Source: Maridesulfovibrio hydrothermalis AM13 = DSM 14728 (GTDB lineage: Bacteria; Desulfobacterota; Desulfovibrionia; Desulfovibrionales; Desulfovibrionaceae). From it: DNA of 64,000 nucleotides. This document shows positions 1 to 64,000 of this stretch, one piece after another. Numbering within the stretch: the stretch's first letter is position 1; every line of letters starts with the position of its first letter. The position numbers were made by a program, and so were the translations under genes. The stretch is taken from NCBI RefSeq assembly GCF_000331025.1, contig NC_020055.1, positions 2,186,870-2,250,869 of the forward strand. Direction: 5' to 3'. The notes under the pieces were generated by a model. The model was given only the letters and a program-made list of their open reading frames with translations. It did not search any database and was not told the DNA's origin.

Positions 1-892
<892 letters not shown>

Positions 893-972
893 CTTCTCTT
901 CCCTATTAACTATATATTTATAGTTAATAACCAAGGGGTTCGCACACCCCGAAGTTTTTGACCAAGGAATTT

Positions 973-1090
973 GTCCTTGCGACCATTGAGGAGGGGCCAC
1001 ACCCGATCCCATTCCGAACTCGGAAGTTAAGCCCTCCATCGCCGATGATACTGCTAGGTAGCTAGTGGGAAAGTAGGTCGTCGCAAGGAC
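973..1090 (+). rRNA. rrf: 5S ribosomal RNA
   Basis: About 118 nt, 80 nt after the 23S end. The terminal stem is visible (gtccttgcga at the 5' end pairs with tcgcaaggac at the 3' end), and the conserved internal blocks ccgatcccattccgaactcgg and gtgggaaagtaggtcg have the expected order and spacing. It completes the rRNA operon; no tRNA follows it. Confidence 0.95.
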
Positions 1091-1116
1091 TTTTTTTCGC
1101 CTAAATAAGGCAAAAT

Positions 1117-1150
1117 GAAAAGCCGTTCAACATACGTTGGACGGCTTTTC
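1117..1150 (+). terminator. rRNA operon terminator
   Basis: A 15-bp stem (gaaaagccgttcaac / gttggacggcttttc, with one G-U pair) around an atac loop sits 26 nt after the 5S rRNA. A run of seven T directly after the 5S (1091-1097) may also help termination. Confidence 0.8.
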
Positions 1151-1281
1151 TGCGTTCTTGAAAGAGGCATGGATCTTGGGGTAATAGTTTCGAGCTGAAT
1201 CAGGTACGCACTTGTATTAATATTGAGAGTGAGGTATTTTATAGAGCATTAAAAATAATCACTTGAGGAGTATTAATCCAC

Positions 1282-3087
1282 ATGGCTATGACTCTCGATA
1301 TTATTCTTGTTCTCGGTGTTCTTGTTTTGGTTATCCTCTTTTTTGTTTTTGAATGGGTCCGTGTAGATATGGTAGGTATTATGGTAATGGTTACCCTGCC
1401 TTTGCTCGGATTAGTATCTCCAAAGCAAGCTGTCAGCGGTTTAAGCAGTAATGCTGTTGTCTCGATTATCGCAGTTATTATTATCGGAGCTGGTCTGGAG
1501 AAGTCAGGGGTGATGAATCATTTAGCCCGGCTTATTTTAAAGTTTACCGGTAAAAGCGAGTACAGTATTTCTGCTGTTGTCTCTGGCACTGTTGCGCTTA
1601 TTTCCGGCTTTATGCAGAATATCGGGGCTGCGGCATTGTTTATGCCTGCGGCTAGGCGGATTGCCGTTCAAACTGGTATTCCTTTAGCACATATTCTGCT
1701 CCCGATGGCATTTTGCGCTATAATAGGTGGAACTCTTACTCTTGTAGGGTCCAGCCCGCTTATTTTATTAAATGATTTGTTGGTTATGGGTGATGTCAAG
1801 TATGAACCTTTTGGCCTCTTCAGCATGACACCTGTCGGAATAATGTTACTTATTTCGGCACTGATTTACTTTGCATTATTTGGAAAGTGGATCCTTCCTG
1901 CCTGTAAACGTTCAAATGTCAGCGGGCCGCTCTCTCCTTTGCTTGATAAGACTTACCATGAAGTCGGACAGGTTTATGAGATGTACATCCCAGAAGATGG
2001 GTTTGAAGAAAAATCTCTTATCGAATTACAGATTCGTTCGAACTATGCCTGTTCTGTTGTCGCTTCATATAATCATGTCACACATAAAAGAAATGTCGCC
2101 CCTCGTCCTCAGGATACGCTTTGTCCCGGGGATAGTTTTGCTGTAATCGGCGATGCTATTTTCGTTGAAAAATTGGCTAAAGATTTCGGGTGGACCTACT
2201 CGAAAGAGTTGAAAGTTTTTGCTGATGATCTTTCTCCTGCAAATGCCGGTATAATGGAGGGTATCGTCTCTCCAAGATCTCAGCTGGTAGGTAAAACTAT
2301 AGCTGAATTTCATTTGCGGGAGAAGTATGGAGTTGTTCCTTTAGCTGTTTTTATTGGTCATGAAGTGATCATAAGCGATCTTTCAGATTTAACTATCAGT
2401 GAAGGAAATGCCTTATTGCTGTGTGGTAAATGGAGTGCATTCCATAGGCTTAAAGATCAGAATGACCTAGTTTTCACAGAACAGATGCAGGGTGAAATAC
2501 TTCGTGAGGATAAGGCCAAATGGGCATTAGGGGTTCTGGCTGTCTCTATGTTTATGATTCTGGTATTGAATATACAGCTTTCTATTGCATTGTTATTTGG
2601 AGCAATGACTATGGTGCTGGGCAGGGTTCTTACGCTCGATGAAGCATATCAGGCTGTGGATTGGATGACTGTTTTTCTTTTGGCTGGTTTGATACCATTG
2701 GGCATGGCTTTTGAGAATACAGGGGCTGCAAAGTTGATTGCAGATGTGTTAATGGGGCTGGTCGGAGTGCCTTCGCCGACTGTGCTGCTGTTGAGTATCG
2801 GTGCACTGACTTCATTTTTTACACTTTTTATTTCTAATGTAGGGGCAACTGTCTTGCTGGTTCCACTGGCAATGAATCTTGCAATAGCCTGTGGAGGAGA
2901 TCCCCGGGTCTCGGCTATGACAGTTGCTTTGGCAGCATCAAATACTTTTATTTTACCAACTCATCAGGTTAATGCTCTGGTAATGCGTCCTGCCGGGCTT
3001 AGGTCCGTAGATTATTTGCGTGCCGGTGCTGGGATGACTGTGATTTTCCTATTTATACTTGTAGCCGGTATGAGAATCTTTTTTTGA
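1282..3087 (+). CDS. SLC13-family permease with two TrkA-C (RCK-C) domains
   Basis: A 601-aa inner-membrane transporter of the DASS/SLC13 type (sodium-coupled uptake of sulfate, dicarboxylates or similar anions). About six hydrophobic segments lie in residues 5-205, then a soluble part (about 210-400) with two TrkA-C-like modules (PRPQDTLCPGDSFAVIG and LSDLTISEGNALLLCG), then a second membrane half to the C-terminus. The family hallmarks GGTLTLVGSSP and SNVGATVLLVPLAMN mark the paired substrate/ion re-entrant regions. A GAGGAG ribosome site lies 11 nt before the ATG; a second ATG two codons later is possible. It stands alone between the rRNA terminator and its own terminator. In a sulfate reducer sulfate is an attractive substrate, but the sequence does not prove it. 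Confidence 0.85.
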   Translation: MAMTLDIILVLGVLVLVILFFVFEWVRVDMVGIMVMVTLPLLGLVSPKQAVSGLSSNAVVSIIAVIIIGAGLEKSGVMNHLARLILKFTGKSEYSISAVVSGTVALISGFMQNIGAAALFMPAARRIAVQTGIPLAHILLPMAFCAIIGGTLTLVGSSPLILLNDLLVMGDVKYEPFGLFSMTPVGIMLLISALIYFALFGKWILPACKRSNVSGPLSPLLDKTYHEVGQVYEMYIPEDGFEEKSLIELQIRSNYACSVVASYNHVTHKRNVAPRPQDTLCPGDSFAVIGDAIFVEKLAKDFGWTYSKELKVFADDLSPANAGIMEGIVSPRSQLVGKTIAEFHLREKYGVVPLAVFIGHEVIISDLSDLTISEGNALLLCGKWSAFHRLKDQNDLVFTEQMQGEILREDKAKWALGVLAVSMFMILVLNIQLSIALLFGAMTMVLGRVLTLDEAYQAVDWMTVFLLAGLIPLGMAFENTGAAKLIADVLMGLVGVPSPTVLLLSIGALTSFFTLFISNVGATVLLVPLAMNLAIACGGDPRVSAMTVALAASNTFILPTHQVNALVMRPAGLRSVDYLRAGAGMTVIFLFILVAGMRIFF

Positions 3088-3172
3088 TATAAATAAGCCT
3101 GCAATGCTGTGGTGGTCTGGTGCTGTGAATGTCCTTAAATTTATTTAATGCCATGAATGATTATTATAATCT

Positions 3173-3210
3173 GAAAAAGCCGCAATCCTGTCTGGAATTG
3201 CGGCTTTTTC
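3173..3210. terminator. bidirectional terminator between permease and TRAP operon
   Basis: A perfect 14-bp stem (gaaaaagccgcaat / attgcggctttttc) with a 10-nt loop, T-rich in either direction. It lies between converging genes: the SLC13 permease on the plus strand and dctM on the minus strand. Confidence 0.85.
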
Positions 3211-3286
3211 GTGAGGTATTTTGCTGATGGATTTTTTTTCTCGCTAAATGACCCTTTAAAATTATTAGGAAAATGTTTCTGTTTCT

Positions 3287-4600
3287 TTAATACATAGCCT
3301 GCGGCAAATACAAAATTATCTGAGGAAACATGGAGAATAAAATAATTCCAACAATGATTGCCAGCAGAAAAGGCATTGTGCCTTTGAAAATATCCTCAAG
3401 TGATATTTCCGGTGCAAATTTCTTGGCCATGCCGTAAACGACATAAACGTTGATCCCTACAGGCGGCGTGATAACTCCTATTTGTGTCACCAATACGATG
3501 ATTACACCGAACCATATGGGGTCGAAGCCCAGAGTTGTTATTACCGGATAGAAAACAGGAATTGTCAGCATGATCAAGGCCAAGGCATCCATGATACAGC
3601 CGCCGATAAAATATGCCATAAGGATCATGGCCATGATGATCAGCGGGTGCAGGTCAAAAGAAGCCGTCCATTCTGCCACGTTGAAAGGAATTCTTGTCAC
3701 CGCTAGAAATTTGCCGAAGATGACTGCTCCGGCAACCAGAAAAAGAACCATACAGGAAGTCCGCAAGGTTTCATAAAGTGAGTTTACGAACGCCTGCCAT
3801 GAAAGCTGTCGTTTAGCGATGCTGAGAACAAGGATTCCGAGTACGCCCACAGCGGCTGATTCGTTTGGAGTGAAAAAACCGAAAAACATTCCACCGATGA
3901 CCAGTCCGAAAACGGCGATGGTGTCAATCAGTCCCAGCAGGGATTTAAGTTTTGCTTTCAGTGGAAAGTTTTCACCTTTGGGGCCGAGACTAGGATCGCG
4001 TTTGCAGATGATTGATATAGCAGCAATGAAGAGTATAGTCAGTACAACGGAAGGGATAATTCCGGCCATGAACAGTTCGCCGATGGATTGCTCGGTAAGT
4101 ATTCCGTATACGATGAGCACGATACTTGGCGGCATAATCATACCGAGTCCGCCGCCTGATGCAACTGAACCGGCAGCAAGTGAGTTGGAGTATCCATACC
4201 TTTTCATTTCCGGGATGCCGACAGTTGCCATTGTAGCGGCCGTAGCCGGACTGGAGCCGCAGACCGAACCGAAGGCGGTGCATGCGGCAACAGTTGCCAT
4301 AGCAAGACCTCCTTGGATATGTCCTAGAAAATGGTAAGCGGTATTGTAAAGCCTGCGACTGATTCCGCTGTTAAAGGCCAGCTGTCCCATGAGGATGAAA
4401 AGCGGAATGGTGGAAAGGCTGTATGAGGAAAATGTATCGTAAAAACTTCGTGAAAGCAGGTTCAGCCCTCCCTTTACAGAGATGAGCATGGAGAATCCTC
4501 CGAAACCGACTAAAGTCATGACATAAGCTACCGGCATGCGGGTCATGAGCAGGGCCAGCATGACGAAGATACCGATAATTCCGAGAGTGGTCGGTTCCAT
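3287..4600 (-). CDS. dctM: TRAP transporter large permease (DctM)
   Basis: A 437-aa inner-membrane protein with about 12 hydrophobic segments, the normal size and pattern of the DctM/SiaM channel of tripartite ATP-independent periplasmic transporters. Family signatures include the N-terminal MTRMPVAYVMTLVGFGG, GSSPATAATMATVGIPEM and, near the end, GVITPPVGINVYVV. It moves the ligand delivered by DctP using a sodium gradient. Its ATG directly follows the dctQ stop codon (TAA then ATG), so the two are translationally coupled. The substrate cannot be read from the sequence; organic acids are usual. Confidence 0.93.
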   Translation of the reverse strand: MEPTTLGIIGIFVMLALLMTRMPVAYVMTLVGFGGFSMLISVKGGLNLLSRSFYDTFSSYSLSTIPLFILMGQLAFNSGISRRLYNTAYHFLGHIQGGLAMATVAACTAFGSVCGSSPATAATMATVGIPEMKRYGYSNSLAAGSVASGGGLGMIMPPSIVLIVYGILTEQSIGELFMAGIIPSVVLTILFIAAISIICKRDPSLGPKGENFPLKAKLKSLLGLIDTIAVFGLVIGGMFFGFFTPNESAAVGVLGILVLSIAKRQLSWQAFVNSLYETLRTSCMVLFLVAGAVIFGKFLAVTRIPFNVAEWTASFDLHPLIIMAMILMAYFIGGCIMDALALIMLTIPVFYPVITTLGFDPIWFGVIIVLVTQIGVITPPVGINVYVVYGMAKKFAPEISLEDIFKGTMPFLLAIIVGIILFSMFPQIILYLPQAMY

Positions 4601-5089
4601 TTATTTTTCCCCCGTGAAAAGCAGAATAAATTCTTTTAGCAAAGTAAGAGTGAAACAGCCGAACCCGAAAGCCAGAGCAAAAATGATTAGATCGGTGGGC
4701 AATTCTAAAGTCATGGATACTTCTTCGGCCTCGCGCATGGTGCATCCATAAAGATAGAGTCGCCATGTAACTACGCTGAAAAGTATTGCGCTGGTCAGGG
4801 TTGTGAATCCTTTTACAATGCAGCGAGCTTGCAGACTCAGTTTGCTGTAAATAAATTCCACTCCGATGTTGGCTTTTTGTGACTGGGCATAACCAAGGGC
4901 CAGTCCGGTGGTCATAACAGCAAGAATGGCTACAATTTCTTCCACTCCGAATATTGGAGTGTTAAAAACGCCGCGCGAAACAATGTCCGCTCCAGTCAAT
5001 AGAGCCATCCCGATGAGACAGGCTGCTGCTATCTTTTTAAGTAGTTCCTCAAGACCGTTTATCAGGTCTGAAATTCTATAATTTTTCAC
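4601..5089 (-). CDS. dctQ: TRAP transporter small permease (DctQ)
   Basis: A 162-aa membrane protein with four hydrophobic helices, the standard DctQ architecture. The motif GADIVSRGVFNTPIFGVEEI, typical of the family, lies in the first third and the conserved EEVSMTLELP segment follows helix 3. It partners DctM in the inner membrane. It is separated from dctP by 180 nt containing a hairpin with a T-run, which probably lowers its expression relative to the binding protein. Confidence 0.9.
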   Translation of the reverse strand: MKNYRISDLINGLEELLKKIAAACLIGMALLTGADIVSRGVFNTPIFGVEEIVAILAVMTTGLALGYAQSQKANIGVEFIYSKLSLQARCIVKGFTTLTSAILFSVVTWRLYLYGCTMREAEEVSMTLELPTDLIIFALAFGFGCFTLTLLKEFILLFTGEK

Positions 5090-5175
5090 CCATTACTCCG
5101 TAAAAGCAGAATCCATGCTCTGCTTGTCTGCATTTGAAATCCTTCAGACGGCTAGAACATTTTTTCAAAAGCGGT

Positions 5176-5225
5176 AAAAAAGTTCAAGACTGCAACCGTA
5201 ATGCTGGCCGCGGTCTTGAACTTTG
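5176..5225 (-). terminator. intercistronic terminator/attenuator between dctP and dctQM
   Basis: On the minus strand the region reads as an inverted repeat (aaagttcaagac / gtcttgaacttt) followed by TTTTTT. It lies downstream of dctP and upstream of dctQ. Partial termination here would give more periplasmic binding protein than membrane permease, as is common in binding-protein-dependent transport operons. Confidence 0.7.
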
Positions 5226-5269
5226 AGTTACGTAAGTTCCGCATTTTTTATGCAGGATCTTGGATATTC

Positions 5270-6280
5270 TTACTGGACACCGTTAAGTGTTGCCACGGTG
5301 AAGTCCAGAATCTCCTTGCCGTTTAGTTTTTTCTTGTCAGCCTTTTTAATGTAATTATCCATCATGGGCGCGGCTTTTTCTTTCCAGCGTTTTCCTTCGG
5401 CCTCACTAAGCTCTATGAACTGCCCTCCTTTTTTAGTCAGGAATTCGCGTCCGGCCTTGTCACTGTCATCCCATGCCTGACCGTGTTTTGCGGCGAACTC
5501 TTTATTCAGCTCAGTGATGATTTTCTGATCCTGCGTGGATATGGAATTCCACTTGTCTTTGTTCATAGTTACGAAGAAAGTTGTGGTGTATCCAACAGGG
5601 TAGTCAAGGGTACAGAACTTAACAACTTCACCCATTTTCCAGCCTTTATTTGTTTCCATCGGATATACACCGCCGCTGACTACGCCCTTACGGAGAGCTT
5701 GATAAGTATCAGGCATGGACATGGCAACCGGTGCTGCGCCAAGTGCTTTCAGAAGCTGGGCAGAGTTTCCAGTACCGCGTAGTTTTAAACCTTTGAGATC
5801 TTCAAGTGTTTTGACCGGTTTTTTTGCAGTGAAGAGCAGTCCGGGGCCGTGGGCATGGAAAAACATGACTTCCACGTCATCCAGTTCCTTAGGTTGAAAT
5901 TTTTTGTAAACAGCGTTGGCAACTTTAGTTGCAGCTGTACCGGATTTATAGCCGAGAGGCAGATCAACTGCTGCCATGGTGGGAAAACGACCCCGGGAGT
6001 ATGCCAGAGCGGACATGCCTATATCTGAAATACCCTCAACCACACCATCGTAGCATTGTTTGGCTTTGGTGAGAGTGCCACCGGGAAAATATGATACGGA
6101 TACCCGGCCCTCGGTCCGTTTCCCTACTTCATCGCCCCATTGCTGTGCAAGCTTGGATTGAATATGGGTGGGCGGAAAAAAGTTGGAGTAAGTCAGTTTA
6201 ATAGATTTTGCTCCGGCAGTGAGCGGCATTGCACACATGCATATGGCAGCGGCCAGTACAGTTAACAAAAGTTTTTTCAT
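5270..6280 (-). CDS. dctP: TRAP transporter solute-binding protein (DctP)
   Basis: A 336-aa periplasmic protein with a Sec signal peptide (MKKLLLTVLAAAICMCAM, cleavage near TAGA-KS). It has the DctP fold signatures: the LTYSNFFPPTH opening, and LEDLKGLKLRGTGNSAQLLK with the conserved arginine that normally salt-bridges the ligand carboxylate, then ALRKGVVSGGVYPMET. GGAGGG lies 5 nt before the ATG. It is first of the three transport genes and 41 nt downstream of the tetR gene on the same strand. The ligand is unknown. Confidence 0.92.
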   Translation of the reverse strand: MKKLLLTVLAAAICMCAMPLTAGAKSIKLTYSNFFPPTHIQSKLAQQWGDEVGKRTEGRVSVSYFPGGTLTKAKQCYDGVVEGISDIGMSALAYSRGRFPTMAAVDLPLGYKSGTAATKVANAVYKKFQPKELDDVEVMFFHAHGPGLLFTAKKPVKTLEDLKGLKLRGTGNSAQLLKALGAAPVAMSMPDTYQALRKGVVSGGVYPMETNKGWKMGEVVKFCTLDYPVGYTTTFFVTMNKDKWNSISTQDQKIITELNKEFAAKHGQAWDDSDKAGREFLTKKGGQFIELSEAEGKRWKEKAAPMMDNYIKKADKKKLNGKEILDFTVATLNGVQ

Positions 6281-6321
6281 GTTCCCTCCGAAATAGTTTT
6301 ATGAAATATTTAAAGCTGTCG

Positions 6322-6918
6322 TTATTTAGTTTTTTCAAGTCCGTAGTTCAGTGCTAAAGTCACAGCGGCTTCCCGTACATCCTTAAGGTTTACAATTCCG
6401 GTTTCAAGTGCGTTTTGAACCATGAATCCTTCAAAGAGAACCGTATTGAATGCTCCGAGTTTCTCTGGTGGATAGTCAGTTTCAATAAAATTTTTGACCA
6501 GATCAGCAAAAACCGATTCAGACAGTCGATATTGGCTGAGACTCAGGTCTTCACGCAGTTCAGGTATACGGGAGGCATAGACTGTAAACTCTAGAAAGAC
6601 CTTGGCCCAGTTGTGGTCGCGCACGATATTTTCTAAAAAATCCCAGATGATATGCATAACCTCTTCAAGTGACTGGGCTTTATTCAGACTTTCATCACGG
6701 GAGTTGCGGTATTGGGTGAGTTTGTTTTCAACAATTTCCAGAAAAAGTTTATCTTTGCTGACCCAGTGACGATAAAAGCTGCCTTTGGAGTATCCCGCAT
6801 GTTTTGTTATTTCGGCTACGGTGGTCTCCATGAATCCTTTTCTACCAAAGAGTTCATTGGCGGCTTCCATCAGCTCCTGCTTGGTCTGTCTGGATTTTTC
6901 TTGTTGTTTTCTAGCCAT
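6322..6918 (-). CDS. TetR/AcrR-family transcriptional regulator
   Basis: A 198-aa repressor. The N-terminal HTH is clear (AANELFGRKGFMETTVAEIT, then KHAGYSKGSFYRHWVSKDKL at about residues 19-60), followed by an all-helical ligand-binding/dimer domain. It leads the TRAP operon, so the natural model is autorepression plus control of dctPQM, relieved by a ligand related to the transported substrate. Two operator-like palindromes lie 23-60 nt upstream of its start. The ribosome site is weak. The regulatory link is inferred from position. Confidence 0.88.
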   Translation of the reverse strand: MARKQQEKSRQTKQELMEAANELFGRKGFMETTVAEITKHAGYSKGSFYRHWVSKDKLFLEIVENKLTQYRNSRDESLNKAQSLEEVMHIIWDFLENIVRDHNWAKVFLEFTVYASRIPELREDLSLSQYRLSESVFADLVKNFIETDYPPEKLGAFNTVLFEGFMVQNALETGIVNLKDVREAAVTLALNYGLEKTK

Positions 6919-6940
6919 TTGAATTCCGGTTAAGTTGTTT

Positions 6941-6978
6941 TAGTGACTAATGGTCATAAAGTGACCGTTGGTCACTTT
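6941..6978. promoter_or_regulatory. paired palindromic operators upstream of tetR-dctPQM
   Basis: A perfect 9-bp inverted repeat, aaagtgacc-gtt-ggtcacttt, lies at 6958-6978. Next to it at 6942-6956 is a weaker copy, gtgac-taat-ggtca. Four GTGAC/GGTCA half-sites in 38 bp are typical of a TetR operator; they lie just before the tetR start, so they probably cover its promoter. Confidence 0.7.
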
Positions 6979-7083
6979 TAAGTCGTATAGCTGGGTGGTG
7001 TGTGGCTGTCAAGCCTGTTTGATATGAATTAATGTAAAGGGTCATAACTGAAATCTGGGTGACAATAGTTTGATGCAGTTCAG

Positions 7084-7145
7084 TTTGATTGGCAGCATCA
7101 AAAATATTTGTAATTATGAAATATTCAATATCAAATTTAAATTTG
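7084..7145 (+). promoter_or_regulatory. possible metal-regulator operator region upstream of the NicO gene
   Basis: Two inverted repeats lie between the tetR operators and the exporter gene: tttgat-N7-atcaaa (7084-7102) and the 14-nt palindrome caaatttaaatttg (7132-7145), which ends 27 nt before the start codon. They may bind a nickel/cobalt regulator, but neither matches a consensus I can name with confidence, and AT-rich palindromes can occur by chance. Confidence 0.3.
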
Positions 7146-7172
7146 GATGCTTACAAGGTGTGAGGTATTTTG

Positions 7173-8522
7173 ATGAGATCTATATACAGTTTTATAATTT
7201 TTCTGACCATATTACTGAATCCTTTGCAAACAGATGCGCACCCTTTAGGCGAGGTCGTGCAGGAAACTACAGTTATGAACGAAGAAGGGCGGCTGCTTGT
7301 AGCTTATCGCACCTCTATCGGACCTTCCATTACTGCGATGCTTATTCCCGATTCAGATCATGACGGGGTGGTTTCATCCATTGAAGAAGCTCAGCTTGCG
7401 CGCTCAATTCATAAAATTCTTCATCCCAATCTTGAAGTCTACTTAGATGACAAGCCTGTTGTACTTGATCTTTATTATGATTCGGTTGCGCCTGCGTTAG
7501 GCGGGTACAATAACGGTTTGCAATCAAATTTAATATATTCTCTTCCGGTGACTGGAGATAAACTGATAAAACATTATCTGAAAATTTCCGACAATAACTT
7601 TAAGGCAGGAGAGTTAAAATGGCTCAAGTGGTCGGTGCAGGCTGATCCGAGGTTCAGTATAGTCAAAACATCGCCGGATTCGAGGGAGCTGAACTATCAA
7701 TTTTTTCCTAGAACAGGTGTTGGGAGTACCGAAGTTAAAGCAGAGTCAGAGGCAGGTCGTTTTGAATCCGGAAGTTTAAAACCGCGGCCACAGGAAGATA
7801 GCAGTCAGGCTGCTTTGCGGGAATATCTTTCGCGGGAGAATCTAGGAACCGGCACTATCTTTTTTGCGCTGGGCTTGGCTTTTGTACTGGGTATGGGGCA
7901 TGCCTTAAGCCCCGGTCACGGCAAAGCTATGGTCGCGGCTTATCTTATCGGAAGAAGCGGTAAAATTTGGGATGCTTTTACCCTTGGAATCATTGTCACT
8001 ATTACACATGTTGCCAGTGTAATAGTTCTGGGTATAGCGGCTTTGTTTTTGTCGCGATATTTTCTGCCCGGAGATTTATATCCGTGGCTCGGAGCTTTTT
8101 CCGGCGTGCTTGTTTTTTTCGTAGGTTACATCATGCTGGCAAAACGCGCTGTCCACAGCCATCATCATGACCACCATCATACGTCTGACGGAAAAGTTTC
8201 ATGGTGGAGCATGCTTAGTTTAGGTGTTGCAGGGGGCATGGTTCCATGTCCCACAGCTCTGGTGGTACTTCTAGCTTCAGTCGCTTTCGGGCGTATAACT
8301 TTCGGGTTGCTGCTTATTTCAGCGTTCAGTCTGGGATTGGCAGCGGTGTTGATAATAATCGGGATTCTAACTGTGCGCGCATCGAAGCTGACCGAAAAGT
8401 TTTCCGGGACGAAAAGGTTGATTGAGAATCTGCCGGTCGCAAGTGCCGGACTAGTCATGCTGGCAGGTATAGCCATAGCTATAAACGCCCTGCATGCCGG
8501 AGGGATTATTAAATTTATGTAG
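7173..8522 (+). CDS. NicO/RcnA-type nickel-cobalt transporter with periplasmic EF-hand domain
   Basis: A 449-aa protein. A signal-like N-terminus is followed by a periplasmic domain of about 190 residues that contains a complete 12-residue EF-hand loop (DSDHDGVVSSIE, about residues 60-71). The C-terminal half has six hydrophobic helices with the NicO hallmark GMGHALSPGHGKAMVAAYLIG and a histidine-rich cytoplasmic loop (HSHHHDHHHTSD), both typical of RcnA-like Ni/Co efflux proteins; GGMVPCPTALVVL is also conserved. ATG at 7173 is preferred over the TTG one codon earlier; GAGGT lies 6 nt upstream. Function is inferred from family, and export versus uptake cannot be settled from sequence. Confidence 0.82.
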   Translation: MRSIYSFIIFLTILLNPLQTDAHPLGEVVQETTVMNEEGRLLVAYRTSIGPSITAMLIPDSDHDGVVSSIEEAQLARSIHKILHPNLEVYLDDKPVVLDLYYDSVAPALGGYNNGLQSNLIYSLPVTGDKLIKHYLKISDNNFKAGELKWLKWSVQADPRFSIVKTSPDSRELNYQFFPRTGVGSTEVKAESEAGRFESGSLKPRPQEDSSQAALREYLSRENLGTGTIFFALGLAFVLGMGHALSPGHGKAMVAAYLIGRSGKIWDAFTLGIIVTITHVASVIVLGIAALFLSRYFLPGDLYPWLGAFSGVLVFFVGYIMLAKRAVHSHHHDHHHTSDGKVSWWSMLSLGVAGGMVPCPTALVVLLASVAFGRITFGLLLISAFSLGLAAVLIIIGILTVRASKLTEKFSGTKRLIENLPVASAGLVMLAGIAIAINALHAGGIIKFM

Positions 8523-8669
8523 CTTTTACAGCAGAACATGGTGACAAAGGGAAAAGCTTTGCCGCACATGTTTTAAGCCGTGAAAGGCAGACGGCATCTT
8601 TCAATCAAAAGTATGCAGCGTATTTAAGCCTTAAAATAGCGCAGCTACGCCGGAGTCTTTTAGCTGTCA

Positions 8670-9647
8670 CTATTCCAGATATTTATAAAAGTCGGTCAAT
8701 TTATCAAGCGCAGCATCAGGTGTTGATGCGTAGGGTACGAGCGGGAAGTTCAGTTTATTGACTTCTTTGATATACGAGTCATATTTTTTTTCGTCTATAT
8801 ATTCTACAGCCATGACGGTTTTTCCGGCATCGGCGAGTTCTTCGGCCAGTTTCAGACGGTAGTTGCGGTCATTTTTGCTGTGAATATTTGTTAATAGACT
8901 TTCGAGTCCGACCATATTTACCGTTTTAAAATAGACCTCTTTGTATTCAGGGGAGCAGGAGTCAAACACGCCGAGTCCGTTCTGCGGGCAGATTATGAAA
9001 TTTTTACCAGCTCTTTTGCGGCAGTAGTCAGCGATTCTTTTGATCAGCTTGACCATTTCATCAGCTGTGGTTTTCACGTCTATTCCTTGCTCATGCCAGA
9101 ACCAGTAACCGTCGATGATATCGAGATAAACTCCGTCAAAACCGGCTTCCAGAATACGGTCTAAATATGGCCGCAGTCCTGTTTCCCACCAGTCTTCGCG
9201 CCAGTACTTTACTTTGTAGTTGGCAGCCCAGTCAGGGTTTTCAGGTCCTAAGAATTTGGGCGGATTGTCTTTCCACTCTTTTTTCCAGTAAAATCTATAT
9301 TCCTCGGCCTCTCCTATGGAAAAATAACAGAGCACTGTTTTGTTGAATTTGTGGAGTACTGAAATTTCTTTTGAACTGAATTTTTTGGCATCTGACCCGT
9401 CTTTGGAATAATCAGTTACAACCAGATCGTAAGGAGATTCCGCAAGCGCAGCTATCGAAGGATGCTGCAACATGTAGGCCCAGCTTGATATTTTTGGGAT
9501 TGGTGGTGTCATTCTTGTTTTCTTTGGAGCCGCTTTTTCAGTTAAATAAATTTCAGGTGTTGCCGGGGCCTTGGATGAGCATGCAGTTATAACCGTGCAA
9601 AGCGGGAGGATGAAAATTAATAAAGCGAAAAGTGATTTTGATTTCAT
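8670..9647 (-). CDS. GH114-type glycoside hydrolase lipoprotein (putative polygalactosaminidase)
   Basis: A 325-aa protein with a lipoprotein signal (MKSKSLFALLIFILP, lipobox VITAC). The body is a TIM-barrel of the endo-alpha-1,4-polygalactosaminidase (GH114/TM1410) type: VLCYFSIGEAEEYR, then GFDGVYLDIIDGYWFW with the catalytic-region Asp residues, then ICPQNGLGVF and the VGLESLL acidic position. The ATG at 9647 directly precedes the signal peptide; an earlier in-frame GTG at 9695 would add 16 residues and spoil it. It diverges from the pel operon, whose product is a cationic GalNAc-rich polymer, so a role in trimming or releasing Pel is likely. It resembles the second GH114-like gene inside the operon. 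Confidence 0.78.
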   Translation of the reverse strand: MKSKSLFALLIFILPLCTVITACSSKAPATPEIYLTEKAAPKKTRMTPPIPKISSWAYMLQHPSIAALAESPYDLVVTDYSKDGSDAKKFSSKEISVLHKFNKTVLCYFSIGEAEEYRFYWKKEWKDNPPKFLGPENPDWAANYKVKYWREDWWETGLRPYLDRILEAGFDGVYLDIIDGYWFWHEQGIDVKTTADEMVKLIKRIADYCRKRAGKNFIICPQNGLGVFDSCSPEYKEVYFKTVNMVGLESLLTNIHSKNDRNYRLKLAEELADAGKTVMAVEYIDEKKYDSYIKEVNKLNFPLVPYASTPDAALDKLTDFYKYLE

Positions 9648-9944
9648 AGTAGTATTGTTCACGTTAAATTGATTGAATATGCATATAAATAGCACGGTAA
9701 TTTGAAAAGTGGAAGTAAGGTTGTTTAAGTAATAATGAGAAATACTGTTAATTTTTACGGCTGGGAGGAAAAATACTTTCCAGAGAACTCGTTTCCGTCT
9801 ATATTATATTTATCTAAGATTTAAATGGATTGCAGTTGTTTACTTTTGCTGAGAATTTTATTGGGGTGGGAAATATTAAATTATTATTTTTAGATGGTTA
9901 GCTGTAAAAAATTCTTTGATTTTTATTATACAAAGGAGGGGGGC
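9648..9944. promoter_or_regulatory. divergent promoter region between GH114 lipoprotein and pel operon
   Basis: This 297-nt AT-rich stretch must hold the promoters of both the hydrolase and the pel operon. A TATATT-like box lies in gtctatattatattt near 9797-9812, but I find no convincing -35 partner or sigma-54 site. An ideal ribosome site, aaggaggggg, lies at 9932-9941 just before the pelC-like GTG. Confidence 0.45.
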
Positions 9945-10505
9945 GTGAAAAGGTATATTTTGGGTTCTATGGTTTTGATTATGTTTATTGCCGGTTGCTC
10001 CGGTACATATATGAAAAATTATGTCCAGCCGCAGGGGGTTGCGAGTGAAGCCCGGCATCTGGCTGTTCTACCTCTTGTGAATCTGACCAATACTCCTAAC
10101 GCAGGGCGGATGGTCAGCGATTTGCTTTCTACCGAACTTTATTCCTCAACAAAATTCGACCTTATGGAATCCACTGAAATGCTAAAGCGCGTTAAAGGGG
10201 AGGAGGATGACCTTGAGTTTGTGATGGAAGATGTTGTTGCCCAGAAAATAGGTAACAAGCTTGGCGTTGATACTGTCGTCTTCGGTTCTGTCTCCGAGTA
10301 TCAGTATAAACGCGGTGTCAACCAGAGTCCTACGGTGGGAATAAATCTTAAGATGATAGATGTTTCTTCCGGTAATGTTCTCTGGGCTTCTTCTTCATCT
10401 AAAAGTGGGGGCTGTTTCTTCGGATGTACAGAATCACTCAACAGCGTTGCACAGGAAACTCTGGCGGAAATGGTAGAATCCATGTCTGTCACACCTGCGC
10501 AATAA
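9945..10505 (+). CDS. pelC: PelC-like outer-membrane lipoprotein
   Basis: A 186-aa protein starting at GTG 9945, chosen because a perfect AAGGAGG site precedes it and because it places a lipoprotein signal at the N-terminus (VKRYILGSMVLIMFIAGC). The mature part is a small alpha/beta domain of the CsgG/PelC type: RHLAVLPLVNLTNTPNAGRM, LGVDTVVFGSVSEYQ and INLKMIDVSSGNVLWASSS. In Pseudomonas PelC forms a ring at the outer-membrane export channel for Pel. It is first in the operon here instead of third, and the next gene overlaps its end. The family call rests on motifs plus context. Confidence 0.72.
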   Translation: MKRYILGSMVLIMFIAGCSGTYMKNYVQPQGVASEARHLAVLPLVNLTNTPNAGRMVSDLLSTELYSSTKFDLMESTEMLKRVKGEEDDLEFVMEDVVAQKIGNKLGVDTVVFGSVSEYQYKRGVNQSPTVGINLKMIDVSSGNVLWASSSSKSGGCFFGCTESLNSVAQETLAEMVESMSVTPAQ

Positions 10506-11344
10506 TAGCGTTTTTGACAGTGGTAACCTTTTCGCTGTTTGGCCATAAAATTGCGCTGGGCAAAATCAGTAATCAAGTATCATCGTGGGCTTGCTACTAT
10601 GGCGTGCAGGATAAGACCAGTCAGCTTGAAGGGTTTGGTCTGCTTATTTCTGCCGTGGGCGGGCAAAACCCGGCCCCTTTACGGGAAAAGGGCATGAAAG
10701 TGCTTGTTTATGTCAGCCTTGGCGAAGTCCATGCTGACAGTCCTTACTATGCTGAAGCTGAAAAGCTCGGTTTGCTGATGCGTTATAATGAGAACTGGGA
10801 TTCGTGGGTGGTGGACGTACGTCGTCCTGAATGGCGGGAAATGCTTTTAACCCGTATAATTCCTGATTCACTGGCTGGCGGGTACGACGGCCTTTTTTTT
10901 GACACTCTTGATTCTCCTATAGATATGCAGCGACGTGATCCGGATACCTATAAAGGAACCGAGCGCAGTTGCGTGGAGTTGGTGAAGGAGATCAGACGGA
11001 AGTATCCAAAGTTACTTCTCTGTCAGAATAGAGGTTTTGAAATTATCCGGCGCACGGCTCCCTACCTTGATTATTTGCTCATTGAAGGGCTTAGCAGCAC
11101 TATGGATCTTAGCACGCAGCTGAGAAGTGATGTGCCTAAGCCGGATCGGGATTTTTTGCTTGCAACGACTGAAGCCGCAATGAGGGAGAATTCTAAGCTT
11201 GTTGTTTTGAGTCTTGATTATTCTCCTGCCGAAGATGTGGAGGCAGTGGATAAAGCCTATGATTTTTCACGCAAACAAGGATTCGTGCCTTATGTCAGCA
11301 CCCCGGAACTTAATGAAGTTTACCTTCATAACAGTAATTTCTAG
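10424..11344 (+). CDS. PelA hydrolase-type protein (GH114/GH166-like), stand-alone
   Basis: Up to 306 aa. After a hydrophobic export segment (CAIIAFLTVVTFSLFG) comes a TIM-barrel like the N-terminal hydrolase domain of PelA: VSSWACYYG, VLVYVSLGEVHADSPYY, GYDGLFFDTLDSP with the acidic pair, and LLIEGLSST with the second acidic position. The listed start overlaps pelC by 82 nt; the true start may be downstream (a TTG near 10514 or GTG near 10520) and cannot be fixed by sequence. The protein lacks the deacetylase domain, which is encoded by the next gene. Together the two correspond to a split PelA. Likely role: periplasmic cleavage of partly deacetylated Pel. Confidence 0.72.
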   Translation: MYRITQQRCTGNSGGNGRIHVCHTCAIIAFLTVVTFSLFGHKIALGKISNQVSSWACYYGVQDKTSQLEGFGLLISAVGGQNPAPLREKGMKVLVYVSLGEVHADSPYYAEAEKLGLLMRYNENWDSWVVDVRRPEWREMLLTRIIPDSLAGGYDGLFFDTLDSPIDMQRRDPDTYKGTERSCVELVKEIRRKYPKLLLCQNRGFEIIRRTAPYLDYLLIEGLSSTMDLSTQLRSDVPKPDRDFLLATTEAAMRENSKLVVLSLDYSPAEDVEAVDKAYDFSRKQGFVPYVSTPELNEVYLHNSNF

Positions 11345-13412
11345 TTTATTAGTACTGTTTATCAGCTCCTTTACTCTGCTTCCAGTTGCGCAGGCTGAAC
11401 TTGTCAAACGTAAGGTGCTGGTATTTTTTAATAGTGGTGAAGGGCAAAGTGTCCGTGAAAATCATTTCATGGAAGGCTTTGCCATGCCTCTTAACTATTT
11501 GGGATTTCTATATGATGTGCGGGATGTAGTTGGTTTTTCGTATCCTGACGAAAAACAAATGGAGCCGTACGGAGCCATTTTCATTGGTTTTGCAGCGGAT
11601 ACTATGCCTGAACCGAATAGATTCTTGAAGTGGCTGATCAGCCAGCAGGAGAATGGCAGGAAAATTATTGTTGCTGGAAGTCTGGGTGCTTACCTCGATT
11701 TGAATGATGAGAATTCAGATGAGAGTCTGGTTAAAGAATTTTATTCAAATATGGGTTTTTCATGGCAGGGTAATGCTACACTTGACTCCATGCATCTCAA
11801 ATATGTTCATGTAGACAAAAATTTTATGAATTTTGAGCGTCACCTTCCTGTTTTCCCTCCTCAATATGCTCAGATTGTACCTGTCGGCGAAGATATTAAA
11901 ACATGGGTTTCTGTGGAAGAAAAAAGACGTCCCGGTTCACAGGCTGCACTTGTTGCAACCGGTCCGCAGGGCGGAATTGCCACTACCGGATATATTCGCT
12001 GGCAAGCTCCGGTTAATTATTTGAAAAAATGGTACATTAATCCTTTCGAATTTTTACGACAGTCACTTGGAATTGAGGGCCTGCCAGCCTTGACTCCGAC
12101 AACGCTCAACGGCTTGCGCGTAGCTTTTGCACATATCGATGGTGACGGTTTTGTTGGTTATACTGAAATAGATAAGCATAAAAATTGCGGCGAAATAATT
12201 ATGGAACGAATTTTCGCCCGTTACGATTTTCCTAATTCCGCATCTGTTATTGCCGGTGAGATTAATCCGGATGTGCAGGGAAGCATAGATAATGTCGAGT
12301 TGGCCCGAACTCTTTTTGATATGAAGAATATTGAGACATCCTCTCATTCATATACGCATCCATATGCGTGGAACGCAAAGCTTCGCAATTCTGCGAAGTA
12401 CGCAGAGGATTTTGTTATCGGACAATATGAAAAACCGGGCTATAAGTTTGATGCCACGTATGAAATTGTAGGCTCTTGCGATTATATTTCAGAGAATCTT
12501 GCACCGCCGGAAAAGCCTTGTTTTGTGCTTTTCTGGTCCGGTATGTGCGATCCAACTGAAAAGCAGGTAGCTATTGCTGAGAAAGCTGGAATTTTGAATT
12601 TAAATGGTGGCGATTCGGTTATGGATGCGCGGCGGGACTCATATTTCGGAGTATCTCCGCTTTACCGTGAACTTGGTAAATTCAATCAGGTTTACACCGG
12701 ACAGGCTAATGAGAATATTTTGACCAATCTGTGGACCGGCCCTTTTTTTGGATTTCGTAATATTATTGAGACGATGAAGCGGACCGGTTCACCGCGTAGA
12801 ATTATGCCCATTGATATTTACTATCACTTTTATAGCGGTGAGAAGTTTTCATCACTTAAAGCCCTTGAAGATGTTTACGAATGGACTCTCAGTCAGGATA
12901 TCGCACGGGTCTACGCATCATCCTACATTAAAATGATGCGTGGCTACTTGACCGGTAAAATCGAAAAACTGGGAGCGGATCATTTTGCTGTTACTGACTA
13001 TAATGATTGCTTAACTGTGCGGCTGGATGGAATGGACAAAGTTCCTGACCTTGGCCGCAGCAAAAATGTATTAGGTTACGACGAGCAGCCCGAAGGCATT
13101 TTTGTGCATTTAAATCCGGGGCAAAGTCGCGCTGAATTGGTTTTGACCGCTGATAAAAATGTGAATGCCGGTTATCTTTATATCAAGAGCGGAACCGGCT
13201 GGGTGAAAGATTTTAAGCGCACCGGCAGAGGGGCCAGATTCTTTTTTGAATGTTTCAGCAAGGGGAAAATCGAACTGGCAGGACTTGCTCCGGGACAGGC
13301 TTATAAAGTTATCAGCCAAAGCACCCAGTCCGCGCAGATTCGTAGTAATGATAAAGGGGAGTTGATTGTTAAAGATATAACTTCCGGTCCGTTGGAGATT
13401 TCACGAATTTGA
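11313..13412 (+). CDS. pelA: PelA deacetylase-type protein (periplasmic polysaccharide deacetylase)
   Basis: A 699-aa exported protein; the ATG at 11313 opens a good signal peptide ending VAQA-E, and overlaps the preceding gene by 32 nt. Residues about 35-250 form a flavodoxin/amidotransferase-like domain (KVLVFFNSGEG, GAIFIGFAADTMPEP, RKIIVAGSLGAYLD), as in the middle of PelA. A polysaccharide-deacetylase core follows with the metal-binding Asp motif AFAHIDGDGF (about D276/D278) and the histidine motif SSHSYTHPYAW (about H345/H349). The C-terminus is beta-rich. It should remove acetyl groups from GalNAc/GlcNAc in the nascent polymer, making it cationic. The hydrolase domain normally in the same chain is the separate upstream gene. 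Confidence 0.83.
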   Translation: MKFTFITVISSLLVLFISSFTLLPVAQAELVKRKVLVFFNSGEGQSVRENHFMEGFAMPLNYLGFLYDVRDVVGFSYPDEKQMEPYGAIFIGFAADTMPEPNRFLKWLISQQENGRKIIVAGSLGAYLDLNDENSDESLVKEFYSNMGFSWQGNATLDSMHLKYVHVDKNFMNFERHLPVFPPQYAQIVPVGEDIKTWVSVEEKRRPGSQAALVATGPQGGIATTGYIRWQAPVNYLKKWYINPFEFLRQSLGIEGLPALTPTTLNGLRVAFAHIDGDGFVGYTEIDKHKNCGEIIMERIFARYDFPNSASVIAGEINPDVQGSIDNVELARTLFDMKNIETSSHSYTHPYAWNAKLRNSAKYAEDFVIGQYEKPGYKFDATYEIVGSCDYISENLAPPEKPCFVLFWSGMCDPTEKQVAIAEKAGILNLNGGDSVMDARRDSYFGVSPLYRELGKFNQVYTGQANENILTNLWTGPFFGFRNIIETMKRTGSPRRIMPIDIYYHFYSGEKFSSLKALEDVYEWTLSQDIARVYASSYIKMMRGYLTGKIEKLGADHFAVTDYNDCLTVRLDGMDKVPDLGRSKNVLGYDEQPEGIFVHLNPGQSRAELVLTADKNVNAGYLYIKSGTGWVKDFKRTGRGARFFFECFSKGKIELAGLAPGQAYKVISQSTQSAQIRSNDKGELIVKDITSGPLEISRI

Positions 13413-16225
13413 ATATCAAGCTCTGGCGGGTACTCCTGTTTGTACTCATCATAATCGGGACGACCGTACTGATATATCCCTTTCCGAGGGATATGGTCCC
13501 CCTTTATCTTAAAAGCGGGAAGATTGCCAAGGCATCGGATCTTATAACAAAACTGCTTGAAGAAGACCCTGATGATTTGGAACTTCTGACCATAAGCGCA
13601 GATGTATATCTTGTGCGCGGTTTGCCGGATAAAGCTATTGCCAGCCTTGAGTCTGTTCTGAAGCATAATCCTGAGGATAAAAATGCTCTTGATAAACTTG
13701 CTCTGATTTATGAGTGGAATGTTATGCCACGTGAGGCGATGCATACATGGGCTAAGATTGCAAAAATCAGAAAAAAGAGATTCAAGCCTCTGGAACAACT
13801 GGTCATGTACTATCGCTATTTTGATATGCTGCCGGAAGAGGTTGCAACAATAATCAAGCTTAATAAGTTGCAGTCAGGTAGGTTTTTTGTAAATTTTTTT
13901 CTTAAAGAATTAAACACCGAGGTAGCCCGACTCGCGGACGAACATAAGCAGAATCCTGAAGACCCGTATCTAAATTATCTGATCAAGCGGATTTTTATTG
14001 TCGGTGAGGAATTCAAGTCGGCCCTTACAGGCGATGCCAAGGTGAATGTTAGCGATTATATAACTTATGTGATCGAATATTTTGTTGCTGTTGACCGTGT
14101 CAGTGAAGGTTTAATTTACGCTGAGCGAATGGATAAAAGAGATGGTCGCGGCATTAAGTATCAGTTGCAACTGGCCATTGTTCTGGGCTGGTTCAAGCAG
14201 TATGACGCGGCTTTGGAACTTGCCGGCCGGCTTTATAAAATTGCCCCTGACAATGTGGACCTGCTTCGGGAAACAGCCGTTCTGGCAAGGTCGGCTCAGC
14301 GGTTTGATGTAGCTGAAACGTATCTTGAAAGACTGGTCAATCTTGAGCCGGATGAGCCTGTATATCAGGAGGATCTTGGACTGGTATACCTTGAAACCGG
14401 CAAGCATAAGAAAGCGGTGGGTATTTTCAGGCAGCTTGCGGAGAAATTTGATAACTGGCTGAAATACGCGCACAATATGCTGCGCGCAGCACTGTACAGC
14501 TCGGATAAGCAGCTCATGGCCGAGGTTATTTCCGATACAGCGAATGTAGATATTTCCGACTCAGACTATTTGCGTACCAAGTCTGATGTTTTGCTTGGCC
14601 TTGGGCGTCCTCTTGAAGCCTATCCGATATTGAAAGATTTAGCAGAAAGACCGGAAGCCACTATTTATGATTTTGAAAGACTTATCGATGCTGCCGTTGC
14701 TTCAACTGATAATAAGCTTGTTGCTGAAACAATTGAGCTGGCCCTTAAGTTCAGTCCCGGGGATGTTGTGCTTATGCGTAAAGCAGGCGAGGCGTGGAGA
14801 AATGCAGGACAGCCGCTTAAAGCGTATGATTTTTACCGTAAGGTGGTGGGAAAAGAAGGTCTTGAAGCTGATATCATTGAAATGCTGCAGGCTGCATCGG
14901 AAACACAGAATCTCAAGCTGGCAGGCAACGCTGCAAAGTATGCCGAAAGTGTTGCTCCTGAGAACGTTAAGGTAATTGCGCAGGCCGGAGAGATAATGCT
15001 TTGGCTCAATTCTCCTGGGCAAGGTTATCCGTACTATAAGAAAGCGGCAGAGCTGACCGGTGGAGACCGTGAATATGTAATGACCCTTGTGCAGGTGGCT
15101 TCCTTTACCGGTGATAAGGATATTTTCAGGGACGCAGCGGAAACAGCTATCAAACTTCGTCCCTATGATGAAGAGGTAGCCATGCTCGCAGCAGCTGTAT
15201 GGGCGGCCGCTGGAGACAGCGTAAAGGCTCAAAAGCTTATTGCAGAGTTCGCCGGAAAAGGGGGCAAAAATCATGAAATGCTTCTCAAGTGGGCTGAATT
15301 TGCAGATAGTTATGGGCTGAGCGAAGAGGCTTACCGCATTTATGATCAGCTTTACGGACTGGGATATAAAAAGAAAAAAGTGCGTAAGGAGCTTGCAAGG
15401 CTTGCAGGATGGACTGAAAGACCTGAAGTCGCGGCCCGTCTGTTCGGTGAAATGTCGAACGATAAGCCTCAAAGCTTTTCTTTAGCTATGCAGGCGGCCA
15501 AAAGTTACTCTGACGCCGCAGATTATAAAAAAGCTGTTAGTTTTTATGAACGGGCTTCCAGTCTTAAACCTGCCGATATCGACTTGAAACTTGAACTGGC
15601 AAAGAATTATGGCTTTGCCGGTATGAATATCAAGCGCATTCATCTGTTTACTAAATTGTATAATGCCGGACAGTTGCCGGAAGCTCAGCGCATTGAGCTG
15701 GCCAGAGCTTTTCTGGATGAGCATAAGCCTGTTCCAGCTCTCGATATACTGGAGCCATATGCAAGGCTGCATAAACTGCCTCGTTTTGAAGGGTTTCTGC
15801 TTGCATCTGCCTTACAGCAGGCGGGACGGGGTGCTGACACTTCTGCTGTTTATAAAAGACTTGGAAAGGAGTATGATAAAGATGAGGTTTTCTTAGCCCG
15901 TCTGGGAGCTGAAGCATTGTTTAATAATTTCCAGACGGATGCTTACGACCTTTTCAATGCTGCACTCAAAGTGAACAAAAACAATCATACCGCTCTTAAA
16001 GGACTTGGTATAATACTTGGTGAACGGGGGCAGTATAAGAGGGCTGTTGCAAAGCTTAGAACATACAACAGATTGGTTCCTGATGATGCTGAGGCAAGAT
16101 ATCAGCTTGGCGAGATTTATAGACTTATGGGGCGTGAGGGGAATGCGGTTAGAGAGTTTAAAAGGGCTGCCCGCATAATCAAAAAGAAGGGGAAAAAATC
16201 TCCGCTGGTGACGTCAAAGTTATAG
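13409..16225 (+). CDS. pelB: PelB-like TPR scaffold protein (without barrel)
   Basis: A 938-aa protein. One N-terminal transmembrane helix (WRVLLFVLIIIGTTVLIYPF) anchors it in the inner membrane; the rest is a long chain of tetratricopeptide repeats, for example DYKKAVSFYERASSLKPADI, and a final DAEARYQLGEIYRLMGREGN. There is no C-terminal beta-barrel, unlike canonical PelB of about 1190 aa. The TTG start overlaps the pelA stop (TTGA), giving translational coupling. In Pseudomonas the TPR region binds PelA and guides the polymer through the periplasm. The missing barrel is in the next gene. Confidence 0.8.
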   Translation: MNIKLWRVLLFVLIIIGTTVLIYPFPRDMVPLYLKSGKIAKASDLITKLLEEDPDDLELLTISADVYLVRGLPDKAIASLESVLKHNPEDKNALDKLALIYEWNVMPREAMHTWAKIAKIRKKRFKPLEQLVMYYRYFDMLPEEVATIIKLNKLQSGRFFVNFFLKELNTEVARLADEHKQNPEDPYLNYLIKRIFIVGEEFKSALTGDAKVNVSDYITYVIEYFVAVDRVSEGLIYAERMDKRDGRGIKYQLQLAIVLGWFKQYDAALELAGRLYKIAPDNVDLLRETAVLARSAQRFDVAETYLERLVNLEPDEPVYQEDLGLVYLETGKHKKAVGIFRQLAEKFDNWLKYAHNMLRAALYSSDKQLMAEVISDTANVDISDSDYLRTKSDVLLGLGRPLEAYPILKDLAERPEATIYDFERLIDAAVASTDNKLVAETIELALKFSPGDVVLMRKAGEAWRNAGQPLKAYDFYRKVVGKEGLEADIIEMLQAASETQNLKLAGNAAKYAESVAPENVKVIAQAGEIMLWLNSPGQGYPYYKKAAELTGGDREYVMTLVQVASFTGDKDIFRDAAETAIKLRPYDEEVAMLAAAVWAAAGDSVKAQKLIAEFAGKGGKNHEMLLKWAEFADSYGLSEEAYRIYDQLYGLGYKKKKVRKELARLAGWTERPEVAARLFGEMSNDKPQSFSLAMQAAKSYSDAADYKKAVSFYERASSLKPADIDLKLELAKNYGFAGMNIKRIHLFTKLYNAGQLPEAQRIELARAFLDEHKPVPALDILEPYARLHKLPRFEGFLLASALQQAGRGADTSAVYKRLGKEYDKDEVFLARLGAEALFNNFQTDAYDLFNAALKVNKNNHTALKGLGIILGERGQYKRAVAKLRTYNRLVPDDAEARYQLGEIYRLMGREGNAVREFKRAARIIKKKGKKSPLVTSKL

Positions 16226-16237
16226 ACAGGTAGTAAG

Positions 16238-18106
16238 TTGAAAAGATTAATAGTTTTGATATTTTTTGTTCTGACAGTGGTATCTATGCCGCTGGTCACT
16301 GATGCCGCACCGCCCGGAGCGCAGGACAAGATGCCTGCGTCTGATCAAAATACGTCTGAAACAGTCTGGACCGTAAGAGTCGCTTCATTCCTGAATGCTG
16401 ATTATGCATGGGAATTTATGTCCTACCTTAAAAGCAACGGGTATAATCCTGCTCTCATCCGTCTTTATGATTCAAAGGGCAGACTGTGGCGCGTAGTACA
16501 GATCGGCGATTATCCGGAAAAAAGTCAGGCCGAAATATCTGGACAACTATTTAAAAAGAAGAGCGGCCTTGATTATCAGATAAAAAGTTTGCCTGCTGCT
16601 TTAATTGAAGAACGCAGAGCGGACTCCCGTAAAACTCCGCTTCCTGTTAATCCCGTTCAGGCCGGTGGAAAAGCTGTAACAGGATCGTCTAAAGCCGGCA
16701 TGCTGGAACAATTGCATGGCATTTCTGAAGAATTTTTTTATGAAATTGACCAGCAGGATGTGCTGCGTGCAGTTTCTCAAAGACAGCGTAATGTAATTCT
16801 GGCCCGGATAATGATACGCAGGGGCTACGTGGAGGACGGCATTAAGCTTTATGAAAAGCTGGTCAAGATTTACTCTAAAGATCTGGATCTTCGGGAAGAG
16901 TATATTGGTGCTTTAATTGATAACAGTGATTATGAGAAAGCCTCCTCACTGCTGCGCGCATGGTTGAACGATAACCCGCAGTCACCAAGAGCTATGCGTC
17001 AGGATGCCCGGTTGAAGCTTTTGATCGGCGACTATACACAGCAACAGGCCACTTTGGGGTATCTCCTGAGACTTCGTCCCGGTGATACGGACTCTCTTTC
17101 TGCCAGAGCATACGGCAGGCAGCAAGGCGGTGACTGGCTCGGTGCTATTACAAGTTTTTCCGAATTGATTGATAAAGAACCCGATAACGTAGAGGCGCGC
17201 AAGGCATTGTCCGCTTTATTGATGCAGCGCAGGCCACGGGTTGCTTTTACCCCCAGCGTGTATTTACAGGCAGAAGATACTATTACCACAACTCTTGCAG
17301 GCAGTTTCGCCATGCAGCTGGACCATTTGACCAGAGGCGAAGTTTTTTACGGTAATACCCGGATATATCGCCCTGAAGGTGATGGAACTGAGAAGGTGGA
17401 TAAGGTTGTCAATCAACTTGCTTTTCTGTTCAAGAGAGATCTTACCCGTACATTTATCGGAGTCTTCGGGCTGGGGGTGTATGAAGGCACGGCTTCCGGC
17501 GCATCTGTTGCTGCTGGATTTGACTGGCATGTCCATGATGAAGGGGTGTTTTCAGCTATGGTTGATTACAATAATCCCTGGCTTGATGAGCCTTCGGCGG
17601 CTAATTATGATGGGCGCTATAGTCAGTTGTCCCTGACTTACGATGGTTTTTACAACGATACGTGGGGACTTTTTTTAAATGGTCAGGTTCGTCAATACGT
17701 AGTTGACAGTGACAGGCTTTACGGGACTAAGAGTCTGTACAATATTATATTGACCCGCAGATTGCTTGCTGATCCCGATATTTTTGTGTCCTACTCGTTC
17801 TACCGTTCGTATTTTACCTATGATGATGAGAGCTATACTCCTTTTGAAATTGTTGAGAATGAAGCTATCCACACCCTTAGCGCAAGTTTCAGTAAGTCTA
17901 TATGCGACACGCTTTTTATCGAAGGAGTCGGCGGTATCAGGTCTGATGAGTTTAAGACAAGCATGAGCTATTTTGGTGGCCCTTCCTTTGTTTTAAAATT
18001 CGGTCCCCTTCAATTTAACGCCGGTTATGAATACAGCAGTGATTCCGGTCTTGCCGGAGGCGGGGAAACTCAGCTTATCCGCGGAGGTCTCAGCTATGTT
18101 TTTTAG
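16238..18106 (+). CDS. SPOR-TPR-beta-barrel outer-membrane protein (PelB porin half)
   Basis: A 622-aa protein starting at TTG 16238, 12 nt after pelB. The signal peptide (KRLIVLIFFVLTVVSMPL) is followed by a SPOR-like domain (WTVRVASFLNADYAWEFMSY, then LWRVVQIGDYPEKSQAEI, about residues 45-120), a few TPRs (about 200-330) and a C-terminal beta-barrel of about 290 residues with alternating strands ending in GGLSYVF, the terminal Phe typical of outer-membrane proteins. The barrel plus TPR match the C-terminal half of PelB, the Pel export pore. SPOR domains bind denuded peptidoglycan glycan strands, a part not found in the Pseudomonas protein. Confidence 0.75.
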   Translation: MKRLIVLIFFVLTVVSMPLVTDAAPPGAQDKMPASDQNTSETVWTVRVASFLNADYAWEFMSYLKSNGYNPALIRLYDSKGRLWRVVQIGDYPEKSQAEISGQLFKKKSGLDYQIKSLPAALIEERRADSRKTPLPVNPVQAGGKAVTGSSKAGMLEQLHGISEEFFYEIDQQDVLRAVSQRQRNVILARIMIRRGYVEDGIKLYEKLVKIYSKDLDLREEYIGALIDNSDYEKASSLLRAWLNDNPQSPRAMRQDARLKLLIGDYTQQQATLGYLLRLRPGDTDSLSARAYGRQQGGDWLGAITSFSELIDKEPDNVEARKALSALLMQRRPRVAFTPSVYLQAEDTITTTLAGSFAMQLDHLTRGEVFYGNTRIYRPEGDGTEKVDKVVNQLAFLFKRDLTRTFIGVFGLGVYEGTASGASVAAGFDWHVHDEGVFSAMVDYNNPWLDEPSAANYDGRYSQLSLTYDGFYNDTWGLFLNGQVRQYVVDSDRLYGTKSLYNIILTRRLLADPDIFVSYSFYRSYFTYDDESYTPFEIVENEAIHTLSASFSKSICDTLFIEGVGGIRSDEFKTSMSYFGGPSFVLKFGPLQFNAGYEYSSDSGLAGGGETQLIRGGLSYVF

Positions 18107-18186
18107 AGTATTCCTGAGTGTTACTGAATACATACTTATCAAAGCGGACAAACCCGAATCGATTATGTCCGGTCAGGTAGGCTTTG

Positions 18187-19596
18187 ATGCTTAAGATTCA
18201 CGCCACAGTAAAAAAATACAAGCTTTCAAAATATTTTGAAGTGCTGACCGGACTTATCGGTCTGACAGTTGTGAACTTGCTTTTTTTCCGTTCAGACCCC
18301 GGGTTTATCAATGTCGCTCCGCATCCCTATTGGATAGTGATACTTTTGACCGCGTCACGGTACGGCTTCAGTGGCGGGGCCTTTGCCGGGATTGCTGCAT
18401 CAGTTTTTTTTCTGTTGTTTAGAACTCTGGCCCTTCCGGATCTGGCCATGACTGACTTTAAGTCTCTTGCCATGTGGGGCAAGCCCATTTTATTTTTTCT
18501 GGTGGGTGTTGTTATTGGTGAAATGCGCGAGTTGAACATCAAGGAATACAATAAAGTTTGCGAAGTAAGAGATGCCTACAAGGATGCTTTTGATAAAATC
18601 AAAGTAAAGTTTGATGTATTAAGTGAAGCTAAGCAGGAAGTTGACAGCAAAATTCTTTCGCAGGAAAGCACACTTGGAACCCTTTATGAGGCTGCGCAAG
18701 GGCTTCGTACTCTTGATATGGAGAGTATTTATCCGGCGGTACTTGAGATATTGCGCGAGTTTATGGATGTGGATGATTGTTCTATTTATCGTCTGGAAGG
18801 AACTGAATTCAAGCTGGATACAGCCATAAGACACGGTAAAAGCTTCGTTCCTGAGACTGTCCCCTTCGATGAGGGACTTATGGGCCTTGCTGCTGCACAT
18901 AAAAAGACTGTTTCAATCAGAGAGGTTGCCAGCACTGAGAGCATGCCTAGCGGCATAATTATATCTGCCCCTATTCTTGCTGATAATCAAAGGCATGTTG
19001 TAGGGGTTCTTAATGTTGAAAAAATGCCTTTTCTTAAATTCACAAGTGATTCATTGCGTATTACCGGCCTTGTTGCTGACTGGTGTGGCAGCAGTGTGGA
19101 GAATGCTACTGTTTTTAAAGAGACAAAGCATAAGCTCATAGCTGATGAGATTATTGATGCATATACTTATGACTATTTCAAAAGAAGGCTCAAAGAAGAA
19201 TTTATGAGAGCACGCCGTTATGAGCTTGATCTTTCACTTATAATGCTTGAATTTCCGAGCCTGTCTAATGCTTCAGACGAGGGCCGCGAAGAAGTGCTCA
19301 TGGCATTCAGTATGATTCTTAAAAATCAGATTCGCGAAATTGATATTCTTTTTATCAGCGAAAAGCCCGGGGCCTTCTTTATGCTTTTGCCTACGACTCC
19401 GCCTGCCGGAGCCAGAGTGGTGGTTAACAACCTTCTCAATTCCTTTAAAGCTTTAAGCGTGATGGCGTTTGAAACGGATCAGAACCTTGTTGAATTGCGG
19501 GCGGGAGTTGCTGGATATACCATCGGTATGGAAGATCCTATGGAGCTGGTAAAATCTGTTGAAGAGGATGTGGTAAGTGTACTTTTTGCGGAGTAG
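18187..19596 (+). CDS. pelD: PelD-like c-di-GMP receptor
   Basis: A 469-aa inner-membrane protein. Four hydrophobic helices (residues about 18-115) lead into a coiled coil (120-165), a GAF domain (165-310) and a degenerate GGDEF domain (320-465). The GGDEF active site is lost (EKPGAFFMLLP stands where GGDEF should be), but an RxxD inhibitory-site motif is kept just before it (NQIREIDILF, about R383/D386), the c-di-GMP-binding element that activates Pel secretion in Pseudomonas PelD. ATG 18187 is preferred over TTG 18184, with AGGTAGG 6 nt upstream. It follows the barrel gene after 80 nt and overlaps pelE by 20 nt. Confidence 0.85.
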   Translation: MLKIHATVKKYKLSKYFEVLTGLIGLTVVNLLFFRSDPGFINVAPHPYWIVILLTASRYGFSGGAFAGIAASVFFLLFRTLALPDLAMTDFKSLAMWGKPILFFLVGVVIGEMRELNIKEYNKVCEVRDAYKDAFDKIKVKFDVLSEAKQEVDSKILSQESTLGTLYEAAQGLRTLDMESIYPAVLEILREFMDVDDCSIYRLEGTEFKLDTAIRHGKSFVPETVPFDEGLMGLAAAHKKTVSIREVASTESMPSGIIISAPILADNQRHVVGVLNVEKMPFLKFTSDSLRITGLVADWCGSSVENATVFKETKHKLIADEIIDAYTYDYFKRRLKEEFMRARRYELDLSLIMLEFPSLSNASDEGREEVLMAFSMILKNQIREIDILFISEKPGAFFMLLPTTPPAGARVVVNNLLNSFKALSVMAFETDQNLVELRAGVAGYTIGMEDPMELVKSVEEDVVSVLFAE

Positions 19597-20698
19597 GGTT
19601 ATCAGAATTGCACGGCTTCGTTTTGCCGCTGCCTTCATTGCCGCCTATCTTTTTGAGGCCGGCGCATTCTGGATTTATCTGCACAGGGATGAATCGCCTT
19701 ACTACGTTTACGCGGCTGCCGCCGCCCATATCCTTTCCAGCTTGTCCTTTATCATTTTTACCAGTCCTAAGCGCAGATCTTTACCCGGAGTCGGGTATTA
19801 TTATCCCCGTATTGCAGCTCTTTTCAGTCTGTTCATGCCGCTTATCGGGCTGGTGGGAATGTCGATGACCCTTTTTGTGTCCCGGATGATTATGAGCAGT
19901 CACGGCCTTGCTGAAGAATATAAAGAGAAGGCTTATGAAAGTAATGAAGTGGAGGTTGATATGCCTTCGGATGTTACTGAATTCCTGTACGATGAAGTTG
20001 ACATCCATCCTATAGCTGATGTTTTGGCAGGGAGCGATATGGGCATGAAGCGCGGTGCGGTTAATCTATTACGTCGCATAGGTTCGGCCGAAGCTGTAAA
20101 GCTGCTTAGAAAAAGTCTTTCTGATGAAAATGCTGAGGTTCGCTTTTATTCCCATACCGCACTGACAAGGTTGGAGGAGGATTATGCCAGATCGATTGAA
20201 AAATCACGGTTCAAAGCTGAAAAGTATGACAGCGCCCAATCGCACGCCGACCTTGCCGGAGTTTATCGCAACTACGCTCGTAGCGGACTGCCGGAAGTGA
20301 ATATGCAGGAGCAGTCCATGCTTCAATCTTGTGAGCACTGGAAAATTGCAACAGAAAAAGATCCTGGAAATACTGATTTTCTTATGCGGCTGGCAGAAGT
20401 TTATATTGAAAGCAGACAATTTTCAGAGGCGATAAAAATTTATAAAGAAGCAGAAGCTGATCCGGAACTGGAAATGGAATCGCGTCTGGGCGTGTGCCGG
20501 GCTTTTTTTGAAATGGGCAATTTTATCTCTCTGTTTCAGGAAGTGCAGAAGCTGCAATCTCTGCCGACTCTTAAATCATCTGATCCATTCAAGACAATGA
20601 CTTATAATTTTTGGATAAGCGACAGTTCCGATTTGGCGGACTCTGAATATGATCTTGACGGGCAGATTAATCGGGCCGGAGATGCGGCATATGAATAA
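19577..20698 (+). CDS. pelE: PelE-like membrane protein with HEAT and TPR repeats
   Basis: A 373-aa protein starting at GTG 19577. Two to three hydrophobic helices lie in residues 12-110, then a HEAT-like segment (GSAEAVKLLRKSLSDENAEV) and TPR units (NTDFLMRLAEVYIESRQFSE). PelE interacts with PelD at the inner membrane in the known system. It overlaps pelD upstream and pelF downstream (8 nt), so pelD-E-F are translationally coupled. Identification relies on both the architecture and its exact position between pelD and pelF. Confidence 0.78.
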   Translation: MYFLRSRVIRIARLRFAAAFIAAYLFEAGAFWIYLHRDESPYYVYAAAAAHILSSLSFIIFTSPKRRSLPGVGYYYPRIAALFSLFMPLIGLVGMSMTLFVSRMIMSSHGLAEEYKEKAYESNEVEVDMPSDVTEFLYDEVDIHPIADVLAGSDMGMKRGAVNLLRRIGSAEAVKLLRKSLSDENAEVRFYSHTALTRLEEDYARSIEKSRFKAEKYDSAQSHADLAGVYRNYARSGLPEVNMQEQSMLQSCEHWKIATEKDPGNTDFLMRLAEVYIESRQFSEAIKIYKEAEADPELEMESRLGVCRAFFEMGNFISLFQEVQKLQSLPTLKSSDPFKTMTYNFWISDSSDLADSEYDLDGQINRAGDAAYE

Positions 20699-22208
20699 GA
20701 CCAAGGAAACCAGAAAAGAATATGACGTTTGCCTGCTTCTGGAGGGAACATATCCTTTTGTTGCCGGAGGTGTTTCCACCTGGATTCATAATTTGATTAA
20801 AGGGATGCCGGAGCTTACTTTTACTGCTGTCTGCATCCTTGCATCATCCAAAGAGAAGGCTGAATACAAGTATGAGCTACCGGACAATTTTGTAGATCTG
20901 AAGGTTATTTATCTGCATGATCCCATTGAAATAAAGCGCAGCATATTTAAAGGGATTTCTAACAGCAGTATTCAAAAGATGAGGGAGTTCCACCATCGCA
21001 TGGACCGGGGCGATATTTCCATGATGAAAGAGATGGTGGAGATGTTCAGAGATGATAAGTTTCCTCTTTCCGAATTGTTTCATGGAAAGAAAGCGTGGGA
21101 TATGCTGGTCGATCAATATAAGCCGCAGGAAAGTAAAGAATCTTTTATTGATTATTTCTGGACCTTTCGGTTCACACATTTGCCCATATTTAAAATGTTG
21201 CCTCAAGAACTGCCTAAGGCCAGAGTTTATCATACCATATCAACCGGATATGCTGGATTGCTCGGGGTTGTCGCCAGAGTTATGACCGGACGTCCGCTCT
21301 TGCTCACTGAGCATGGTATTTATGTAAAAGAGCGAAAGATCGAAATTTCTCAGGCTGAATGGGTTTACCGCAAAGAAGATGAGCGGATGCGCATCGACAG
21401 TAAGCTGGGTGCATTTCAGACATTCTGGATTCGTATGTTTGAACAGCTGGGTAAGCTTTGCTACGACTATTCCTCCGCAATTTATACACTTTACGAAGGT
21501 AACAGGCAGCTTGAAATCCAAGAGGGTGCTGACCCCGACAAGATCAGAATTATTCCTAATGGAATCAGTCTGGATAATTTTCTCGGTTTGAAAGCTAAAG
21601 GCCATGATTATATGGGGCAGACTGAGTTTGCTGTCGGCTTTGTCGGCAGAGTTGTACCTATTAAAGATGTGAAAACGTTTTTGCGGGCAATCAAAATTGT
21701 TGCCATCAAGCTTGAAAATTTGAAAGTATACATCATGGGGCCTACTGAAGAAGATGAAGAGTATTACGAAGAATGCGTGAATCTCGTAAAACTGCTGCAT
21801 CTTGAAGATATCATCGAATTTACAGGCAAAGTTAAAGTTACGGATTACCTTCCTGATCTTGACGTTATCGTGCTGACCAGTATCAGTGAAGCACAGCCTT
21901 TGGTTATTATGGAGGCCAACTGCGCTGGAATTCCGGCTGTTTCTTCTGATGTAGGTTCCTGCCGGGAACTTCTTGAAGGGCGCACTGTTGCGGATCAGGC
22001 TTTAGGGCCATCGGGGATTGTAACTAAAGTTGCGGACCCGAAAAGTACCGGAGAAGCAATTTTAAAGGTTCTGACCAGCCCTATTCTGCGCCAGAAAATG
22101 TCTCAGGCGGGAATTGAGCGGGTTAAAACTTTTTATAAAGAATCAGATTTGAACAAGACTTATTTAAAAATATACAAAGACCATATGGCAATGGACGATC
22201 TGGAGTAG
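20691..22208 (+). CDS. pelF: PelF-like glycosyltransferase (GT4) for Pel polymerisation
   Basis: A 505-aa soluble GT-B enzyme. The N-terminal domain has the PelF signature LLLEGTYPFVAGGVSTWIHN; the C-terminal nucleotide-sugar domain has VGFVGRVVPIKDVKTFLRAI, VYIMGPTEEDEEYYEECV and the acidic motif VLTSISEAQPLVIMEANCAG with the E-x7-E donor-binding pattern. PelF uses UDP-GalNAc/UDP-GlcNAc to extend Pel in the cytoplasm. ATG 20691 is chosen because a GGAG site lies 9-10 nt upstream; upstream in-frame starts would extend further into pelE. The gene is three bases from pelG. Confidence 0.92.
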   Translation: MNKTKETRKEYDVCLLLEGTYPFVAGGVSTWIHNLIKGMPELTFTAVCILASSKEKAEYKYELPDNFVDLKVIYLHDPIEIKRSIFKGISNSSIQKMREFHHRMDRGDISMMKEMVEMFRDDKFPLSELFHGKKAWDMLVDQYKPQESKESFIDYFWTFRFTHLPIFKMLPQELPKARVYHTISTGYAGLLGVVARVMTGRPLLLTEHGIYVKERKIEISQAEWVYRKEDERMRIDSKLGAFQTFWIRMFEQLGKLCYDYSSAIYTLYEGNRQLEIQEGADPDKIRIIPNGISLDNFLGLKAKGHDYMGQTEFAVGFVGRVVPIKDVKTFLRAIKIVAIKLENLKVYIMGPTEEDEEYYEECVNLVKLLHLEDIIEFTGKVKVTDYLPDLDVIVLTSISEAQPLVIMEANCAGIPAVSSDVGSCRELLEGRTVADQALGPSGIVTKVADPKSTGEAILKVLTSPILRQKMSQAGIERVKTFYKESDLNKTYLKIYKDHMAMDDLE

Positions 22209-22211
22209 CTT

Positions 22212-23582
22212 ATGGCAGGAATCGGATTTGAACTGAGAAAAATGCTGCGCGGCGACAGTTATCTGGCAGAAATGTCGGCATATCTTTATGCTGCGATGGT
22301 TTCATCCGGCCCGTGGCTTATGAGCGTGCTTTGTCTTGCTGTACTGGGGCTTTATTCCTATTCCGGATTTTCTCAAGAGGATCAGGATATTTTCCGGACC
22401 ACAATTGTTTATGTCTACGCCTTCACCCTCATTTATGTGGGGTACATACAGCTTGTCGTGACCCGCTATCTGGCAGATAAATTCTACACCGGTGATGAAA
22501 AAATAACTCTTACCGCCTTTTATACCAGCGCAGTAATTGTACTGATCGCAGGGGCTGTTATCGGTGTGGGAGGAATCTGGTTTTTTGAACTTACTTTTAC
22601 TTATAAGATTATTGCGGTGGTGCTTTTCCTCATTGTTGCCATGATCTGGCTGGCCATGATTTTCTTGTCCGCTGTAAAGGATTTCCGGTCTATAGTGCAG
22701 GCTTTTGCTATCGGGACATCTACCAGTGTGGGCGGTGCATTTCTACTTTACCCGATGATGGGGCTTGAAGGTTATCTGCTAGGATATACTGCCGGTCAGG
22801 CTTTAATATTTTTCTGGTTGCTGGCAAGACTTTTAGCCGAGTTTCCTACCGGTAAAGTATGGGACTCCAGTATGTTGACTTACTTTTTGAAATACTGGGA
22901 GCTTGCTTTAATCGGTATGTTTTTCAATCTTGCCATCTGGGTGGATAAGATCATGTTCTGGTTTGCACCTGATTCCAGAATGGTAGTTCCTTATCTGCGT
23001 ACGCATAATATGTATGAGGGGCCGATTTTTTTCGCTTATTTGACTATCGTTCCGACTTTGGCAATTTTTCTGGTCAAAATTGAGACTCGATTTTATGAAC
23101 ATTATCATGACTATTTTGCAAAAATAATTTCAAAGAAAGAGCTTTCCAGTATCCTTCAGGAAAAGCAGGGCATGATCCGTATGCTTAGAGAAAGTCTGCG
23201 TGAAATCCTGATAGTTCAGGGGACGGTAACTCTTTTGTGTATGTTCATGGCTTCTGATTTTATCGATATTGTGGGTCTTTCTCCCTTGCAGAGACCTCTT
23301 TTACAAATCGCACTTGTTGGGTCACTCATGCAGGTTATGCTTTCGGTGGCAGTTATAATTCTGTTTTACTTTGATCTGCGTAAGGAGGTTTTGGCCGTTA
23401 CGTTAGTCTTTTTGTTTAGTAATATGGGGCTTACATATTTAACCATGCATCTGGGCTTTACTTTTTATGGATACGGGTATTGTTATTCTTGTTTAATTTC
23501 CTTGATGTTTGCCTACTATCTGGTTTCAAAGAGTGTCAAAGATTTGGAATATTTAACTTTTTCCAGTCAGCCTTTGATGTAA
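22212..23582 (+). CDS. pelG: PelG-like polysaccharide export membrane protein
   Basis: A 456-aa integral membrane protein with about 12 helices. The first residues, MAGIGFELRKMLRGDSYLAE, are a hallmark of PelG, and the remainder follows the Wzx/MOP-flippase-like layout. It forms the inner-membrane Pel synthase-transporter complex with PelD, PelE and PelF. Only 3 nt separate it from pelF, and pelX follows after 19 nt. Confidence 0.92.
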   Translation: MAGIGFELRKMLRGDSYLAEMSAYLYAAMVSSGPWLMSVLCLAVLGLYSYSGFSQEDQDIFRTTIVYVYAFTLIYVGYIQLVVTRYLADKFYTGDEKITLTAFYTSAVIVLIAGAVIGVGGIWFFELTFTYKIIAVVLFLIVAMIWLAMIFLSAVKDFRSIVQAFAIGTSTSVGGAFLLYPMMGLEGYLLGYTAGQALIFFWLLARLLAEFPTGKVWDSSMLTYFLKYWELALIGMFFNLAIWVDKIMFWFAPDSRMVVPYLRTHNMYEGPIFFAYLTIVPTLAIFLVKIETRFYEHYHDYFAKIISKKELSSILQEKQGMIRMLRESLREILIVQGTVTLLCMFMASDFIDIVGLSPLQRPLLQIALVGSLMQVMLSVAVIILFYFDLRKEVLAVTLVFLFSNMGLTYLTMHLGFTFYGYGYCYSCLISLMFAYYLVSKSVKDLEYLTFSSQPLM

Positions 23583-23601
23583 AAACTACGCTGGAGCTAT
23601 T

Positions 23602-24558
23602 ATGAATAAAAGTACCTGTCTTGTCACCGGATGCGCAGGTTTTATCGGTAGTCATCTTACCCGGTCTCTTCTTGATGCAGGGTACGGTGTTGTCGGCGTA
23701 GATAACTTCTTTACCGGATATGCTCATAATATGGATGGTTTTATTGATCATCACAGGTTTAAATTTTATGAAGCCTCCATAACCGAAAAAGGTCTGCTTG
23801 AGAGACTCAAAAATGAAAATCCTGAACTGGATGCTATTTTTCAGCTGGCGGCTATTGTCAGCGTGCCTTACTCCGTTGAGCATGCCGAATTGACTATGGA
23901 AGTTAATTTTGAAGCCAATGCACGGATGATCGCATCGGCGCAAAGGCTTGGGATCAGCACTTTTGTTTTTGCCGGATCGGCAGCAGAGTACGGGGAGGAG
24001 AACCGCCTTCCTGTCCGTGAAGAATATGCAGATGAGGCCACTCAGCTCAGTCCTTACGGAGTGGCTAAATATAAATCGTCATCTTTGATTGAAAAGGGCG
24101 GATTCGGCTGTTCACTTCGTTTTTTTAATATATTCGGTCCTCGTCAAGACCCTACCAGCCAGTATAGCGGCGTGATTTCAAAGTTTGTAGATTTTGGCTT
24201 GGCCGGTAAGAACATGGTTATCTTCGGTGACGGTGAGCAGACCAGAGATTTTTTATATGTATCCGATGTAGTCACGTCATACTTTATTGCTGCAGGATTT
24301 GACAAACAAGGTCGCGGTCCTCTTTCGGGGGTTTATAATGTCGGTACCGGTAATACCACCTCGGTCCGCGAACTGGCCGTGACCGTGGCAAGGCTTACAG
24401 CGGCTCCGGACAAAATAATTTATAAACAGGAAAGGGTCGGAGATATCAAACATTCATGTGCAGATGTGAGCAAGATCTCTGCTTCGGGATTCAAGGCTGA
24501 AATTTCATTTGAGAAAGGTCTTGAAAAAACCATTGAATGGGCTGAATCTCAACAGTAA
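23602..24558 (+). CDS. PelX-like UDP-sugar C4-epimerase
   Basis: A 318-aa extended short-chain dehydrogenase/reductase. The NAD-binding motif TGCAGFIGSHL lies at the N-terminus; the catalytic region shows FAGSAAEYGE and the YxxxK pair in SPYGVAKYK; substrate-binding segments include FNIFGPRQDP and GDGEQTRDFLYVSDV. A UDP-GlcNAc/UDP-GalNAc 4-epimerase encoded with pel genes (PelX) supplies the GalNAc donor in some Pseudomonas. Its place at the end of the operon supports the same role; the exact sugar is inferred. No clear terminator follows. Confidence 0.8.
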   Translation: MNKSTCLVTGCAGFIGSHLTRSLLDAGYGVVGVDNFFTGYAHNMDGFIDHHRFKFYEASITEKGLLERLKNENPELDAIFQLAAIVSVPYSVEHAELTMEVNFEANARMIASAQRLGISTFVFAGSAAEYGEENRLPVREEYADEATQLSPYGVAKYKSSSLIEKGGFGCSLRFFNIFGPRQDPTSQYSGVISKFVDFGLAGKNMVIFGDGEQTRDFLYVSDVVTSYFIAAGFDKQGRGPLSGVYNVGTGNTTSVRELAVTVARLTAAPDKIIYKQERVGDIKHSCADVSKISASGFKAEISFEKGLEKTIEWAESQQ

Positions 24559-24615
24559 GTTTGATACTGCCTGCTTGGTTCTGGAAAAATATTAGGTAAG
24601 TAAAAAGGTTGATAT

Positions 24616-25680
24616 ATGTCGGAAATTGAAGTCACAACAACTTTGAACCCTGAAATCAAAGAGGCTGCCATCAGCTATGTTAAAAAGCTGTTCAGCCAGT
24701 CTGAGGATTCAAAATTAATACGGGTTTTGAAAAAAGAATCATTTAAAAGAGTTTATAAAAAGATGGTTCTCGAACCTGACGAGTTCAGACCTAAGCCTCG
24801 TCCTGCCGGTGTTGAGCCGTGGCATGGCAACAAACCTGACGGCCCTAGGGATTTTTTAAAATCAAAGGTCGTTCTGCCGTCGCTGCCACAGGTTTTGCTC
24901 CAGATTCAACAGGTAATTAATGATTCTGGAAGCTCTGCAAATGATCTGGCTGAGGTTATCAGCAAAGATCCCAAACTTGTTGCATCAATTTTGCGCTTAG
25001 CCAACAGTGCCTTGTTCAGCTTCAGAACTGAGGTTGATACACCGACAAGAGCAGTTGCGCTGCTCGGTTTTAAACAGGCCGGATCGCTTGCATTGGCTAC
25101 TGTCACGCTTAGCCTCTTTAAACGGTCCAAAGGAACATCCGTACTTGAGGTCGAAAAGTTCTGGAAGCATTCCATTGCTTGCGGAGTGATTGCTCAGGAA
25201 ATAGCCAAGGCTGCAGATCTTGGTGATCCAGAAAGATTTTTTGTTGGTGGAATGCTTCATGATATTGGGCTTTACGTAATTTTTGAGACCAGCGCGAGCT
25301 TAGCTTTGGAAATTTTGGACCTTGCCAAACAAAAAGGGGACTGCCTGTATAACGCCGAACAGGAGTTGCTCGGTTTTAATCATGCAATTCTTGGCGGAAT
25401 TATTATTAAGGATTGGAATTTTCCCCATCCGCTTGTTGTCGCCGCGGCGGGTCACCATAATCCTGAAAAAGCCAGAAATGATCCTGATGCAGGAGTTGTT
25501 CATATTGCTGATTTTATTTCCAGAGCTTTAGGATATGATCTTGGAGGGGCGGCTGTGCTTGGAAAAATCGAACCTGCCGCGTGGGATAAAATTGGCATTT
25601 CCGGCAACTTTTTTATTGAAAAATTGCCTGAAATTCAAGATATGATTGATACCATTTTTGAGATTTTAAATCCCGAATAA
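24616..25680 (+). CDS. HDOD-domain protein
   Basis: A 354-aa cytoplasmic protein. Residues 1-80 are a charged region of unknown fold; about 85-290 form an HDOD domain (SLPQVLLQIQQVINDSGSSA, ISKDPKLVASILRLANSALF, RAVALLGFKQAG, FFVGGMLHDIGLYVIFETSA). HDOD proteins are HD-fold relatives without a full catalytic metal site and usually act in signalling, often with c-di-GMP or chemotaxis proteins. It lies 57 nt after pelX and may be co-transcribed with the pel genes, which would fit a signalling link, but this is not shown by sequence. Confidence 0.85.
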   Translation: MSEIEVTTTLNPEIKEAAISYVKKLFSQSEDSKLIRVLKKESFKRVYKKMVLEPDEFRPKPRPAGVEPWHGNKPDGPRDFLKSKVVLPSLPQVLLQIQQVINDSGSSANDLAEVISKDPKLVASILRLANSALFSFRTEVDTPTRAVALLGFKQAGSLALATVTLSLFKRSKGTSVLEVEKFWKHSIACGVIAQEIAKAADLGDPERFFVGGMLHDIGLYVIFETSASLALEILDLAKQKGDCLYNAEQELLGFNHAILGGIIIKDWNFPHPLVVAAAGHHNPEKARNDPDAGVVHIADFISRALGYDLGGAAVLGKIEPAAWDKIGISGNFFIEKLPEIQDMIDTIFEILNPE

Positions 25681-25797
25681 ACATACTATGAGTCACCTAT
25701 TATTAATTTTATTGAGAGATTTTTTTTCTAATTGATGTTATTAAATTGTTGCTTTTGGAGTTGTGTAACTAATATGGGAATTGTTAAGGGGACCGAT

Positions 25798-27516
25798 ATG
25801 AGTTTAAAGTTTCGTCTTGCGGCGTCATTTGTAGGTTTATTTGCAATTGTTTTATGTATGTTTGCCGGAACAACTTATGTAACTTTAAGTCAGAAGGATG
25901 ACGGTCTTGTCATCAACCTCGCTGGGCGGCAGCGTATGCTTTCCCAGAAGATGACCAAAGAAGTATTGCTCTTCATGCAAAATGGTGCTGATGCAAGTAA
26001 AGCACAGGTTAAGAAAACCGGACAAATTTTTTCAGGAACCCTTAGAGCACTTTCACGCTCAGGGAAAGCTCCTTTGACTCTTAATATTAATGGTCCCACC
26101 GTCCATATTCCCGCTCCTAACGAAGCCATTAAAAAACAGCTTCAAAATGTCGATGCTCAGTGGAATATTTACTCTAAAATGGTCGATAATATTTTGTCCG
26201 GCTCAAAAGCGGTGAGTCCTGAATCCTTGTCGGATAACAGTTTGCATCTTTTGAAGGAAATGAACAAAGCTGTTGTCATGATGCAAAGCGATGCTGAAGG
26301 TAAAATTAAAATGCTGACCTTGATTCAGGTCGGGTTTACAATTCTTTCAGCTCTTGCAGTTATTCTGGTTTTGTTTATGGTTCATACTAAAATAACTAAG
26401 CCTTTGGATAGATTGAGATTATATGCAAAGTCTGTTGCCGATGGAAATCTTGATGCTGAAATTTCAGGCGAGTACAGCGCAGAGCTTCTGGCACTTAAAA
26501 ATGCCATTGCACTCATGGTTAAAAAAATCGGCGAAACAATAGCTGAAGCTGTAGAAAAAGGTGATCTGGCTGAAGCCAATTCCCGCAGAGCAGAGCTGGC
26601 TTTGGCTGATGCCAAGGAAAAGCAGGAGGAAGTCGAGGCTTTGCTGGCCGCTATGAAAGACGGCGCAGAAAATGCCGGAGCTATTTCAAATGACGTATTT
26701 CAATCCATCGGTGAGCTTGCTGCTCAGGTTGAGCAGGTAAATCGGGGTGTTGATATTCAACGTGACAGAATTACCGAAACAGCCACCGCTATGGAAGAGA
26801 TGAACTGCACTGTTTTGGAAGTTGCGCAGAATGCCTCTAATGCTGCGGAAAGCGCAGGGCAGTCCAAGGAACATGCTCAGACCGGTGCTGAGGGAGTTGA
26901 TAGAGCCATTGGTTCCATCGACAAGATTTATAAACGGATAATGGGGCTTAAAGAAACCATGGGTGATCTTGGCAAGCAGGCAGACAGCATCGGTCATATT
27001 ATGAATATGATTACCGATATTGCTGATCAAACGAACCTGTTGGCTTTGAATGCTGCAATCGAAGCTGCCAGAGCCGGTGAAGCCGGGCGTGGTTTTGCTG
27101 TTGTTGCGGATGAAGTCCGTAAACTTGCTGAAAAAACAATGGATGCCACCAAAGAAGTTGGTGATGCCGTTTCCGGTATTCAGAAGAATGCCAAAGAAAA
27201 TATTCAGGCAGTGGAGCTGGCTGCGGAGGACATTATAAAAAGTACTGACGCAGCTTCCGAGTCAGGAGGACTGATGGACTCCATCATAAGCATAGTTGAC
27301 GAGACCGCCGGTCAGATTCAGTCTATTGCGGCTGCAAGTGAACAGCAGTCTGCAACATCGGAAGAGATTAATCGGGCGGTTGGTGATGTATCAACTGTGG
27401 CCTCTGAAACAGCTGAAGGTATGGCTACCTCCGCGCAAACATTAAAAGACATCAGCGATAACGTTGAAAAACTTAATTCCATTGTCCAGAGTCTGGGACA
27501 TTTAGAAAGCAGATAA
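25798..27516 (+). CDS. methyl-accepting chemotaxis protein with PilJ/NarX-type sensor domain
   Basis: A 572-aa transmembrane receptor. The start at 25798 has AAGGGG 7 nt upstream and gives the N-terminal helix directly. The periplasmic domain (about 35-190) opens with [17 protein letters not shown], the PilJ/NarX-type motif found in type IV pilus and nitrate sensors. A second helix (about 195-215), HAMP ([20 protein letters not shown]), then a long signalling coiled coil with the CheA-contact tip [20 protein letters not shown] follow. No C-terminal CheR-docking pentapeptide is present. It has its own short promoter region and ends at a strong terminator. Confidence 0.92.
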
Positions 27517-27542
27517 ATACTCTATTCATTCTTAAAAAGATT

Positions 27543-27614
27543 AAAAAAAACAGCCTGAAGTGGTCTGCCCCCTGTAAAGTAGACAGGGCAAAAAAGCCTC
27601 GGGCTGTTTTTTTA
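27543..27614. terminator. bidirectional terminator between chemoreceptor and MBL gene
   Basis: An outer stem, aaaaaaaacagcc (27543-27555) with ggctgttttttt (27602-27613), flanks an inner inverted repeat (tgccccctgt / acagggca). It lies between converging genes and has a U-tract in both directions. The inner part resembles an insertion-sequence end (see findings). Confidence 0.75.
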
Positions 27615-27632
27615 TTTGATTATCAAGGGTGG

Positions 27633-29012
27633 TTAAATAAGTTTAAACCCTGATCTTTCCAACGCAAGAGTACCACCTGCAAGTGAACAGACCTGTGTGT
27701 AGCCGTTGTTCTGCAGAGAACTCCCGACAATATTTGAGCGATAACCTGAACCGCACACAACGAGTACGGGGCTGTCTTTATCCACATCAATTCCTTCATC
27801 AAGAGCCTTGCCAAAAGGTTTATGGATAGCCCCTTCAATGTGTCCGGCATTCCATTCCACCGGAGTACGCACATCAAGCAGGGTGAATTTTGTTCCTTCT
27901 GCAAGGGCCTGTTTCAGTTCCTGTGCAGATTTCTGAGCCAGACTTTCGACAGGGTATCCCTCCAGCAGCCATGCACTTATGCCGCCATCTAGATATCCGA
28001 ATATTTTGTCATATCCGATTCTATGCAGTTCCAGACACATACGGTCATAATCTTCCTGAGAATTTACAACCAGCAGTAAATCAGCGTCCGGTTCAACGGC
28101 CATGCCCACCCAGTTGGCGAGTTGTTTTTCAAGCCCGATATTGATACTGCCCGGAATATGAAAACCACCGAATCCGGCCGCATCTCGAACATCGATAACC
28201 GTACAACCGTTATGAATCATTTCCTTAAACTTCTCAGGACTCATCGCCCGGTCCAGCGGACACCTTTCCAGAAGCGGTGCACCTTTGAAGTTTGTATTGA
28301 TTATGTGAGTAAAAGACTTGGGGCGTGTTGGAAAAGATTCCAGCATTTTTTCTTTGAAAGCCTCAAAAGTCTGGAATTGCAGCATTGGATTATATCGTCT
28401 TTCGTAGCCGAGCGTTGTACTCGGCTTGGCACTCATACCTTTGCCGCACAATGATCCCTGCCCGTGAGCCGGGTATACTTCCAGATAGTCCGGCAGTTCT
28501 TTTAGTTTAACGTAAAGGCTGTCGTATAAGTTTGCCACCTGTTCATCCAGAATTTCATCACCGGGCAGGTCGGGACGGCCGACATCACCGACAAAAAGCA
28601 GATCGCCGGTAAGGATCATCCAAGGCTCGCTTCCGCGCATAAGGTCGGTTATGAGGATCGAAATAGCGTTAGGAGTATGGCCCGGAGTGTAGAGGAATTC
28701 GAGTTTGGCACTGCCGATGGTGAAGGTATCACCTTCTGCAACCGGAGTGTGCTGATATCCCACTTTGGCATTTTCGTGAATGAACAGCTCGGCCCCTGCG
28801 ATGGATTTAAGCTCCTGCTCGCCGCCGACATGATCAGCGTGGACATGAGTGTTGATTACGTGGGTAATCTTCATTCCCTCTTCGCGGGAGATATCAATAT
28901 ATTCCTGCACATCTCTTTTGGGATCGACCACTACCATCTGTCCGGCAGCAGGACAGCCGATTACGTATGAATAACAGCCTAGACCTTCAGTTGTTAACTG
29001 TTTGAAATACAT
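27633..29012 (-). CDS. metallo-beta-lactamase fold hydrolase with two rhodanese domains
   Basis: A 459-aa protein. Residues 1-230 are an MBL domain of the persulfide-dioxygenase/glyoxalase-II type with THVHADH (H56, H58, D60, H61), YTPGHTPNAI and TGDLLFVGDVGRPDLPG. Two rhodanese domains follow. The first (about 255-350) lacks the catalytic cysteine: VVNSQEDYDR is where the active loop should be. The second (about 360-455) has an intact loop, VCGSGYRSN. Such proteins oxidise or transfer sulfane sulfur (glutathione or low-molecular-weight persulfides) and fit the sulfide-rich physiology of a sulfate reducer. The exact substrate is inferred. It converges on the chemoreceptor gene and is downstream of the superoxide-reductase-like gene. 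Confidence 0.85.
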   Translation of the reverse strand: MYFKQLTTEGLGCYSYVIGCPAAGQMVVVDPKRDVQEYIDISREEGMKITHVINTHVHADHVGGEQELKSIAGAELFIHENAKVGYQHTPVAEGDTFTIGSAKLEFLYTPGHTPNAISILITDLMRGSEPWMILTGDLLFVGDVGRPDLPGDEILDEQVANLYDSLYVKLKELPDYLEVYPAHGQGSLCGKGMSAKPSTTLGYERRYNPMLQFQTFEAFKEKMLESFPTRPKSFTHIINTNFKGAPLLERCPLDRAMSPEKFKEMIHNGCTVIDVRDAAGFGGFHIPGSINIGLEKQLANWVGMAVEPDADLLLVVNSQEDYDRMCLELHRIGYDKIFGYLDGGISAWLLEGYPVESLAQKSAQELKQALAEGTKFTLLDVRTPVEWNAGHIEGAIHKPFGKALDEGIDVDKDSPVLVVCGSGYRSNIVGSSLQNNGYTQVCSLAGGTLALERSGFKLI

Positions 29013-29087
29013 TTTGAATAAGTCTCCTTGATTACAATACGAAGCTAAGCATAATATTGATAACAGACCGTACGTTACGCTGTATTG

Positions 29088-29507
29088 TTACAGTTTTACT
29101 TTAGCTACCCAGAAATCATGTTTATTACAGAAGCTTGTTGCGTAGAATTTATCCTCATCATTTCCGGCCGGAATTTTGAATCTGGAAACAGCTTTCTTAT
29201 CTGTGTTTGAAAATGTCTTGGCACCAATTACGTTGCCGTCTTCATCAATAAGGGTATGGCGGACAATGTAATGCTTTTCCGTCATTGGATGCATAGTGCG
29301 AATGGTAACAGTATCATTTTTTACTTCAACCTGCGGGAGATGGCTTGCGGCTTTGCCTTCCCATACTCCGGGATATTTTTGGGTAAAAATGACATTCTGC
29401 GGGTATTTGGAGCTTTCACCTTTACTGGCTGAAGCACTGGCGATAGGCATAAAGGTTGCTGCTGCGGCCGCTGCGGACATTGCCATGAATTTTCTTCTGG
29501 AATTCAT
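29088..29507 (-). CDS. Tat-exported superoxide reductase-like (desulfoferrodoxin-family) protein
   Basis: A 139-aa protein. A twin-arginine signal is clear (NSRRKFMAMSAAAAAATFMP, cleavage near SASA). The mature domain keeps the five ligands of the SOR iron centre: His in ASHLPQVEV, His in HPMTEKHYI (two) and the Cys/His pair in CNKHDFW. The Glu-Lys normally next to the first ligand in classic SORs is replaced (AAS before H), so superoxide reduction is not certain. ATG 29507 is favoured because AAGGAG lies 8 nt upstream; an in-frame ATG at 29513 is too close. It probably works in the periplasm in oxygen defence. Confidence 0.82.
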   Translation of the reverse strand: MNSRRKFMAMSAAAAAATFMPIASASASKGESSKYPQNVIFTQKYPGVWEGKAASHLPQVEVKNDTVTIRTMHPMTEKHYIVRHTLIDEDGNVIGAKTFSNTDKKAVSRFKIPAGNDEDKFYATSFCNKHDFWVAKVKL

Positions 29508-29616
29508 TTTCATCTCTCCTTCCGGGCAGTGTTGTGCCAGCCCGGAAAAAGCACGGGCTGACATTGTTTAATTTATGCTTACCACTATAGTACAGTGCAC
29601 AAATGTTTTGTAGTAA

Positions 29617-29645
29617 TTTATGGTAGAAAGAGTGAAACTTGTCAA
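29617..29645 (-). promoter_or_regulatory. sigma-70-type promoter for the superoxide-reductase-like gene
   Basis: On the minus strand a perfect -35 box TTGACA (29640-29645) is followed after exactly 17 nt by CATAAA (29617-29622), a 4-of-6 match to TATAAT. It would start transcription about 100 nt upstream of the ATG. Another AT-rich box (tactat near 29588) is an alternative -10. Confidence 0.45.
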
Positions 29646-29755
29646 TAACGATTACTGATAGATGCGCGTTAGATGACTTTACAAGCAGATTTTTTGTGTA
29701 AGACCCTAAATTTTAGCGAAATAATTTTATTTGAAATTCATTGTTTGAAATAAGT

Positions 29756-32014
29756 CTATTCTTCGTCACGCTCAATTCTTTCCAGTAATTGTAATTTTGT
29801 AACCGGTTTGGTCATGTATCCAGTGCAGCCTGCTTCATAAACCGCAGCTTCGGTTCCTTTCATGGTGTTAGCAGATAGTGCTATGATGGGTACTTGTGAG
29901 GTGCTATTTTTAGCTTCCCATTCTCGGATTTTACGGGTGGCTTCGTATCCGTTCATAACGGGCATCTCGATATCCATGAAAACTATATCCGGCTTCATTT
30001 CAATAAAAGCCTTAACACCTTCTTTGCCGTTGGATGCATTTTCCATGCTATGCATAGAGCCTTCAAGGAAATATGCGAAAAGCAGCATGTTACTTTTATT
30101 GTCTTCTACCAGAAGTATTTTTTTAGGAGTAATTGTTTCTGATGCATCGCAGCCACCTCTTTTACCCGAGACAGGAGTGGACATGTCAGAGGGGAAAGCT
30201 GCCGTGAAAATAAACGTGCTTCCGTTGTCAGGACTGCTCTTGATGGTTATATCTCCGCCCATCATAATGCTTAAGCTTTTGCTTATGGCCAGGCCGAGTC
30301 CGGTTCCTTTTCCCTGATTCTTACGGGGGGCTGGTTTACCGGCTTGAGTGAAGCTTTCAAATATCGATTTATGTTGTTCTTCAGGAACACCGATGCCGGT
30401 GTCCCGTACAGAAAATTCCAGCGTGATCATGTTATTTCTGCCGGATACAATCGAGCGCGCATGAACATAAACTCCGCCGTTTGAGGTGAACTTAACGGCA
30501 TTATCAAGCAGGTTGATAAGTACTTGTTTAAGCCGCACCGGATCACCTGTGACGCGGGCGGGAAAGTTGTCAGCAACCTGCATTTCAAACTGGATTCCTT
30601 TTTTATCGGCAGCAATTGCGAACACTTTGAAAGTCTGCTTCAGAACCATGCAAGGGTTAAAGCTGACGCTTTCAAGGTCAAGCAGACCTGCTTCAATTTT
30701 GGATATGTCCAGAATATCGTTAATAAGGTCCAGCAAACCATCTCCGGCATTTTCCAGCAGTTTGATGAAATCTTTCTGGTCTTCACGCGGCCCGGCATTT
30801 TTCAGCAGGTCAGCGGCTCCGAGAATTACATTCATCGGGGTGCGGATTTCATGACTCATGACGGCCAAAAATTGATTTTTTGCCATGTTGGCCGCTATGG
30901 CTTTTTCTTTGGTTCCATCCAATTTTCTGGCAATAGCCCAACCGGAAAAGCCTGCCAGAACTATAATGATCAGAGAGATGAGAATATTAATATCGCGAGT
31001 ATGTTTTATGCCGCCGAGGTAGTCATTCTCAGGGATATATATCCCGATAAGCCACGGCCAGTGGCTGTCTTTGAACGGGGTGAACATTGCACTGTAGCGG
31101 TCGCCATCATGCATAAAAGTTGTAAATACAGGCTCCTCAGGAAGTTTGTCGGGAGGCAGGTTCAATGATTCAAAGGCTAGGCGGCTGATTGAATCCTTAA
31201 GTTCGCTTATTTTACTTAGTCTTATTTTTTTTCTGTCCTGTGAGGCTTGTTTAAGTTCATCAAGGTCCGGAAAAGCAACAACATCCCCGCTGCTGTTTAC
31301 AATGAACGCTTTACCATTTTCTCCAATGGTTAATTTTCTGAGGAAATTCGAAAGACCTTCTATGCTGATATCTACTCCCACAACTCCCTGTAAAACTCCT
31401 TTGTGGTCATATACCGGGCTTGCGGTAGTTATGCCCGGTTTCTTCTCGGTAAAAAAAAGGTAGGGAGCGGTCCAGACAACATCATTATTCATGACTGCAT
31501 CAATAAACCACGGACGCTGTCTGGGATCGTACTTGTCTTCTAAATCCATTTTACCGGCCAGCTTTTTATGCTGAGCTGTGTCCCAGCTGAGACTTACTGT
31601 TCTGTTTCCGCCATTGATTTGGATTATTTTGGTGTAGAAACCATTTTGAACTTTTGAATCGGAACGGGAAGCCATAAAAAATTCACCCTTTATATTTCCG
31701 TAATACACACTGGTGAATTGCTGGTAGAGTGATAACTGCTGGTAAAAATAGCCGATCATTGATTTAGGGTTCTCGCTACTGACAATGTTGCTGTCAGCTA
31801 GAAAACGGGTAAGTTCAGCTGCTTTTTCTGCTGGGCGCAGATAGTTTTCAGATTTATCAAGAGTATATGAAGATATATTGACCATGATATCGCGGGCAAG
31901 GCCAGTGAGCGCATCGCGGGAGGTCAGGGATGGTGGAATGATGATAACAGCTGCAAAAATAATAGTCAGCGAAATAAAGCATACGGCGAGCCACCATTTT
32001 TTAAGAAAGTTCAT
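29756..32014 (-). CDS. hybrid sensor histidine kinase (dCache-HisKA-HATPase-REC)
   Basis: A 752-aa membrane kinase. Helix 1 (about 8-28) precedes a large extracytoplasmic dCache-like domain (about 35-335; RQRPWFIDAVMNNDVVWTAP, ASPVYDHKGVLQGVVGVDIS), a second helix (about 345-365), HisKA with AVMSHEIRTPMN (phospho-acceptor His), an HATPase with NLLDNAVKFTSNGG, DTGIGVPEEQ and GKGTGLGLAISKSL, and a C-terminal receiver (ILLVEDNKSN, FMDIEMPVMNGYEATRKI with the Asp acceptor). No HAMP or DNA-binding output is present, so a partner must receive the signal. Cache domains bind small metabolites; the ligand is unknown. Confidence 0.93.
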   Translation of the reverse strand: MNFLKKWWLAVCFISLTIIFAAVIIIPPSLTSRDALTGLARDIMVNISSYTLDKSENYLRPAEKAAELTRFLADSNIVSSENPKSMIGYFYQQLSLYQQFTSVYYGNIKGEFFMASRSDSKVQNGFYTKIIQINGGNRTVSLSWDTAQHKKLAGKMDLEDKYDPRQRPWFIDAVMNNDVVWTAPYLFFTEKKPGITTASPVYDHKGVLQGVVGVDISIEGLSNFLRKLTIGENGKAFIVNSSGDVVAFPDLDELKQASQDRKKIRLSKISELKDSISRLAFESLNLPPDKLPEEPVFTTFMHDGDRYSAMFTPFKDSHWPWLIGIYIPENDYLGGIKHTRDINILISLIIIVLAGFSGWAIARKLDGTKEKAIAANMAKNQFLAVMSHEIRTPMNVILGAADLLKNAGPREDQKDFIKLLENAGDGLLDLINDILDISKIEAGLLDLESVSFNPCMVLKQTFKVFAIAADKKGIQFEMQVADNFPARVTGDPVRLKQVLINLLDNAVKFTSNGGVYVHARSIVSGRNNMITLEFSVRDTGIGVPEEQHKSIFESFTQAGKPAPRKNQGKGTGLGLAISKSLSIMMGGDITIKSSPDNGSTFIFTAAFPSDMSTPVSGKRGGCDASETITPKKILLVEDNKSNMLLFAYFLEGSMHSMENASNGKEGVKAFIEMKPDIVFMDIEMPVMNGYEATRKIREWEAKNSTSQVPIIALSANTMKGTEAAVYEAGCTGYMTKPVTKLQLLERIERDEE

Positions 32015-32198
32015 ATCTTTATTTGGTCTCCTGTATTTTCGATATTGAAATAAGATTTCACTATCGGAAAACGGCTCGCTGTGATTTTTATATATGTGTA
32101 TTATAACAATAATACTAAGTGTCTCTATACATATTTGATACTGTAGCTGTAAAGGGGCAGTTCAACAAGCCAATATATGAAATGCGATGCTTTAAAGA

Positions 32199-32239
32199 AA
32201 GGGCTTGTTTCAATTTTGTGGAAATCGAAACAAGCCCTA
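32199..32239 (-). terminator. terminator of the yeiH operon
   Basis: A perfect 12-bp stem (agggcttgtttc / gaaacaagccct) with a 15-nt loop, followed on the minus strand by TTTCTTT. It lies 25 nt after the last gene of the minus-strand operon. Confidence 0.75.
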
Positions 32240-32263
32240 AATGAATGGATGTACTCGTCGGAA

Positions 32264-32560
32264 TTAGAAACCAGCTTTGCTTTCAACTCTTGATTCGCGG
32301 TAACCGAGGTGATCGCATCTTTTTTTCATGGCGTATGTTGCTGCCAGTGCTGCATTAACCAGCAGAATAATGCCGATAACCGGTGAGAACCAGTTCACGT
32401 CCAGCCACCAGTCACCGGCATGATCATATATTGTCCGGATGAAAACTCCGGGCCAGCTGCGGGACATGCCCATGTACTGGTAAAATAAAATAGGTGTTGC
32501 GCCAAGATAGGTTATTGCAACAAAGCTTACGAAAAAATGTTTGAACATGTTCTTAAGCAT
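32264..32560 (-). CDS. small membrane protein of unknown function (last gene of yeiH operon)
   Basis: A 98-aa protein with two predicted membrane helices (KHFFVSFVAITYLGATPILF and GIILLVNAALAATYAM) and a basic C-terminal tail. The ATG at 32560 is used: GGAGG of the ribosome site overlaps the end of the preceding gene, whose stop lies 5 nt upstream. I do not recognise the family. Coupling to four other genes under one sigma-54 promoter suggests it serves the YeiH-type transporter or the same stress response. Confidence 0.72.
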   Translation of the reverse strand: MLKNMFKHFFVSFVAITYLGATPILFYQYMGMSRSWPGVFIRTIYDHAGDWWLDVNWFSPVIGIILLVNAALAATYAMKKRCDHLGYRESRVESKAGF

Positions 32561-32565
32561 ATTTA

Positions 32566-33132
32566 TTAGCCTCCGTAAAAGTGCCAGCCGATAATAAGGG
32601 CGGTAACGAAAAGTATTTCCAGCATAGTCAGTTTGAACATAAAACTGCAAATTCTGCGCTGGGTCGGGTTCATTGTAAGCATTATTTTGTCCATGAAAAA
32701 ACGCCAGAATCTGTGTTTGACTGAGTTTGACTGATGCAGCCGATAGTATTCCCGCAGGCTGGGCAGCCAGTATTGGACAGTTTTCTGCGCATCCTCGGTG
32801 GTGAATTTAGAATCAGCCACAGGTGTAAAGTCGTAACGTAGAGAAGTGCTGCCGCCGTTGTCATCCATGCGTGCTGAAATGGATAAGCCTGTTTCAGGAA
32901 AGTCTGCTTTAAATATATTCTGCTCAAAGCTGAGTATCGGTTCAGATAGAAATTTTTTATCTACCAGCATGTCTTCTACCGGAGTGCCGGCTTCTGTTTT
33001 TTTATCAAGATGCCAGTGTGGATTAAGACGCATCAAAGTTTTAGCCTTGAGCGATTTCCAGAACTTTGGATTCCACTGTAGGTTTGTATCCATCCAGACC
33101 GGGGTTTGAATATTATCGGCAATTATTGTCAT
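32566..33132 (-). CDS. unrecognised protein with C-terminal membrane anchor
   Basis: A 188-aa protein. Most of it is soluble and hydrophilic, with many tryptophans (MRLNPHWHLDKK, KTVQYWLPSLREYYRLH). A basic stretch, MNPTQRRICSFMFK, precedes a single C-terminal helix (LTMLEILFVTALIIGWHF). The ATG at 33132 overlaps the preceding universal-stress gene by 4 nt (ATGA), a sign of translational coupling. No known domain is recognisable by eye; it may be a cytoplasmic domain tethered to the membrane by its tail. Confidence 0.7.
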   Translation of the reverse strand: MTIIADNIQTPVWMDTNLQWNPKFWKSLKAKTLMRLNPHWHLDKKTEAGTPVEDMLVDKKFLSEPILSFEQNIFKADFPETGLSISARMDDNGGSTSLRYDFTPVADSKFTTEDAQKTVQYWLPSLREYYRLHQSNSVKHRFWRFFMDKIMLTMNPTQRRICSFMFKLTMLEILFVTALIIGWHFYGG

Positions 33133-33572
33133 GGAGCCACCACTACCGGACATTGGATTTTAGTATGAAGTTTTTTATTTTCAAAGCGGTCCCGAAAGCC
33201 GGGAGCTTGTTCTTTCTGCCATGCACCCATGATTATAAGGTCAGCTTCCAGTTCCTCTGCGGTTCTGGCGAGCACTTCATCGAGTTTACCGCCTCTGCTG
33301 ATGAAGTTTACTTCTTTTCCGGAAAGCTCGATTTTAAGCCTGTCCCAGACTGCTCCTATTTCCTTGGCGATTTCTTCTGCCACGTAGGAGCCGAATTTAT
33401 TACGGGTGGTTGAAGTATTCAGCCAGTCATCGCAGGTCATATCACCCCAGGCATCGTTAATGATTGAAAGAACTGTGATTTTAGCACTGTATTCTTCTGC
33501 CCATTGAGCGGCAAGTTTTTCGGCTCTTTGAGCACCGGGTGTTCCGTGAGTGGCAAGTAATATATGTTTCAT
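33129..33572 (-). CDS. universal stress protein (UspA family)
   Basis: A 147-aa protein with the Usp alpha/beta fold: MKHILLATHGTPGAQRAEKL at the N-terminus and EELEADLIIMGAWQKEQ followed by IQCPVVVAP at the end. The ATP-binding G2xG9xG(S/T) motif is degenerate (GAWQKEQAPGFRDRF), so it may not bind ATP. ATG 33572 is chosen because it begins the conserved strand; the upstream extension has no family similarity. It sits in the yeiH operon, where a Usp could regulate the transporter. Confidence 0.85.
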   Translation of the reverse strand: MKHILLATHGTPGAQRAEKLAAQWAEEYSAKITVLSIINDAWGDMTCDDWLNTSTTRNKFGSYVAEEIAKEIGAVWDRLKIELSGKEVNFISRGGKLDEVLARTAEELEADLIIMGAWQKEQAPGFRDRFENKKLHTKIQCPVVVAP

Positions 33573-33660
33573 GGCGATTGTTCTCGAAAAATGTTTTCCG
33601 CTTGACGGAAGGCTGTCCCGCAGACAGCCTTCCGCCGAGCGAAAGGGGGGTGTGGTTATG

Positions 33661-33837
33661 CTAAGCCAGCCATTTAGTGAATAGCAGGACAAAGAATGTC
33701 ACTACTACAACCAGAACCAGGGCTGTGAGGTCTTCATTTTTTTCAGATGCGAATACCGACAGGGCGCGCTCCTCGTTTTCGGACTTTTCGTCTTCGAGAT
33801 GCATATCGCATTCAACTTTTGTGGGATTTTCTATCAT
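33661..33837 (-). CDS. 58-aa single-pass membrane peptide
   Basis: A short frame of 58 codons and stop, with AAGGAG 8 nt before the ATG and 11 nt after the yeiH stop. The N-terminal 37 residues are acidic (VECDMHLEDEKSENEE), followed by one strongly hydrophobic helix (DLTALVLVVVVTFFVLLF) and a TKWLA tail. The ribosome site, spacing and hydrophobicity make it a real gene. Small single-pass proteins encoded next to transporters are often subunits or regulators; here it would face the YeiH-like permease. Confidence 0.72.
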   Translation of the reverse strand: MIENPTKVECDMHLEDEKSENEERALSVFASEKNEDLTALVLVVVVTFFVLLFTKWLA

Positions 33838-33848
33838 TTTAATTCTCC

Positions 33849-35489
33849 TTACTTAAGAACAACGTCTTTGACGAAGTACATGACCACGATGAAGGACAGT
33901 GTTGCTTTGGTCACACCGGATATGCCGCCCATGACGAGTGGCCATCCGCCGGCCTGCTTAAGCGACTTACCGGTAATCTGCATACCCAGACCGATCAGCC
34001 CGTAAGCAAAGAACCAGATCATGGCATCGGTCAGAGCAACGATTGTTTTGGATTTTTTATGAACCTGCTTTACCGCATGCTCAAGGGCAGATTTCACATC
34101 GGTGGACATGATGATCTCTCCGCCTTTATGTCTGGCGAGGATTGATTCAAGGCCGGACATACGTTCGCGGGCAACTGAGTCGAAGAGTTCTTTGTTTTCA
34201 CGGGTTTCAAAATCACCTGCGATCTGATGCTGTTTAACCAGATCTTCAAAAGCAGCGGATTCTTCCTGAGTCAGACCTTTAATTCCTGTTTTCCAGGCAT
34301 CTGCGATAACGGTCTGCTCTTCGGGAGCAATTTCAGTACGCTGGCTGTAGCTGAAGTCGAGATATTTGCCTTTGTAGTGTCCTGCGGGGGAGAACAGGCC
34401 CATAGATGAGCAGAAGAACAGGAGCAGAAAACCAAGGATGAAGATGGGGAATTTGTCGATAACAACTTCTTTGAAGGTCAGCTTCTGTCCGGAAGCCTTA
34501 CCGAACCATGTCGCCAGGACCAGCACGATAACAGGCAGGAACAGAACGCGGGTGATGTTGAAAATTTCACCCACTTTGAGTGTTTTGATATCAACTGCGT
34601 TAAAAGCAAGACAGGCTGCCGCAACCTGTGCGGAGTTAAGGATACCTGTTCCAGCCCATGCTCCGAATTGAGTTGCGTTCATTCCGGCCAGTTTACCAAT
34701 AGTTGGGAAGGCAAACATACACAGAATACCGAAGCCCAGAATGGTTCCGATGGTGTAAGCCATTTCAGAACATTTAGCTTTGACAACCGGGGCGCAGGCA
34801 ACTGTTGCAGATACGCCGCAAACTCCCATACCGGCAGAGAGAACGCCAGTCATGGTTTTTGGCTGGTTAAATAATTTGCCGAGGAACAGAACGAAAAAGA
34901 CTGTTCCCAGAACGAAGAAACCGATGAGCCAGACTGAAACCATGCCCAGCTTGGCCAGTTCAGCAAAAGAGTAACGTGCGCCAAGCAGGATAACACCCAT
35001 TTTCAAAACGAAACGGGCGGTTTTTACGCCTGAAGCAGCAAACTTAGGTATACCTGAGCTGTTGGTGATCACGATACCGACAAGAATTCCCAGAACAACA
35101 TAGTTCAGGTTGAGAACCTTATGAATCTTAAAACCCAGTACGGGGACAAGAGACGAACTCATAATCTTGACCATAGGCTCAGCGAACCAGCGGATGCCCA
35201 TTGCCAAGGCAATGATGAACAGAATTCCGGGAATGGTTTCCAGAACAAAGGTGTCAAAGTTTGTGGGTTTGTTGTTCCAGCGTACTTTACGCAGAACTGC
35301 TGTGGCTAGACCCAGTCCGCCGCCGATAAAGCTTAAGGTCTCCATAAGGTCCATAGCCTTATGAACCTTGAGTGTAGACAGTAAATCTGTAAGTGCCCCT
35401 GATGCTACCAGTACTCCATACATCAGCAGCATTGCGCTGATGATCCATACCGGGGTGTTATTGGGACGTCCGTATCCGGCTTGTGCCAT
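33849..35489 (-). CDS. long YeiH/UPF0324-family anion transporter
   Basis: A 546-aa inner-membrane protein of the putative sulfate-exporter (Cons_hypoth698) family: hallmarks include VLNLNYVVLGILVGIVITNS, KMGVILLGARYSF and SAGMGVCGVSATVACAPVVK. About ten helices are present. It is longer than the usual 340-360 aa because a hydrophilic insert of about 100 residues (roughly 375-475, with IAPEEQTVIADAWKTGIKG and KGLTQEESAAFEDLV) splits the last helices. ATG 35489 is chosen because GGAGG lies 7 nt upstream. Transport of sulfate, sulfite or organosulfonates has been suggested for relatives, but this is not proven. Confidence 0.85.
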   Translation of the reverse strand: MAQAGYGRPNNTPVWIISAMLLMYGVLVASGALTDLLSTLKVHKAMDLMETLSFIGGGLGLATAVLRKVRWNNKPTNFDTFVLETIPGILFIIALAMGIRWFAEPMVKIMSSSLVPVLGFKIHKVLNLNYVVLGILVGIVITNSSGIPKFAASGVKTARFVLKMGVILLGARYSFAELAKLGMVSVWLIGFFVLGTVFFVLFLGKLFNQPKTMTGVLSAGMGVCGVSATVACAPVVKAKCSEMAYTIGTILGFGILCMFAFPTIGKLAGMNATQFGAWAGTGILNSAQVAAACLAFNAVDIKTLKVGEIFNITRVLFLPVIVLVLATWFGKASGQKLTFKEVVIDKFPIFILGFLLLFFCSSMGLFSPAGHYKGKYLDFSYSQRTEIAPEEQTVIADAWKTGIKGLTQEESAAFEDLVKQHQIAGDFETRENKELFDSVARERMSGLESILARHKGGEIIMSTDVKSALEHAVKQVHKKSKTIVALTDAMIWFFAYGLIGLGMQITGKSLKQAGGWPLVMGGISGVTKATLSFIVVMYFVKDVVLK

Positions 35490-35535
35490 TTGAATCCTCC
35501 TTTCATTGTTTTGCAAAATGACTAAGTTCTATAAG

Positions 35536-35550
35536 GCAATGTGTGTGCCA
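35536..35550 (-). promoter_or_regulatory. sigma-54 promoter of the yeiH operon
   Basis: The minus strand reads TGGCAC-ACACA-TTGC, matching the RpoN consensus TGGCAC-N5-TTGC with no mismatch. The -24 element is at 35545-35550 and the -12 element at 35536-35539, about 47 nt before the yeiH ATG. Three activator-like palindromes lie upstream and a sigma-54 activator gene is 2.6 kb away. Confidence 0.88.
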
Positions 35551-35610
35551 AGTTGTTTGCTGGTAACCATCAGTAATTACACATGTTTTTAGGGGGTGCT
35601 TTTTGGAGGG

Positions 35611-35713
35611 TGTAAACTCCGGTTTACAGCTGGTAAATCCGGGTATACATTTGTGTGAAAATAAGTCTCTGATTTGTCATGATCTGATGGAATGATGTAA
35701 GTTCCAGTTTACG
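35611..35713. promoter_or_regulatory. three enhancer-like palindromes between yeiH and the sensor kinase
   Basis: Site 1, TGTAAAC-tccg-GTTTACA (35611-35628), is a perfect inverted repeat. Site 3, TGTAAGTTCCAGTTTACG (35696-35713), matches it at 14 of 18 positions. Site 2, GTAAATCCGGGTATAC (35633-35648), matches more loosely. They lie 60-165 nt upstream of the sigma-54 promoter, the usual range for enhancers bound by NtrC-type regulators. The adjacent response regulator is the obvious candidate binder. Confidence 0.75.
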
Positions 35714-35761
35714 CCTTCATTAACTAATAGCTTGTGAAGAGTTCATTTCGCCGGAGATTAC

Positions 35762-38176
35762 ATGACTAGCTTCAAACCTAAAAATATACAGGCCAAGTTC
35801 CTGATCGGTATCGGGGCTATTGTCTTGACTATCGGAATCTTTTTTGCGTCAGGGATGTATTTTCATCTTAGTTCACTGCTGGATTCGCAGGTTAAAGGTA
35901 AGGCTGATCTTATATTTAATCAGGTTGGGGCGGTGCAGTCTTATGTGCGTGAAGTTTTGCGCCCCGAGGTTCGCGCGGTCATTGCTGAAGATGAATTTAT
36001 TATTGAGGCTATGTCTTCCTCCTATATTTCACGGGCAATTATGCAGCGTGTTGCTTCGGATGATAAAGAGTATCACTATCGTCGTGTTGCCGAGAATGCA
36101 CGTAATCCCCTTTTTGAAATGAATGCTGAAGAGAGCAGGCTGCTGGGTTATTTCCGGAAACATCCTGATGAAAAATACTGGGAAGGGTATAGAAAGCTTG
36201 GCGGGGTAGAATATTTCGTGAAAGCCCGTCCAGTTGTTTTTAAAAAATCCTGCCTGACATGTCACGGCGTAAGTAAAGATGCCCCTGCCGTTCTGCTGAG
36301 TCGTTACGGAGATAAGCGGGGCTTCGGGCATAAAGAGAATTCTGTCGGCGGTTTGGTAATTGTCGGTGTGCCGGTGGAAAAGGCTGTGGCCGGCATTAAC
36401 AAAACTACTGCAAGGTATGCCATTTTATATGGCTGCGTTATGATCTTTTTGTTTGTCCTGATTCAGTTCTTTTTCAATAGACTGGTCATGGGAAATATTC
36501 GAAACCTGAGTAGGAAATTTCACACTCTGCTTAAGGATGAAGATAAATCCGAAGTGCTCGATAAAATCGTGCATGGCGATGAAATTGAAGAGGTTGCGCA
36601 AGGCATTGAGGAGCTTGGAGAACACTTGCATCAGGCGCAGGAACAGCTCCGCGAGCACTCTGAAAATATGGAGCAGATGGTCGAGGTCCGAACAGATGAA
36701 CTCAAAAAAGAAGTTCACGAAAGAAGGGCTGATGTCGATTTGTTTGTGCGTTTGCTGGACGGGTTCAATAAAAGTTTCACCCGTAGAGAAATGTGGCAGT
36801 TTGCACTGCCTTTGCTGGTGCAGAGATTTAATGCTGAAAGCGCAACCTTTATATGTATGGTTGCTTCGCATAATCATTTTTCATGGCCTGAGTCTACGCC
36901 TAAACCGGCGTTACCTGAAAACTGGCGGGAAATTCTAACAGAGGTGAAACCTGTTTTTGAAAAAAACAGAGGCTTTATACCCGTGGCTGCCTCGGAGAAT
37001 TTAACCGAAGGGATTTTCTGTCTGGTCTGGGATGAAAGTGTGGAAATCAGCAGGCAGGATCAGGATGTTTTGCGGGCAATCGGGCAGCAGATGGGAATCG
37101 CTATGGAGAATATAAATGCTCTTAACAATCTGCTGCATCAAAAAGATGTATTGCAGGCTATTGTTGAAGGCATGGGTGATCCGGTTCTTTTTGTGGACGG
37201 TAATTGTAATATCATCCTCGCAAATGAAGCTGCCAGAATTTTGGCCGGATCATTTTCCGGCGTTCCATCCGATGTAGAATGCGCAGGTCTTTTTCTTGAA
37301 GGTGCGGTACTTGAAAGGTGTTCCTCTGAATCGGGTCTTAAGTGCCATGACAATTTGCCTTGCAAAATTGCTTTGGATGACGGACGCTCCTTTTCAGTCA
37401 GTGTTTTTCCTATTGAAGAATCCGGAGAAAAGCAGGGCCGCAGGGTTGTTTGTATCAGGGATATTACGCAGGAAAAGCAGATGCTGGTTAGAATGCAGCA
37501 GAGTGAAAAACTGGCGACTGTCGGTAAACTTGCCGCCGGCCTTGCTCATGAAATAAATAATCCTCTCGGTGTTATTAAATGTTACGGTGAACTCCTTAAG
37601 GACGGACTGGCCAACCCGGATGTTCTGGCGGATTTAGATATTATTCTTAAACATGCGTCGCAGGCTCAGAATGTTTTGCAGGATTTGCTTAATTTTGCCC
37701 GTCCAAGGCCCATTGAATTGGCGGAGCTTGATCTGGCCGGAGCCGTTGCCAACGCTGTTGGAGTTTTCAGGGTTCAGGCAGAAAAGAATGGAGTGCAGGT
37801 GTTGTATTTTGTCGATGAGAATCTTCCTTCCATCACAACTAATGCGCAGGCCATCGAACAGATACTTGCCAACCTGCTTAATAACGGCCTTGATGCAGTA
37901 AAGCCCGGAAGCGGGGTGATCGATATCAGTTTGTACAGTTCAGGAGAAGAGGAAGTTTTGCTTAGAGTTGCAGATAATGGCTCGGGGCTTGACCGTGAGA
38001 GTATCGGCAATATTTTTGATCCTTTCTTTACTACTAAAGAAGTTGGTAAAGGGACCGGTCTGGGGCTTGCCGTTGTTTACGGTCTGGTAAAAGATTTAGG
38101 CGGCAGGATTGAGGTCGAGAATGATAACGGCGCAGTTTTTTCCGTTTACCTTCCGGCAGAGAAGGGAGGGCAGTAA
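35762..38176 (+). CDS. c-type-heme (DUF3365) sensor histidine kinase
   Basis: An 804-aa membrane kinase. Helix 1 (about 12-35) is followed by a periplasmic DUF3365 (Tll0287-like) domain with a covalent heme motif CLTCHG (C164, C167, H168), helix 2 (about 220-240), a HAMP-like linker with coiled coil (about 240-325), a GAF-like region, a PAS domain (about 455-570), HisKA with AAGLAHEINNPLG (phospho-acceptor His near 595) and an HATPase with GSGLDRESIGNIF and GKGTGLGLAVVYG. The heme likely reports redox state or a small gas such as O2, NO or sulfide. Its stop abuts the ATG of the response regulator, so they form a cognate pair. Confidence 0.92.
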   Translation: MTSFKPKNIQAKFLIGIGAIVLTIGIFFASGMYFHLSSLLDSQVKGKADLIFNQVGAVQSYVREVLRPEVRAVIAEDEFIIEAMSSSYISRAIMQRVASDDKEYHYRRVAENARNPLFEMNAEESRLLGYFRKHPDEKYWEGYRKLGGVEYFVKARPVVFKKSCLTCHGVSKDAPAVLLSRYGDKRGFGHKENSVGGLVIVGVPVEKAVAGINKTTARYAILYGCVMIFLFVLIQFFFNRLVMGNIRNLSRKFHTLLKDEDKSEVLDKIVHGDEIEEVAQGIEELGEHLHQAQEQLREHSENMEQMVEVRTDELKKEVHERRADVDLFVRLLDGFNKSFTRREMWQFALPLLVQRFNAESATFICMVASHNHFSWPESTPKPALPENWREILTEVKPVFEKNRGFIPVAASENLTEGIFCLVWDESVEISRQDQDVLRAIGQQMGIAMENINALNNLLHQKDVLQAIVEGMGDPVLFVDGNCNIILANEAARILAGSFSGVPSDVECAGLFLEGAVLERCSSESGLKCHDNLPCKIALDDGRSFSVSVFPIEESGEKQGRRVVCIRDITQEKQMLVRMQQSEKLATVGKLAAGLAHEINNPLGVIKCYGELLKDGLANPDVLADLDIILKHASQAQNVLQDLLNFARPRPIELAELDLAGAVANAVGVFRVQAEKNGVQVLYFVDENLPSITTNAQAIEQILANLLNNGLDAVKPGSGVIDISLYSSGEEEVLLRVADNGSGLDRESIGNIFDPFFTTKEVGKGTGLGLAVVYGLVKDLGGRIEVENDNGAVFSVYLPAEKGGQ

Positions 38177-39586
38177 ATGAAAAATCCTGTAGGCATACTT
38201 ATCGTAGATGACGAAATTGATTTTGCAACTGGAATTGCAAGGCTTATTCAGCGTTTTTTTCCTCATGAAGAAATAATGACTGTGAATTCCGGTATTGAAG
38301 CTCTGAACATTTTGGATAAAAAACCGTTTGGCCTGCTGCTTACTGATTTGAATATGCCGGGTATGGATGGTGCTGAGCTGCTTAAAAAAGCTATTGCCAA
38401 TCGTCCTGATCTCGGTGTGGTTATTTTGACTGCTTTCGGTACAGTCTCCACTGCGGTAAAGGCCCTGAAACTTGGGGCTTACGATTTTATCACTAAACCT
38501 GTTGAACCTGAAGCACTGCGACTGGTGGTTGAGCGGGGCATTGAAAGGTGTAATTTACTCGGGGAAAACAGCAGGCTTAAAAAAGAGCTTTCCGAAAAGC
38601 GCGGGCGCGGTGAACTAATTGGTGACTGCCTTGCCATGCGCCGTTTGCAGGAACGCATTTCAGCGGTGGCGGAGTCGGATTATACAGTGCTTATCAGGGG
38701 AGAATCCGGAACCGGAAAGGAGCTTGTGGCCCGCACAATTCATCAACTCAGCAACCGTTCCAGCGGTCCGCTCATGACCGTCAATTGTCCGGCAATTTCA
38801 GATCAGTTACTTGAAAGTGAACTCTTCGGGCATGTGAAAGGGGCTTTTACCGGTGCAAACCGTACGCGCAAGGGTATTTTTGTTAACGCCAACAAAGGGA
38901 CACTGCTGCTTGATGAAATCGGGGATATCACTTCGGGAATTCAGACCAAGCTGCTTAGAGTGTTGCAGGAAGGGGAAGTGCGTCCTGTCGGTTCAAGTAA
39001 TAATGTAAAGGTTGATGTGCGTATAATAGCATCAACAAACAGGAATCTTGAAGCTAAGGTCGCGGACCGCAGTTTCAGAAGTGATCTGTATTATCGCTTG
39101 AACGTGCTGACTTTGCACGTGCCGACTCTTGGTGAGCGCAAGGAGGATATTCCTCTTTTGGCCCGTCATTTTTTGAAAGCAACCTGCAAGGAGACTGGAG
39201 TGCCTGCTAAAGAATTATCCACTGACGCAGTTGTTTACCTTTCCATGCGCAAATGGCCCGGCAATATCAGGGAGCTTCAGAATTTTATTCGCAGGTTGAC
39301 TGTTTTTTCCCCCGCGGACGTAATTGAAATGGCGCAGATACGCATGGTTGAATCAATTGACGGTTCCCCGCAGGATATTGTCCGTTCAATTTCTCCATAC
39401 AAGGAAGCTAAAGAGAAGCTGGTGGATGACTTTACGCGGACTTACACCACTGAGCTTCTTGGCAACTACAAAGGTAATGTCTCCGAGGCCGCAAGGCAGA
39501 GTGGACTTTCGCGTATGGCTTTGCTCAAGATACTTAAACGGCTTGATATTGATGCTGATGAATTCAGACATGGCGGCGCAGGTTAG
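38177..39586 (+). CDS. NtrC-type sigma-54-dependent response regulator
   Basis: A 469-aa protein. Receiver domain (1-120) with phospho-acceptor Asp57 in LLTDLNMPGMDG; AAA+ domain (about 145-385) with Walker A GESGTGKE (175-182), the sigma-54-contacting GAFTGA loop (222-227), Walker B LLLDEIGD and NIRELQNF; C-terminal Fis-type HTH (GNVSEAARQSGLSRMALLKI). It follows the sensor kinase directly and lies near a sigma-54 promoter with palindromic upstream sites, so it is predicted to activate the yeiH operon, and possibly its own. Confidence 0.95.
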   Translation: MKNPVGILIVDDEIDFATGIARLIQRFFPHEEIMTVNSGIEALNILDKKPFGLLLTDLNMPGMDGAELLKKAIANRPDLGVVILTAFGTVSTAVKALKLGAYDFITKPVEPEALRLVVERGIERCNLLGENSRLKKELSEKRGRGELIGDCLAMRRLQERISAVAESDYTVLIRGESGTGKELVARTIHQLSNRSSGPLMTVNCPAISDQLLESELFGHVKGAFTGANRTRKGIFVNANKGTLLLDEIGDITSGIQTKLLRVLQEGEVRPVGSSNNVKVDVRIIASTNRNLEAKVADRSFRSDLYYRLNVLTLHVPTLGERKEDIPLLARHFLKATCKETGVPAKELSTDAVVYLSMRKWPGNIRELQNFIRRLTVFSPADVIEMAQIRMVESIDGSPQDIVRSISPYKEAKEKLVDDFTRTYTTELLGNYKGNVSEAARQSGLSRMALLKILKRLDIDADEFRHGGAG

Positions 39587-39618
39587 CAGGATTCACATGA
39601 ATTAATACCGGAGGGCAT

Positions 39619-42066
39619 ATGGATGTTGTGAAGGTCTTAAGGTACTGGGCTGAAAATATTTTCACCCCGCGCTCTATGCTGCAACGTAAGTATGAATCTT
39701 TTAAGGCTCTGCTGGAATACGATTCCAAAGCCCTTAACCTGATCGCTGATCTTGAAGAAATATTTTATGGTGAAAAGCTGGCTGACCGTCAACAGACCGT
39801 AGCTCTGCATGCGGAGCTTGCTGATGCCGTCGAAGGGATGATCCGGCAGCTTCTTGTTATGAACCCTTTGAATTATCATGACCTTCCGGATAATTTCCAG
39901 CGCATTAATACTGCCGCACGTACTTCCGTTATTCCGCAATTATCTGAATCAAAAGTTCCGTACATCATATCATTGGCAGAGGCCGGTGAACAGCCGCATT
40001 TAGCTGGAGGAAAAGGGGCTAATCTGGGTAAGGTTTTTAACCTTGACGGTATAAATGTGCCCACCGGTTTTGTCATTACTGCCAACGCTTTTCATTACTT
40101 TATAGAATATAACGGTCTTAGAGCTGAACTTGACAAAAGGCTTTGTAAGATGGAGGCGGGAAAGCGCGACCTGCTGGCTGTTCTGACCCTTGAGATTCAG
40201 GAGTTGATCCTTGCCGGTGAGCTGCCTCCTGATCTGGTTGATGAAATGGAGCAGGCCCGTTGTCAATATCTGGAGGATGAAACGATTCTGGCAGTACGTT
40301 CCAGTGCACTTGCTGAGGATAGTGAAATTTCATTTGCCGGACAGTATGCCAGTGAACTGAATATTGCAGTTGATGATGTAGTTGATGCATATAAGCGGGT
40401 TCTGGCTGGTAAATATTGCCCCCGCGCGGTTTCTTATCGAATTGTCAACGGGCTTACTGACAGTGATACTGCAATGGCTGTTCTGATCATTCCCATGATC
40501 GATGCCCGGAGTGCCGGAGTTATTTATTCCATTGATCCGGATTGCCTGAACCGCGATTCTATAGGAATTTACGGGGTCAGCGGGCTGGGAAATTCTTTGG
40601 TGGACGGCAGCGTTGTGCCTGCCAAAGCATCACTTCATCGGGAGCAGACCCCTCGTTTAGTAAGTGAATGCGCTTTTGATTCGGCGAGCTTGCCGGACGA
40701 AAAGATGCTGGTGGAACTTGCTCGCTGCGCTTTGCGGCTGGAGGAGTATTTCGGGTGTCCGCAGGATGTGGAGTGGGCTATCGATCAGGGCGGAGAATTT
40801 CATATTTTACAAACGCGTCCGTTGCAGCAGGAGCATGATGTTGCGACCGTAACACATGGTCCGATTCCTGCCGTACCTTATATTGATGGACTTGAACGGG
40901 CTTCTGCGGGGGCCGGATGCGGGGAGATTTATTTCGCGCGTACCGGAGAAGAGATTGCACGTATTCCAGAGGGATGCGTGATTATTACCCCGACCCTTAA
41001 ACCTGCGCTGCTGACTTTTGCCGGAAATATCAACGCGGTTCTTTCGGCTACGGGAAGTCGGGCCAGTCATTTTGCCTCGGTTGCGCGTGAAATGGGTATA
41101 CCTGTGCTTGTCGGTGATGTTATGGAGCGATTCAAGCAGGGGCAGCTTGTTACCGTTGACGGCATGGAAGGGGCTGTTTTTGAAGGATGTGTTGAGGATG
41201 TTTTGACCAGATCGTTCAGCACTGCTGAGGTTTCCTCGCGTGTGCTTGATCTGTACAAAGATATTATTCCTCATACGGTCAAGCTAACTTTGACTGACCC
41301 GCAGGGGGATAATTTTTCAGCACAAGGGTGTAGATCTTTACATGATCTCGTGCGGTTTTGTCATGAAAAATCAATAAATGAAATGTTCTCACTGGTTGAT
41401 AAAAGAGGTCTCGGCATGGGGAGGGCAAAGCAGTTAGAAACCGGATTGCCGCTGGTCCTTTATGTAATCGATTTGGATCGTGGACTGTCTTCGGGAACAG
41501 AAAAGAAAAAAATAGTCAGGCCGGATGATATAAGTTCTACCCCCATGCAGGCATTATGGCTCGGTCTTGCTGATAAAAGGGTTCCGTGGTCCGAAGAGCT
41601 TACCCATGTGGACTGGGAGGAGTTTGATCGCATGTCTGCCGGAATTTTTAATAAAAATTCTAAAATCTTGGCAAGCTATGGAATTCTGGCAAAAGATTAC
41701 CTGCATCTGCTGGTCCGCTTCGGATACCATCTTTCGGAAGTGGATTCCCTGTGCGGCGATGATGCGATGCAGAATTATATAAAATTTCGCTTTAAGGGCG
41801 GTGGTGCAGGTATTGATAATAGGCTGCTCCGGCTTCAGTTTATAAGTCAGGTTTTAAATCATTACGGTTTTGAAATTAAAATTCGCGGAGACATGCTTGA
41901 TGCTGTCAGTGCCCGTCTTGACCGTTTTGAAACTGAAAGGCAGCTTTCTGTTCTCGGATATTTGATGGCTGTTACCCGTCTTATGGATATGCGCATGGTT
42001 GATAATGCTCAGGTTGATGATGAAGTAAGCTCTTTTATTAAAGATGCGGAGAATATTGATGGCTGA
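39619..42066 (+). CDS. PEP-synthase-like protein without the PEP-binding barrel
   Basis: An 815-aa protein. Residues 1-110 are unfamiliar. About 115-405 is a pyruvate-phosphate-dikinase/PEP-synthase ATP-binding domain (LAGGKGANLGKVF, AVRSSALAEDSEISFAGQY with R227, VEWAIDQGGEFHILQTRP). About 430-500 is the swivelling phosphohistidine domain with SATGSRASHFASVAREMGIP; H484 is the phospho-acceptor by homology. The usual C-terminal PEP/pyruvate TIM-barrel is missing; the last 280 residues are an unrecognised region. The gene is 32 nt after the response regulator and overlaps the next gene by 8 nt. It may phosphorylate a target other than pyruvate, but that is inference. Confidence 0.8.
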   Translation: MDVVKVLRYWAENIFTPRSMLQRKYESFKALLEYDSKALNLIADLEEIFYGEKLADRQQTVALHAELADAVEGMIRQLLVMNPLNYHDLPDNFQRINTAARTSVIPQLSESKVPYIISLAEAGEQPHLAGGKGANLGKVFNLDGINVPTGFVITANAFHYFIEYNGLRAELDKRLCKMEAGKRDLLAVLTLEIQELILAGELPPDLVDEMEQARCQYLEDETILAVRSSALAEDSEISFAGQYASELNIAVDDVVDAYKRVLAGKYCPRAVSYRIVNGLTDSDTAMAVLIIPMIDARSAGVIYSIDPDCLNRDSIGIYGVSGLGNSLVDGSVVPAKASLHREQTPRLVSECAFDSASLPDEKMLVELARCALRLEEYFGCPQDVEWAIDQGGEFHILQTRPLQQEHDVATVTHGPIPAVPYIDGLERASAGAGCGEIYFARTGEEIARIPEGCVIITPTLKPALLTFAGNINAVLSATGSRASHFASVAREMGIPVLVGDVMERFKQGQLVTVDGMEGAVFEGCVEDVLTRSFSTAEVSSRVLDLYKDIIPHTVKLTLTDPQGDNFSAQGCRSLHDLVRFCHEKSINEMFSLVDKRGLGMGRAKQLETGLPLVLYVIDLDRGLSSGTEKKKIVRPDDISSTPMQALWLGLADKRVPWSEELTHVDWEEFDRMSAGIFNKNSKILASYGILAKDYLHLLVRFGYHLSEVDSLCGDDAMQNYIKFRFKGGGAGIDNRLLRLQFISQVLNHYGFEIKIRGDMLDAVSARLDRFETERQLSVLGYLMAVTRLMDMRMVDNAQVDDEVSSFIKDAENIDG

Positions 42067-43141
42067 GCAAAGCGGCAATGTTGCATATATTCTTACATGG
42101 GTCACCGATCAGCTTGCAGTCGGCTGCGCCCCTATGAGCCATGTTCAGCTTGCGTCTATTAAAAAGCAGGGTGTGGATGTAATACTCAATCTTTGCGGTG
42201 AATTTTGCGACCTCCATGACATTGAACGTGATGCGGGATTTGATGTTCATTACATGCCGCTTGAAGATGAAGAAGCTCCTGATCTGATTGAGCTTGAGAG
42301 AGCCTTGGCGTGGATGGATGAGGCCATCTATCTGGGCAAGAAAGTTCTGATTCATTGCCGACACGGCATCGGGCGCACTGGAACAGTACTTAATGCCTAC
42401 CTGTTGCGGCGGGGGCTGGGGCATAAACTTGCCGGAAAGAAGATGAAAAAACTTCGTTCCAAGCCGGCGAATTTTGTTCAGTGGTGGACGGTGCGCAAAT
42501 ATGGACGGCAAAGCGGAAAACTAACTGCGCGTGCTCCTTCACTTGAGTTTAAGCGGCTGGTTGATCTTGCTCCTTTTTTTAATGACTACTACAAACTTGT
42601 GGAAGAGGTTGAGAGCAGAGCCGCCGAAACAGCAGGGCGCAAGCTCTGCGGTCTTGATGATGACCATTGCTGCCGGACTCCGGTCAGCCTGACTTTGGTT
42701 GAGGCGTTGCATGTCAGCCACAGCATTAATCTTGAACTTCGGCAGGATGTCCGCCTCAAGGTTATTGAGAAGGCGGTAGAAACGGCCCGTGCTGAACGGC
42801 GCACGGTAAGTGATTTGAACTCTGAGGGTAAAACGAAGTACTGTCTTTCCAGAGCCGGAGCTGAATGTCCTTTGCTCGAAAATGGAAAATGTCTTTTATT
42901 TGACTACCGCCCCCTGCAATGCCGGGCTTTTGGTCTGGATATTTCAAGAGATGGCAGGCTCTGGCATGATACATTGATTCCTGCTCTGGATAAAGTTTCA
43001 CTGGAAGTCTGGTTTGCCTACACTGGGATGCTTCATGATGAAACCATGCCCTTGTTTTCTCTGCCGGATGTGGTGTCGGGTAAGTTCATTGAGCAGCTTT
43101 TCAAGCTTATGATGACTTTTGGAATTGATGATAATTTGTAA
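42059..43141 (+). CDS. dual-specificity phosphatase fused to a YkgJ-type Cys cluster
   Basis: A 360-aa protein. The N-terminal half is a cysteine-phosphatase of the DSP/PTP type with the P-loop IHCRHGIGRTG (nucleophile about C100, R106). A linker rich in basic residues follows, then a YkgJ-type zinc/iron-chelating domain (CGLDDDHCCRTP at about 205 and CPLLENGKCLLFDYRPLQC at about 285). ATG 42059 is used because GGAG lies 8 nt upstream; ATG 42044 has no site. It is last in an operon with a sensor kinase, regulator and PEP-synthase-like protein, which suggests it reverses a phosphorylation in that pathway. Confidence 0.82.
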   Translation: MAEQSGNVAYILTWVTDQLAVGCAPMSHVQLASIKKQGVDVILNLCGEFCDLHDIERDAGFDVHYMPLEDEEAPDLIELERALAWMDEAIYLGKKVLIHCRHGIGRTGTVLNAYLLRRGLGHKLAGKKMKKLRSKPANFVQWWTVRKYGRQSGKLTARAPSLEFKRLVDLAPFFNDYYKLVEEVESRAAETAGRKLCGLDDDHCCRTPVSLTLVEALHVSHSINLELRQDVRLKVIEKAVETARAERRTVSDLNSEGKTKYCLSRAGAECPLLENGKCLLFDYRPLQCRAFGLDISRDGRLWHDTLIPALDKVSLEVWFAYTGMLHDETMPLFSLPDVVSGKFIEQLFKLMMTFGIDDNL

Positions 43142-43157
43142 AGTTGAAACTTCTCAA

Positions 43158-43198
43158 TAAACGCCCGTTTTCCCTGTTCTGGGGAAAACGGGCGTTTA
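43158..43198. terminator. bidirectional terminator
   Basis: A perfect 17-bp stem, taaacgcccgttttccc with gggaaaacgggcgttta, around a short loop. It lies between the converging phosphatase gene and the acyl-CoA ligase-like gene and ends in T-rich sequence both ways. Confidence 0.85.
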
Positions 43199-43217
43199 TA
43201 AATTCAAAGCTTATCTT

Positions 43218-44492
43218 TTAAAATCGTTTATCAATGACCCGCCTGATCTTACCTGTAGCCTCGATACGCGGAATTCCTCCGGTCGGAACTACGAGAACTT
43301 TGACGGCTCTGATGTTGTTTTTTTCACGGTTTTTGCCAAGAGTTTCAATATCTTCACTTAAACATCTGTAGACATTGCTGGCCAGTTCATAGTCATCTAC
43401 CGCTTCACAGTCTCCAGCCTCAACCCTTATGATGATATCTATTTCGTTACCGTTCAGTTCAAGTCTGACCTGAAAAACAGGCGCAAGCTGTTTAAATTTA
43501 CCAAGACAGGAGCCGATCTGTTCAAGCGACATGGCATCATGGTTGAATTCCAGAATTTCATCGGATCGTTGCAGCAGTTTGAAGCGGGGGCTGGTGCGTC
43601 CACAGGGGCATGGCTCATCAATCCATTCAATATTGTCACCCACTTTCATGCGAATGGCCGGTTGCATTGTGCGGATCAGCGAGGTGGCAATGATACCTCC
43701 ATCATCGTCCCGTTCGACAATGCAGTGCGGTTGCAGGATATGATGCTGCGTGCCTGTGCAATGTTTACACTGAAATCCGATGGGGCCTACTTCCGCAGCC
43801 CCGTATCCAGCTGAATGAAAAGTCGCATCGGGCCAGACGGCAGTCAGGTAGTCTTGCTGCTGTGTGGTCAGGGGAGTCGAAGCAAAACCAACTTTTTCAA
43901 TGTTTAAATTGACTTTGCGGCGGCATGCCTCCTGCGCTATTTGTACCAGCGTTGGCGAGATGCCGAACAAGGTGTTCGGACGCATCATTTCAAGAAACTC
44001 CAATGTTCTTTCAATAGGCTGGTTGTCGGTGATAGGTAGAATATTGCAGCGAACCTGTTCCAGAGCACGGTAGGTAACCAGAAAACCGGTCCAGAAGGCT
44101 CCCGCCCTGATGCAGTTCGCGACCACATCGCCGGGCGCAATGCCGCATGCAGCAAGTCCGTATGCAGTTCCTTCGCAGATTTCACTGAATTCATCTAGCC
44201 CGTATCGGGCAAAGGTCATCCGTCCGGAAGTTCCTCCGGTGGAGAAGGTGTAAAATCCACCGGTGGTGCGGGTGAAAAGGGCGTTATTGCAAGTTTGCCC
44301 TTCTGAGCAGAGGGATTGTTTATCGATAACCGGAAGGGCGGATAATTCGCCGATGTTTTTCAGCGGTAACTCAATGCCCTTATAGCGTTTTTTATAGAAA
44401 GGGGCCTCAGTGGCTGAGCTGAGTATTTGATTCAGCTTTTCAAGCTGGTACATTTCGGCTGTATTTATATCAGCATAATGAATATCAGTCAT
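43218..44492 (-). CDS. phenylacetate-CoA-ligase-like adenylate-forming enzyme
   Basis: A 424-aa protein of the PaaK-like AMP-forming family. The P-loop-like motif is FSTGGTSGRMTFARYG (about residues 90-105), the adenylate-binding segment is FHSAGYGAAEVGPIG (about 225-240), and the C-terminal small domain has GGIPRIEATGKIRRV with the conserved catalytic lysine. CPCGRTSPRF is also typical. Such enzymes make acyl- or aryl-CoA from the acid, ATP and CoA; the substrate is unknown. It is transcribed separately from the upstream gene (120 nt gap). Confidence 0.82.
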   Translation of the reverse strand: MTDIHYADINTAEMYQLEKLNQILSSATEAPFYKKRYKGIELPLKNIGELSALPVIDKQSLCSEGQTCNNALFTRTTGGFYTFSTGGTSGRMTFARYGLDEFSEICEGTAYGLAACGIAPGDVVANCIRAGAFWTGFLVTYRALEQVRCNILPITDNQPIERTLEFLEMMRPNTLFGISPTLVQIAQEACRRKVNLNIEKVGFASTPLTTQQQDYLTAVWPDATFHSAGYGAAEVGPIGFQCKHCTGTQHHILQPHCIVERDDDGGIIATSLIRTMQPAIRMKVGDNIEWIDEPCPCGRTSPRFKLLQRSDEILEFNHDAMSLEQIGSCLGKFKQLAPVFQVRLELNGNEIDIIIRVEAGDCEAVDDYELASNVYRCLSEDIETLGKNREKNNIRAVKVLVVPTGGIPRIEATGKIRRVIDKRF

Positions 44493-44612
44493 AGGGCCTC
44501 CCTGTGTTTACCGCAGTCGATTACATCTATTTATGTTCATCGTAGCAGAAACCTTGAGGCTGTGTACATAGCGCGGCAGATGTTTTTGCCGGAAGAGGGG
44601 AGTGGCCTCCGG

Positions 44613-45068
44613 TCAGCCTTTTTTTAAATTATGAGTAAGGTATTTATCCAGCTGGTTGGTAAAGTTCTGCTTGTCTTTGGGGCTGAATGCGGCGGGACCA
44701 CCGGAAACAGTGCCGGCACTGCGCAGTTCTTCCATGAGATTGCGCATGCTTAAAATTCCTTTGATATTATCTTCGGTGTAGAGTTCGCCTCGCGGGTTGA
44801 GGCCGGTAGCTCCTTTGTCGACGATTTTATCAGCCAGAGGAATATCAGCGGTGATGATTAAATCACCGGGGTTGCATAGCTTTACAATTTCATTGTCAGC
44901 CACATCAAATCCTGCGCCGACTTTGACTGTGTCAATGAAAGGGGAGCTGGGCACTGTCATATACTGGTTGGCAACGAGGGTCAGTTGCACTTTACGGCGT
45001 GTTGCGGTTTTGAATAGAATTTCTTTTACAGCCTTGGGGCAGGCATCGGCGTCAACCCAGATGTGCAT
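44613..45068 (-). CDS. YaiI/YqxD family (DUF188) protein
   Basis: A 151-aa cytoplasmic protein that matches the UPF0178 family throughout: [37 protein letters not shown], and [18 protein letters not shown]. The pattern of acidic residues is like a PIN nuclease fold, but the biochemical role of the family is unknown. The ribosome site before ATG is weak. It is followed by the acyl-CoA-ligase-like gene on the same strand. Confidence 0.9.
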
Positions 45069-45475
45069 GATATGATTCCTGTCATTTAAAGTGCGATGTT
45101 TCGGTAGCTTTAATAGGAGTTCAGGAAATAATAATCAACCTCTATCTGTTCTTATGGTGGAAAGGGAGGACTGTTGATTAACGGTTCTTCTTTTTTTCTC
45201 ATTATTTTTTAAAAAAGTTACAAACTGTCACATCTATTTAAAAATACAATTAAAAACGGCACTAACCATCAAAAAAATTTAAACTTGAGCAATTATTCGT
45301 GTGCCGGACCGTGAGTAATAGCTTTTTGCAAGTATCCTGTTTTATTGTTTTTATATCCAAATATAGCCGATTTAGTTCCAAATTAAGCGCAATCCCACCT
45401 CCGTTGACCGCTTTTCTATAGTAGTTCTAATTGTGTCCACGTTGACATAATTAAAGATTTACTAACGGAGAAAAT
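45069..45475. other. divergent AT-rich intergenic region
   Basis: A 407-nt non-coding region between yaiI (minus) and the fmdE-moeA fusion (plus). It is AT-rich with several A and T tracts. A TTGACA (45443-45448) near the fusion gene could be a -35 element, but no good -10 lies at 17 nt. I see no RNA gene, riboswitch or moco-binding element I can support. Confidence 0.5.
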
Positions 45476-47167
45476 ATGAATCTTGAAGCCGCCATCAAAT
45501 CAGATAAAAAAGCCCCATTGCATGACGACTCTATCGGGCCATACACTTATGATGAATTTATAGATGCTGCCCGCAGATTCCACGGCAGCCCGGCTCCGGG
45601 ACTTGTTCTCGGTGGATATATGATGGAAGAGGCCCGCCGTCATCTTCCTGAGGGAACGCTTTTCGATGCAATCTCCGAAACCTCGTGGTGTCTGCCGGAT
45701 GCTGTCCAGATGCTTTCAGTTTGCAGCGTAGGTAATGGCTGGCTCAGGATAAAAAATCTCGGTGTCTACGCACTGTCGCTTTTCGATAAGTATACCGGAG
45801 AAGGTGTGCGCATCCGTGTTGATCCGGATAAACTGGATGACTGGCCGGAAGTAAAATCATGGTTCTTGAAAAAGAAACCCAAAAAAGATCAGGACTCAGT
45901 AAAGCTTCACGCTGAAATTCGTAAGGCCGGAGCTGCTTTCTGCTCCATAGAATCTATTCAGATTAAGGCTGACGTATTGGTCAAACGCAGTAAGGGGGGG
46001 ATTACAATTTGTCCTCTTTGCGGTGATGCATACCCCGGATCATTCGGCGCTATCTGTAGAACCTGTCAGGGGGAAGGCCCTTATCAGCAGCGTACTGAAT
46101 CTGCTGCTTCCGCAATCGCTGCTCCTGTACCCCACGGTCTGAAAGTAGTCCCGTTAAGCGAAGCTGAGGGCAGGACTGCTGTACATGACATGACCCGCAT
46201 TGTTCCCGGCGAAAGCAAAGGCCCTGAGTTTGTAAAGGACCATGATTTCAGTGCCGGCGATATCTGTAGACTCCAGCTTATCGGCAAGAATCATATTTAT
46301 GTCGATGAAGGTGATATTCCTGATGGCGAGTGGATTCATGAAAATGAAGCTGCCGAGACTTTCGGCCGCGTTATGTCCGGAGCCGGAGTTACTCAAGCCG
46401 GAACGCCCAGAGAAGGCAAAGTCACCATGATCGCTGAACATGACGGACTGCTGGTAACCGACCTTGAAATGATGAGCCGTTTCAATTTTGTTCCTGATGT
46501 AATGGTTGCGGCCCGCAAGAGCGGAACTTTAGTTAAAGAAGGAGCGCGGCTTGCCGGAACACGGGCAATTCCGCTTTATATCTCGCGCGAAAATTTTTCT
46601 CGCGCAGTTTCAGCTCTTAACGGTGAACCGCTTTTTAGGGTTCTGCCTCTTAAAAAGAAAAAAGTAGGTGTGCTCATCACTGGAGATGAAGTTTTCAATG
46701 GTCTCATCGAAGATAAATTTGAGTCTGTCATCATGGCTAAAGTTCAGGCATTAGGCAGCGAAGTTGTCCGCACTGTAATCGGACCGGATAATCGGGATCG
46801 TATCCGCGACGCTGCTTTATCCCTCAAGAAAGAAGGTTGTGACCTGATTATCACAACCGCAGGAATGTCTGTCGACCCTGATGACGTGACCCGCCACGGC
46901 TTGGTGGATGCCGGAGTAACTGACCTCCTGTACGGTGCTCCGGTACTCCCCGGCACAATGCTTTTGCTGGCTAAAGCCGGAAAGACCCGAATAATAGGTG
47001 TTCCGGCCTGTGCACTCTTTTTCAAAACCACCAGTCTTGATCTGGTCCTTCCCCGTGTACTGGCCGGGCAGGATCTTACCCGCAAAGATTTAGCTGCATT
47101 GGCTGACGGCGGTTACTGCATGGAGTGCAAAACCTGCACCTTCCCTAAATGTCCCTTCGGGAAATAG
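45476..47167 (+). CDS. FmdE-MoeA fusion protein (molybdenum/tungsten cofactor handling)
   Basis: A 563-aa protein. Residues 20-165 form an FmdE-like domain (RFHGSPAPGLVLGGYMMEEA), followed by a zinc ribbon (CPLCGDAY, then CRTC) and, after a linker, a MoCF/MoeA-type molybdopterin-binding domain (KVGVLITGDEVFNG, DLIITTAGMSVDPDDVTRHG, GAPVLPGTMLLLA). The tail is cysteine-rich (YCMECKTCTFPKCPFG). FmdE domains accompany formylmethanofuran and formate dehydrogenases, and MoeA inserts the metal into molybdopterin. The neighbouring ModE-like gene and fdhAB support a role in making the formate-dehydrogenase cofactor. Confidence 0.8.
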   Translation: MNLEAAIKSDKKAPLHDDSIGPYTYDEFIDAARRFHGSPAPGLVLGGYMMEEARRHLPEGTLFDAISETSWCLPDAVQMLSVCSVGNGWLRIKNLGVYALSLFDKYTGEGVRIRVDPDKLDDWPEVKSWFLKKKPKKDQDSVKLHAEIRKAGAAFCSIESIQIKADVLVKRSKGGITICPLCGDAYPGSFGAICRTCQGEGPYQQRTESAASAIAAPVPHGLKVVPLSEAEGRTAVHDMTRIVPGESKGPEFVKDHDFSAGDICRLQLIGKNHIYVDEGDIPDGEWIHENEAAETFGRVMSGAGVTQAGTPREGKVTMIAEHDGLLVTDLEMMSRFNFVPDVMVAARKSGTLVKEGARLAGTRAIPLYISRENFSRAVSALNGEPLFRVLPLKKKKVGVLITGDEVFNGLIEDKFESVIMAKVQALGSEVVRTVIGPDNRDRIRDAALSLKKEGCDLIITTAGMSVDPDDVTRHGLVDAGVTDLLYGAPVLPGTMLLLAKAGKTRIIGVPACALFFKTTSLDLVLPRVLAGQDLTRKDLAALADGGYCMECKTCTFPKCPFGK

Positions 47168-47177
47168 GAGAATGAGA

Positions 47178-47597
47178 ATGCATAAGAATCTTGATCCTCC
47201 TGAATTTGGAGCAACTGCGGCGTTGGCTGACATGGATGACCACAGTCCTACCATCCGTCTGCATCTTTGGCTTGAAGGCGGCGAAGGAGTCTTTTTCGGC
47301 TACGGACGGCTTTTACTTCTGGACCGCATCGAACGATGCGGTTCATTAAAAAAAGCGTCCGAGGAAATGGGGATGTCCTACCGCGCAGCATGGGGCAAAA
47401 TCAAGCAGACCGAAAAAGTGCTCGGTTTCCAGCTTATTGAAAGATCAGGAAGCAGACGCAGCGGATATCATCTGACCGAAGCCGGACGGCTTGTACGTGA
47501 CAAGTATTTTGAATGGTTCAGCAAAGTGGAAAGCGATGCCCGCGCACGCGCGGATGAGATCTTCCCTTGGAGATCTAAAAGCTTCGGCGAAAGTTAA
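47178..47597 (+). CDS. ModE-like winged-helix regulator
   Basis: A 139-aa protein with a single LysR/ModE-type winged HTH (GYGRLLLLDRIERCGSLKKA, SEEMGMSYRAAWGKIKQTEK and LGFQLIERSGSRRSGYHLTE). It lacks the Mop-like molybdate-binding domains of full ModE. The ATG at 47178 has AGGAG 7 nt upstream; an ATG at 47172 is too close. It overlaps no gene but lies 10 nt after the fusion gene, so the two form an operon. It may regulate molybdenum or formate genes. Confidence 0.85.
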   Translation: MHKNLDPPEFGATAALADMDDHSPTIRLHLWLEGGEGVFFGYGRLLLLDRIERCGSLKKASEEMGMSYRAAWGKIKQTEKVLGFQLIERSGSRRSGYHLTEAGRLVRDKYFEWFSKVESDARARADEIFPWRSKSFGES

Positions 47598-47674
47598 TCT
47601 TGAAAAGCAGCATCATTGCCAACAGCCTTTTATGTTGAGCGCAGGTAATGGTGCGTCTTTTATTTGTTCATATG

Positions 47675-47732
47675 TGTTATTTTTAACATGTTGGAATTAT
47701 TGACTTTATTTTCGCTTTGTTATCACATGTGA
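47675..47732. promoter_or_regulatory. possible regulator-binding palindromes upstream of fdhA
   Basis: Two palindromes lie in the 201-nt gap before fdhA: tgtta-tttt-taaca (47675-47688) and tcacatgtga (47723-47732). Each is an inverted repeat that could be bound by a dimer, possibly the adjacent ModE-like protein or an FNR/CRP-type regulator, but neither matches a consensus I can name. Confidence 0.3.
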
Positions 47733-47798
47733 CCATCGAAATAACTATCAGGTGTTGCATTGAATTTTGCCTGCCTGATGTAACGGAAGGAGGAACCC

Positions 47799-50700
47799 AT
47801 GAACATTTCACGGCGAGGGTTCATGAAACTTGCGGGCATAGGTGTCGCAGGTCTTGGAATGAGCCATTTGGGACTCGATTTATCTCCGACGCAGGCTTAT
47901 GCCGCCGGACTTAAAATCAAGGGAGCAACAGAAGTAATTTCCATCTGTCCGTTCTGCTCGGTCAGCTGTCACTTCATTGCTCACGTGAAGGACGGAAAGA
48001 TTGTCAGCACTGAAGGTGATCCGGATTATCCGGTCAGTGAAGGTGCACTCTGTGCGAAAGGCGCAGCAATGCTTTCCATGCACAATAGCCACCACAGGCT
48101 GCAAAAACCCATGTACCGTGCTCCTTACAGCACTAAATGGGAAGAAAAAGACTGGGAATGGGTGCTTGACCGCATCGCCCGCCGGGTCAAAGAAACACGT
48201 GATGCAGACTTCAAACGTTTCAATGCCAAAGGGCAGGAAGTCAACCGTGTAGAATCAATCTTTCATCTGGGCTCATCACAGATGGATAACGAGGAGTGTG
48301 CACTTGTCCATCAAGGTGTGCGCGGTCTCGGCCTGGTGCATTTTGATCACCAGGCGCGTATCTGACACAGCGCAACAGTTGCGGCTCTGGCAGAGTCGTT
48401 CGGGCGCGGTGCGATGACAAATCACTGGTGCGATATTGAAAATGCAGATTCTGTCCTGATTATCGGCAGTAATGCTGCGGAGCACCATCCTATCTCTTTT
48501 AAATGGGTCTTGCGGGCCAAAGACAAGGGCGCCACTGTTATGCATGTGGATCCCAAATTCTCCCGTACATCCGCTAGAAGTGATTTCCATGTGCCTCTCA
48601 GATCAGGCACAGATATCCCTTTCATGGGTGGTATGATTAACTACGTTTTGAATAATGAACTTTATTTTAAACAGTACGTGGCTGATTACACCAACGCGGC
48701 TTTTATCGTAGGCAAGGATTATAAGTTTAAAAAAGGTTTGTTCTCCGGTTACGATGCAAAAGCACGTAAATATGACAAATCAAAATGGGTTTTTGAGCTG
48801 GACAAAGACGGTGTACCTAAAAGAGATGCTTCCCTGAAACATCCCCGCTGTGTTTTCCAGATGCTTAAAAAGCACTATTCCCGCTATTCACTTTCCAATG
48901 TTTCAAAAACCACAGGTGTGTCCAAGGACAATCTGCTTAAGGTCTATAAGACATTTGCCGCCACAGGCAAAAAGGATAAAGCAGGAACCATCATGTATGC
49001 ACTTGGCTGGACTCAGCATACTGTCGGTGTGCAGAACATCCGTTCCAGTGCTATTCTGCAGCTCCTGCTTGGTAACATAGGTGTAGCCGGCGGCGGTATC
49101 AACGCTCTGCGCGGTGAGCCTAATGTACAGGGGTCTACCGACCATTGTATTCTCTGGCATATTCTGCCGGGTTATCTGCCTGTTCCGAAAGCAAGCCTCG
49201 GTTCTTTTGAAGATTATACCAAGGCTACCACACCGGTCAGTAAAGATCCTGAAAGTGCCAACTGGTGGCAGCATAAGCCTAAGTATATGGCTTCTCTGCT
49301 CAAATCATGGCGCGGGGATAATGCTACTGCGGAAAACGGCTTCGGCTACAAGCTGATGCCCAAAGTGGATGACGGTGAAGACTACTCATACATTTTCATC
49401 TTTGACCGCATGTACAAAGGTGAGATCAAGGGTGGTTTCGTATTCGGAACAAATCCGGCTCAGAGCGTTCCCAACTCCAGCAAAACACGCAAGGCTCTTG
49501 ATAATCTTGACTGGCTTGTTGTGGGTGAACTGCATAATACTGAAACTTCTGACAACTGGCATCGTCCGGGCGTTGACCCCAGCCAGAATAAGACAGAAGT
49601 GTTCCTGCTTCCGTCTGCACAGCGTGCGGAAAAAGCAGGTTCTATCAGTAACAGTGGACGCTGGTTGCTCTGGCATTATGAAGCTTGCCGCCCTATGGGT
49701 GAGTGCAAGAGCATGGGTGAAATGTATGTGGACATCATTAACAACGTCCGCAAACTTTACACCAAAGAAAACGGCGTTTTCCCTGAGCCGCTCCTTACTC
49801 TGGACTGGCCAGCATACTATGATGCAGAAGACGTTGCCCAGAGAATCAACGGACGTTTTACGAAAGATGTTGAATTCAAAGGGAAAAAATATAAAAAAGG
49901 CCAGCAGGTTCCATCCTTTGTTGCTCTCGGAGACGACGGTTCAACTTCCTCCATGAACTGGCTCTATGCCGGCAGTTACACAGAAGAAGACGGCAACAAA
50001 GCCAAACGCCGCAGCTTGGCTCAGACTCCGATGCAGGCCAAAATCAAGTTGTTTCCCAACTTCGCATGGTGCTGGCCTGTTAACCGCCGCATCCTTTATA
50101 ACCGCGCTTCTGTAGATGCTAAGGGGCAGCCTTATGCACCTGAAAAAGCAGTTATCAAATGGAACGGCACTAAATGGGAAGGCGATGTTCCTGATGGTGG
50201 ATGGCCGCCGAATGCATCCGGTAAAGGACGTTATCCCTTTATTATGCGTAAGGAAGGTCACGGGCAGCTTTACGGCCCCGGCTTGCAGGATGGTCCTTTC
50301 CCTGACCATTATGAGCCAGTTGAAACTCCTATCACCAGCCATCCTTTCTCACGTCAGCTCAGCAGTCCTGTTTACAAACGGGTTTTCAGTGACATGGATA
50401 AGCTTGCCGAGCCGGGTGATGAGCGTTTCCCCATTGTTCTCACTACGTACAGCATGACTGAACACTGGTGTGGTGGTGGTGAAACAAGAAACATTCCGGC
50501 CCTGCTTGAAGCTGAACCGCAGCTTTATGTGGAAATGAGTCCCGAGCTTGCCAAAGAAAAAGGTATCGCTAACGGTGATCCTGTTTTCGTTGAAAGTGCC
50601 CGTGGCAAAGTTGAAGCAATTGCAATGGTTACTGTGCGCATGACTCCGTTTAAAATTAAAGGAAATACCGTGCATGAAGTCGGTATGCCTTTCTGTTTCG

Positions 50701-50837
50701 GTTGGACTACCAGAGGTTCCGGTGATGCGACTAACAGGTTAACCCCGGCTGTAGGTGATCCTAATACAACTATTCCTGAGTATAAGGCCTGTCTGGTGAA
50801 CGTCCGCAAAGCGGATAAACTCACTGAGCTTGAGTAA
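47799..50837 (+). CDS. fdhA: periplasmic formate dehydrogenase, selenocysteine catalytic subunit
   Basis: A 1012-aa molybdenum/tungsten bis-MGD oxidoreductase oxidising formate in the periplasm. The Tat signal (SRRGFMKLAGIGVAGLGM) is followed by a [4Fe-4S] ligand set at C50, C53, C57 and C85 (CPFCSVSC, LCAKGA). Codon 189 (48363-48365) is TGA inside HQARI-Sec-HSATVAALAESFGRG, exactly where formate dehydrogenases carry selenocysteine, and the frame stays open and FdhA-like to 50837; it is not a frameshift. GGAAGGAGG precedes the ATG. Size and lack of a membrane anchor match soluble FdhAB of Desulfovibrio. An automatic caller would split it into two pieces. Confidence 0.95.
48363..48402 (+). promoter_or_regulatory. 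selenocysteine codon and SECIS-like hairpin in fdhA
   Basis: The TGA at 48363-48365 is followed after 13 nt by a hairpin with a short stem (ttgc / gcag) and the loop ggctctg (48383-48389). Size, position and the G-G-x-C/U-C-U loop resemble the bacterial SECIS of E. coli fdhF, which binds SelB. Folding was judged by eye. Confidence 0.65.
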
Positions 50838-50886
50838 CCCGAAACCAAGCCGGACCTACAAGGGTCCGTCCGAAAAGGAGTAAAAA

Positions 50887-51621
50887 ATGCCTAAAGCATT
50901 CTTTGTTGATACTTCGAGATGTACGGCTTGTCGCGGTTGCCAGGTTGCCTGCAAGGAATGGCATGATCTGCCTGCGACAGAAACAAAACAGCGTGGCTCT
51001 CATCAGAATCCACCTGATTTGAATCCTTTCACCTATAAACTTGTACGCTTTAGCGAACACCGCATTAAAGGCAAGGTCGAGTGGTATTTCTTCCCCGATC
51101 AGTGCCGCCATTGTGATGTTCCTCCGTGTAAGGATATTGCTGATTCATACGTTACCGGAGCAGTTGTTCAGGATGAAGAAACCGGAGCGGTTATCTTTAC
51201 TGATCAGACTAAGCGTCTGGCAGCTGATGAAGCTGAGGAGATGACAGAAGCCTGTCCTTATAATATTCCGCGCCGGGATTCCGGCTCAGGAATGATTACC
51301 AAATGTGACATGTGTATTGACCGTCAGCAGGCCGGACTTGTGCCTGTATGTGTTAAGACCTGTCCCACCGGAACAATGAACTTCGGTGATCGTGAAGAAA
51401 TGGTAGCTCTGGCTGAGAAAACCCTTGCCAAGGTTAAGAAAGATTACCCCAACGCAGCCGTTATAGATGCTGATGAAGTTAACGTAATCTACTTGGTCAT
51501 GGATAAGCCTGAGCTTTATTACGAGTACGTTACTGCCGATAATTCCGGCATCGGTAACGGCGTGACCCGCAAGGAATTCCTTGCTGGACTGGCCAGACCC
51601 GCTAAACGTATCTTCGGATAA
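50887..51621 (+). CDS. fdhB: formate dehydrogenase iron-sulfur (beta) subunit
   Basis: A 244-aa ferredoxin-like protein. The first [4Fe-4S] motif is RCTACRGCQVACKEW (C12, C15, C18, C22); further cysteines occur in QCRHCDVPPC, EACPYN, KCDMC and CVKTCPTG, enough for about four clusters. It has no signal or transmembrane helix, so it is exported with FdhA by the Tat system (hitchhiker). AAGGAG lies 6 nt before the ATG, 50 nt after fdhA. No cytochrome subunit follows, so electrons probably go to a soluble periplasmic cytochrome c3. Confidence 0.94.
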   Translation: MPKAFFVDTSRCTACRGCQVACKEWHDLPATETKQRGSHQNPPDLNPFTYKLVRFSEHRIKGKVEWYFFPDQCRHCDVPPCKDIADSYVTGAVVQDEETGAVIFTDQTKRLAADEAEEMTEACPYNIPRRDSGSGMITKCDMCIDRQQAGLVPVCVKTCPTGTMNFGDREEMVALAEKTLAKVKKDYPNAAVIDADEVNVIYLVMDKPELYYEYVTADNSGIGNGVTRKEFLAGLARPAKRIFG

Positions 51622-51631
51622 GTATTAAAAT

Positions 51632-51659
51632 CCAGCCCCCGGATATGTCCGGGGGCTGG
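51632..51659 (+). terminator. terminator-like hairpin after fdhB
   Basis: A perfect 12-bp GC-rich stem (ccagcccccgga / tccgggggctgg) with a tatg loop. The tail (tcttcaataa) has few U, so termination may be partial, allowing some read-through into fdhE. Confidence 0.6.
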
Positions 51660-51897
51660 TCTTCAATAAGTTTTGAAGTGGATATATCTGCTGGTAAAAT
51701 CAGTTTTTTCAGCTGAGCAGGTTATCCTTCATTTCGTTGAATATAAATAAATTTCCGGGTTGCAGTTGGAGTGAAGTTCGTCAATCTGTTCACGACAGCG
51801 GCGAAGCCCAAATATGAAGGTTATTTGTTCCTAGGTGAGGTCACCGGCAGGGTGGTCCGCAGTTCAAAATAGCAATAAAAATCAGGAGTCGAATGCC

Positions 51898-52815
51898 ATG
51901 AAAAAAGTTAAGCCTCTCTCAAAAAATAAGCGTGATGTTCAAGCAGGACTCCTTGCTCTGCGTAAAAAAATGCCTGCTCTTGAAAATATCTTTGATGCTT
52001 TCGGTCCATTGGTACAGGCACAGGAAAAGGCGGTAATCTCTCTTGAAGATTGGAAATTTACCCTGCCCGCAGCTTATGCACCTCGTTTTGAGCAGGGCGT
52101 ACCGTTTCTTTCAGATATGGAGTTTCCGGAGTTGGGTGAGTATTACTCTGAAATTTTTTCTCTCATGGCTTCAGCAATTGCCGAAGGTATGCCTGCTCTT
52201 ACTGATATAGTTGGAAAAATCACAAAGTCCATACAGAATATTGATAATATCAACGATCTTGCGAAAGCCATCTGGGATGAAGACAGCAATGGCCTGGTGC
52301 AGTTGGTGAAGGACCTGGATGTTGATCAGGATACTTTGGTTTTTATCGGAACAATGTCTCTTAAACCTTTTATGGTCCGTATGGAGGCAGATGCCGCAAA
52401 GGTTATTGAAACCATGCTGTGGCTTAAAGGGTATTGCCCGATCTGCGGAACCTTTCCGGATATATCTTTGCTGCGCAAGTCGGGCGATGACAATGCTTAT
52501 CTGAAATCCCACGGAGGGCAACGCTGGATGCATTGTTCCTGCTGTGGTCACGAGTGGCGTTTCAAGCGCAACATGTGTCCGTGGTGTGAAAGTGAAGATT
52601 ATAAGAAGCTCAGGTATTTACAGTCAGAAGAAAGACAGACCGAAAGGGTCGATGTCTGCGATACATGCAAACATTATTTTGTAACCATCGATACACGGGA
52701 GTTGACCGAAGCTCCGGACCCCCGCATTGCTCCGCTCGGGCTGGTACACCTCGATATCAGAGCGCAGGAAAAAAAGTATAAGCCGATGGCTGAAACCCCT
52801 TGGAATATATTTTAG
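51898..52815 (+). CDS. fdhE: formate dehydrogenase accessory protein FdhE
   Basis: A 305-aa cytoplasmic protein. The N-terminal part is helical; the C-terminal part has the FdhE rubredoxin-like knuckles: CPICGTFPDIS, CSCCGHEWRF with MCPWCES, and CDTCKHYF. FdhE is needed for maturation of exported formate dehydrogenases, probably as a quality-control step before Tat transport. AGGAG lies 9 nt before the ATG at 51898. The gap to fdhB (276 nt) holds a GC-rich hairpin, so fdhE may be expressed both with fdhAB and separately. Confidence 0.9.
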   Translation: MKKVKPLSKNKRDVQAGLLALRKKMPALENIFDAFGPLVQAQEKAVISLEDWKFTLPAAYAPRFEQGVPFLSDMEFPELGEYYSEIFSLMASAIAEGMPALTDIVGKITKSIQNIDNINDLAKAIWDEDSNGLVQLVKDLDVDQDTLVFIGTMSLKPFMVRMEADAAKVIETMLWLKGYCPICGTFPDISLLRKSGDDNAYLKSHGGQRWMHCSCCGHEWRFKRNMCPWCESEDYKKLRYLQSEERQTERVDVCDTCKHYFVTIDTRELTEAPDPRIAPLGLVHLDIRAQEKKYKPMAETPWNIF

Positions 52816-52836
52816 TAAGATGTGATAATATAATGA

Positions 52837-52874
52837 AAAAGATCCGTTTCCTGATGTCAGGTTGCGGATCTTTT
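52837..52874. terminator. bidirectional terminator between fdhE and thiE
   Basis: A 10-bp stem (aaaagatccg / cggatctttt) encloses a smaller hairpin (cctga / tcagg). It lies between the converging fdhE and thiE genes, with A/T tracts at the stem ends. Confidence 0.8.
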
Positions 52875-52887
52875 ATATTAAGTGGAT

Positions 52888-53538
52888 CTATTTATTCATT
52901 GCCGTTCGTAATTCTCGAATCTTCGCGCCTATGTCATCTGCTCCGACAATTTCGGTGACCAGTGCCACACATTTTGCGCCCCTGTTCATTACTTCGGCTA
53001 TATTGTGCTCCTTAATACCACCAATGGCAACGAAGGGCAGGTTGATATTTTTTACAACATAATCAAGATACTCGAATCCCACGGGATCAACTACATCATC
53101 CTTGGTAAAGGTTCGGAAAATTGGACCTACTCCGATATAATCCGCTCCTGATTTCAGGGCATTTTGCGCTTCTTCAGGGCTGTGGGTTGAGAGGCCGATG
53201 GCCATTTTTTCACCTATCAGTTTGCGCACAGCATGAACTGGGAAATCTTCCTGCCCGATGTGAATGCCGTCCGCTTCCACCATCATGGCGAGGTCTATGT
53301 CATCATTAATGATGAATACCGCTCCTGCTTCGCGGGTCATCTTGCGAATTTCAAGACACTCTTCATATTTCTGACCGGATTTGATTTCTTTTTCGCGATA
53401 CTGAATCAGCTTGATATCATTATCAAGCATCTCGCGCACTACTTCAAGATTGCTGCGTCCATTGGAAAATTTCAATGCTGTAAGGCAGTAGATATCGGTG
53501 TCCAGAATATTTTTTCTGGTAATTTCTTTCGCGTTCAT
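52888..53538 (-). CDS. thiE: thiamine phosphate synthase ThiE
   Basis: A 216-aa TIM-barrel enzyme joining the thiazole and pyrimidine phosphates to make thiamine phosphate. Clear motifs: IKLIQYREKEIKSGQKYEE, INDDIDLAMMVEADGIHIGQ, ADYIGVGPIFRTFTKDD and FVAIGGIKEHNIAEVMNRGA. It is last in the thi operon and its ATG overlaps the thiF stop by one base (TAATG). Confidence 0.93.
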   Translation of the reverse strand: MNAKEITRKNILDTDIYCLTALKFSNGRSNLEVVREMLDNDIKLIQYREKEIKSGQKYEECLEIRKMTREAGAVFIINDDIDLAMMVEADGIHIGQEDFPVHAVRKLIGEKMAIGLSTHSPEEAQNALKSGADYIGVGPIFRTFTKDDVVDPVGFEYLDYVVKNINLPFVAIGGIKEHNIAEVMNRGAKCVALVTEIVGADDIGAKIRELRTAMNK

Positions 53539-54167
53539 TATTCATATCCTTCTGATTCAAATTTGCTCAGATAATAAGCCAGTACAACATCGGCCTGCTT
53601 TGCGGCGGCTATTCCCACTTTAGGCGAGAAGGGGGGAGTCTGTTCATTGCATTCAGTTTTCATGTCGCCGATGATATATAAATTTTCTCTGATTTTGCGG
53701 GTGACGATCTCATCCGCATTGCCTGCTCCGCCCATGCCTGATGCCGTTACGATCAGTTTATCAGTGGGCAGGAAGGTTTCAACCAGAGCTTTTTTGATTC
53801 GCGCAGCATCAAATGCTTCAATAACCACATCGCAATTCTTGAAGATTCCCATCATGTTGTCCGGAGTGACGGTTTCATATCGTATGAAAATATCCAGATC
53901 AGGGTTTATTTCTTTCAGGTTTTTATCAAGGGCTTCAACTTTGTATTCCCCGATCTGATTCTGGCGGAAAAACTGGCGGTTTAAATTAGATTCTTCAATG
54001 CGGTCAAAATCAACCAGCACAAACTTCCTGAATCCGCTGCGGACCAGATGCATGGCACAGTTGGAACCTAGTCCACCTGTGCCGGCTATGCCGATGGTTA
54101 TGGTTTGCAGGTATTTTAGTTTTTCTTCGCCTAAATAAGAGGCTATACCTTGTTCTGTCAGGTTCAC
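53538..54167 (-). CDS. thiF: ThiF/MoeB-type sulfur-carrier adenylyltransferase
   Basis: A 209-aa Rossmann-fold enzyme that adenylates the C-terminus of ThiS. Motifs: GIAGTGGLGSNCAMHLVRSG with the nucleotide loop, DFDRIEESNLNRQFF and VVIEAFDAARIKK. It is shorter than E. coli ThiF (about 250 aa) and lacks the zinc-binding CxxC motifs; this compact form is common in anaerobes that pair it with ThiH. It lies 2 nt after thiH. Confidence 0.9.
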   Translation of the reverse strand: MNLTEQGIASYLGEEKLKYLQTITIGIAGTGGLGSNCAMHLVRSGFRKFVLVDFDRIEESNLNRQFFRQNQIGEYKVEALDKNLKEINPDLDIFIRYETVTPDNMMGIFKNCDVVIEAFDAARIKKALVETFLPTDKLIVTASGMGGAGNADEIVTRKIRENLYIIGDMKTECNEQTPPFSPKVGIAAAKQADVVLAYYLSKFESEGYE

Positions 54168-54169
54168 TT

Positions 54170-55279
54170 TTATGCTCCGATAGGCTCCCAGTCTTTAAAA
54201 ACCGGCTGATAGCCGTGATTTTTCAGTACCTTGCACATCTCCTCAACGCTGCGTTCATCGCTGATGTCAAACTGTCCCACTTTATCGCCGTCCTGACTGT
54301 GCCCGCCAACTTCTGTAGAAACTCCGGCAGACATTCTGGTCACGCCCAGAGGCAGGATATTTTCACGGAATTGTGCATTTTCACGGGTGGAAATTGTAAT
54401 GCCTGCCCGCGGCAGAAATATACGTAATGCAAGCATATTCTGCACTAAGTCCTGATCGCTTACCAGACTGGTCGCTCTAAAGTTTCCAGCATGGGTACGC
54501 ATGCGGGGCAGGGATACGGCAATATCCACATCGGGATATTTGTTTTGCAGATACGCGGCGTGGATTCCGGTTATCAGCGCATCGTGCTGCCAGACATCAA
54601 GCCCTAGAAGTGCACCGATATTTACAACCCGCATTCCTGCTTTACACCCTCTTTCAGGAGCATCCAGACGGTTGCGGAAATCCTTTTTAGGGCCTGCCGG
54701 ATGCAGCTTCGGGTACAAATTTTCGTTGTACGTTTCCTGAAACATGGTCAGGCCGTCCACTCCTGCGTTCACCAGCATTGCGTATTCATCTTCAGTCATT
54801 GCGTAAATTTCAATGGAAACAGAAGGAAAATACTTGCTGAGGATTTCAAGACAGGATTTCAGGTATTCAGGAGAGGCTTTGGTTCGTGCATCTCCGGTAA
54901 GAATCAGCAGATGCTTTAAGCCTGTTGCGGCAATGGCCTTGGCTTCTTCTTCGATCTGTTCCGGATCGAGCTGGGTGCGTGGGATGTCGTTTTTGGTGTT
55001 GAAGCCGCAATAAATGCATCTATTGGTACAGAAGTTAGAAAGATACAGCGGGGTGAATAACTGTATGGTTCTGCCGAAATGCTGCAAGGTCAGCTGGCTG
55101 GCTTTCTGGGCCATTTCTTCAATAAAAGGGACGGCCGCCGGACTTAACAGGGCCAGAAAGTCTTCAGGGCTTAAAGTGGTCTTGTTGATGGCGCGTTTTA
55201 CATCCTGTTCAGTTACAGATCTGAATTGCCCGGCAAGGTTGGCGTCGTTGTATTCGGCGCAGATGGGGTAAAAACTCAT
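54170..55279 (-). CDS. thiH: 2-iminoacetate synthase ThiH
   Basis: A 369-aa radical-SAM enzyme that cleaves tyrosine to dehydroglycine and p-cresol for thiazole synthesis, the oxygen-independent route. The radical-SAM cluster motif is SNFCTNRCIYCGF (C84, C88, C91); further conserved parts are LKHLLILTGDARTKASPEYL and VDIAVSLPRMRTHAGNF. It starts 2 nt after the thiG stop. Its use instead of the oxygen-dependent ThiO fits an anaerobe. Confidence 0.95.
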   Translation of the reverse strand: MSFYPICAEYNDANLAGQFRSVTEQDVKRAINKTTLSPEDFLALLSPAAVPFIEEMAQKASQLTLQHFGRTIQLFTPLYLSNFCTNRCIYCGFNTKNDIPRTQLDPEQIEEEAKAIAATGLKHLLILTGDARTKASPEYLKSCLEILSKYFPSVSIEIYAMTEDEYAMLVNAGVDGLTMFQETYNENLYPKLHPAGPKKDFRNRLDAPERGCKAGMRVVNIGALLGLDVWQHDALITGIHAAYLQNKYPDVDIAVSLPRMRTHAGNFRATSLVSDQDLVQNMLALRIFLPRAGITISTRENAQFRENILPLGVTRMSAGVSTEVGGHSQDGDKVGQFDISDERSVEEMCKVLKNHGYQPVFKDWEPIGA

Positions 55280-55281
55280 AT

Positions 55282-56058
55282 TTATCCTTCGTGCAAGAAT
55301 CCGGTGAGGGGGGATGATGCTTTTGCGTGGCTGTGTTTTACGCCGGGGCCGGAGAGGTATGCTTCACGTCCTGCTTTTACAGCGCGGCCAAAGGCTTTGG
55401 CCATCATTGCAGGATTGCTGGCAGTTGCTATTGCCGTGTTTACCAGACAGGCATCAGCTCCCATTTCCATTGCTTCGCAAGCTTCGGAAGGGCGGCCGAT
55501 TCCGGCATCAACTATGATGGGCAGGTCTATTTCTTCAATTAAAATACGGATCATTTCACGGGTCTTTAGACCACGGTTTGTTCCGATAGGCGCGCCAAGC
55601 GGCATAACCGCAGCAGCTCCGGCATCTGCCAGAGAACGGGCGACGTAGAGGTCTGCATTGACGTAGGGCAGAACTACAAAACCTTCCCGGGCAAGAATCT
55701 CGGTGGCTTTTGCGGTTTCGTAACCGTCCGGCAACAGATATTTGCTGTCAGAGATGACTTCAATTTTAATCCAGTCACCGCAGCCCATAGCCTTTGCCAG
55801 ACGGGCAATACGTATGGCTTCTTCAGCGGTCCGCGCACCTGAGGTGTTGGGCAGAAGCTGCATGTGTTCCGGTATGAAATCCATCACATTTCCAGTGTCG
55901 GATTCAAGGTCCACCCTGCGCAGAGCCACAGTGATTATCTGCGAACCTGATGCTTCGCATATTTCAGGAATTACCGAATCATCGGCGTATTTACCGGTTC
56001 CGGTGAGTAGGCGGCTGTTAAATTTAATTCCACCGAGTTTAAATAGATCTTCATTCAT
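55282..56058 (-). CDS. thiG: thiazole synthase ThiG
   Basis: A 258-aa TIM-barrel enzyme forming the thiazole phosphate ring from DXP, dehydroglycine and ThiS thiocarboxylate. Signatures include [20 protein letters not shown], the Schiff-base lysine in [35 protein letters not shown] and [15 protein letters not shown]. It is 4 nt after thiS. Confidence 0.96.
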
Positions 56059-56062
56059 CGTA

Positions 56063-56263
56063 TTAACCTCCGCCTACAAAGCGCAGTACTTCGAGGTGAT
56101 CCCCGTCTTTTATTATAGTAGATCCGAAAGCGTCAGCCGGGATGATTTCAGCGTTAAGCTCAATCACCACCGTGTCGGGTGTGATCTGCTTGGATTCAAG
56201 TAAAGATATTATGCTTGATCCATCATCAATTTCAGTTTCTTTTCCATTAAGTGTGACAATCAT
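56063..56263 (-). CDS. thiS: sulfur carrier protein ThiS
   Basis: A 66-aa ubiquitin-like protein beginning [15 protein letters not shown] and ending EVLRFVGGG; the terminal Gly-Gly is thiocarboxylated to donate sulfur to ThiG. ATG 56263 is preferred, with GGAG 7 nt upstream; earlier in-frame starts would run into the riboswitch terminator. First gene of the operon. Confidence 0.93.
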
Positions 56264-56273
56264 TGTCTGCTCC

Positions 56274-56303
56274 ATAAAAAAAATGCTCACCACATAGGGC
56301 GAG
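56274..56303 (-). terminator. riboswitch expression-platform terminator
   Basis: On the minus strand gctcgcc-ctatgt-ggtgagc forms a hairpin followed by a run of T, between the TPP aptamer and thiS. It probably stops transcription when TPP is bound; the thiS ribosome site follows directly. Confidence 0.75.
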
Positions 56304-56337
56304 CTTATACGATAGATATAAATAGAATCTATTGATG

Positions 56338-56421
56338 CTTCCCTACGGCAGGATTACCCGCGTCAGGTTCAAAGGGTCAGGCGTAAAACGCCATCTCAGC
56401 CTGAATAGGCACCCCTAGCTG
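56338..56421 (-). ncRNA. TPP riboswitch (THI element)
   Basis: The minus strand shows the aptamer in order: aggggtgcc at the 5' side, the hallmark GGCTGAGAT, a variable P3 hairpin (ggcgttttacgcc), ACCCTTTGAACCTGA, and the closing acgcgggtaatcctgcc. It lies directly upstream of thiS with a terminator between. TPP binding should shut off thiSGHFE. Confidence 0.95.
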
Positions 56422-56536
56422 GCAAAGAGCGTATGTAAATACCGTAGCCGTGTAAAGGGGAAAACAAGGTTGTGGAGCTTGATTAAGCAGATCATCTTTA
56501 CCGGCAGGTTGCTTTGGAATGTGGAGAGCAGGCAAA

Positions 56537-56562
56537 AAGGGGGAGTTCTGAAGCTTCCCCCT
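56537..56562 (-). terminator. terminator of phoU
   Basis: On the minus strand a GGGGGA-N-TCCCCC hairpin is followed by TTTTT (aaaaa at 56534-56538), 32 nt after the phoU stop and before the thi riboswitch. Confidence 0.75.
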
Positions 56563-56593
56563 CAAGAAACAGATGAGTTACCAGCTTGAAAAA

Positions 56594-57262
56594 TTATTTT
56601 TTACCGGGATAATATTCAGCATATTTAATAAAGTAGATATGTTCGGCGACATTGGTAATATGGTCACCGCACCTTTCAAGGCAGCGCATGGTGAAAAGCA
56701 GCGAAATGAATCCTTTGCCGTCGGGGTCTTCACCTTCAACACAATCCTTCATTCCGATGAGAGCTTCTTTGAAAAGGGCGTCCACGTTGCTGTCGCTGTG
56801 CCATACTTCTAGAGCTTTTTCGACGTTGAATTCTTTGAAAGCAGCAAGGATCTGGGCCAGCATGGCTGTCACCTCCTGTCCCATATGCTGAACATACGCC
56901 ATATGCGGCTTATGTTCTTCTGCGGCCGTACGTTTGCCCTTGTTGGCGATGCTTTTGGCGTAGTCTGCAATGCGTTCAAGGTCAGAAGCTATCTTGCTGC
57001 ATGAAAGGATGTAGCGCAGGTCAGCAGCTTTTGGTTCCATTTTGGTGACTATCATTAACGATGTCCGGTCAACTTTACGCTCCAGATCATTTACATCATT
57101 GTCGCGCTCGATGATTTTTTCAGCTTCTTCCGCATCATTATCTGCAAAGGCTTTAAGTGCTCTGTTTATCTGGTCGAGGGAAAGATAACCAAGTTCAAGA
57201 ACCAGATCCTGAAGTTCTGCCAGTTCTGCTTCATATACTTTTAAAGGATGGTGCATATCCAT
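56594..57262 (-). CDS. phoU: PhoU-family phosphate signalling protein
   Basis: A 222-aa all-helical protein with two PhoU repeats: LVLELGYLSLDQINRALKAF with EKIIERDNDVNDLERKVD in the first, and LRYILSCSKIASDLERIADY plus the second-repeat end TMRCLERCGDHITNVAEHI. The E-x-x-D-x-x-D-type metal-binding helices are intact. PhoU links the Pst phosphate transporter to the PhoR kinase. No pst or pho genes are adjacent, so it is a stand-alone copy. ATG 57262 is used, with AGGAG 8 nt upstream. Confidence 0.92.
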   Translation of the reverse strand: MDMHHPLKVYEAELAELQDLVLELGYLSLDQINRALKAFADNDAEEAEKIIERDNDVNDLERKVDRTSLMIVTKMEPKAADLRYILSCSKIASDLERIADYAKSIANKGKRTAAEEHKPHMAYVQHMGQEVTAMLAQILAAFKEFNVEKALEVWHSDSNVDALFKEALIGMKDCVEGEDPDGKGFISLLFTMRCLERCGDHITNVAEHIYFIKYAEYYPGKK

Positions 57263-58040
57263 AATTGATTCTCCTGAATCTTGAATGTTTGGGCGGCTCT
57301 TTGCGGTCGCTTTTTTATGTGAACAGGACTCAGCCGGGGGATTTAACTTCTGCCGCATGTGTATGAAATCGGGACGTCTTAACAGCAAGTCCGCCTTTGC
57401 GTAAACTTGCCGTCAAATAATCAAGGTAGAATCGGAAATATATTCAGGAAAACGTATACGGTCTTTTTGTTACAGAATTATGGCGTACAGGTGAAATGCA
57501 GGATATAAAATAAGTCGTTTGTCAGTGAATGAAGTTATTGCCGTACTCAGTTGTTTTCAGACTTTATTGATATGATTTTTGTGTGAAGATTATTTGCAGA
57601 TAATAAATTTGAGAATGTATAAATTAATCAAAATCACCTGATTGGAGTTCAAATATTCTTCAATTTATACTGTAAAACAATTTTCTTGACGTTCTTGACT
57701 TAGTCGTGCATGTATTTGCATTATAAATCCAGTGTGCGCTGTCGGGGGTGTTTACACGGATCTCATCTACATTTCAGTAATTGAATTACCTGCTTGCAAT
57801 GAAATTAAAGTATTGATCGTTGTAATTGGTTTTGCAGTTGTTGAGCACTGATTCTTATCCCGATATAGAAAATTGCAATTTATAATTGATGGCGGTCAAA
57901 GATATTATTAATTTTTGATTGGTTTTGCGGTTATTATTGTTTGATAGCTTTATTGTGTATAATTGTTTGTTATTTCTGTATAATTTGTTGGTGGTTTGAT
58001 CTAATGTTGTGGCTAAATATAAAAGAAGGCTTGTTTATAT
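57263..58040. other. AT-rich intergenic region upstream of the adhesin locus
   Basis: A 778-nt stretch with no convincing gene. The last 500 nt are unusually AT-rich with poly-T stretches; two TATAAT boxes lie at about 57957 and 57979 (tgtataat), possible -10 elements with an extended TG motif. No RNA gene or repeat is recognisable. It must hold the phoU promoter and that of the 58041 operon. Such long AT-rich leaders are common upstream of large surface-protein genes and can be targets for H-NS-like or multiple regulators. Confidence 0.5.
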
Positions 58041-59108
58041 ATGTTGAAGAATCAAAACAAATATAAAGTATATTTGTATCTTTCGATTATGCTGATGGCA
58101 GTGCTTATCGGTAGTGCTATTGTGAGCTTTGCATTTTTAAAGACCATGTTTGCAACTTCGGCCGTCATCAATACTGTAATTATAGCGGTTTTTCTGGGCA
58201 GTGTGGTTACTGCTTTCCGTTATATATTAACGGTTCGTAAAGATATTGCTCTTTTCCGTGAATTTACGAAATGGTGTGAAGCTCCTGAGGATACCGATTT
58301 TGATATTGATGATATTAAAAAGAGCATTCTCGGTACAGTTTTAGGGCCTATCGGATGTTCAATTAAAGAGCATGGAGTGCTGGTGGTGCATTCCACCAGT
58401 GACAGCCGCTCTATTATAGAAGGGTTGGAGCAGAGTATCTCATCAAGAACCATGCTGATTTCCTTTCTTGGCGGTTTTCTGGTTCTGCTTGGACTTATGG
58501 GAACCTTTCTCGGTCTGACAATTACTCTCCAGTCTATGGGAGAGATATTGAGTACTCTGGCCGGCGGTTTAAGCGATGCCAGTGATACTTCTATTATGCA
58601 GGTTATGATTCAACTGATTATTGAACTCAAAAATCCGATGGCAGGAATGGGAACGGCTTTTTCTACTTCGCTTTTTGGGCTTTCCGGTAGTGCTGTAGTT
58701 GGTATCCTTTCAATTTTGCTTAGCCGGATGCACGATCAGCTTAAGTTGGGGCTGGAAAACTGGCTTAATGAAAAGACAGAATTTTATGCTGCAAGCGGAA
58801 CTGGCGGGGCCGGTGCATTTCCTGTTGATCAGGATATGGGAAGTCAGCTTGCAGCTATTTCAAATCAGCTGGCTCATAATAATGAATCCATGCTGGAAGT
58901 GCTGGAAAATACAAATAAATTTTTGCTTAAATTGACAATCTTGCAGCAACGCTCTGCTGAGGCAATTAATACTGTACAAGATCAGTCAATTGAAACTACC
59001 AAGGAAATCGGTCTTGGCAATGAGCTGACCGGTAGACTTATTAAAGAGTCTCGGCAGATGGTGGTTGCTCTGGAGCGCAGTATTGAGTCTCTGGAACGCA
59101 ATAAGTAA
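58041..59108 (+). CDS. MotA/TolQ/ExbB-type proton-channel protein
   Basis: A 355-aa membrane protein. Two N-terminal helices (about 11-62) are followed by a cytoplasmic loop and two core helices with the family pattern SFLGGFLVLLGLMGTFLGL (about 140-160) and GMGTAFSTSLFGLSGSAVVG (about 200-225). A long C-terminal coiled coil follows (about 270-355). Such proteins use the proton motive force to drive outer-membrane or motor partners, usually with ExbD/TolR/MotB. It is first in the gene set with TolC and the giant adhesin, so energising adhesin export or display is plausible. No ExbD-like partner lies in the window. Confidence 0.78.
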   Translation: MLKNQNKYKVYLYLSIMLMAVLIGSAIVSFAFLKTMFATSAVINTVIIAVFLGSVVTAFRYILTVRKDIALFREFTKWCEAPEDTDFDIDDIKKSILGTVLGPIGCSIKEHGVLVVHSTSDSRSIIEGLEQSISSRTMLISFLGGFLVLLGLMGTFLGLTITLQSMGEILSTLAGGLSDASDTSIMQVMIQLIIELKNPMAGMGTAFSTSLFGLSGSAVVGILSILLSRMHDQLKLGLENWLNEKTEFYAASGTGGAGAFPVDQDMGSQLAAISNQLAHNNESMLEVLENTNKFLLKLTILQQRSAEAINTVQDQSIETTKEIGLGNELTGRLIKESRQMVVALERSIESLERNK

Positions 59109-59168
59109 GTGCGTATTTTGTTGCCTTTGAGTCTAGGCAGCTTTGATTTTATAACTCTCTGGTGAAAA

Positions 59169-60674
59169 ATGTTTCAAACGGCATTTAAGTTATTTTTTAT
59201 AGTTACGGTTACTTGCTCAGTCTTTTCGGGACTGGGTAATGACCTGTTTGCGCAGGATTCAATGAATTCTTTGGTGGAAGCAAAGGCGGATGCTGTTGTT
59301 CCGCCTGAAAACCTTTCAGATATCAGCTTTAAAGATGAAGGTTATTCCAGTGCTGAAAATATTGATTCGTTTAAACCCGGATTTATCAGTGTCGGAACAG
59401 CTACCGCTAACAACACGTCTTTGCAGAAGTCTTCGGTAAATAATAATTCCGGTGAGGTTTTGTCTATCTATCAAGCCTGCCGGCTTGCAATTGCCAAGCA
59501 TCCGCTGGTGGCAAGCTCCTATTCTTCCAAGCTTGAGAAAGAAGCTGATTACGGCATTGCCAAAAGTGTCTACTATCCGCGCATAGATTTTCAAACCCAG
59601 CTCGGACCTTCCCGTGATCTGGCCTCTGATACGGAGACTTATGGTGAAGGTTCTATTTCAGTTACCCAGACGCTTTATGATTTCGGGGGCTTACAGGACA
59701 CTGTTGCCAGCGCCCGTCTTAAGGCGGAAAGTGCAAATCTTCGTCTTGCAAGGACGAATGAAGATATAGCTGCGCTGACTATCAATTCTTACCTGACAAT
59801 CTTGCAGGCTCAGGAATTGCTTAATGTTTATAACAGTGCGCTTGATTTTTATAACAAGCTGCTGGCAACATTCTGGGAGCGGTATAATGCCGGTATTTCC
59901 TCTAAGGCGGATGCTCAGAAAGTGGAAGTCTCACTTCGGTCGACGCAGTCACAGTTAGCTGTTCAGACCCAGCAGCTTAAAACGGCTAAACTCCTGCTTG
60001 AAAATATAATCAAGCAACCTGTTTATGATGTTGAAACTGACGTTAATATTTTGAAGATGGATATTGACCGGACGCTTGAAGAGTCTTTCAGCATTGCTCT
60101 TGAAAATAATGTGGGGCTTAAGGCTTACGACAGAGATATTCAATCGCAGCAACGAGTGGTTTCAACTAAGGATTCAGAATATTACCCGTCGCTTGGCTAT
60201 CGTTTGCAGGCTAAAAATGAGTACCAGAGAGATAATGGTGAGAAATTCTCTCTTGATGCACAGCTGACGCTTAATTGGAATCTGTTTAACGGGTTTGCAA
60301 CTGACGAAAGAATTAAGAAGGAAGAAGCTGTTCTAAAGCGTATGGTCGCAACCAGAGAAGCGACTGAATTAGAGGTTCAGAACGTTCTATCTGACGCATT
60401 CAATGCACACGAGTCATCAAAAAAGGAATTTGAACTGGCAAAAGAAGCTTATGACTCCAGCGTTTATCTTATGAGTCTTTATTTGAGTGAATTTGATCTC
60501 GGAATCCGCACCCTGCTTGACCTGATTACGGCAAGGGAAGGGCAGACAAGTGCAGCCACAAGAGAGGTCAATGCCCGGTTTGCGAGGATAAGGGCCGCTC
60601 TTAATATTTATCTTGAAGAAGGTCGTCTGGCTGAGGTTATCGGTTTACCATTAGACAAAGATCCTTTTCAATAA
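59169..60674 (+). CDS. TolC-family outer-membrane efflux/secretion protein
   Basis: A 501-aa protein with a Sec signal (MFQTAFKLFFIVTVTCSVFS, cleavage near LFAQ-D), an unusual extension of about 75 residues, and then two TolC repeats: YYPRIDFQTQLGPS, TQTLYDFGGLQDTVASARL and NSYLTILQAQELL in the first; LGYRLQAKNEYQRD, LNWNLFNGFATDERIKKEEA and DLITAREGQTSAATREVN in the second. TolC proteins form the outer-membrane duct of type I secretion. It lies directly before the adhesin gene (30 nt) and probably exports it. ABC and membrane-fusion partners would lie beyond the window end. Confidence 0.9.
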   Translation: MFQTAFKLFFIVTVTCSVFSGLGNDLFAQDSMNSLVEAKADAVVPPENLSDISFKDEGYSSAENIDSFKPGFISVGTATANNTSLQKSSVNNNSGEVLSIYQACRLAIAKHPLVASSYSSKLEKEADYGIAKSVYYPRIDFQTQLGPSRDLASDTETYGEGSISVTQTLYDFGGLQDTVASARLKAESANLRLARTNEDIAALTINSYLTILQAQELLNVYNSALDFYNKLLATFWERYNAGISSKADAQKVEVSLRSTQSQLAVQTQQLKTAKLLLENIIKQPVYDVETDVNILKMDIDRTLEESFSIALENNVGLKAYDRDIQSQQRVVSTKDSEYYPSLGYRLQAKNEYQRDNGEKFSLDAQLTLNWNLFNGFATDERIKKEEAVLKRMVATREATELEVQNVLSDAFNAHESSKKEFELAKEAYDSSVYLMSLYLSEFDLGIRTLLDLITAREGQTSAATREVNARFARIRAALNIYLEEGRLAEVIGLPLDKDPFQ

Positions 60675-60704
60675 AAATCCGGTTAACAACCACAGGTGAA
60701 TACC

Positions 60705-63700
60705 ATGGCTGAACGTAATTCTGACAATACAGGCCAGCAAAGAGTAGCTCCTTCAACTGTTTATAAAGTTGAAGGCTCTCCTGACGATTACCGCTATATC
60801 CTCAGGGGGGCGGATCTTGTCTTGATTGATAAGAATGAGCAGGAACACGTATTCATGTTTGTAGGCAATATCATGAGTCTTGACGGTAAGGTGAACATGC
60901 AGTTCACCAGCGGCGAGAGTCTTGAGGCTCAGGATTTGTTTAATCGGTCAGAAATGCCTGAAGTCGAGCAGGAGGAAGAGTCTTCCGAGTGGCAGGTTCA
61001 ACTCGACGAATCCCCTCCTCCTGCCGATACCGAAGGAAATTCTTCAGACGGTACAGGACTGCTCCCCCCTGATACCAGTATGGCCGAGGTTCTCGCTGCG
61101 CAGGCCGCTCTCGCATATGATCCTACTCAGGACATTCTTGATACTCAAAGGGAGCTTCTCCGGCAGATCAGCGCGGGCAATGATGGCGATGGTTCTAAAG
61201 CTGATAACAGGGTGGAGAATAAGGCTAATGATAATGCAGAAGAGAAGCCGGAGAAGTCGGAGAAGCCGGAGGAGCCTGTCGTTGACCCCGTTGACGAGCC
61301 GACATTAAATGGTGAAGGGAGTTCAGAATCAAAACCGGTGATATCTCCCGATGATATAAAAAAGCCTACTATAGAACTGGCTGATTCTTCAGATACAGGA
61401 GCCAGCAGCACTGACAACATAACTAAAGAGAGTGACCCTGAATTTATTGGAACCGCTGATGCAGGGGCAACAGTTCAAATTTATGTTGATAATGTATTGC
61501 AGGACACCGTTACCGCAAATGGAGACGGTAAATTTTCCACTACGGGGGTTTCCGGTTTTTTGCATGGTGAATATGATGTGAGAGCAGTTGCCGTTTTTGA
61601 TGGAGGTGTCACCTCTGATTCAGATACCATGCGCCTTACCGTTGACCTTGTAGCACCTGAACTTCCGACCATAGAACTTTCTTCTCTGTCCAATACCACA
61701 ACGGGAGAAGTTGATCCCGGATTCGTCTATACCAAGGACAATACCCCCACTTTACAAGGGATAAACGGCGACCCCGGAAGTACTGTTAGTATCTCTTACT
61801 GGAAGGGCGGGGTTTTGACTGAAATGGGCAAAGCCACCGTGGTCAGCGATGGATCGTGGGGCTTTAAAGTACCTGCTGAGCATACCCTTGCTGAGGGGAC
61901 CTATAGGTTTCAGATTACAGCAACTGACCTTGCAGGTAATGTTTCTACTGATCTACCCGTTCTTTTGGACAATGTTGTTGTCAAAAATACATTTACGCCG
62001 GACACTTCAATAACTTTGGATGCTGATTCGAACTCAATGGATGCTGATGCCGGGGGAACGGTTGATGATACCATAACAAAAAATGAGACAATAAAGCTTA
62101 ATATCTCAACAAGTGCCGATGCCCGCAAAGTTGAAATTTTTTATGAATCAGATGATCTCGGTATCGACAGTGTGTCACTTGGATTTGCCGAAAAAGTTGC
62201 TGGTAAATGGGTTTTTTCTGTTGCCGCCGATAAGATTGATACTGATGGAAATTATACATTCAGAGCAGCGGTTACTGATATGGCCGGTAATTCTGTCGGC
62301 AGGTACGCACACAAAGAACTGGATATTGAGATTGACCGTACCGCTCCTATTGAAAATCCTGCTATTGACCTTGCTGACAGCAGCGATACATCCGGAGAAT
62401 TGATCGGCACTGATTCTGATGATTACACAAGTGGTGAAGATAACGGTTCCGGTGGAAAAATGCTTGTCCTTAACGGCAGTGACGCCGGCGGAAATGTCTG
62501 GGTTGATTTATATGTGACCGGAAATGATGGACATGAAGACTTTGTTGCTAAGGTTCAGGCCGATGCTTCTGGAAACTGGACATACAATTACGATTCCACT
62601 GACAATGGTAAAATTGGAAGCAGCGGTAGAGAGGAACTTGAATTTCGCGCTGAAATCAGTGATGCGGCCGGAAATGTTAAAAGTGGAACTTTTGATGTCG
62701 AGGTTGACCAGAAGGCTCCAACAATACCTTCTATCGAGATTCTTGACAGGGATGGCGATGAACCTAAAGTTACTGCCGGTGGCACTGTTGTCACAGTGCG
62801 CAATGCTGATGCGACTCTCACAGGCAGGGTTGACGAAGGGGCTGATGACATTGTCGTAACAATTTTTGACAGTGATAAGAATGTGATAGCTAACAGTGTT
62901 GCGACAGATTTAGGCGGCGTTACAATTAATGATGATGGAACATGGACGTATAATTATGGAGCACTCACTGATGGGGATTCTATTTCATTTTACGTTCGGG
63001 CAGAAGATAAAGCCGGTAACAAAAGTGAATATTCAGATAAATTTACTATTGAATCAGATCAATCCATAACAGCTCCGATTTTAAACCTCCATGATTCGAC
63101 TAATACCGCTGGTGGTCCAAGCGGGAGTAATACTGACGATTATACCGGTTATGTTGACGGAGACAAAGATAATCCGGTTAAATTGTATATTTCAGGTGAC
63201 GAAGATTCAACGGTCAAAGTTTATCTTACACAATCAGTAGTAGACGGGGTGACTGTAAATTCAAGAATACTGGTTGGAACTTATGTCCAGAACCCTGACG
63301 GGACATGGCCGGAAGCTGTTTTTGATGCCTCTGCATATGCCGGAAAGACTGCTAATCTTACTTTTGAAGCAGTGGCCACGGACCCTGCTCACAATACGGA
63401 AACAACGACCTACTCAATGGTTCTTGACGATACCTATCCCGTGGGCAGTGATATTGACCTTGCTGCCGCTGATGATTTCGGTACTCTGGACTCTGACGAA
63501 ATTACCAATGCTAAGGAAATACTGCTTACCGGAACCCTTGAAGAGGGGGCTGATGCCGTTAAAGTAATTATTCTCGATAACGGTACTGAAATAGGAGTTG
63601 CCACGGTCAGCAGTGATGGAACTGGCGGTTATAAGTGGGAATACACCATAGGTGATGAGAGTTCAGCAGATGCTGCGCAGTACATCGCTGAAGGTAATCA

Positions 63701-64000
63701 CTCTTATACAGCAATTCTTGAAGATAACGCCGGGAATCGGACTTCCCTTGCAGCTCTGCCGGTAATTATTGATCGCAGTATCGCAGCACCGACATTCGAA
63801 CTTACGTCCGGAGCAGGAAGTTCTGATACCGGACGTATTACCGATGACGGTATTACCAATGCACCTGACCTTGTATTCAACGGTTCATCTGACATCAATG
63901 ATACGATTATTATATATAAAACAGATGAGCATGGTGTTGAAGTTGAAGTTGGAAAATTTGTAGCAACCGCTGAAAACTGGAGTTATTCCATCGGCAGTAG
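60705..64000 (+). CDS. giant Ig-like-repeat surface adhesin, 5' part (runs off window)
   Basis: An open frame of at least 1098 codons from ATG 60705 (AGGTGA 6 nt upstream) to the window end, with no stop codon in frame. No signal peptide: residues 1-75 form a beta-rich domain (VYKVEGSPDDYRYILRGADL), then an acidic linker, a helix (AEVLAAQAALAYDPTQDI, about 125-150) and a Glu-Lys-Pro run (about 175-190). From about residue 220 the chain consists of about eight Ig-like (BapA/Big-type) repeats of 100-120 aa, each starting near IELADSSDTG-like text and ending near DLAGN. It is probably secreted by type I secretion with the upstream TolC and acts in surface attachment, as do the large adhesins of Desulfovibrio biofilms. 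Confidence 0.85.
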   Translation, partial: MAERNSDNTGQQRVAPSTVYKVEGSPDDYRYILRGADLVLIDKNEQEHVFMFVGNIMSLDGKVNMQFTSGESLEAQDLFNRSEMPEVEQEEESSEWQVQLDESPPPADTEGNSSDGTGLLPPDTSMAEVLAAQAALAYDPTQDILDTQRELLRQISAGNDGDGSKADNRVENKANDNAEEKPEKSEKPEEPVVDPVDEPTLNGEGSSESKPVISPDDIKKPTIELADSSDTGASSTDNITKESDPEFIGTADAGATVQIYVDNVLQDTVTANGDGKFSTTGVSGFLHGEYDVRAVAVFDGGVTSDSDTMRLTVDLVAPELPTIELSSLSNTTTGEVDPGFVYTKDNTPTLQGINGDPGSTVSISYWKGGVLTEMGKATVVSDGSWGFKVPAEHTLAEGTYRFQITATDLAGNVSTDLPVLLDNVVVKNTFTPDTSITLDADSNSMDADAGGTVDDTITKNETIKLNISTSADARKVEIFYESDDLGIDSVSLGFAEKVAGKWVFSVAADKIDTDGNYTFRAAVTDMAGNSVGRYAHKELDIEIDRTAPIENPAIDLADSSDTSGELIGTDSDDYTSGEDNGSGGKMLVLNGSDAGGNVWVDLYVTGNDGHEDFVAKVQADASGNWTYNYDSTDNGKIGSSGREELEFRAEISDAAGNVKSGTFDVEVDQKAPTIPSIEILDRDGDEPKVTAGGTVVTVRNADATLTGRVDEGADDIVVTIFDSDKNVIANSVATDLGGVTINDDGTWTYNYGALTDGDSISFYVRAEDKAGNKSEYSDKFTIESDQSITAPILNLHDSTNTAGGPSGSNTDDYTGYVDGDKDNPVKLYISGDEDSTVKVYLTQSVVDGVTVNSRILVGTYVQNPDGTWPEAVFDASAYAGKTANLTFEAVATDPAHNTETTTYSMVLDDTYPVGSDIDLAAADDFGTLDSDEITNAKEILLTGTLEEGADAVKVIILDNGTEIGVATVSSDGTGGYKWEYTIGDESSADAAQYIAEGNHSYTAILEDNAGNRTSLAALPVIIDRSIAAPTFELTSGAGSSDTGRITDDGITNAPDLVFNGSSDINDTIIIYKTDEHGVEVEVGKFVATAENWSYSIGS

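Follow-up and report, generated by a model that had tools for sequence, protein, structure and literature searches.

Gene arrangement and sequence elements of the locus

In the window, i.e. the whole 64-kb stretch of DNA analysed, a transporter operon and a divergently encoded kinase-regulator pair are separated by a 272-bp intergenic region. The features are listed below.

32264..32560, minus strand: small membrane protein of about 98 aa, fourth operon gene; two hydrophobic stretches; start chosen by eye
32566..33132, minus strand: 188-aa protein, predicted SRPBCC/START-like fold and C-terminal membrane helix (structure model and hydrophobic C-terminus)
33129..33590, minus strand: universal stress protein (Usp), second operon gene; PF00582; start chosen by eye
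33849..35489, minus strand: long YeiH-like transporter, 546 aa from the ATG; PF03601
35536..35550, minus strand: sigma-54 promoter element TGGCACACACATTGC, perfect TGGCAC-N5-TTGC; conserved
35611..35628, no strand: palindrome 1, perfect TGTAAAC-N4-GTTTACA (0/14 mismatches); its edge and the sigma-54 element are 60 bp apart
35632..35649, no strand: palindrome 2 (3/14 mismatches); 21 bp in register from palindrome 1
35696..35713, no strand: palindrome 3 (3/14 mismatches); 48 bp upstream of the kinase gene
35762..38176, plus strand: sensor histidine kinase whose Tll0287/DUF3365 (sCache_heme) domain is flanked by two membrane stretches; PF11845, HisKA, HATPase
38177..39586, plus strand: NtrC-type response regulator; receiver, AAA+ with GAFTGA, Walker A

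The transporter scored 159 bits against PF03601 (Cons_hypoth698; cut-off 24.5) and 88.7 bits against NCBIfam TIGR00698, which represents YeiH proper and has a cut-off of 232.6. An earlier note on this DNA had named a YeiH anion exporter as the target. The PF03601 relationship stood; however, since the protein lies below the cut-off for YeiH proper, a role as anion exporter can be assigned only putatively. A hydrophilic insert of approximately 110 residues (about 370-480) precedes the last two predicted membrane spans. By sequence, no PDB relative of the transporter was found at E 0.01, and its structure model (mean pLDDT 62.7) was too weak for use. Beyond the transporter gene, which had been given as the target, the operon also includes the Usp, the SRPBCC-like membrane protein, and the small membrane protein. 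The 188-aa protein matched no Pfam or NCBIfam family; its structure model had a pLDDT of 90.2, and the Foldseek matches to SRPBCC/START-like folds were weak but consistent. No family was matched by the approximately 98-aa protein in the profile searches.

The perfect TGGCAC-N5-TTGC that had been reported on the minus strand before the long YeiH gene was recovered at 35550-35536, with the GG-N10-GC spacing of a -24/-12 element. TGGCACACACATTGC was the sole perfect sigma-54 match within the window; the 3.7-Mb genome has 8 in total. The mechanically called transporter ORF begins at a TTG (35516), ahead of the ATG at 35489; this ATG is preceded by AAAGGAGG, and its Met-Ala was invariant among 9 aligned orthologues. 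The gap between the sigma-54 element and the ATG is 46 nt, within one base of the 47 nt given previously.

The adjacent DUF3365 kinase with a c-type heme motif and the GAFTGA-containing NtrC-type regulator were both confirmed. The DUF3365 domain of the kinase matched PF11845 with an E value of 2.9e-33 as well as Tll0287 (PDB 5b82), the CxxCH motif is CLTCH at residue 164 (36251-36265), and the H-box and ATPase boxes are present. C164, C167, and H168 were invariant among 16 aligned DUF3365 domain sequences; in the same alignment, no cysteine outside the CxxCH, and no distal cysteine, was conserved. Knowledge of the family suggests that the domain carries a covalently bound heme.

Palindromes upstream of the promoter and their conservation

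Three TGTAAAC-N4-GTTTACA-like palindromes had been claimed 60-165 nt upstream of the promoter, and they were found there: palindromes 1, 2, and 3 lie 60, 81, and 145 bp upstream of the sigma-54 element, respectively. When the 272-bp intergenic region was dinucleotide-shuffled 5000 times, at least three palindromes were never obtained (0/5000), two occurred in 1 shuffle, and one in 147. On a larger scale, loose matches were not enriched: 4 were present in the window versus 2.86 expected, and the genome had 11 places with at most two mismatches versus 16 for the reversed-pattern control. In the genome-wide search proposed in the earlier note, the wider consensus TGYWAAC-N4-GTTWRCA had a single perfect genome occurrence, in this intergenic region. 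With one mismatch, this consensus was found at 8 further places (4 for the reversed-pattern control), none of which is accompanied by a strong sigma-54 element in the position seen at this locus; a larger regulon was therefore rejected. One of these one-mismatch sites (L108), upstream of a gene judged flagellin-like by eye, has an 8/10 sigma-54 element approximately 258 bp away. The case is carried by the clustering of the palindromes beside the promoter and by their conservation, not by genome-wide enrichment.

The search for long-YeiH orthologues in 149 genomes of the family yielded 8 other loci. All 8 have the divergent kinase and regulator as well as the Usp, the SRPBCC-like 188-aa protein, and the small membrane protein, the last with two matches at only 77-81 bits. 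The long transporter was absent from all 8 other sampled genomes of this genus. In the named collection, a divergent kinase relative was present at 27 of the 31 loci that had >60% identity and at least 3.5 kb of upstream sequence; two of the remaining four encode a kinase and a regulator at another position of the locus, and the other two do not have them in that form. The module was found across sulfate reducers and Desulfocapsa-named genomes.

At 14 distinct long-YeiH loci of the Desulfovibrionaceae, 52, 60, or 63-64 bp separate the best palindrome from the sigma-54 element; this palindrome agrees with the consensus in at least 12 of 14 letters at 13 loci and in 11 at one. A lack of conservation in relatives had been named beforehand as one finding that would refute the proposal, but the palindromes proved conserved: a pair of palindrome (at least 12/14) and sigma-54 element (at least 9/10) separated by 50-66 bp was present at 13 of these 14 loci and in none of the loci of 200 shuffled sets. 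With a looser pair (12/14 and 8/10), 21 of 30 short-YeiH loci were positive, compared to a mean of 0.04 and a maximum of 1 in 100 shuffled sets; 6 of the 9 negative loci belong to a single genus, in which the short flank does not contain the kinase. Furthermore, two palindromes and a GGAA-N6-TTGC stand out within the diverged flanks of 16 Desulfobulbaceae-type loci. Because the wider consensus was built from the same set of loci, the consensus counts are partly circular; moreover, loci of related genomes do not count as independent cases. Free of this circularity is the motif-blind palindrome scan (1320 settings, 17 loci), which peaked at spacer 4 and offset 64 (z 5.9), the same place as the motif.

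Proposed circuit and known counterparts

We propose that the locus encodes a two-component, sigma-54-dependent switch dedicated to the YeiH-like transporter operon. This wiring, which we consider quite probable, is supported by conserved gene order, site sequence, and site-to-promoter spacing, and since relatives conserve it, the circuit is likely to be functional. Weighing against it are the relatives' loci that lack the palindrome-promoter pair or the divergent kinase, the absence of the long transporter from the other sampled genomes of the genus, the missing enrichment of loose matches, and, in D. vulgaris, the tie of the corresponding regulator to lactate use and the differing molybdate phenotypes of regulator and kinase mutants. 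What the sequence shows is the parts, with their conservation and spacing; family knowledge suggests heme attachment, phosphotransfer, binding, looping, and activation. The periplasmic Cache domain of the membrane kinase, with a putative covalently attached heme c, would read a small reactive ligand or the redox state, and the kinase would then phosphorylate the NtrC-type regulator, whose gene follows its own. This regulator would bind the palindromes, which lie 60-165 bp upstream of the promoter, and looping may then allow it to open the sigma-54 promoter of the divergent operon, switching on the transporter, the Usp, the SRPBCC-like membrane protein, and the small membrane protein.

If the palindromes mainly controlled the kinase-regulator operon, or were bound by another regulator, the NtrC-type protein would act elsewhere. 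Palindrome 3 is only 48 bp from the kinase start, as such an arrangement would have it; however, the conserved palindrome is the one with a fixed spacing to the yeiH sigma-54 element, and the consensus search revealed no convincing other target of the regulator in the genome, which makes this explanation very unlikely. That chance palindromes lie next to an ordinary promoter agrees with the window and genome counts of loose matches, which were not above chance or control, but is contradicted by the local shuffles and by the conservation in relatives; we regard its probability as negligible.

A circuit of this kind is already known. In Desulfovibrio vulgaris, the DVU0540/DVU0539 to DVU0542-DVU0545 circuit was mapped in 2011 (PMC3333781, PMC4641369, PMC10102598). 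In the passages of PMC3333781, the DVU0539 site was confirmed by gel shift, the DVU0542 promoter was activated in an E. coli reporter, and the authors tied DVU0539 to lactate use. As far as these passages go, both systems have a kinase and a GAFTGA regulator divergent from an operon for a putative sulfate exporter family transporter and Usp. The D. vulgaris operon, as described there, has two Usps and a 133-aa membrane protein, with no mention of heme, whereas the present locus has the long transporter, one Usp, and the SRPBCC-like membrane protein. The likeness between the two systems was judged from gene order. Three loci (L049, L050, and L052) resemble the D. vulgaris arrangement and encode a kinase related to the heme-domain kinase. 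In the available text related to DVU0539 and DVU0946, TGT and ACA half sites are 9, 11, or 12 bp apart in three motif groups; the half sites here form TGT-N12-ACA.

Salmonella YeiE/YeiH (PMC12880088) likewise has a YeiH-type transporter gene beside its own regulator gene with divergent promoters. YeiE, however, is a LysR-type protein that binds sulfite (PMC12880088), in contrast to the NtrC-type regulator and the below-cut-off (TIGR00698) transporter here. Like the sCache_heme signalling proteins (PMC12889525), the kinase couples a CxxCH-containing DUF3365 domain to a signalling output. The member studied there lacks the axial Cys, just as no Cys is conserved outside the CxxCH here, but is a Pseudomonas HAMP protein, unlike the present kinase. 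The main text of PMC12889525 contains none of the words 'Desulfovibrio', 'serine', and 'Pkinase'. Among titles and abstracts on YeiH with Desulfovibrio or sulfate-reducing, none dealt with this circuit.

Possible signal and cargo, and a possible additional layer in relatives

The signal could be of the NO type and the cargo sulfite or a similar oxyanion; this is a guess, and a doubtful one. NO and nitrite block siroheme sulfite reductase, and such a block would make sulfite accumulate in a sulfate reducer. Sulfate reducers produce sulfite continually. The gene content of the host is that of a sulfate reducer, dsrA included. Tight NO binding is described for a signalling DUF3365 protein (PMC12889525, a preprint), and a Salmonella YeiH confers sulfite resistance (PMC12880088), the Discussion of the latter paper treating the transport substrate of YeiH as unproven.

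With the same circuit, the heme may instead sense a sulfur species (sulfite, sulfide, or polysulfide) or the redox potential, and the operon would answer its own substrate. This reading is a serious possibility, if somewhat short of an even chance: Salmonella YeiH is induced by sulfite and protects against it (PMC12880088), and the module occurs across both sulfate reducers and Desulfocapsa-named genomes. Since the 16 aligned domains have no conserved distal cysteine, the sixth heme site may accept several ligands. Against it, the studied signalling DUF3365 member is slow to release NO and does not form a stable complex with O2 (PMC12889525); 'sulfite' and 'sulfide' are absent from the main text of that paper, so sulfur ligands were apparently not tried there. 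A response to another anion stress (molybdate, chlorate, or a carboxylate), which has been suggested for the counterpart in D. vulgaris, seems unlikely to us. It would accord with the importance of DVU0540 and DVU0542 under molybdate (passages of PMC10102598), the link of DVU0539 to lactate genes (passages of PMC3333781), and the position of the transporter below the TIGR00698 cut-off. However, other genes of the DVU0542 cluster are detrimental under molybdate, and the authors call the role unclear (passages of PMC10102598). In the same passages, the DVU0539 mutant has no molybdate phenotype and the kinase mutant has one.

The same cluster in Desulfobulbaceae-type relatives also encodes a Ser/Thr kinase, a phosphatase, and a pseudokinase with a heme domain; the window contains the transcription layer only. 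It is conceivable, though rather improbable, that the module is a heme-gated anion efflux system with two control layers, sigma-54 transcription and the pseudokinase layer of the relatives, by which sulfite is exported once a nitrogen-oxide-type poison stops sulfite reductase. In Desulfobulbaceae-type loci, the heme-sensor pseudokinase would then steer the Ser/Thr kinase and the phosphatase, whose substrate would be the transporter, the Usp, or the SRPBCC-like partner. This layer, if true, would represent a heme-sensing pseudokinase in bacteria, of which none was met in a limited literature search. Within the literature passages covered, we also met no description of the heme input, of the long transporter with its SRPBCC-like partner, or of the Desulfobulbaceae-type kinase-phosphatase-pseudokinase set, and no target operon for any DUF3365 heme sensor. 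DUF3365 heme sensors are common in bacteria of this sort (PMC12889525). The coordinates bear out the earlier statement that promoter, palindromes, and regulators all lie within 4 kb; since promoter, sites, regulator, and target are so close together and conserved, a simple reporter could read out the ligand.

Promoter, palindromes and genes of the yeiH locus

The elements of the putative circuit in the window are as follows.

32264-32560, minus strand: small membrane protein gene, behind the gene for the 188-aa protein
32566-33132, minus strand: gene for the 188-aa protein, behind the Usp gene
33129-33590, minus strand: universal stress protein (Usp) gene, second in the operon (PF00582)
33849-35489, minus strand: YeiH-like transporter gene (PF03601 match)
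35550-35536, minus strand: perfect sigma-54 element TGGCACACACATTGC (pattern search)
35611-35628, intergenic, between operon and kinase: palindrome 1, perfect match
35632-35649, intergenic: palindrome 2, three mismatches
35696-35713, intergenic: palindrome 3, three mismatches
35762-38176, plus strand: histidine kinase with a Tll0287/DUF3365 domain (domain search)
38177-39586, plus strand: NtrC-type regulator (domain search)

The earlier note had claimed a sigma-54 promoter and three palindromes before the long transporter gene, and all were confirmed at these positions. The element, one of eight perfect ones in the genome, is separated by 46 nt from the transporter ATG at 35489, which is preceded by AAAGGAGG. 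At least three palindromes appeared in none of 5000 dinucleotide shuffles of the 272-bp intergenic region, and a perfect 7-4-7 palindrome of any sequence appeared in 44 of 2000. The wider consensus, TGYWAAC-N4-GTTWRCA, occurs in perfect form once in the whole genome, at the window site. Loose matches across the window were not enriched on a large scale (4 versus 2.86 expected), nor were genome-wide matches with at most two mismatches (11 versus 16 for a reversed-pattern control). Elsewhere in the genome, two palindrome-like sites 95 bp apart precede a flagellin-like gene (L108, G000:C2:2047558-2047670); a sigma-54-like element matching 8 of 10 follows about 258 bp further on.

The kinase contains CLTCH at residue 164, between hydrophobic stretches 8-37 and 215-246, together with an H-box and ATPase boxes; no cysteine beyond the CxxCH was conserved across 16 aligned sensor domains. 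GAFTGA and Walker A were found in the regulator. The transporter scored 88.7 bits against TIGR00698, below the cut-off of 232.6, and its structure model was poor (pLDDT 62.7). The model of the 188-aa protein had a pLDDT of 90.2, and its first Foldseek matches in the PDB were mostly SRPBCC-type folds (best E 4.8e-4, TM about 0.4), including lachrymatory factor synthase, AHSA1-like and Bet v 1-like entries. From the titles of these matches, the protein may be read as SRPBCC-like.

The regulator gene is followed by genes for a PPDK_N/PEP-utilizer protein (39619-42066, plus) and a dual-specificity phosphatase-like protein (42044-43141, plus), neither of which exceeded 90 bits in the 18 loci searched. 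Downstream of the operon lies a hybrid histidine kinase with a dCache domain (29756-32014, minus), and several relatives carry a kinase-like gene in this place. Two further DUF3365 domains occur in the same genome (G000:C2:1166545-1167063, L112; 3642217-3642549, L113).

Conservation of the arrangement in relatives

The long transporter was found in 9 of 149 Desulfovibrionaceae genomes, its own included, the other eight at 73-84% identity. All eight other loci have the kinase and regulator divergent, and the Usp and 188-aa protein downstream; the fourth operon gene was also found in all eight, in two of them only at 77-81 bits. The long transporter was absent from the eight other sampled genomes of the window's genus, so sporadic gain or loss is the probable history of the locus. 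Its close relatives in the named collection come from Pseudodesulfovibrio and Salidesulfovibrio.

Conservation of the palindromes in relatives, which the earlier note had made a point to check, was borne out in 14 Desulfovibrionaceae loci (the nine family loci and five further distinct ones from the named collection). The sigma-54 element matched 10 of 10 in 12 loci and 9 of 10 in two. In 13 loci the best palindrome kept 12 or more of the 14 consensus letters, and in L091 it kept 11; its distance from the element was 52 bp in two loci, 60 bp in the window and 63-64 bp in 11 loci. Pairs (12 of 14, 9 of 10) spaced 50-66 bp apart occurred in 13 of the 14 loci and in 0 of 200 shuffled sets, counts that are partly circular because the consensus was derived from these loci. 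A motif-blind scan of 17 loci, three of them of the short-YeiH type, for inverted repeats of 7 bp (any sequence, 11 spacers, 120 offsets) reached its maximum at spacer 4 and offset 64 bp (z 5.9), where 8 of 17 loci had at least 6 of 7 pairs; kinship among loci inflates such tests, and ungapped identity of the upstream regions was below 60% in all but 3 of 136 pairs.

Among short-YeiH loci, kinase and regulator are nearby in 9 of 10 (L043-L052). A relative of one short-YeiH transporter (E 1e-90 or better) was found in 32 of 288 family genomes; of the 30 loci returned, several from the same genomes as L043-L052, 22 have the kinase in their short flanks. Palindrome (12 of 14) and sigma-54-like element (8 of 10) were paired in 21, with spacings of 61-65 bp (16 loci), 52 bp (one) and 84-86 bp (four), which are steps of about one helical turn; in 100 shuffled sets such pairs occurred in 0.04 loci on average and in 1 at most. 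In four of the 21 (L138, L141, L142, L144) the kinase is downstream, not divergent. The pair was absent from nine of the 30, six of them from one genus and with no kinase in the flanks viewed.

The named collection gave 53 loci, 31 of which exceed 60% identity and include 3.5 kb or more of upstream sequence, and 27 of these 31 have a divergent kinase relative. In L058 and L059 a related kinase and regulator stand elsewhere in the locus; L060 and L086 do not have them in that form. PF11845 was checked in the kinases of L058 and L064. When 16 Desulfobulbaceae-type upstream regions were aligned, a pair of palindromic blocks separated by about 33 bp and a GGAA-N6-TTGC after them were kept, apart from single-locus exceptions such as L068; the rest of the sequence had diverged. 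Between the sigma-54-like element and yeiH of Desulfobulbaceae-type loci lies a 91-aa gene (L064:8701-8976), hydrophobic by eye, with relatives in many loci. Seven loci at 42-50% identity (L094, L096-L100, L105), titled Nitrospirae, Nitrospiria, Gammaproteobacteria, Muproteobacteria or Sulfuricaulis, have the Usp and no divergent kinase relative; an eighth, L104, ends early.

The known circuit, candidate signal and cargo

This kind of circuit is already known in the model relative D. vulgaris. According to passages of PMC10102598, DVU0540-DVU0539 is divergent from DVU0542-0545; the latter genes encode a putative sulfate exporter family transporter, a pair of Usps and a membrane protein of 133 aa. 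Passages of PMC3333781 report that DVU0539 was mapped with DAP-chip, that a gel shift confirmed its site and that it activated the DVU0542 promoter in E. coli. The word heme is absent from these passages and from the main text of PMC4641369, in which DVU0539 is also listed. L049, L050 and L052 resemble the D. vulgaris cluster in having the transporter, a 131-132-aa protein and Usp-like ORFs (judged by eye in L049 and L052), a likeness of gene order; all three also have a kinase related to the heme-domain one. What sets the present circuit apart as a variant worth testing is the predicted heme input, the long transporter paired with an SRPBCC-like protein and, in relatives, the additional kinase layer.

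The predicted wiring from kinase through regulator, palindromes and sigma-54 promoter to the transporter operon is well supported by the sequence comparisons. As for signal and cargo, the genome has a dsrA match above the curated cut-off, which fits a sulfate reducer, and siroheme sulfite reductase is blocked by nitrite and NO. Passages of PMC12889525, a preprint, describe DUF3365 as a covalent-heme Cache domain, and a signalling member with slow NO release and no stable O2 complex. Salmonella YeiH is induced by sulfite and required for sulfite resistance, as stated in passages of PMC12880088. Joining the NO data, Salmonella YeiH and the sulfite reductase block, we would guess at an NO-type signal and a sulfite-type cargo; close rivals are sulfur ligands as the signal, or a different oxyanion.

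Ser/Thr kinase and probable pseudokinase genes

Downstream genes were surveyed in the 25 loci that exceed 60% identity and extend 6.5 kb or further downstream. The Usp and a 188-aa-type protein were each found in 24, a Ser/Thr-kinase relative in 23, a metallophosphoesterase in 19 and a relative of a PF11845-Pkinase fusion in 17. A more distantly related kinase follows in 10 of the 14 Desulfovibrionaceae loci, and none follows in the window; L055, one of the four loci without it, ends soon after. In the four of those 10 that were checked, neither the catalytic-loop motif nor DFG was readable, so this relative is possibly inactive as a kinase.

The stand-alone kinase of the L064 type (26 matching loci) has a readable catalytic loop HxD[L/I]KPEN in 24 and DFG in 26. 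The PF11845-Pkinase fusions contain CxxCH in 19 of 19; Ile or Val takes the place of the catalytic-loop Asn in all 17 readable, and DMG that of DFG in all 13 readable, so the fusion is probably a heme-domain pseudokinase. These 19 are the DUF3365-protein kinase fusion at L064:15916-17619, with its degenerate catalytic loop, and its relatives in 18 further loci. In the yeiH clusters of Desulfobulbaceae-type genomes the fusion has a metallophosphoesterase and a Ser/Thr kinase that looks intact in its vicinity.
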